Source: a virus. Taken from it: a stretch of DNA of 23,464 nucleotides. The translations under genes and the position numbers were made by a program. Positions 1-23,464 of this stretch are shown here, piece after piece (the first letter of the stretch is position 1; the number at the start of each line of letters is the position of its first letter). The stretch is from positions 1 through 23,464 of the IMG/VR virus record IMGVR_UViG_3300014913_000081; one strand, 5' to 3'. The notes under the pieces were generated by a model. The model was given only the letters and a program-made list of their open reading frames with translations. It did not search any database and had not been told where the DNA came from.

Positions 1-1
1 C

Positions 2-478
2 AATAAGAATGACGACAAATTTGTAAAAACAAATTTTGATTTATTAGCTGACAAGGAATTTTTAAGAAGAAATAGGTGTAAATATGTATTAAATATGTTA
101 ATAAGAGTATCAATAGTTAGAGAACCGTTTACAGGTGATTTGGGCTTATACAAAAATTACTGGAAAAAAAGTTATTTAGCAGCATCTAGATCTACCAGGT
201 ATTTAGCAAATTGTTTTAATTATAAAAGTACTTGTTTAATAAGAAAATGGATTAAAGAGCTAGAAAAAGAAAAAGTGTTTAAACTGGAAAAAATCTATAC
301 GAGGCAAGGAAGACCACAACATGTTTTTGTATTTGGAATACATAATTCATTATCAGGTAAAGAATATAAGGAATATTACTATATAGACAACACAAGTTTG
401 ATAGAAACATACGGTGTAGATGATATAATTGGTTTTCACAAACTGCTCGAATCGAGCGGTCCAAACTGCTCGATATGA
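2..478 (+). CDS. Winged-helix-like DNA-binding protein, 5' end missing
   Basis: The reading frame is open from the first bases of the window to the TGA at 476-478 (158 visible residues). The true start lies upstream; an internal ATG at 95 is not needed and has no good ribosome binding site. The middle part (LANCFNYKSTCLIRKWIKEL, then a basic strand-like KVFKLEKIYTRQGRPQHVFVF) reads like a helix-turn-helix followed by a beta wing, as in phage replication initiators and small transcription regulators. This is inferred from pattern only. The last codons lie inside the 23-bp tandem repeats at 440-504, and the stop codon falls in the divergent middle repeat, so the C-terminus is set by repeat sequence. 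Function is unproven; autoregulation or binding to its own repeats is a possibility. Confidence 0.6.
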   Translation, partial: NKNDDKFVKTNFDLLADKEFLRRNRCKYVLNMLIRVSIVREPFTGDLGLYKNYWKKSYLAASRSTRYLANCFNYKSTCLIRKWIKELEKEKVFKLEKIYTRQGRPQHVFVFGIHNSLSGKEYKEYYYIDNTSLIETYGVDDIIGFHKLLESSGPNCSI

Positions 479-504
479 GCGGTCCAAACTGCTCGAATCG
501 AGCG
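440..504. repeat. Three tandem 23-bp repeats containing dyads
   Basis: Units start at 440, 463 and 486 with sequence AAACTGCTCGAATCGAGCG plus GTCC; the third unit is cut after 19 bases. Units 1 and 3 contain the perfect 13-bp dyad GCTCGAATCGAGC. Unit 2 has GCTCGATATGAGC, where the arms shrink to GCTC/GAGC. The 23-bp period puts the sites close to two helical turns apart, on nearly the same DNA face. The array ends 2 bp before a TATAAT box at 507-512. An operator or activator array is the favoured reading; replication iterons are the alternative. Confidence 0.85.
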
Positions 505-506
505 CA

Positions 507-512
507 TATAAT
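507..512 (+). promoter_or_regulatory. Perfect -10 box abutting the repeat array
   Basis: TATAAT matches the sigma-70 -10 consensus exactly. With a 17-bp spacer the -35 position (484-489, CCAAAC) has no match to TTGACA and lies across the junction of repeats 2 and 3. A promoter of this form would depend on a protein bound to the repeats. Transcription would start near 519 and read into the ORF at 615. There is no direct evidence of activity. Confidence 0.45.
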
Positions 513-540
513 AGAAAAGGGAATAGAGTTCTTAAATAGA

Positions 541-571
541 TACTGTAGGCTCTAAAAAAGACCCTACTGTA
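541..571 (+). promoter_or_regulatory. Imperfect hairpin in the leader of the 615 ORF
   Basis: TACTGTAGG (541-549) and CCTACTGTA (563-571) form a 9-bp stem with one T-T mismatch around a 13-nt A-rich loop. A short T run follows about 10 nt after the stem. This could be a weak terminator or attenuator; the mismatch and the gap before the T run keep confidence low. Confidence 0.3.
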
Positions 572-614
572 GCAAAAGATTTTTAATAAATTCTGCTAAA
601 GGAAAATTTAGTAT

Positions 615-845
615 ATGATTGGAATGGATTCTAGTGAATATGTTGCTGCTAGTCAGTTAGTTATAACTAATTCTACTGGTTTTATGTATAATTTCTGTAC
701 AATTTGGAATAGTATTCATACCTCATTTATCTATAATTCGGTTACACAATCAATAGAAACAGTTAATTGTTCACAAGATTTAGATTTAGTTGATTTTAAA
801 TTCTTGCTTCAGCTTATAAATAATAAATTCCATGACGCAGACTAA
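615..845 (+). CDS. Small hypothetical protein (doubtful)
   Basis: A 76-codon ORF from ATG 615 to TAA. It is rich in Ser, Asn and Thr and matches no family I recognise. Its only ribosome-binding-like sequence, AAAGGAAAA, is unusually far from the start; a second ATG at 624 has no better site. The codon pattern lacks the GAA/AAA/GAT-rich character of the neighbouring genes. It could be a real small protein read from the TATAAT at 507, or a chance ORF in a regulatory region. Confidence 0.35.
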   Translation: MIGMDSSEYVAASQLVITNSTGFMYNFCTIWNSIHTSFIYNSVTQSIETVNCSQDLDLVDFKFLLQLINNKFHDAD

Positions 846-853
846 TACTATCA

Positions 854-884
854 CTGACAAGAAGTTTTTTGTAGCATCTATAGT
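854..884 (+). promoter_or_regulatory. Possible promoter for the 921 gene
   Basis: CTGACA (854-859) and TATAGT (879-884) each match 5 of 6 consensus bases, but the 19-bp spacer is longer than the preferred 17. The -10 sits in a small palindrome CTATAGTATAG. The position just upstream of the 921 gene's leader is sensible. Confidence 0.3.
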
Positions 885-920
885 ATAGAAAAAAAATAAA
901 ATAGAAGGGGTATTATTGGA

Positions 921-1634
921 ATGGATTTAAAAAATTTAGAAACATTGTTAAATGATCACCAAACAGGAATGAGTGATTTTCAAGATGATTATTTTGTAAC
1001 CGCAAGAGCAGGTGGCACGACTTATGGACAGTATAAACAATCCTTGCGTGAGCTTTATAAAAGATTTAGAGGACTTAGGGAACTTGTTTATGGTGATAAT
1101 GGTCAGAAAGCTATGGATATAGAGATTAGAAAACTTGAGCACAAGCTTGAACATGCTAGTTTAGATGAATTTGAGCGTGAAGAAACGGAATTGAAACTTA
1201 AGCATAAATATCTTATTTCTGAGGAAAATGACCGAGCTTTGAATGATACTTATAGGGAGTTTGTTCGTTTTTATCAGCAAGCGGAAACACTTAAAGAAAA
1301 AATAGGTGAAATTACACCTGAGATAAGAAGAGAACTTGAAACTGAAATGTGGAAATATCGAGTAAAAGAAATGGCAGCTATTGATTATTTACAGACAGGC
1401 CGGTTGAAAAATACTACTATTGAGTTTTTAAGTTGTTTGCCAGCTACTGAAAGACCAGAATTGTATGATTTAATATTTAATCAGGATAATCATGGTAAAT
1501 TAATAAATGATTATATAAATAGAGATGATGTACATCAGTTGTTGTTTGAAGAAATGGAGATACCTAAGATTGAAATGAAGGATGTAGAAAGGCTTATTGA
1601 ATATCACGATCCTAGAATTTTGCATGATAGGTAA
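921..1634 (+). CDS. Hypothetical phage protein, mostly helical
   Basis: 237 residues starting at ATG 921 with GAAGGGG ten bases upstream. The protein is rich in charged helix-forming residues; residues about 60-140 (alternating Glu/Lys/Arg with spaced Leu) look like a helical hairpin or coiled coil. A more ordinary globular C-terminal part follows. There is no signal peptide, membrane segment or catalytic motif I can identify. It is the last gene before the strong promoter at 1641, so it belongs to the upstream transcription unit. Function unknown. Confidence 0.8.
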   Translation: MDLKNLETLLNDHQTGMSDFQDDYFVTARAGGTTYGQYKQSLRELYKRFRGLRELVYGDNGQKAMDIEIRKLEHKLEHASLDEFEREETELKLKHKYLISEENDRALNDTYREFVRFYQQAETLKEKIGEITPEIRRELETEMWKYRVKEMAAIDYLQTGRLKNTTIEFLSCLPATERPELYDLIFNQDNHGKLINDYINRDDVHQLLFEEMEIPKIEMKDVERLIEYHDPRILHDR

Positions 1635-1640
1635 AAAAAC

Positions 1641-1670
1641 TTGACAAATACTGAATAATGCTTATATTAT
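1641..1670 (+). promoter_or_regulatory. Strong sigma-70-type promoter for the clpP unit
   Basis: TTGACA (1641-1646) is a perfect -35. TATATT (1663-1668, 16-bp spacer) or TATTAT (1665-1670, 18-bp spacer) serves as -10. It lies between the stop of the 921 gene and clpP. Predicted transcription start is about 1675-1677, a few bases before the conserved hairpin element at 1680, which would sit at the very 5' end of the mRNA. Confidence 0.75.
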
Positions 1671-1679
1671 ATTTAAGTG

Positions 1680-1707
1680 AATAAACTAACCTCTGTATAA
1701 ATAGAGG
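1680..1707 (+). promoter_or_regulatory. Conserved box-plus-hairpin element, copy 1
   Basis: AATAAACTAA followed by the stem CCTCT (1690-1694) / AGAGG (1703-1707) with loop GTATAAAT. It matches copies at 14136, 16391 and 20901. It lies 73 nt before clpP and just downstream of the 1641 promoter. There is no T run, so it is not a standard terminator. A regulatory RNA hairpin or protein-binding DNA site is likely. Confidence 0.75.
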
Positions 1708-1780
1708 ACCACGATTTATTGGTGAATAGGATTAAAGGTTAATTTTTTAGAATTTTTCAGGTAAAGGAAAGGAGTTTAAT

Positions 1781-2365
1781 ATGATGGGAGTACCATATGT
1801 TATTGAAAAGAATGAGAAAGACCAGGAAAGGATGTATGATCTTTATTCAAGACTTTTAAAGGACAGAATTGTGTTTATTGGTCAGCCTTTTGATAGTAAT
1901 CTTGCCAATTCTGTGGTAGCTCAGTTGTTGTATTTGGAGTCTGATAGCCCAGTCAAGGATATTTATTTATATATAAATTCTCCTGGCGGAAATTTGACTT
2001 CTATGTTTGCTATTTATGATACTATGCGGTATATAAAACCTGAAATTACTACTATAGGGTTTGGTCACGTTATGAGTGCTGGTAGTTTTATTCTTGCTGC
2101 TGGAACAAAGGGTAAGCGTTATGCGTTGCCTAATACAGAAATTATGGTTCATGAGCTTAGAGGTGGCGCGCAGGGTACAGCTACTGATATAGAGATAACT
2201 CTGAAACAGGCACTTAAGTTGAAGGAAAGAATGGCAAAACACTATCAAGAAATGACTGGAAATACACTTGATAGGATAAAGGGAGATATGGAAAGAGATT
2301 ATTATCTAACAGCAGAAGAAGCTGTTGATTATGGTTTAATAGATTCAGTACAAGAAACTCGGTAG
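1781..2365 (+). CDS. clpP: ClpP-type serine protease
   Basis: 194 residues, the normal length for ClpP (S14 family). The oxyanion loop NSPGGN (66-71), nucleophile region GHVMSAGSF with Ser99, catalytic His124 in MVHEL and Asp173 in ERDYYLTAEEA are all present at canonical spacing, so it should be an active peptidase. The HELRGG handle region is also conserved. The start is ATG 1781, with a second ATG next to it, 8 nt after AAGGAG. It leads a unit with the coiled-coil and actin-like genes. Phage ClpP homologues may act with host Clp ATPases or in virion maturation; the separate prohead protease at 16457 makes the maturation role less needed here. The exact target is unknown. Confidence 0.95.
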   Translation: MMGVPYVIEKNEKDQERMYDLYSRLLKDRIVFIGQPFDSNLANSVVAQLLYLESDSPVKDIYLYINSPGGNLTSMFAIYDTMRYIKPEITTIGFGHVMSAGSFILAAGTKGKRYALPNTEIMVHELRGGAQGTATDIEITLKQALKLKERMAKHYQEMTGNTLDRIKGDMERDYYLTAEEAVDYGLIDSVQETR

Positions 2366-2380
2366 GGGGTTTATGATTTA

Positions 2381-3133
2381 ATGGATTATAGAAAAGAAAT
2401 TAAAGGAAAACCCGGCAGGCAGACTACTATGTCTAGTCCTGCCGATGTGCGTCGTAGACAATTTAATACAAATGATGTTTTGGTTTCTGAGTTGAAGGCA
2501 CAATTAGAGGATTTTAAAAAACATTTTAAAGGTAGTACAGGTGGTTTGTCTCCAGAAAAAATAGATGCTAAAATACGAAAAGAAGTCAAAAATGCTATAG
2601 ATGAAACTAAGAAACATTATGAAAAACTTTTAAAAGATGTAAATACTTCTAAAAAAGTTCTGAACGAAAAAATAATTAAACTTGAATCAGAATTAAATAT
2701 TGTAAATGATAAACAAAAAGCAAGATTTGATATAAATTTGTCCGGTATTAGAAAAAAGTTAGAGGAAGAATACAACAACAAAATTAATATACTTGAGGAT
2801 AAGTTGAAACTTGCAGAAGATAAAATAGTCGAAAAAGAAGAAAAATTAGAATCTTTTCGTATGGAAAAAGATAGTGTTATACAGAAGATGTTAGAGGACT
2901 ATACAAAAAAGCTTGACAGCTTGACCGAAGCAGTATCTTTGGAAAAAATAGGTGTTGATGATTTAGACAGGCCAAATATGGAAGATGTGTTTGTTGATCC
3001 ATTGGAGAGTGGTTCTGGCGAAGGGTTTGAGTCTCATATTAAGTATATGGATACAGATATTGGAAAAAAAGAAAAGATAGATAAAAAGGTTAATAAACTT
3101 AAAGATTTAATGGGAGGAGGCTTCCCTAAATAA
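2381..3133 (+). CDS. Coiled-coil protein next to the actin-like gene
   Basis: 250 residues from ATG 2381, ten bases after AGGGGG that overlaps the clpP stop. The N-terminus is basic (KGKPGRQ, DVRRRQF) and could bind nucleic acid. Residues about 33-185 are a long Lys/Glu-rich helix with regular hydrophobic spacing, typical of a coiled coil. The C-terminal part is acidic, then ends in a short basic tail closing with LMGGGFPK. No enzyme motif is visible. It lies 14 bp before the actin-like gene and the two are almost certainly co-translated, so an adaptor, cargo linker or filament regulator for that protein is the simplest inference. A scaffold-type virion protein is an alternative. Confidence 0.85.
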   Translation: MDYRKEIKGKPGRQTTMSSPADVRRRQFNTNDVLVSELKAQLEDFKKHFKGSTGGLSPEKIDAKIRKEVKNAIDETKKHYEKLLKDVNTSKKVLNEKIIKLESELNIVNDKQKARFDINLSGIRKKLEEEYNNKINILEDKLKLAEDKIVEKEEKLESFRMEKDSVIQKMLEDYTKKLDSLTEAVSLEKIGVDDLDRPNMEDVFVDPLESGSGEGFESHIKYMDTDIGKKEKIDKKVNKLKDLMGGGFPK

Positions 3134-3147
3134 GGGGGATTGGTTTT

Positions 3148-4146
3148 ATGAGTCATAATAAAGGATTAGATGTTGGTACAAACATGTTGGTAGTTTCCTA
3201 CGAAGATAAAGAGGGTGTTATTAATTACAAGAAGCAACGTGATGCGTTTTATAAAATCACACCAAAGTCTTCCGTCAATGAGAATAGTATAAGAACGTCA
3301 CTTGAGAAGCGTGGTGTAAATTTTATAATTGATCAGAGTGGTAGTTTTGTTGTGGTTGGTGAGGACGCCCTTGAAATAGCTATAGAGAGAAATGATGTAG
3401 CTAAAAGACCAATGAGAAGAGGCGTGTTATCACCACGTGAGAAAGACTCACTTCCTATGTTAAAATTAATTATAGAAAGTTTAGTAGGCAGGGGCGAGAA
3501 AGATGAGAAGGTTGTGTTTTCTGTCCCCGCACGGCCCGTAGATGGTCATTTTGATATTGTATATCACACAGAAATGTTGAAGACATATCTTAGGGAAATG
3601 GGGTATGATTCTTATCCGATAAATGAGGCTTTTGCTATATCTTTGTCGGAGTTGTTGGATGATGGTTTGACGGGTGTTTGTTTGAGTTATGGTGCAGGCA
3701 TGGTAAATGTTGCTGTAATACATCAGGGTGACCCTCTTGTGGAGTTTAGTTTAACTCGTGCTGGTGATTATATAGATCATGCAGTTGGTAATGCTCTTGA
3801 TATATCTCCGAGTTTAGTTCAGTTGGAGAAAGAGGCTGGTATAGACTTATTTAATACAAAGAATAAAATAGAAGAGGCTGTTTCTGTTTATTATAATACA
3901 CTTATAAATTATACGTTGAGAAATATTTCGTTTGAATTAGACAAAAGAAAAAAAGATCTTCCTGTTTTTAGGAATTCAGTTCCTATTATTGTATCAGGTG
4001 GGTTAACATTGGCTGGTGGGTTTGTTGATAAATTTAATACTTGTTTGGAAAGTGTTTCGTTTCCAATAGATATAAAAGAAGTAAGAAGAGCTGAAGATCC
4101 AATGACAGCTGTTGCTACAGGCGCGTTGTTGGGCGCTCAATTATAG
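3148..4146 (+). CDS. Actin-like ATPase (MreB/ParM/Alp-type fold)
   Basis: 332 residues. The N-terminal phosphate-1 motif is GLDVGTN (6-12). A phosphate-2-like segment is GVCLSYGAGMVNVAVI (176-191). The adenosine motif is IVSGGLTLAGGF (281-292), followed by a C-terminal AVATGALLGAQ as in bacterial actins. VFSVPARPVD (123-132) and INEAFAIS match the conserved turn before phosphate 2. The acidic residue expected in phosphate 2 (DIGGGT in MreB) is replaced by Ser180-Tyr181, so nucleotide hydrolysis may be altered. SD is AAGGGGG. It likely forms filaments with the preceding coiled-coil protein, for DNA segregation, phage positioning or host takeover; which of these cannot be read from the sequence. 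An Hsp70-like role is less likely because there is no substrate domain. Confidence 0.85.
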   Translation: MSHNKGLDVGTNMLVVSYEDKEGVINYKKQRDAFYKITPKSSVNENSIRTSLEKRGVNFIIDQSGSFVVVGEDALEIAIERNDVAKRPMRRGVLSPREKDSLPMLKLIIESLVGRGEKDEKVVFSVPARPVDGHFDIVYHTEMLKTYLREMGYDSYPINEAFAISLSELLDDGLTGVCLSYGAGMVNVAVIHQGDPLVEFSLTRAGDYIDHAVGNALDISPSLVQLEKEAGIDLFNTKNKIEEAVSVYYNTLINYTLRNISFELDKRKKDLPVFRNSVPIIVSGGLTLAGGFVDKFNTCLESVSFPIDIKEVRRAEDPMTAVATGALLGAQL

Positions 4147-4161
4147 TAAGAGGTGGTAATT

Positions 4162-4395
4162 ATGCCAAAAACGTATGAAAAGAGAATAAAAAGTACAGCT
4201 TCTAGGGGAAGCGAAGGGTTTAATCCTGTGGTTAAAAAGTATTATGATGGTTCAGATAATTTAGTTCGCGAGGAAGAAATATTTAATGGTATTGTTTGGG
4301 GACAAACAATATCTGGATCACACTTTGCACAAAATTGGCCAACATATACTAAATTGGTTGTTTATAGTAAATGGGGAATGACTACTGTTTCTTAG
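4162..4395 (+). CDS. Small hypothetical protein
   Basis: 77 residues from ATG 4162. This start is preferred over the in-frame GTG at 4153 because AGAGGTGG (4149-4156) is then placed as its ribosome binding site. The N-terminus is basic (KTYEKRIKSTASRG). The rest is rich in Tyr, Trp and Gly (KYYDGSDN, GIVWGQTISG) and looks like a small beta-rich fold. It is not a family I recognise. It lies in the same run as the peptidase downstream, 13 bp away. Confidence 0.75.
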   Translation: MPKTYEKRIKSTASRGSEGFNPVVKKYYDGSDNLVREEEIFNGIVWGQTISGSHFAQNWPTYTKLVVYSKWGMTTVS

Positions 4396-4408
4396 GGGGT
4401 TTTGTTGA

Positions 4409-4897
4409 ATGAGGGATTTAAAGAGTAAGATTCCAGGAGCATCTAACTTTAGGTATGGTGAATTTATAAGATCACATGTAGCTTCTAGACTGCATTTAAG
4501 AAATAGACCTGATGATGAACAGTGGAAAAGAATAGAAGTTTTGGCGGTAAGAATTCTTCAGCCTGTTAGGAATAGGTTTGGGTCTTTAAGGATAGCTTCA
4601 GGGTATAGATCCCCCGAGTTGAATACTGCTATCGGTGGTAGTGTTTATAGTAATCACTGTAAGGGCGAAGCTTCAGATATTGAACCTGTTTCTTGCGATG
4701 TGGAATTGATTGATGTAGTGAAGTATATTTATGATCATTTAGAGTTTAGAAATTTAATTGCAGAATATTTTCCACATGGTTGGATACATGTTGATTATAG
4801 GGAAGGTGATAATTTAAAACGTCTTAAACTTAAAGATAAAAATCACAACTATAAAGATGTCACTATGGATTATTTGTTTAGTCTGTATGCCATCTAA
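4409..4897 (+). CDS. Peptidase M15-type endolysin candidate
   Basis: 162 residues. It shows the M15A D-Ala-D-Ala carboxypeptidase / phage endolysin signature. IASGYRSPELNTAIGGS (62-78) leads into zinc ligands His83 and Asp90 (HCKGEASD), and the third ligand His127 is in GWIHVDYR. Spacing is normal and the length fits a single-domain lysin. No signal peptide is seen, so export would need a holin; the best candidate is the membrane protein at 14188, far away in the terminase/portal region. ATG 4409 follows AGGGGG that overlaps the previous stop. A virion-associated wall-degrading enzyme is the alternative to a lysis enzyme. Confidence 0.88.
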   Translation: MRDLKSKIPGASNFRYGEFIRSHVASRLHLRNRPDDEQWKRIEVLAVRILQPVRNRFGSLRIASGYRSPELNTAIGGSVYSNHCKGEASDIEPVSCDVELIDVVKYIYDHLEFRNLIAEYFPHGWIHVDYREGDNLKRLKLKDKNHNYKDVTMDYLFSLYAI

Positions 4898-4922
4898 TTT
4901 TTTTTTGGAGGTAAAAAGTATT

Positions 4923-5192
4923 ATGAGCAGCAGAATTAATGGTATTGTAAAATGGTTTAGCAACAATAGAGGGTATGGTTTTTTGCTTAAAGACGGTGTT
5001 AGTGATAATGGCGAGTACTTTTGTCATTTTTCTAGCATCATAATGGAAGGGTATAAAACATTGAAGGCAGGGCAAAATGTTACATTTGAAATAAAGGATA
5101 CTGATAAGGGCAAACAAGCTACTAATGTAATGTTGGCTGAGGGTGAAGAAATACCTGAAGGGCCATCAGAAGATATGACTGAAGAAGAATAA
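4923..5192 (+). CDS. Cold-shock domain protein
   Basis: 89 residues from ATG 4923, with TTGGAGG 8-14 nt upstream. An in-frame upstream ATG overlaps the peptidase gene and lacks a ribosome binding site. The fold signature is GIVKWFSNNRGYGFL, with RNP1-like RGYGFL (16-21) and RNP2-like YFCHFS (32-37). LKAGQNVTFEIKDTDKGKQATNV completes the five-stranded OB fold. A short acidic tail (EGEEIPEGPSEDMTEEE) extends beyond bacterial CspA length. It probably binds single-stranded RNA or DNA in the cytoplasm, as an RNA chaperone or antiterminator. Phage-encoded versions are known but uncommon. Confidence 0.93.
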   Translation: MSSRINGIVKWFSNNRGYGFLLKDGVSDNGEYFCHFSSIIMEGYKTLKAGQNVTFEIKDTDKGKQATNVMLAEGEEIPEGPSEDMTEEE

Positions 5193-5219
5193 AAAAGCGA
5201 TTGCTCTGTGTCTGCCTCA

Positions 5220-5251
5220 ACTGACTTTAAAAATACAAGACATTAGTCAGT
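5220..5251 (+). promoter_or_regulatory. Inverted repeat in the leader of the 5280 gene
   Basis: ACTGACT (5220-5226) and AGTCAGT (5245-5251) are perfect 7-bp arms around an 18-nt AT-rich loop, between the cold-shock gene and the next ribosome binding site at about 5265. It could be an operator or an RNA hairpin; there is no T run. Confidence 0.4.
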
Positions 5252-5279
5252 GGTCTTTAATAAGAGGAGGAAAGATAGA

Positions 5280-6065
5280 ATGATGTATAAAGACAGATTT
5301 ATAGCGGTAATCAAATATAACAATAAAGTATTAAGGGAGATAGATGATGTAGTTAAACTTCCTTTTGATTCAGAATATTCTATTTTATTGAAGAATTTAG
5401 AGTCAAAAAAAGCTGTTGTTAGTATTAGTATTGATGGTGAGGATGTATTAGATGGTAATTCCATTATTGTAGAGCCTGATTCAAATCTTGAGCTAAAAGG
5501 TTTTATGAAGCATATGAGTTTAACCAATCGGTTCAAGTTTATACGAAAAACTAAAGAAATATCTGATTATAGAGGTGATCGTTTAGATGATGGTATAGTC
5601 AGAGTAGAATTTAGGTTTGAGAGGAAAAAGGTTGAGGAATGTAGAAAGATTTATTGTAATATAATATGTTCGGTTTGTCACAGTCATCCTTGTATATGTA
5701 ATAGTACACTATGGACATATACAGATGGATATGATAGTACGTTTTATTGCAATTCCAAAACATTTAAAGGTTCGGATAACATGATTTACACTTCTAGTTT
5801 TTCTGTTGATAATTGTTTACCATCAGATGATGAGGGGTTGACTGTTAAAGGGTCAGAAATAAACCAGGGTTTTGTTTATGGTTCTACAGATGATTTAGAA
5901 GAATCTTCGTCGATAATAATTCTCAGGCTTAAAGGAACTAAAAGTGGTGGAAAAAAAGTAAAAAAGGCTTTAACCGTAAAGTCAAAAGTAAGATGTTCAA
6001 CTTGTGGTAGAAAGTCCAAATCAGGTGTTAAATTTTGTTCAAATTGCGGAACATTTTTGGATTAG
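5280..6065 (+). CDS. Conserved-looking phage protein with C-terminal zinc ribbon
   Basis: 261 residues. ATG 5280 is chosen because GAGGAGG lies just upstream; a longer in-frame start at 5250 precedes that site. Residues 1-115 are beta-rich (LPFDSEYSILLKNL, VVSISIDGEDVLDG, NRFKFIRKTKEISDYRG, GIVRVEFRFE) and resemble a widespread phage protein family of unknown role. Residues 121-140 hold six cysteines (C121, C126, C130, C133, C138, C140) and may bind metal. The C-terminus is a clear zinc ribbon, C239xxC242 and C253xxC256, after a Lys-rich linker. Function unknown; a virion or regulatory nucleic-acid-binding protein is possible. Confidence 0.8.
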   Translation: MMYKDRFIAVIKYNNKVLREIDDVVKLPFDSEYSILLKNLESKKAVVSISIDGEDVLDGNSIIVEPDSNLELKGFMKHMSLTNRFKFIRKTKEISDYRGDRLDDGIVRVEFRFERKKVEECRKIYCNIICSVCHSHPCICNSTLWTYTDGYDSTFYCNSKTFKGSDNMIYTSSFSVDNCLPSDDEGLTVKGSEINQGFVYGSTDDLEESSSIIILRLKGTKSGGKKVKKALTVKSKVRCSTCGRKSKSGVKFCSNCGTFLD

Positions 6066-6106
6066 TTAGTTGAGTGTATTAGAGCAGTCGCATAAGGAGT
6101 TTTTAA

Positions 6107-6553
6107 ATGGTGTTGGCGGAAGTAGTAATAAAGAAAAAAGATTTAAAGAAAAGGGTGTTTGAGCTTGAGGAGTATCTAGTTTGTTTGGCATCTAATGAGG
6201 GTAATCAAAAAAATGCTTCTGATATAGATTCTACCGTTTCAAGTATTTATTTACTTATAGATGAAATTCAACAGCATGTATTTACAATCGATAAAGTTAA
6301 TAATTCTGTTGAAATAAAAATTGGTAATTCTACAACTACTTTGTCTAGTGCTATAAGGCTTCGTAATACAGTGAATAAAAAAATAGGAATACTTGATAGG
6401 CTGATTGGTGTATGTAAAAACAATAACGATAGCTCGTTTTCTATAATATCTTTGCTAGAAAATAAGGATAAATTGCTGGCTGAGTTTAATTTATTAAATA
6501 GTGCTATTAAATTAAAAGACTGGTCAACAAGGTTAATGGATAATGATACATAA
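6107..6553 (+). CDS. DIP1984 (septicolysin-like) family protein
   Basis: 148 residues, with AAGGAG nine bases before ATG 6107. The arrangement matches the DIP1984 family: an N-terminal helix (LAEVVIKKKDLKKRVFELEEYL), then INKVNNS-like TIDKVNNSVEI, then TTLSSAIRLRNTVNKKIGIL. The C-terminal helix ends in IKLKDWSTRL, corresponding to the family's NW...L ending. It is a helical bundle without catalytic motifs. The family occurs in bacteria and phages and its role is not established despite the name septicolysin. The last codons overlap the next gene by 11 bp. Confidence 0.7.
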   Translation: MVLAEVVIKKKDLKKRVFELEEYLVCLASNEGNQKNASDIDSTVSSIYLLIDEIQQHVFTIDKVNNSVEIKIGNSTTTLSSAIRLRNTVNKKIGILDRLIGVCKNNNDSSFSIISLLENKDKLLAEFNLLNSAIKLKDWSTRLMDNDT

Positions 6554-6821
6554 AGATAAGTTATGGATAAAGTTTGATGAGTTAGATATTGAGTGTTTAT
6601 GTGGTTATAATGATAGAAAATGTTCTAAAGAAAGCAGAGAAAATTGTCACTTGTATTTGGCAAAGTTTATACAACTTAGTGATGAGGAGAAACATGAAGA
6701 ACATCGTGGTGTTGTAAGTGATGCTTCAAGGGTATTAGAACGGAAAATGACTAGAGAGAAAGATAAATTTACGTCTGAACTTAATCGTAGTATTAGGAAG
6801 CTGAAGAATTTTAGGATTTAA
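6543..6821 (+). CDS. Small Cys-rich hypothetical protein
   Basis: 92 residues starting at ATG 6543 inside the end of the 6107 gene (overlap suggests translational coupling, as there is no strong ribosome binding site). The N-terminal third has C18, C20, C27 and C35, a possible zinc or iron-sulfur cluster. The C-terminal half is a charged helix (EEKHEEHRGVVSDASRVLER and following). No family recognised. Confidence 0.7.
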   Translation: MIHKDKLWIKFDELDIECLCGYNDRKCSKESRENCHLYLAKFIQLSDEEKHEEHRGVVSDASRVLERKMTREKDKFTSELNRSIRKLKNFRI

Positions 6822-6835
6822 GGAGGTGTTTTTAA

Positions 6836-7432
6836 ATGATCGTGGCGGTGTCAGGCAAGGCGAGGTCTGGTAAGAATACATTTGCAGATTTTTTGGCAGT
6901 AGAGATGTACAACAGAACGAGACATGTATTTACATTAATGGCTTATGCTGATGAATTGAAAAATCGATTACAAAAAGATTTTGATTTAAGTTGGGAGCAG
7001 TTGTGGGGTAGTGATAAAGAATTAGAGGATAAGCGTTACCCAAAAGGATTAGATGGTATTACTTTAAATTCTTGTTGGACTGCTAGAGAAATGATGCAGC
7101 ATTATGGAAACCTCATGAGGTGGTTTCATTCTAATTTTTGGGTTGAAAAGTTGTTTGATGTGATTGATGCTAAGTATGATGATGTAATTATTACTGATGT
7201 TCGTTTTCCAAATGAGGTAGATCCAGTTTTGGAGCGTGGTGGCTACCATGTAAGAATAAATAGGGTAAATACAGAAGAGGTTCATGGTTCATTACATGCT
7301 TCTGAAACAAGTTTGGATGCACCATATAAAGTGGATTTTGTAGTTACTAATTCAGGTACATTAGAAGATCTTAAAAAATTAGCTGGTGATATTGCCAGTG
7401 GAATAATACAACTAGAAAAACTTAGGAGGTAG
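6836..7432 (+). CDS. Deoxynucleoside monophosphate kinase
   Basis: 198 residues, AAGGAGGTG before ATG 6836. The P-loop is GKARSGKNT (7-15) in an N-terminal beta strand MIVAVS. Following features match phage dNMP kinases: an ADELK segment, the WTAREMMQHYGNLMRWFH helix and the strand VIITDVRFPNEVDPVLERGG with an acidic Walker B position. It would phosphorylate dNMPs, possibly several bases as in T4 gp1, to supply DNA synthesis. An adenylate-kinase or dephospho-CoA-kinase fold explains the motif set, but the REMMQ and DVRFPNE segments favour the phage kinase. Four bases separate it from the next gene. Confidence 0.85.
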   Translation: MIVAVSGKARSGKNTFADFLAVEMYNRTRHVFTLMAYADELKNRLQKDFDLSWEQLWGSDKELEDKRYPKGLDGITLNSCWTAREMMQHYGNLMRWFHSNFWVEKLFDVIDAKYDDVIITDVRFPNEVDPVLERGGYHVRINRVNTEEVHGSLHASETSLDAPYKVDFVVTNSGTLEDLKKLAGDIASGIIQLEKLRR

Positions 7433-7436
7433 TGTT

Positions 7437-7730
7437 ATGGCTAAGCAAAAAGATGTAAGTTTTAAGATTGTTGCAGAGGAGGTTATGCATTTTGGTTTGT
7501 CGGTTTCTAAAGATGGGTATAAGAATGCAAGAATTCTTGTTAAAAAAGGTGACAAAGAATATATGCATATTGGTTATGAATGGGAAGGTGAAGGTGTTCC
7601 TGATTTTGTAATGAGTCTTATGGGGTTTGTACAGGCTAACCAAGAAACTATTGAGGGTGCTCAGGAAAATTTTACAAGTGTAGATAAGGAATATGCTAAA
7701 AATAAGTTTGGTGGCAAGAAAACAGAATAA
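7437..7730 (+). CDS. Hypothetical protein
   Basis: 97 residues. ATG 7437 follows AGGAGG that overlaps the kinase stop codon, so the two genes are translationally linked. It has a beta-rich N-terminal half (VSFKIVAEEVMHFGLSVSKD, ARILVKKGDKEYMHIGYEW) and a helical acidic C-terminal half ending KKTE. No motif recognised. Confidence 0.75.
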   Translation: MAKQKDVSFKIVAEEVMHFGLSVSKDGYKNARILVKKGDKEYMHIGYEWEGEGVPDFVMSLMGFVQANQETIEGAQENFTSVDKEYAKNKFGGKKTE

Positions 7731-7748
7731 GTTTAAGGAGCGTGATTA

Positions 7749-7991
7749 ATGCCTATACCAATAGAAGAGTTTATAAATCCGGAATTTACTAAATATAGAG
7801 AGGGTTGGACTATAGCTAGGATACCGGTAAAGAGTGCTAAGTTTAGTGATATAACTTGGCTTGAAGGGAATTCTACTAGAAGATATAGGAATGGTAAGTG
7901 GCCAAGGGCTGGGTATAATCCTAATAGGAATTCTATAAGGGCGGAACGTATACGTATAGATAGTGACGATTTAAATTTAGATCCGTATTAA
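7749..7991 (+). CDS. Small hypothetical protein
   Basis: 80 residues with AAGGAG before ATG 7749. It contains many Arg, Asn and aromatic residues (REGWTIARIPVKS, RRYRNGKWPRAGYNPNRN) and an acidic C-terminus. No cysteines or catalytic signature. Unrecognised; the spacing and strong ribosome binding site support expression. Confidence 0.7.
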   Translation: MPIPIEEFINPEFTKYREGWTIARIPVKSAKFSDITWLEGNSTRRYRNGKWPRAGYNPNRNSIRAERIRIDSDDLNLDPY

Positions 7992-8009
7992 AAAGAAAGG
8001 AGTATTAAA

Positions 8010-8573
8010 ATGAGTGTACCTAGAGAGGAAAGGCTTGGAGTGTTTAAGGATCAGTTGGAATTAATTTTGGATGATAATATAAGAATGTTTACTGAGTTGT
8101 GTTTGGGTGAATGTCCATCATATTTTTTTACAGATTGCCCAGCGTCATCTACTGGTAAATATCATCCACTTGATGAATTGAGTTGGGATGGTACGATTAT
8201 TCATACAAAGAAAGTTTTTACTACTGCTTATGAGTTGTGTAGGGGTATGGGGTGCGAAGAGCATAGAGATGAGATACTAAGTGCTTGTATAATCCATGAT
8301 TTACTTAAACAAGGTAAAGAAAGGTCTGGACATACTACTAAGAACCATCCTGCATTAGCTGCTGGATTGGTGCAACGTATACAAAATGAAACACAGTTAT
8401 TACCCACCGAGTCTTATAATATTATAAGAGGTTGCGTGGGTTTTCATTATGGTCTTTGGTCGCAGAAGCCGTGGCTTAAGGATCTTAGTGAATACACAAA
8501 GGAAGAGTATTGTGTTTATATAAGTGATTATATAGCATCTAAAAGATGTGTTACTGTTGATTACAGGAGATAG
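8010..8573 (+). CDS. HD-domain metal-dependent phosphohydrolase
   Basis: 187 residues, AAAGGAG before ATG 8010. HD-superfamily ligands can be read in order: His65 (IIHTKK), His96-Asp97 (IIHDLLKQG), His113 (NHPALAAG), His146 (VGFHYGLW) and Asp173 (ISDYIASKR). The H-HD-H-H-D set is that of two-metal HD enzymes such as YqeK-type nucleotide hydrolases. Likely substrates are nucleotides or nucleotide second messengers. Its place near the dNMP kinase suggests nucleotide metabolism, and clearing a host alarmone is an alternative. The N-terminal 60 residues contain extra cysteines of unknown role. Confidence 0.82.
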   Translation: MSVPREERLGVFKDQLELILDDNIRMFTELCLGECPSYFFTDCPASSTGKYHPLDELSWDGTIIHTKKVFTTAYELCRGMGCEEHRDEILSACIIHDLLKQGKERSGHTTKNHPALAAGLVQRIQNETQLLPTESYNIIRGCVGFHYGLWSQKPWLKDLSEYTKEEYCVYISDYIASKRCVTVDYRR

Positions 8574-8603
8574 GTGTAGAATATATAAATAGGGAGGTGT
8601 GGA

Positions 8604-8870
8604 ATGGCAGAATTAAGTCCTGGGTCAACTAAGCCTAGGTATGAACCGGAAGACGGTTGGCGTAAGCACAGGGAAAGGATTCATAGAGAGAGTAAGTATG
8701 CAGATGATCATAAAAACCTACCTTTTACTTTTTCAAAACCTAAAAAAAATAAGAGATATGTGCTTGTTATGTGTGAGAATTGTTGTCACGTTGTTTTTGC
8801 ACCAAAGGACTGTGTTGGTATGGTTTGTTCGAAGTGTAATACATACTCTTCAGTGGAGGTGCTAGACTAA
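8604..8870 (+). CDS. Small zinc-finger-like protein
   Basis: 88 residues, GGGAGGTG before ATG 8604. The first half is charged and probably unfolded (KPRYEPEDGWRKHRERIHRE). The second half holds a ribbon C57xxC60 (CENC) and C75xxC78 (CSKC), with two further cysteines, consistent with one zinc ion. Its stop TAA shares one base with the next ATG. Function unknown; small zinc ribbons in phages often bind nucleic acid or RNA polymerase. Confidence 0.75.
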   Translation: MAELSPGSTKPRYEPEDGWRKHRERIHRESKYADDHKNLPFTFSKPKKNKRYVLVMCENCCHVVFAPKDCVGMVCSKCNTYSSVEVLD

Positions 8871-9295
8871 TGGCAAAAAGAGGGAGACCAGTGGGTTATA
8901 GACTTAGTGAGGAGAGTAAAAGGGCTATAGCGGAGTCTAAAACCGGGCAGTTGCATAAAATAGAGACTAAGGATAAAATATCAAATACTCTTCTTGTTTA
9001 TTTCAAACAGTTTAATTCTTTGGGCGACGAAATAACAAATAAGTATTGTAGGGCCGATGATGATGAATTATGTAAATGGGCTAATGAGTCGAAGTGTGAT
9101 TTGGATGAGTTTGATGATATTTTTACTAGTAAGACAATGAGAAACAAGAGGAAAATGGAGCTAACTAGTGGGCAGAATATAGAATTTTATAGTTATGATT
9201 TAACACCTGAGGATTTAGTGATATTAAAACAACTAATAGAACAAAATAACAATGATTTAGATAAAGCATTAGAAATTTATATGAGAGAGGATTAA
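8870..9295 (+). CDS. DNA-binding-like protein with AT-hook/NUMOD3-like N-terminus
   Basis: 141 residues, start overlapping the previous stop by one base (ATAATG arrangement), so coupled translation is likely; GGAGG lies 11-15 nt upstream. The N-terminus KRGRPVG carries an AT-hook-like GRP core. LSEESKRAIAESKTGQLHKIETKDKIS then resembles the NUMOD3 DNA-binding motif of homing endonucleases, although no nuclease domain is present. The remainder is acidic and helical. It lies directly before the probable small terminase, whose N-terminus also begins with a GRP motif. It could be a regulator, a packaging accessory or a remnant of a mobile endonuclease. Confidence 0.7.
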   Translation: MAKRGRPVGYRLSEESKRAIAESKTGQLHKIETKDKISNTLLVYFKQFNSLGDEITNKYCRADDDELCKWANESKCDLDEFDDIFTSKTMRNKRKMELTSGQNIEFYSYDLTPEDLVILKQLIEQNNNDLDKALEIYMRED

Positions 9296-9299
9296 AATA

Positions 9300-9812
9300 G
9301 TGAGTAAAATTGGCAGGCCTAAAAACCCACCATCGCATCAAGAAATTTTAACAAATATAATACCTGTAAAGGATATATTTAATGAAGCTGAAGAGAGTAT
9401 ATACAATGCTCTAGTGTCTGTTTATTTAGATGATTTTGATAGAAGTGATCTTACTTCAAGTGATATGGATGACATAATGTCTATGGCTATGAATAGGGTG
9501 TTGGAGATACGTCTACTAAAAAGTGCTAAGGGTAATGTAGATAAGCAGTTGGATGCTTCTGCAGCTATAGAAAAGATAAGAAAGCAGAATGAGAAAATTA
9601 AAGAAAATTTATTTTCGCGCAGAAGAGATAGAATAAATCCTAATGAGTTTAAAGGTTTTTCTATTGTAGATCTAGCTGTGGCTTTTAATAAAGACAAACA
9701 AAAAGTGTTAAAAGAAAAAGTTGAAAAGTTGAAACAACAAGAAAAAGAAATATTAGATAGTAGAAAAGATTATACAGGTAATAGGTATGATGTGGAATCA
9801 GAGGGGGAGTAG
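9300..9812 (+). CDS. terS: Probable terminase small subunit
   Basis: 170 residues from GTG 9300, with GAGAGG 9-14 nt upstream. The N-terminus is IGRPKNP. The body is helical with a conserved-looking core (DDIMSMAMNRVLEIRLLKSAK, LDASAAIEKIRKQNEKIKENL, SRRRDRINPNEFKGFSIVDL) and a C-terminal coiled coil. I recognise this as like proteins found directly upstream of large terminases, and it lies 4 bp before terL. In that role it would bind the genome's packaging site and activate the large subunit. The name rests mainly on position and this recollection. Confidence 0.65.
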   Translation: MSKIGRPKNPPSHQEILTNIIPVKDIFNEAEESIYNALVSVYLDDFDRSDLTSSDMDDIMSMAMNRVLEIRLLKSAKGNVDKQLDASAAIEKIRKQNEKIKENLFSRRRDRINPNEFKGFSIVDLAVAFNKDKQKVLKEKVEKLKQQEKEILDSRKDYTGNRYDVESEGE

Positions 9813-9816
9813 GTAA

Positions 9817-12800
9817 TTGAAATTAGGAAAAAGAAATATAGAAGAAGTTTATTCTTTGGGAAAACAGATGATAGATTATTACATCAAAAATCCTTGTATA
9901 GCTGCTTATGATTTATTAAATGTTGATCTTGCTCCCATACAGAGAGTGGTGTTTGAGGATATGTGGTTTAAGAATTATTCTATTACAATCATCTCAAGAG
10001 GCGGTGGGAAAAGCGCAGCAGTAGATAGTTTATCTTTTATTAAAAATAAGGGTTTATGTTATTTATATGAACAATTTCCAGAGATTCCGAGTTTCTTAAG
10101 ATCTGGTGAAACATTGGAGATAGAATGTGATTCTAGTCTTTACACATCTGAAGGGTTTAGGCCTACAAAAGAAATATCATTAGAAAAAAATATAGCAGGA
10201 TTAAAACTAACAACAAATTACGGCTTCGAGCACAAAGGTAGTTACCATCACCCGCTGCTTGTGTTGGATGAAAATGCAAACTTTTGTTATAAACAATTAC
10301 GTGATTTTAAACAAGGTGATAGGGTTTGTATTCAACGAGGTCAGAATGTATTTGGTAATAATGATATACCAAAAGAAGACGCCTATTTAATTGGTTTGTT
10401 TATAGGTGATGATTTAATAGATGGTAAATATAATTTTCAGAGTATAAGCTCAGCTGATGATGAAATTTTAAATTTTTGTACTAATTATTGCGAAAAACAT
10501 AATATATCTTATATGTCTGATAAAGATAAAAGACGTCAATTTTTTTATAGTTTTTATTTCAAACGTTTTGCATGGTTTTTTGATAAATATAAAATTAAAC
10601 GGGGTTTGTCGTATAATAAAGAAGTTCCATATAGTATAAGAACTGCAAATAAAGAAGCACAATTAAATTTTTTGAAGGGGTATTTTGATTGTGCCGGAGG
10701 TTTTGATGGTAAAGACGTGTCGTGTTGCTCTGTATCTAAAAAACTAATGAAAGAAATACAAATAATGTTGTTAGGTTTTGGCGTGGTTAGTAAGCTGATA
10801 AAGAAGAAAACTAAATCTAAATTTGGTAAAGTGTATTTGCTTAAGATAACTTCGTGTAATATAGAAATTTTTTATAAAAATATAAATTTTGGTTTAACGC
10901 GAAAACAAGATAGTGTACATAATTATTTGAAATCAAAAACTTTAAATCCAAATATAGACACAATACCAGGATTAATTGATATTTGTTATAATCTTTATGT
11001 TAATTATAAAAATACCAACGGCGGAACTTTTAAGAGTCAAGGATTGCCAAAACTATCAAGAACAATTAATAGTGGTAAGAATTTTAAGGAATATACTTAT
11101 GAAAGATTAAATGAATTTGTAGATGATATGTATCGGATAGTTGAGCTTGGGTATGAGTTTTCAGGCTCAGATTTAAAGACGCTGTCAAAACTTAAATTAA
11201 TATCTAATACTAATTACTATTTTGATGTGGTAAAAATTATTGAAGAGTGGTCAGGAGATTGTTATGATTTTGAGATGGACATGGGTTCTGATGACGTGGA
11301 ACCAAATTATTTTTGTAATGGTTTTATTAATCATAATACATATCTTCTGGGTGTGTTATCTTGTTTAAGTTGTTTACTTTATCCTGGATATCGTGTAGGC
11401 CTAATTGGGCCAGTTTTTAGACAAAGTTTTACAATTAAATCAAATAGCTATGATACCTTTTGGACTTCTAGTGGTTTACATACTACGGCAGAAAATTTTT
11501 ATGATTCAATACAAGAAGGGATAACAGAAACACAATCTCTAGAAACACAAAATACTATTTTAAGTAAATGGAAAAATCCAGATCGTGCTTGTAGATATAT
11601 AAAAACTACTAAAGGTTTTGAATTGGCTGGTACAACAGATCATGGTATTTTGGTTCTTGATGACGAATTAGATTTGGTATTTAAGGATCTACAAGATATT
11701 AAATATAATGATTATTTAGTAATAAAAACAGGATTTAATTATTTTGGTAATAATAATTCTATGCCTAGATTTGATGAATTTGAAGGTGATTGGAGAACTA
11801 AGGACTGTGAAATACCTACAGAATTAGATTCAAATTTATCGTATTGGATGGGTTTGGTAGTAGGTGGTGGTTGTGTTTCTATAAGTAAAGATAAAAGAAA
11901 ACAGTATGTAGATTTTGTAAATGATGATCAAGATTTACTTGACTCTTTTGAGAATTACCTAAGAAAATATTTTTTGATAGATAAAGATGAAAAAATAAGA
12001 AGCGGTAATAGAAAAAATAACACTTGTCAAATTCAATATTTTTGCAAAAAACTAATTCAGTATTTGCTGAAGTGTGGTTTTACTAAAACTACATCTTTAG
12101 ATAAGAAAATTCCAGTCGTGATTAAGAAATCATCTAGAGAAAATTTTATAGCTTTCTTGCAAGGTCTTTATGACACTGATGGTTGTGTTTATATACAAAG
12201 TCATAAACATGGTTATACTCATTGTGAGGTAACTTTTAATACTTCGTCTTTACAACTTGTTAGAGAAATTCATTCTGTATTGTTAAATTTAGGAATTGTT
12301 TCTAATTTATGTATAAGCAATAAAGAGTGTATTAAAAAATTATCACAAGGTAATAAACCATTAAAGTGTTCGGAAGCTTATAAGATAATAATAACAGGTC
12401 AAACATTTTTGACTAGGTTTAATAATATTATTGGGTTTAGGTGTGAAAGGAAAAATATTAAACTTACTAATTATTTAAATATATATTTTACTAGAGACGC
12501 AAGCTTGTCCGGATCTATAGGGATTACAAACGAATTAGTAATGAGTGCTAATTACAAATGCAAATCTTATTTAGACCAAGGTTTGTATTTTGTCAAGATG
12601 GTAGATTCAAAATACTTTTCAGCACCTACTATAGATGCTGAAGTAGAAAATGAACATTGCTATTGGGCAAATGGTTTTATAAATCATAATTCAAAAATGA
12701 TTTTTTCGGAGGTTGAAAAGCTTTATTCTAAATCATCGCTTCTTAGGGAGGCCTGCGAAAAAAAACCTACTAGAGGATCAGATACCGCTTACTTGAAGTT

Positions 12801-14133
12801 TAAGTCTTCTGGTAGTGTTAATGGTTCGTTTATAGAGGCGTTGCCTTTGGGTGTAGATGGTTCTAAAATTCGTGGTTCTCGTTTTTATTTAATATGTCTA
12901 GATGAGTTAGCTCAAATACCTGACAAGATACTTGATCTTGTAATTAGACCGTTTGGTGCTACTACACTTGAACCAATGGAGAATGTTAGAAGGATAGAGC
13001 AACAGAAAAGATTAATAGAACAAGGACTCGCTACTATAGATGATTTTCAAGAAGAAACTGTTAACAAGCTAATGATGACATCTTCTGGTTATTATAAGTT
13101 TAATCATATGTGGAGAAGAATGAAGGATTATTGGGCCCAGATGGATGAGAAGTGTGATAAATCTCCGTATGTTGTGCATCAAGTACCTTATTGGGATTTC
13201 CCGCCAGGTTTTTTAGATTTAAACAATATTAATGAAGCAAAACGTATTATGTCAAATGCAGAATTCCGCATGGAGTATGAAGCTGTAATGATATCTGATT
13301 CAGAAGGATTTTTTAAGGCCTCTTTGTTAGATAGTTGTACGGATGATAGCGGGTTTAGTCTTGAACTAAAAGGTAAAGTAGGTTCACAATATATAGTTGG
13401 GGTGGATCCAAATCAAGGTGGAAATGCAAGTTGTGGTATTGTGGTTATAAAATTGGGTCAAATAAATAAAATTGTCAGCGTTTTAGAATTAAAGAAAAAC
13501 ACAACACAAGATTTAACAAGACATGTACAGAGGTTGTGTTCTGATTATAATGTAGTACGTATCTTTATGGACAAGGGCGGCGGTGGAAAAGCTGTCATGG
13601 ATTTGCTTGAAGAAGGGTATGATAACCAAGAACCAATTATAAATATAACAGATAAAGATAGTGAGTTGAAAGACGGTAGGCACATTTTGGAAATGGTTAA
13701 TTTTACGCCGGCGTGGATTTCTGATGCTAATTTTACCACTAAAGCGTTGTTAGAAAATAAAACTCTTAGATTTCCTGAACCACCTGTTTCTAGTTTGGAT
13801 TTAGAGGCTGTAGCTTATGAGAGGGTGAATAGTTTGAAATCTCAGATGTTAAATATAGTTGTTACGCAGACAGCACGCGGTTTACTTCATTTTGACACAC
13901 CTAAACGAGGTCAAAATAAGGATCTCTATTCGGCTATTATTCTAGCTGCTCAGGGTATTAGGGAGTTTGAGAAGTATATGACTGGTGATGACCAGCCTAG
14001 TATGTGTAATACAGGTTTGGTTAGGGTCCACGAGCCTGGCTCAAGGTTTGCGTCTGAAAATAAAAAAAGTGGTATGGGTTTTAGTGATCCGATGCAAGCG
14101 GCTTTGCTTAAACCTCTCAAGAAAAGAAGATAA
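9817..14133 (+). CDS. terL: Terminase large subunit precursor with two inteins
   Basis: 1438 codons from TTG 9817, with GAGGGGGAG upstream overlapping the previous gene's end. Extein segments are residues 1-65, 508-541 and 959-1438, together about 579 residues, normal for TerL. The Walker A loop RGGGK is completed by Thr508 only after splicing of intein 1. Walker B is LICLDE (Asp1029, Glu1030). The RuvC-like nuclease has Asp1197 (GVDP), Asp1252 (IFMDKGGGG) and Asp1369 (KDLYSA). LPLGVDGSKIRGSRF and VIRPFGATTLEPME are typical of the family. The protein cuts and pumps DNA into proheads at the portal. It can work only after protein splicing. There are no internal stops or frameshifts. See the two intein entries. 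Confidence 0.95.
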   Translation: MKLGKRNIEEVYSLGKQMIDYYIKNPCIAAYDLLNVDLAPIQRVVFEDMWFKNYSITIISRGGGKSAAVDSLSFIKNKGLCYLYEQFPEIPSFLRSGETLEIECDSSLYTSEGFRPTKEISLEKNIAGLKLTTNYGFEHKGSYHHPLLVLDENANFCYKQLRDFKQGDRVCIQRGQNVFGNNDIPKEDAYLIGLFIGDDLIDGKYNFQSISSADDEILNFCTNYCEKHNISYMSDKDKRRQFFYSFYFKRFAWFFDKYKIKRGLSYNKEVPYSIRTANKEAQLNFLKGYFDCAGGFDGKDVSCCSVSKKLMKEIQIMLLGFGVVSKLIKKKTKSKFGKVYLLKITSCNIEIFYKNINFGLTRKQDSVHNYLKSKTLNPNIDTIPGLIDICYNLYVNYKNTNGGTFKSQGLPKLSRTINSGKNFKEYTYERLNEFVDDMYRIVELGYEFSGSDLKTLSKLKLISNTNYYFDVVKIIEEWSGDCYDFEMDMGSDDVEPNYFCNGFINHNTYLLGVLSCLSCLLYPGYRVGLIGPVFRQSFTIKSNSYDTFWTSSGLHTTAENFYDSIQEGITETQSLETQNTILSKWKNPDRACRYIKTTKGFELAGTTDHGILVLDDELDLVFKDLQDIKYNDYLVIKTGFNYFGNNNSMPRFDEFEGDWRTKDCEIPTELDSNLSYWMGLVVGGGCVSISKDKRKQYVDFVNDDQDLLDSFENYLRKYFLIDKDEKIRSGNRKNNTCQIQYFCKKLIQYLLKCGFTKTTSLDKKIPVVIKKSSRENFIAFLQGLYDTDGCVYIQSHKHGYTHCEVTFNTSSLQLVREIHSVLLNLGIVSNLCISNKECIKKLSQGNKPLKCSEAYKIIITGQTFLTRFNNIIGFRCERKNIKLTNYLNIYFTRDASLSGSIGITNELVMSANYKCKSYLDQGLYFVKMVDSKYFSAPTIDAEVENEHCYWANGFINHNSKMIFSEVEKLYSKSSLLREACEKKPTRGSDTAYLKFKSSGSVNGSFIEALPLGVDGSKIRGSRFYLICLDELAQIPDKILDLVIRPFGATTLEPMENVRRIEQQKRLIEQGLATIDDFQEETVNKLMMTSSGYYKFNHMWRRMKDYWAQMDEKCDKSPYVVHQVPYWDFPPGFLDLNNINEAKRIMSNAEFRMEYEAVMISDSEGFFKASLLDSCTDDSGFSLELKGKVGSQYIVGVDPNQGGNASCGIVVIKLGQINKIVSVLELKKNTTQDLTRHVQRLCSDYNVVRIFMDKGGGGKAVMDLLEEGYDNQEPIINITDKDSELKDGRHILEMVNFTPAWISDANFTTKALLENKTLRFPEPPVSSLDLEAVAYERVNSLKSQMLNIVVTQTARGLLHFDTPKRGQNKDLYSAIILAAQGIREFEKYMTGDDQPSMCNTGLVRVHEPGSRFASENKKSGMGFSDPMQAALLKPLKKRR
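10012..11337 (+). mobile_element. Intein 1 of TerL, LAGLIDADG type, in Walker A loop
   Basis: Residues 66-507 (442 aa). Block A is SAAVDS, with Ser as first residue and the usual D-S at positions 5-6. A block B-like stretch is SYHHPLLVL. The C-terminal end is CYDFEM...FCNGFINHN with Asn507, followed by Thr508 as +1 nucleophile. The endonuclease motifs are LIGLFIGDD (aspartate present) and LKGYFDCAG, where the catalytic aspartate position is Ala. The insertion separates GGGK from T in the ATPase P-loop. The sequence looks more AT-rich than the surrounding exteins. Splicing residues are intact; homing activity is doubtful. Coordinates are at the codon level. Confidence 0.9.
11440..12690 (+). 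mobile_element. Intein 2 of TerL, LAGLIDADG type
   Basis: Residues 542-958 (417 aa) if it starts at Ser542 of SNSYDTFWTSSG, which fits block A exactly. A start at Ser537 (nt 11425) is the alternative and would give the spliced sequence FRQSKMIF. Block B is GFELAGTTDHGILVL. The C-terminal end is IDAEVENEHCYWANGFINHN with Asn958, then Ser959. The LAGLIDADG motifs are WMGLVVGGG, where the catalytic aspartate position is Gly, and LQGLYDTDG, which is intact. It shares the linker pattern (G-x-N-x-FGNN) with intein 1, so they are distant relatives. Splicing appears intact, cleavage doubtful. Confidence 0.9.
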
Positions 14134-14135
14134 GT

Positions 14136-14163
14136 AATAAACTAACCTCTTTATTTATAGAGG
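14136..14163 (+). promoter_or_regulatory. Conserved box-plus-hairpin element, copy 2
   Basis: AATAAACTAA then CCTCT (14146-14150) / AGAGG (14159-14163) with loop TTATTTAT. It starts 3 bp after the terL stop and ends 24 nt before the holin-like gene, with the GGAGG ribosome binding site in between. No consensus promoter is visible upstream. Confidence 0.75.
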
Positions 14164-14187
14164 ATTATTTTATGGAGGTGTTGTATT

Positions 14188-14583
14188 ATGTTACAAATAT
14201 TAGCTGCACTTATTAGTCCAATAACAAGTATAGTTTCAAATTGGCAAAAGAAAAAACTACTTAAGCAGGAAAATGAAATGGCGATAGCCAAGGCATCTGT
14301 TGATGCTAAGATACGAATGCTTGAGAAAGGACAAGATGCTGATATTAGGTGGGAGAACACAGCTTTACAGCAGACAGGAATCAAAGATGAAATAATGATG
14401 TTCGTTGTACTAACACCTATGGTGATGTGTTTCTTTCCAGGCGGTGCGGAGTTAGTTAGACAAGGTTTTGTGGCCATGGATGAATCTCTCCCTGATTATT
14501 GGCAGTATGCATTCTATGCAACAATAGCAGTAAGTTATGGTCTGAGAAAGTTCACTGATTTTAAATCATTTATGAAGGGATAA
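14188..14583 (+). CDS. Holin-like membrane protein
   Basis: 131 residues, GGAGGTG before ATG 14188. There is an N-terminal hydrophobic stretch (about 1-19), a basic, charged helix (20-55), and membrane segments at about 69-83 (IMMFVVLTPMVMCFF) and 105-119 (QYAFYATIAVSYGLR). PGGAELVRQGF and AVSYGLRKF fit a widely distributed phage holin-like family found beside structural genes. The amphipathic helix plus two membrane segments would insert in the inner membrane. It could let the M15 peptidase at 4409 reach the wall, but holin action is inferred. A packaging or injection role is possible because it lies between terminase and portal. Confidence 0.75.
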   Translation: MLQILAALISPITSIVSNWQKKKLLKQENEMAIAKASVDAKIRMLEKGQDADIRWENTALQQTGIKDEIMMFVVLTPMVMCFFPGGAELVRQGFVAMDESLPDYWQYAFYATIAVSYGLRKFTDFKSFMKG

Positions 14584-14604
14584 CGATAAAAAAAGGAGTA
14601 TTGA

Positions 14605-16386
14605 ATGAAAAAAGATACCATTGATAAAGTAACGGCGGGATTAAGGGATAAGTACCCAGATGTAGGTATTCGCTCGATAGAGGTGGATGATGTGTCTGGT
14701 AAGGCGACTTTTTATATAGAGCCAACAGAAAAGTCATTGGCTTTTCTTCCTTTAGAGAAGGCTACTACAATTACTAGAGATCCGATTGATAGACAAGTGT
14801 TGGATCTTATAAAGAAAGATCCTTATAGTGAGGATTATAAAGATTCTTTTAAACGAGCTATAAAATATTATTACACAGACCCTTTGGTTGGTACTGTTAC
14901 TAATCTTTTGGCAAATTTAGCACAAAAAGGATTCGAACATGATATAGATGATGAAAAGATAAAGGGTTTTTATGATTTATGGTCTTTTGATGTTAATTTT
15001 AAAGAAGTATTGGAATGGATTTTTCTAGATTTCTTTAAAGTTGGTCATGTTACTACTTATAAAGCAATAGCTAAATATGAGCCTAGGGTGTCTTATCTTT
15101 CACCTATACCAGGTCAAAAGCTTAAGACTAAAAAGACCACAGGTAGAGAAAGCGACGAAGAGTTTGCGGCCAAGAAAAAGATTTGGTCTAAAGGGCACCT
15201 TCCAATTGCTTATACAGTATTAAACCCATCGCTGGTTACTGTTGAAGGTAGTTTGTTGTTCGATCAACAAAAGATCACACTTGATGCACCTCCAGAATTG
15301 AGACAGATGCTTAATAAAACACAGTCAGAATTGAACGAGGATGAAAAAAATTTAATAAAAATACTTCCTGCAGATTTTAAAAGAACTGTTCAGGGCGGTG
15401 GTTCAATAGAACTGGATTCAAGACTGGTAGGAACAATTACATATAGAAAACAACCATATGAAAGATATGCTAAACCAAGGATGACTAGAGTATTTGATTC
15501 AATAGACTACAAGACCTCTTTGCGTCAGGCAGATCTTAGTACATTGGATGGTATTTCAAATTATATATTAAAAATAACAATTGGTTCTGATGAATATCCT
15601 GTAACAACACAGGCAGAGTTGGAGGCTGTAGCTCAATTGTTTAATACACCATCAAAAAGTTTTGATGTTGTATGGAATCATACTTTAAAAGTAGAAAAGA
15701 TAGTATCTCCTGAGATCGAAGCAATTCTTGGTAAAGAAAAGTATGAGCAGGTTAATGAGGATATTTCAGGGGGTCTTGCTGTGTCTAGAGCGTTTATTGA
15801 TGGTACATCTAATACACAAGCAGCGGAAGCGCAATTGATGGTAAAGGGTATTATGGAAGAAATCCATTATGCGAGAAATCAAGTTACCAGGTGGGTGTAT
15901 AATGAGTATCGTCAAATAGCTGAAGTTATGGGGTTTGACAGATTTCCTAAGATTAGATGGGACGACGGTGTTCTTAAGGACGCTATCTTATATATGTCCA
16001 CATTGGCTAGTTTGGTTGATAGGAGAATGCTTAGTTATAGAACTTCTCTTGAGGAACTTGGGTTTGATTACCCAAACGAGCTGAGAAATATGGAAGAGGA
16101 ATTTGACATTGTAAAGGACGGTACGTTTGGTATTGTTGGTTCTCCGTGGCAGCAGTCTAAAGCGCAATCAGTACAAAAGGCACCTATAGGTAGTCCTTCT
16201 AAGGGAAGACCTACAGGACAACCTGCTACTAAGAAGAATATAGCACCGCCTGATAAACAAATAAAAACTAAAACTAAAACACCACAGAAAAAAACAGCAA
16301 ATGTTTCGTTTGATGATCAGGTTAAAGATTTGACTGATGGCGAGTTTCTGGAATTATTGAGACACATGACAGAAGTAAGAAATTAA
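14605..16386 (+). CDS. Portal protein
   Basis: 593 residues, AAAGGAG before ATG 14605. Its position after terL and before the prohead protease is the classic portal position. The segment RAIKYYYTDPLVGTVTNLLA, then FYDLWSFDVNFKEVLEWIFLDFFKVGHVTTYKA, matches phage portal N-terminal wing regions. A helical region with GTSNTQAAEAQLMVKGIMEE and a conserved RWDDG follows. The C-terminal 80 residues are Lys/Pro/Thr-rich and probably unfolded. It should form a dodecameric ring at one capsid vertex that docks TerL and the connector. Confidence 0.88.
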   Translation: MKKDTIDKVTAGLRDKYPDVGIRSIEVDDVSGKATFYIEPTEKSLAFLPLEKATTITRDPIDRQVLDLIKKDPYSEDYKDSFKRAIKYYYTDPLVGTVTNLLANLAQKGFEHDIDDEKIKGFYDLWSFDVNFKEVLEWIFLDFFKVGHVTTYKAIAKYEPRVSYLSPIPGQKLKTKKTTGRESDEEFAAKKKIWSKGHLPIAYTVLNPSLVTVEGSLLFDQQKITLDAPPELRQMLNKTQSELNEDEKNLIKILPADFKRTVQGGGSIELDSRLVGTITYRKQPYERYAKPRMTRVFDSIDYKTSLRQADLSTLDGISNYILKITIGSDEYPVTTQAELEAVAQLFNTPSKSFDVVWNHTLKVEKIVSPEIEAILGKEKYEQVNEDISGGLAVSRAFIDGTSNTQAAEAQLMVKGIMEEIHYARNQVTRWVYNEYRQIAEVMGFDRFPKIRWDDGVLKDAILYMSTLASLVDRRMLSYRTSLEELGFDYPNELRNMEEEFDIVKDGTFGIVGSPWQQSKAQSVQKAPIGSPSKGRPTGQPATKKNIAPPDKQIKTKTKTPQKKTANVSFDDQVKDLTDGEFLELLRHMTEVRN

Positions 16387-16390
16387 AATG

Positions 16391-16417
16391 AATTAACTAA
16401 CCTCAGTATAAGTGAGG
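16391..16417 (+). promoter_or_regulatory. Conserved box-plus-hairpin element, copy 3 (compensatory pair)
   Basis: AATTAACTAA then CCTCA (16401-16405) / TGAGG (16413-16417) with a 7-nt loop GTATAAG. Relative to the other three copies the inner stem pair T-A is changed to A-T, so both arms changed and pairing is kept. It lies between the portal stop and the prohead protease. Confidence 0.75.
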
Positions 16418-16456
16418 TACTATTATTTTTTTATATTGTTTTGAGGAGGGTCTAAA

Positions 16457-17584
16457 GTGGGTAAGAATAAAGAAAAAAAGATGTATTTGGAAGCTGATAT
16501 AAAGATACAAAAGGAAACTAATGCACGAAAAGAGAAGGCAGCAAAAATAATTGATTTGCCAGGTGATAAAGATAAACAACCAGATTTATTATATTTTTCA
16601 GCTATTTTTGTATCTTCTGGTGAAAATTTAAACCACGCTTTTTTCCTTCCTTCAGAGTTAGTGAAGTCAGAAGGAACTATAGTTAATAAGGCTTTGGATG
16701 TAGAGCATGAGGAAGACAAAATAATAGGGCATATATACGAACGTGCTTTTATGGATAAAGAAGGAAACTCTTTAGATATTAAAGAATTGGCATCAAAGGA
16801 AGCAGCTTCGTTGGATAAACAAGAAATACATGTTGCTATAGCCGGTATTCTTTATAAGTCAAGATTTCCTAATATAGCAAAGGAAGTATCTGATAATAAT
16901 TGGAAAGTTAGCATGGAAGCATACTATCAGGATTATGATGTAAAAGTTGGTGATTTAATTCTGAGCCGCAAAGAGGCTGAGTCTCTAGGTTTGTCGGATG
17001 AGTCTAGTATTTTTGGGTGTATATCAAAAGTGTTTAAGAAAGGAAAGGAGATTGCTTCTGGACGACTTACAAGAGTTTTAAGGGGTTTGATGTTTTCAGG
17101 TTGTGGGATTGTTAAAAATCCTGCAAATCCAGATTCTATTATTATGGAAACAGCAAAATCTAGAAAAATCAAGGTTGATGATTCTGTTATAATGTTCAAC
17201 CTAGACGAGGATAATAATGTTATACAAGTAAGTATAGAAGATAATAAGGAGGAAGCAGAAATTACACGTGATGATACAGTAGGCATATGTGTAAGTTACA
17301 AAAGATGGGTTTATGGTCATGGCGAAAAAGGACCTGATACAGAGATTTTACATGAGGATTGGTGTACTCTTTATGAGGATAAGTGTTCGTCTTTTTCTAG
17401 AGATGTGACAGACCCAAACTGTTTAAAAAATAAGAAGGACAATGTTGTTTATGTATCTAAGGTGGCAAAGTCGTACGCCAAAAAACTTCTAAAATCTAAA
17501 GAAGACAAAGACAAAAGAGAAGTGCTGGTAAACAAGTTACGCACCACTTTGTGCAAAGCAACTAAATATCTAAAAAGGAGGTAA
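16457..17584 (+). CDS. Prohead maturation protease
   Basis: 375 residues from GTG 16457, GAGGAGGG upstream. The catalytic core resembles the herpesvirus/HK97-type prohead protease fold: His84 in LDVEHEEDKIIGHI, the strand HVAIAGILYKSRFP, nucleophile Ser152 in WKVSMEA, and the closing FSGCGIVKNPANPDSII (213-229) typical of the family. It would cut scaffold and capsid N-termini during head maturation. The region from about 235 to 375 is an extra C-terminal part with several cysteines and a basic helical tail. This may be a scaffold-like extension. The stop codon overlaps the next gene's AGGAGG. Confidence 0.8.
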   Translation: MGKNKEKKMYLEADIKIQKETNARKEKAAKIIDLPGDKDKQPDLLYFSAIFVSSGENLNHAFFLPSELVKSEGTIVNKALDVEHEEDKIIGHIYERAFMDKEGNSLDIKELASKEAASLDKQEIHVAIAGILYKSRFPNIAKEVSDNNWKVSMEAYYQDYDVKVGDLILSRKEAESLGLSDESSIFGCISKVFKKGKEIASGRLTRVLRGLMFSGCGIVKNPANPDSIIMETAKSRKIKVDDSVIMFNLDEDNNVIQVSIEDNKEEAEITRDDTVGICVSYKRWVYGHGEKGPDTEILHEDWCTLYEDKCSSFSRDVTDPNCLKNKKDNVVYVSKVAKSYAKKLLKSKEDKDKREVLVNKLRTTLCKATKYLKRR

Positions 17585-17589
17585 AGGTT

Positions 17590-18006
17590 ATGCCACAGGC
17601 ACTTTCTGGTGCGCGAAAAAGTATACCTAAGATTTGTAGGATTAATGGGGATGATAATCTCAAAATAATCTATAAAAATCTTGGCAATAACCATGCCGTT
17701 CCTTTTCTGTGGAGTGATTCATTTACTTTGGCTTCTGGTACCCAGGAACTAGTTATTGCTAGTGGTATCAAATTTCATGGTAGTGAGTTAGCTGATCATG
17801 GAAATGTTACGGCTAGCCCCATGTCTGATGTCGGATCTAGGTGGTGGGTTGAGAAGGATACTACTGATAATAGGATTCTTATTAAATCCTCAGCTAGTGT
17901 TAGTGATGATGTTGATTTCGATGTCAAATTCATGGTAGGTGTTGACCCTGATATTGAAAATATTTATTGTAGAGGAAATAGAGGTGTAACGCCGAGTTAT
18001 CCATAA
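17590..18006 (+). CDS. Virion accessory or decoration protein
   Basis: 138 residues, AGGAGG before ATG 17590, 5 bp after the protease. It is predicted all-beta from alternating patterns (LKIIYKNLGNNHAVPFLW, ELVIASGIKFHG, NRILIKSSASV). The part NVTASPMSDVGSRWWVEKDTTDN and DVDFDVKFMVG resembles compact beta-sandwich domains seen in phage structural proteins. Its position in the head module argues for a head decoration or vertex protein. A fibre-type domain is the alternative. No catalytic residues seen. Confidence 0.7.
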   Translation: MPQALSGARKSIPKICRINGDDNLKIIYKNLGNNHAVPFLWSDSFTLASGTQELVIASGIKFHGSELADHGNVTASPMSDVGSRWWVEKDTTDNRILIKSSASVSDDVDFDVKFMVGVDPDIENIYCRGNRGVTPSYP

Positions 18007-18025
18007 AGCTAGGATAGATAGCTTT
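18005..18025 (+). promoter_or_regulatory. Hairpin after the 17590 gene
   Basis: AAAGCTA (18005-18011) and TAGCTTT (18019-18025) form a perfect 7-bp stem over loop GGATAGA. No T run follows, so a terminator is not supported. The loop region resembles that of the conserved element (GTATAGATAG), but the AATAAACTAA box is absent. Confidence 0.45.
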
Positions 18026-18117
18026 GGTACAGGAAACGGATTTTTTGAATATTAAATTAGGTTGGTATTGTTTTAAGTATTTTGTTTTATTAAATTTTAT
18101 AAGGAGGTATTACTTCT

Positions 18118-18930
18118 ATGGATGAAAAGTTTAAAAAGGATATTGAAGCGCATGTAGCTTCTATCTTTTCTGAAAAAGAAGAGGCTGAAATGAGAAGAAA
18201 AACTGAAGATGCTCTTCAAAAGGCTGCTGTAACTATCGAAGACCTTACGAACTCTTTGGAAGAAAAAACCACAGAAGCCGATGAACTAGAATCTAAGTTT
18301 TCTGAAAATACTGATAAAATTTCTACTATTGAATCCGAGCTTGAGGCGGCGAAGGAAGAAATAGAGACTATAAAAACACAGCTTTCTGATAAAGAATCAG
18401 AGATAGAAGAGATGAAGAAAGACATAACTGCTGATGTTAGAATGGTTGGTTTGGAAGAAGCTGGTGTTATTCATAAGAATGAAGAAGCCAAAACTAACCA
18501 GATTGCTAAAGTTAGAGAGATGTCCGATGATGAATTTACAGCATATAAAGACGAGCTTATATCTGTAAGGCAGGCTGTTATGGATGAATTAGCTATAGCA
18601 GCTACAGAGGGAGCGTCTGAGGGAGAAACTGAAGAAGTATCAGAAAAAAAGGAAGAGCTAGAAGAAGGCGAAACTGGTTCAGATAAAGAAACTGATACAG
18701 AAACAGAGGACACCAATGAAAATACATCTGAAGATGAAAGTGTAGAAGGTAATGAAGAAGGATCTTCTGGTGATAATGCAGATGTTAGTATTGCTGCTAA
18801 TATAGATCACGGAAAAGCAGTTTTTGCTGCTTTGAATATAGATTACAGACCGATTGGTCAAGAGATGGCTATTAAGTATGCTGAGTTAGGTAAGGCTATG
18901 GCTGAAAGTATGACTAAGTCTGATAAATAA
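18118..18930 (+). CDS. Capsid scaffolding protein candidate
   Basis: 270 residues, AAGGAGG before ATG 18118. Residues about 15-105 form a long Glu/Lys coiled coil (LTNSLEEKTTEADELESKF, IESELEAAKEEIETIKTQL). Residues about 160-222 are extremely acidic with Gly/Ser/Thr. The C-terminal 45 residues (VFAALNIDYRPIGQEMAIKY) are more conserved-looking and could bind the capsid protein. Position between the prohead protease and the major capsid gene is where scaffolds are found. It would shape the prohead and be removed by the protease. No enzymatic motif. Confidence 0.75.
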   Translation: MDEKFKKDIEAHVASIFSEKEEAEMRRKTEDALQKAAVTIEDLTNSLEEKTTEADELESKFSENTDKISTIESELEAAKEEIETIKTQLSDKESEIEEMKKDITADVRMVGLEEAGVIHKNEEAKTNQIAKVREMSDDEFTAYKDELISVRQAVMDELAIAATEGASEGETEEVSEKKEELEEGETGSDKETDTETEDTNENTSEDESVEGNEEGSSGDNADVSIAANIDHGKAVFAALNIDYRPIGQEMAIKYAELGKAMAESMTKSDK

Positions 18931-18957
18931 TGAAATTTTAAAGGAGGAAGAAAGGAT

Positions 18958-19593
18958 ATGTTTATTCCAAGACATCCTGTTGTAGAAAATCAATTTTGTA
19001 GTTACGCTGAGAATACTAGTTTTGGTTCTGCAGGCGTAGGTGGAGTAATTGCTTATGCAGGTTCAGTAGTTTACTTGGATTCTAGTGCTGCTAACGAAGA
19101 GCCTATGGTCAAGAAATTTGCCCATGGTGATAGTGGCGAGACTCCGTTTGGGTTATTGCAACAAAAAGTAAAAACTGGTTATCACCAGGTACATCCTACT
19201 GGATACTATATGCCCGGTGACCTTGGTTCTAGTGATGTTATTGCTCAAGCATATTACAATGCTGGTGGTGATATTACAGGCCATAAATCAGTGCCTGTTG
19301 GTGTTGCACATTTGGGTATTTGGGACACAGTCCATTATACATGTGATCGTGATAACCCAGCTGGAGATGTACAGACTAAAATGTCCCCTGGTGACCCACT
19401 TTACCCAGCTGCTGATAATGCTAAGTTGACCAGAAGTGGTGTTACTTCTGATGGAGCCAATGATGTGCTAATGGGCGACCGTTGTAGTACAGTTGTTGTT
19501 GCTAGAGTTGTTAAAGGCGCCAGCATAGCTAAGTGTCAGGCTAATATTGACAACACCACACTTTATCCTATAAGGGTAAAGCTTATTATTTAA
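18958..19593 (+). CDS. Head decoration-like structural protein
   Basis: 211 residues, AAAGGAGG before ATG 18958. It is Gly/Ala/Val/Pro rich and probably beta-stranded (GGVIAYAGSVVYLD, TVVVARVVKGASI, IRVKLII). It has the low-lysine, compact character of virion proteins. Located immediately before the major capsid gene and after the scaffold, it fits a capsid decoration or cement protein. No close family recognised; a minor capsid protein is the alternative. Confidence 0.7.
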   Translation: MFIPRHPVVENQFCSYAENTSFGSAGVGGVIAYAGSVVYLDSSAANEEPMVKKFAHGDSGETPFGLLQQKVKTGYHQVHPTGYYMPGDLGSSDVIAQAYYNAGGDITGHKSVPVGVAHLGIWDTVHYTCDRDNPAGDVQTKMSPGDPLYPAADNAKLTRSGVTSDGANDVLMGDRCSTVVVARVVKGASIAKCQANIDNTTLYPIRVKLII

Positions 19594-19608
19594 AAAAAAA
19601 TGAACTAA

Positions 19609-19642
19609 ACGGATTAAGATACTGATTTTTATGTATCTCCGT
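19609..19642 (+). promoter_or_regulatory. Bulged hairpin in the major capsid mRNA leader
   Basis: ACGG (19609-19612) pairs with CCGT (19639-19642), and AGATAC (19617-19622) with GTATCT (19633-19638). This gives 10 bp with a 4-nt bulge (ATTA) and a 10-nt loop. It ends about 14 nt before the AAGGAGG of the capsid gene, leaving that site free. It could stabilise the mRNA 5' end or attenuate transcription; no T run follows. Confidence 0.5.
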
Positions 19643-19671
19643 AATTATAATTCCAAGGAGGAAGAGTAGAT

Positions 19672-20742
19672 ATGGATAGAAAAGAAATGCAAGAACTATT
19701 TAAAGCGACCGCTGAAATCAATACACCTGAAGGCCTCGCTGCCTACAGAGCATTTGCGGCGGCACTTACTACTCCAATTCTGCAGAAGATTGAACTGGAA
19801 TCAATTATGAGAAAGTTGTTCGCGGTAGAACGACTTTCGCCGGGAGCACAAGCTGTTTATCCTGTAAGTGAAGATTTTGAGATTCCAGTGTGGGTTTTGC
19901 CCGGTCTTGGGTATATGGCCCAAAATTTTATAGAAGGAATTGGTGAAGAAGTTTTCGTACCAACTTTTTCTATTAATTCATCTGCAGATTGGAAGATTAC
20001 ATATGCTAGAGATTCTCGTGTGGACATTGCACAGAGAGCCGCAACAAGAGTAGCAAAAGATCTAGCCAATTACGAAGAAGAGTGTGGATGGAGGGTTATT
20101 ATGCCTTCAGCAACATCCTCATTTTCTGGCAAAGGTCTTTTAGGTCCACGTCCAGCTCCTATTTATGAGATTTTACCTGGTTCCACTGGAGCAGGCTATC
20201 TTTCAAAAGAGCTTATCAACAAGATGATTGTTGGTTTTAAGCGAATTGGAAGAACTTTGACTGATTTGTATATTAGTCCTGAAGACGCTGCTGATATTAG
20301 AGAATGGACAGATACTGATATTGATCCTGTAACACGAAGAGAGATTTTTCAGGCCGCTGGTATGGGCTCCCTTTGGAACGTAGGACTCCATGAAGTACAG
20401 CATCTCGGAGCCACCGGTCTTTACAATATCAATGGTAACAGTTCTTCTTATGGTAAGTTTATAGCTGATGGCAGTGAACAGTACAACAGTTATCAGTTGG
20501 ACAACCCTAATGTTACTAGTGCAGATGGCACAATTAGCACTCTAGGCGAAACTCAGGTACTGGGTTTTGATCTTAGTGTTAATGATTCTCTCGTAATGCC
20601 TATCCGTAAGGAGTACGAAGCGCATGAAGATCCAACATTACTCAGAGTTCAAAAGGCTGGTTTCTTTGGATGGGCCGAACTTGGTTTTGCTTGCTTGGAT
20701 TCAAGAATGCTAGGAATGGGTATTATTGATAGATCTCTATAA
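19672..20742 (+). CDS. Major capsid protein (HK97-like fold inferred)
   Basis: 356 residues, AAGGAGG before ATG 19672. The sequence has an N-terminal helical arm (ELFKATAEINTPEGLAAYRAF), then a domain with VYPVSEDFEIPVWVLPG and RVDIAQRAATRVAKDLANYEEECGW, corresponding to the spine helix and E-loop regions. An A-domain-like part, DLYISPEDAADIREWTD...RREIFQAAG, follows and includes the substrate-position pattern of phage capsid proteins. Location after scaffold and decoration genes supports the call. Codons are visibly more C- and G-ending than in the neighbours, as in highly expressed genes. A strong hairpin closes the gene. Lattice details cannot be inferred. Confidence 0.88.
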   Translation: MDRKEMQELFKATAEINTPEGLAAYRAFAAALTTPILQKIELESIMRKLFAVERLSPGAQAVYPVSEDFEIPVWVLPGLGYMAQNFIEGIGEEVFVPTFSINSSADWKITYARDSRVDIAQRAATRVAKDLANYEEECGWRVIMPSATSSFSGKGLLGPRPAPIYEILPGSTGAGYLSKELINKMIVGFKRIGRTLTDLYISPEDAADIREWTDTDIDPVTRREIFQAAGMGSLWNVGLHEVQHLGATGLYNINGNSSSYGKFIADGSEQYNSYQLDNPNVTSADGTISTLGETQVLGFDLSVNDSLVMPIRKEYEAHEDPTLLRVQKAGFFGWAELGFACLDSRMLGMGIIDRSL

Positions 20743-20771
20743 TATTGCATTTATTTATTGAGTATTAAATT

Positions 20772-20807
20772 TATAGTATCCTACGCCTTTGTGCGTGGGG
20801 TACTATA
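20772..20807 (+). terminator. Terminator after the major capsid gene
   Basis: TATAGTATCCTACGC (20772-20786) pairs along its full 15 bp, with two G-U pairs, with GCGTGGGGTACTATA (20793-20807) over loop CTTTGT. It is followed by ATTGTATTT. It lies 30 bp after the capsid stop. The T tract is broken, so termination may be partial. Confidence 0.72.
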
Positions 20808-20829
20808 ATTGTATTTAAGGTTTGTTATA

Positions 20830-20870
20830 GGTAAATCATGAGATAACAGTGGTGAACTATTATGTTTACC
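20830..20870 (+). promoter_or_regulatory. Long-range inverted repeat in the 20743-21008 gap
   Basis: GGTAAATCAT (20830-20839) and ATGTTTACC (20862-20870) pair over 9 bp with one bulged T, enclosing 22 nt. Together with the terminator before it and element copy 4 after it, most of this 266-bp gap can fold. No gene is seen in the gap. Confidence 0.4.
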
Positions 20871-20900
20871 ATAAACTGACGAGCAGGCCTCAGTGTCTGT

Positions 20901-20928
20901 AATAAACTAACCTCTGTATAGATAGAGG
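20901..20928 (+). promoter_or_regulatory. Conserved box-plus-hairpin element, copy 4
   Basis: AATAAACTAA then CCTCT (20911-20915) / AGAGG (20924-20928) with loop GTATAGAT. It lies downstream of the capsid terminator and 80 nt before the 21009 gene, so it would sit in the leader of a new transcription unit. Confidence 0.75.
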
Positions 20929-21008
20929 GCTGTTTTACGTTTGATAGGAAAAGGACTAATTTTAATACAGTCCATATTATATTATAAAAGGAAAAGGAGG
21001 GTATAATT

Positions 21009-21512
21009 ATGAATGGGTATGTTAAGAACAAAACATTTACATGGACACACGCTATGAAAAGGGCAGTGGGCCCAGGGGAAAAGATTTCTCTTTCTAGTCT
21101 TTATGAGCAGTACGGTGAAAAACACGACTTAGCAGAGGGTGAAGAATTTATTAACTGGCTCAGGAAGATTAAATTGAGGGACAAAGAGGTATGGGAAATA
21201 GTTTTTGAAGGCGAAGATGGGCAGTTAAAGGAAAAGCAGGGCGATGAAGATAAAATAGTAGAGAAGGAAGAGGAAGAGATATTGGAACAAGGCCCCGAAA
21301 TGGGAGACGATGAGTTACAGGTTACTGTAAAGGAAATGACTGTAAATGACGTTTCAGGTCTATCAGTTAGGAACGGTAGAGAGATTTTACCGAATATTAT
21401 GGATTTAAATTTATTGAAATATTCTCTTCAACAAGCAAGTCAGCTTTCGGGAAAGGATACTCTTTGTAATATGCTTAGGAAGAGGATTCAAGAATTACAG
21501 ATATCTAGATAA
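21009..21512 (+). CDS. Phage structural protein of unknown role
   Basis: 167 residues, AAGGAGGG before ATG 21009. The N-terminal domain (residues about 8-66: FTWTHAMKRAVGPGEKISLS, then LYEQYGEKHDLAEGEEFINWL) and the C-terminal helical part (LNLLKYSLQQASQLSGKD, then MLRKRIQEL) are joined by a highly acidic linker (about 70-100). This layout recurs in phages after the capsid gene, so a head-completion or connector role is plausible. No fold or enzyme motif supports a firmer name. Confidence 0.75.
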   Translation: MNGYVKNKTFTWTHAMKRAVGPGEKISLSSLYEQYGEKHDLAEGEEFINWLRKIKLRDKEVWEIVFEGEDGQLKEKQGDEDKIVEKEEEEILEQGPEMGDDELQVTVKEMTVNDVSGLSVRNGREILPNIMDLNLLKYSLQQASQLSGKDTLCNMLRKRIQELQISR

Positions 21513-21546
21513 AAAAACCTTAAAAAATACAAGGGGGTAAATTAAA

Positions 21547-22827
21547 ATGGCTAGAAGTTTGTTAAGACAGTTAGAACAAATTAGACGTTCAGCAACTTAT
21601 GATGATGCTGTTGTTAATATGAACACATCAGCTGTTGCAGAACCTACAGTGTCTGGTTCTTTAGAGGATGATATGAATGTGGTACGTTCTCTTATGAAGC
21701 AAACTAAGGGTTCAACTAATTGGTATGATGATTTGGGGAAATATTTTGATCCTTCAGATACTGATGCTGGAGATGCTGCTAACAAGCAAATGAGTATGTC
21801 TAACATTAAGGGTAATACTCTTGATTCTAAGACAGTTCTTATTGCTGTTACAGAAGACAATTCTGGTTCGGGCCATACGACTGCTTCTGGTACTACTGGT
21901 ATTTTGACTACTAATGTAACTACCAGATACGCTACAGATGCAGATAGACAGGGTTTGCCAATCTATGCAAGTACTGGTTCTTATCATGATGAGGGCGGTA
22001 GCATGAATGTTTGTCGTGTCGATGTTCTCGATATGGATAATGATCAAGAATTTGAAGATGGTTCTGGAAACACAGTTTATGCTTTAATGGAAGATGGTGC
22101 TGATAATAGTGGAACAGGAACTGGCACAGATGTTTTCTTTAAGTTTTATGTTGGCGCTGCTCAGACACCGTATACATTTACTGGTAGTGATCCTACATCA
22201 GTTAAATTTGTATTTCCACATAGAAAGGTTATGAATAATGTGGCAGAATGGGAATGGCTCCGTACGGATTTTATTAGTTCTTGGGAAGGTGATGTAGAAT
22301 TAGTAGAAGATATTTCAAATCTATGGTCATTTACAGGTGCTGCTGATGATTTGACTTCACCAACTTGGACCAACACAAGTGCGAATTATCCACTTAGTGG
22401 TAACCCAAGTGATTTAGAAGCAGCTATCAACACATTGAATGATGTGATTGATGACATGACATTTACAGAAGACAATTATATCGCAGATGACGATACAGTT
22501 GCTGATGCTTTAAATAAGTTAGATATGGCACTTAAAGATGTAGAGGAAAGTGTAGCAGCTGGTGTTGCAGATAAATATGTAGAATCAGTTTCTTCAGGAT
22601 TTAGTGCTGAAACAGTACATGCACTTCCATATAGTATTACCTATACACCTGATAGTACAGCAGGTCGTGAAGGTAGTAATATGGACGTTTATGTAGGTGG
22701 TCAGTTGTTAGCAGCCGATCCATCAGTAGGAGATGCTAGAGATTATGATGAAACTACAGCTTCTGGTATTACATTCCATTTTGATATACAAGCTGGAAGA
22801 AATATTACTTATCTAGTAAGACAGTAA
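21547..22827 (+). CDS. Large virion structural protein, tail/fibre-like
   Basis: 426 residues, AAGGGGG before ATG 21547. The N-terminus has a helical MARSLLRQLEQIRRSATYDD, then a segment SGSLEDDMNVVRSLMKQTKGSTNWYDDL. A long Gly/Ser/Thr/Asp-rich beta region (about 90-250) follows. A helical segment with DNYIADDDTVADALNKLDMAL resembles repeats that join domains in phage tail-fibre and baseplate proteins. The C-terminus is beta-rich (NMDVYVGGQLLAAD, ITFHFDIQAGRNITYLVRQ). It is probably a tail, neck or fibre protein. No enzymatic motif. A strong hairpin follows the stop. Confidence 0.78.
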   Translation: MARSLLRQLEQIRRSATYDDAVVNMNTSAVAEPTVSGSLEDDMNVVRSLMKQTKGSTNWYDDLGKYFDPSDTDAGDAANKQMSMSNIKGNTLDSKTVLIAVTEDNSGSGHTTASGTTGILTTNVTTRYATDADRQGLPIYASTGSYHDEGGSMNVCRVDVLDMDNDQEFEDGSGNTVYALMEDGADNSGTGTGTDVFFKFYVGAAQTPYTFTGSDPTSVKFVFPHRKVMNNVAEWEWLRTDFISSWEGDVELVEDISNLWSFTGAADDLTSPTWTNTSANYPLSGNPSDLEAAINTLNDVIDDMTFTEDNYIADDDTVADALNKLDMALKDVEESVAAGVADKYVESVSSGFSAETVHALPYSITYTPDSTAGREGSNMDVYVGGQLLAADPSVGDARDYDETTASGITFHFDIQAGRNITYLVRQ

Positions 22828-22846
22828 TAGTTTTAATTGTCGATTA

Positions 22847-22868
22847 GAGGGGCCTTTTTTGGCCCCTC
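22847..22868 (+). terminator. GC-rich hairpin after the 21547 gene
   Basis: GAGGGGCC (22847-22854) and GGCCCCTC (22861-22868) form a perfect 8-bp stem over a loop of six T. It lies 19 bp after the stop. The T run is in the loop and not after the stem, so it does not fit the standard intrinsic terminator; it may terminate by another route or protect the mRNA 3' end. Confidence 0.55.
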
Positions 22869-22937
22869 ATTACAAATTCGATACTTTGCTTGTAGTATTA
22901 ATATTCCAATAAAAAAACAACAGGAGGTAAGACCGAT

Positions 22938-23464
22938 ATGGGTAATTATTTCAACATAACCTATGATACTGGTTATTTAACACCTCTGGCTATCCAATTG
23001 AATAATTATGATGGGGATCAGATTGTAGATGGTTTAGATGTAGATATTTCTTTATCTGGCCCTGCTGGTTGGACACCTACTCATTATAAGTTGTGGAATA
23101 TTGATGGTGTAACTACTTCAGGTGCTGCTTCATGGCAAGCATTTCAGGCTGAAGTGAGTGGTACTCTCATAGATCAATCTGGAAAACAACACGTGTATTG
23201 TCAATTTAAGGATGCAAGTCATGTTTCTGACGTAGTGACATCTAGCGGTGTAACATTTTCATGGGCTTCTCCAACTATAGATTCCAGTGTTTCTTGGACG
23301 GATAGTTGGGCATCACTTAATTATGGCAGCGCTGAAAGTGCTACATTAAGAAATACAACTTATAATACTGATATTACCCTTTCTAGGAGTAATATCCCTG
23401 ATTTAAGATTTAGCGGAAAAGATTTTTCTGACATTAAAGTATTTGAAAATTCTATTGAAGGTTC
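22938..23464 (+). CDS. Ig-like virion protein, 3' end missing
   Basis: An ORF from ATG 22938, ten bases after AGGAGG, stays open to the window end (175 codons and 2 bases). The start reads MGNYFNITYDTGYLTPLAIQ. A repeated beta-sandwich pattern follows (LDVDISLSGPAGWTPTHYKLW, then KQHVYCQFKDASHVSDVV), which resembles Ig-like or fibronectin-like domains of surface-binding proteins. A later part (SWASLNYGSAESATLRN) may begin another domain. Its place after the tail-like gene and its hydroxyl-rich composition suit a tail fibre, adhesin or decorated tail protein. Full length and C-terminal domain are unknown. Confidence 0.8.
   Translation, partial: MGNYFNITYDTGYLTPLAIQLNNYDGDQIVDGLDVDISLSGPAGWTPTHYKLWNIDGVTTSGAASWQAFQAEVSGTLIDQSGKQHVYCQFKDASHVSDVVTSSGVTFSWASPTIDSSVSWTDSWASLNYGSAESATLRNTTYNTDITLSRSNIPDLRFSGKDFSDIKVFENSIEG

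Follow-up and report, generated by a model that had tools for sequence, protein, structure and literature searches.

The gene for the terminase large subunit (TerL) in this virus record is interrupted by two inteins, A and B, and it raises the question of whether the LAGLIDADG homing nucleases within them can still act. A preliminary description held that each nuclease had lost one catalytic aspartate, in opposite motifs, so that both were disabled or reduced to nicking. Late decay in the homing cycle, twice in one gene, was its favored account; retention as nickases or joint action of the two was offered more speculatively. Throughout, the window is the whole stretch of DNA analyzed, a 23,464-base IMG/VR virus record.

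Two inteins in one terL gene

The terL gene is one open reading frame on the plus strand (9817..14133; 1438 aa, TTG start), assigned by Pfam, PHROGs and its relatives. Pfam searches matched it to an intein-splicing model, to LAGLIDADG_3 in four stretches and, towards the C-terminus, to a terminase nuclease model, this last at 21.1 bits, slightly below the 22.6 cut-off; terminase large-subunit families of PHROGs matched as well. Removal of the inteins leaves extein pieces of 65, 29 and 480 aa, which are colinear with intact relatives such as L005-L007, with 74-76% identity in the C-terminal piece. Intein A (10012..11337, plus strand; 442 aa, ORF residues 66-507) interrupts the Walker A motif between its Lys and Thr (between GGGK and T), a site that is empty in most relatives. 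Intein B (11425..12690, plus strand; 422 aa, ORF residues 537-958) lies between FRQ and S. An extein segment of 29 codons (11338..11424, plus strand) separates them, and the two insertion sites are 87 bp apart in the empty gene. These coordinates agree exactly with the 10012-12690 span first proposed for two TerL inteins.

Both inteins begin with Ser, end in HN and have a block-B His, and the residue that follows is Thr for A and Ser for B, so the earlier statement that the splicing residues remain holds for each. The class 1 pattern (Ser or Cys first, block-B His, HN end, and Cys, Ser or Thr at +1) is present in both; judged by these residues, A and B are class-1-type inteins with splicing motifs intact. 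Their nuclease cores, with approximate boundaries, span intein residues 116-300 of A (10357..10911, plus strand) and 131-340 of B (11815..12444, plus strand). The motifs read LIGLFIGDD (from 10387) and LKGYFDCAG (from 10672) in A, and WMGLVVGGG (from 11845) and LQGLYDTDG (from 12157) in B, letter for letter as first reported. Pfam LAGLIDADG_3 and structure matches place both in the two-motif LAGLIDADG (DOD) nuclease fold. AF2 models were confident (pLDDT 87.9 for A and 89.0 for B) and matched whole LAGLIDADG inteins. The best PDB match was the TliVMA intein in each case: 7qss for A (Z 29.8, rmsd 3.6, 378 aligned) and 7qsu for B (Z 33.2, rmsd 2.7, 327 aligned). Foldseek and VIA matches for the two models included TliVMA, PI-PfuI and I-DmoI.

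Elsewhere in the window, 3148-4146 (plus strand) encodes a protein with a match to Volactin, an archaeal actin-like family (PF25216, E 1.3e-60; second search E 1e-62), and a nearby zinc-ribbon ORF (5250-6065) has weak DUF7577/DUF7575 matches. Going by these matches, the pair might indicate that the host is an archaeon or that the virus encodes an actin-like filament protein.

Survey of TerL relatives

Relatives were sought with the terL C-extein, each intein and their alignments as queries, by scanning viral contigs and by one scan of genome contigs. A total of 118 distinct TerL ORFs was found, with one viral contig scan giving 110 relatives. Sites A and B were both empty in 57 of the 118; intein A alone was present in 20, B alone in 12 and both in 12. 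The remainder comprised two ORFs with A and C inteins (their A inteins identical), one with B and C in which site A is not visible, and 14 that could not be classed at one or both sites. The last viral contig scan added no new intein-bearing TerL, and sampling of that collection therefore looks close to exhausted. The genome-contig scan yielded three metagenome-assembled contigs, filed under three unrelated phyla. At the DNA level, terL had no match in phages; at the protein level, the matches were to distant inteins, mostly helicase-borne.

Several sequences were dropped before scoring. These were the duplicates L124 (A as in L123), L167 (B as in L166) and L238 (B 99.7% identical to that of L240), the short or one-motif fragments L141, L143, L151 and L152 (A) and L118, L119, L120 and L186 (B), the TerL-like paralogue fragment L209, and L114/L176, in which B has both Asp residues but a broken reading frame. 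In L114 (3971-6714) this TerL, with both catalytic Asp residues in its intein B, is split across three frames, either by assembly error or as a pseudogene. The identical B inteins of L148 and L166 were entered as one double and one B-only case; L123 (A and C) was treated as A-only in the main test of double occupancy and as multiple in an alternative test.

Site C, a third intein site in TerL, lies before SKIRGS and is filled together with A in L123 (IMGVR_UViG_3300035532_000075) and together with B in L157 (IMGVR_UViG_3300031601_001372); both C inteins have Asp in both LAGLIDADG motifs. Further observations concern TerL itself. An otherwise intact, intein-free TerL (L056) has a single in-frame TAA at 4359-4361, which may be a nonsense mutation, a sequencing error or recoding. 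L016 (429-1148) and L024 (5755-6492) each have, on the contig of the full gene, another ORF of roughly 240 aa that looks like the N-terminal ATPase part of TerL, with 21-29% identity over the aligned C-extein part.

Loss of catalytic acids in opposite motifs

We take position 8 to be the catalytic letter within the LAGLIDADG motif. The intein A profile aligns this position with the acids of PI-PfuI (GDG, DAEG) and I-DmoI (GDG, AEG), the column of Ala228 falling on Glu in motif 2 of both enzymes, and in the intein B profile it falls in the same way on those of TliVMA and PI-PfuI. The acidic catalytic residues are described as sitting on the LAGLIDADG helices of blocks C and E (in the part of PMC8966425 covered). 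In intein A, position 8 is Asp133 in motif 1 (10408..10410, plus strand), where position 9 is also Asp instead of the usual Gly, and Ala228 in motif 2 (codon GCC, 10693..10695, plus strand), which the model places at the end of the motif helix. Intein B has the reverse arrangement, with Gly148 in motif 1 (codon GGT, 11866..11868, plus strand) and Asp252 in motif 2 (12178..12180, plus strand). Neither intein has an acid at position 8 of both motifs, the pattern of an active LAGLIDADG nuclease.

Of the 28 scorable A inteins, 15 have Asp at position 8 in both motifs, as do 22 of the 25 scorable B inteins. Since Asp is usual at both positions among the relatives, Ala228 and Gly148 are losses, which bears out the earlier reading of different mutations in opposite motifs. 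The losses at site A take various forms: alongside the Asp/Ala of the window we found Cys/Ala, Ala/Ser, Cys/Asn, Asp/Gly, Asp/Asn, Asn/Asn, Gly/Ser, Gly/Asn, Thr/Lys, Glu/Asn, Gly/Asp and one deletion. At site B the pairs with a loss were Gly/Asp (window), His/Asp and Ala/Gly. Both window inteins have additionally lost a near-invariant Arg, as read from the alignments: Ile263 in A (10798..10800, plus strand) stands where 15/15 intact A inteins have Arg, and Ile322 in B (12388..12390, plus strand) where 20/22 intact B inteins do.

Degree and relative age of the decay

Decay was gauged at conserved sites, defined as those kept in at least 85% of intact relatives, with intact A inteins scored leave-one-out. 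Intein A of the window retains 69/82 conserved nuclease sites, below every intact A (0.87-0.99), and 42/44 and 26/26 sites in its splicing domain. Intein B retains 46/50 nuclease sites, within the intact range of 0.80-1.00, and all 45/45 splicing sites (30/30 + 15/15). The nuclease/splicing ratio of the terminal branch, computed on fixed topologies, came to 1.60 in window A, and the other four degenerate A inteins that were tested ranged over 1.35-2.05. The 15 intact A inteins had a median of 0.74 (degenerate higher, one-sided p=0.002), and three of them, at 1.29-1.68, overlap the degenerate ones. This test covered 20 of the 28 A inteins; those with large deletions, partial sequences and the divergent L145 and L139 were excluded. 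Among B inteins, branch ratios did not separate broken from intact. The low conserved-site score and high branch ratio of A, set against the near-complete nuclease of B, point to an older loss in A and a recent one in B. Intein A thus seems to have gone unselected for a while and B looks recently broken, from which we infer that A broke first. The nearest intein relatives are about 53-69% identical. Because the survey turned up nothing closely related to the window itself, only a relative age can be given for either loss.

Decay and mobility can also be followed between very similar genes. In three clusters with C-exteins at least 90% identical, the filled sites differ: L182 (A and B), L093 (A) and L230 (empty); L128 (A) and L251 (empty); L153 (B) and L010/L011 (empty). 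All scorable inteins in these clusters are intact (Asp/Asp). L148 is 99.6-99.98% identical to L166/L167/L222 over 5.5-6.2 kb, and L148, L166 and L167 share identical B inteins; the end of an intein A is seen only in L148, whose contig starts inside it. L083 and L084 are 99.9-100% identical except for an 84-residue in-frame deletion in the A nuclease (429 vs 345 aa), possibly a snapshot of a mini-intein forming. Because near-identical TerL genes differ in occupancy or in the A deletion, the intact inteins look recently mobile and decay would, on these sequences, sometimes be very recent.

Discussion

Taken together, these analyses make it likely that both LAGLIDADG nucleases are catalytically dead and that the splicing domains have been kept. 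Each nuclease would have been inactivated by the loss of one essential acid plus further substitutions, and neither intein would then cut or nick. The splicing domains would be retained because TerL is essential, and the inteins would persist because precise deletion is presumably rare. Since the set of filled sites varies among relatives whose C-exteins share at least 90% identity, A and B probably arrived by independent homing at sites 87 bp apart. Two observations sit less easily with dead nucleases: the nuclease of B is otherwise conserved well enough that it may still bind DNA or help splicing, and the rate signal of A overlaps that of three intact A inteins. The late homing-cycle decay suggested in the preliminary description fits what was found, namely independent nuclease losses, retained splicing and greater decay in A than in B.

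One objection is that the substitutions are assembly or sequencing errors in a metagenomic contig. The window is a single IMG/VR record, and a second copy of its virus was not found in the survey. However, Ala228, Gly148, Ile263 and Ile322 are four clean missense codons in an open frame of 1438 codons, other contigs have independent losses at the same positions, and the matching rate increase in intein A argues against sequencing error; we regard such errors as highly unlikely. It is just as hard to credit that another acidic residue took over and that one or both nucleases still cut. The candidates are Asp134, directly after Asp133, and Asp232, four residues past Ala228, near which the only other acid is Asp226, at the usual non-catalytic position 6. 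In the AF2 model of intein A, however, Asp232 is predicted to lie on a segment beyond the motif helix (H214-228), and no acid occurs within five residues of Gly148 in B. This look for a replacement acid covered sequence and secondary structure.

Could the inteins instead survive as single-strand nickases? One Asp and the block-D Lys are left in each, and engineered LAGLIDADG nickases exist, but what is reported for I-SceI points the other way. Its Asp145 is, we assume, the motif 2 residue. The single Asp-to-Ala mutant D145A was completely defective, with supercoiled plasmid uncut in 12 h, and the nickase was the Lys mutant K223I (in the part of PMC3928301 covered), which keeps both Asp residues, being a single substitution. 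If Asp145 is indeed the motif 2 residue, the Asp-to-Ala change in A would by analogy be of the dead type. The nickase pattern, with both Asp residues kept and a basic residue changed, is not what A and B show, each having one Asp missing. Furthermore, B has lost Arg322 in the very half that retains its Asp, the nuclease domain of A is decaying, and elsewhere in the family both acids, or much of the domain, have gone. Retention of either intein as a nickase is therefore very unlikely; of the earlier phrase "disabled or reduced to nicking", the first half is supported, with acids lost and splicing kept, and the second is not. Cooperation asks for still more: opposite-strand nicks 87 bp apart, or a heterodimer contributing one Asp each, would produce a staggered break from which both inteins home. 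In its favor, A and B have kept opposite motifs, and by letter so have those of L184 (A Asp/Asn, B His/Asp). But cooperation needs nicking, which was absent in the single-Asp I-SceI mutant; the A intein of L184 is 358 aa long with a large nuclease deletion (40/82 conserved sites) and could not serve as a nickase; and in L174, the third gene with both nucleases broken, all four acids are gone. With a single loss in each intein, opposite motifs would arise at about even odds, and in two genes by chance about 1/4 of the time, so that the pattern is not above chance. We found no positive evidence that A and B act together and consider it extremely unlikely.

A different kind of account refines, and does not oppose, the dead-nuclease explanation. 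In this driver-passenger reading, once both sites are filled one nuclease, in this family that of the P-loop intein, is dispensable or harmful and is lost, while the other co-converts both inteins; harm could arise if two nearby breaks or active nucleases block each other's homing. The window would then be an end stage at which the driver, B, has now failed too. Degenerate A inteins occur in 8/11 doubly filled genes vs 5/17 others (p=0.051), degenerate B inteins in 3/12 vs 0/11 (p=0.22), and degenerate inteins pooled in 11/23 vs 5/28 (p=0.034). Without the partial L136 and L084, the sister of L083, the figures for A are 8/11 vs 3/15 (p=0.015), and when the two C-intein genes, in each of which both inteins are intact, are counted as multiple, the association weakens to p=0.12 for A and 0.13 pooled; kinship is ignored in all of these tests. 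Across the 11 doubles, A alone is broken in five, B alone in none, both in three and neither in three, so a broken B is always found beside a broken A (3/3). Two active neighboring intein nucleases in Haloferax co-home poorly (PMC10643990, in part), which also favors the driver-passenger reading. Against it, intact and degenerate labels are scattered over the intein-A splicing-domain tree, an independent-pairs test on that tree had only four supported pairs, and the covered part of PMC10643990 reports no difference between double and single inteins in how common nuclease domains were. Site A also decays more than site B, whatever the cause: nuclease loss is found in 13/28 A and 3/25 B inteins (Fisher p=0.008, kinship ignored). 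Among Haloferacales MCM inteins, 19/64 at the Walker A site and 5/66 at MCM-d had no detectable nuclease (PMC10643990, in part), counts that differ at p=0.0014 in our test. The higher decay at the P-loop site of TerL matches these MCM-a and MCM-d counts and, by analogy, may reflect a site effect. We therefore treat the driver-passenger reading as rather improbable, and the association of double occupancy with nuclease loss as a lead, not a result.

Both degenerate-nuclease inteins (PMC8966425, with an account of the homing cycle in PMC3229294, each as far as covered) and TerL inteins (PMC5050341, likewise) are already known. The TerL1-a intein of mycobacteriophages is inserted between the P-loop Lys and Thr, as is intein A, although in a different TerL lineage from that of the window, and LAGLIDADG endonuclease domains are present in the TerL1-b and -c inteins (Kelley et al. 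2016, PMC5050341). Two inteins in one TerL and loss of a catalytic Asp are features of the window that the covered parts of that paper do not describe. A search of open-licence literature by title and start of abstract likewise found nothing on nuclease loss in a doubly invaded TerL, and one for PI-SceI Asp mutants found nothing useful. TliVMA, PI-PfuI and PI-SceI have the same HINT and LAGLIDADG fold as A and B but, unlike them, keep both catalytic acids. The closest parallel in kind is PhoVMA (PDB 7qst; Z 27.1 to A and 28.3 to B), in which the scaffold and splicing are kept and the acids lost; in their predicted models, A and B likewise retain scaffold and splicing blocks with an acid missing and are of this degenerate-nuclease type. 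According to the part of PMC8966425 covered, PhoVMA lost both acids and part of motif 2, whereas the window inteins lost one acid each, and it was put to DNA-binding and cleavage assays, whereas we infer the inactivity of A and B. For the arrangement of the sites, the parallel is MCM-a and MCM-d of Haloferacales, neighboring inteins in one essential ATPase gene, one of them at the Walker A Lys. There, however, both nucleases are active in Hfx. mediterranei and the gene is a haloarchaeal cell gene, while in the window both are broken and the gene is viral (PMC10643990, in the part covered).

Conclusions

By itself, the window probably represents an ordinary late stage of the homing cycle, reached twice in one gene, and its two inteins are probably spent genetic parasites. 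The TerL family reaches further, as it could be used to test whether the nuclease of one intein is influenced by a neighboring intein. PMC10643990 (part covered) asks how frequently nuclease-free inteins home with help from a neighbor, and this family lends itself naturally to that question, since sites A, B and C are variably filled, close relatives differ in occupancy and nuclease decay varies widely. If the driver-passenger reading is true, these genes would provide natural evidence on whether neighboring homing elements select against each other's nuclease.
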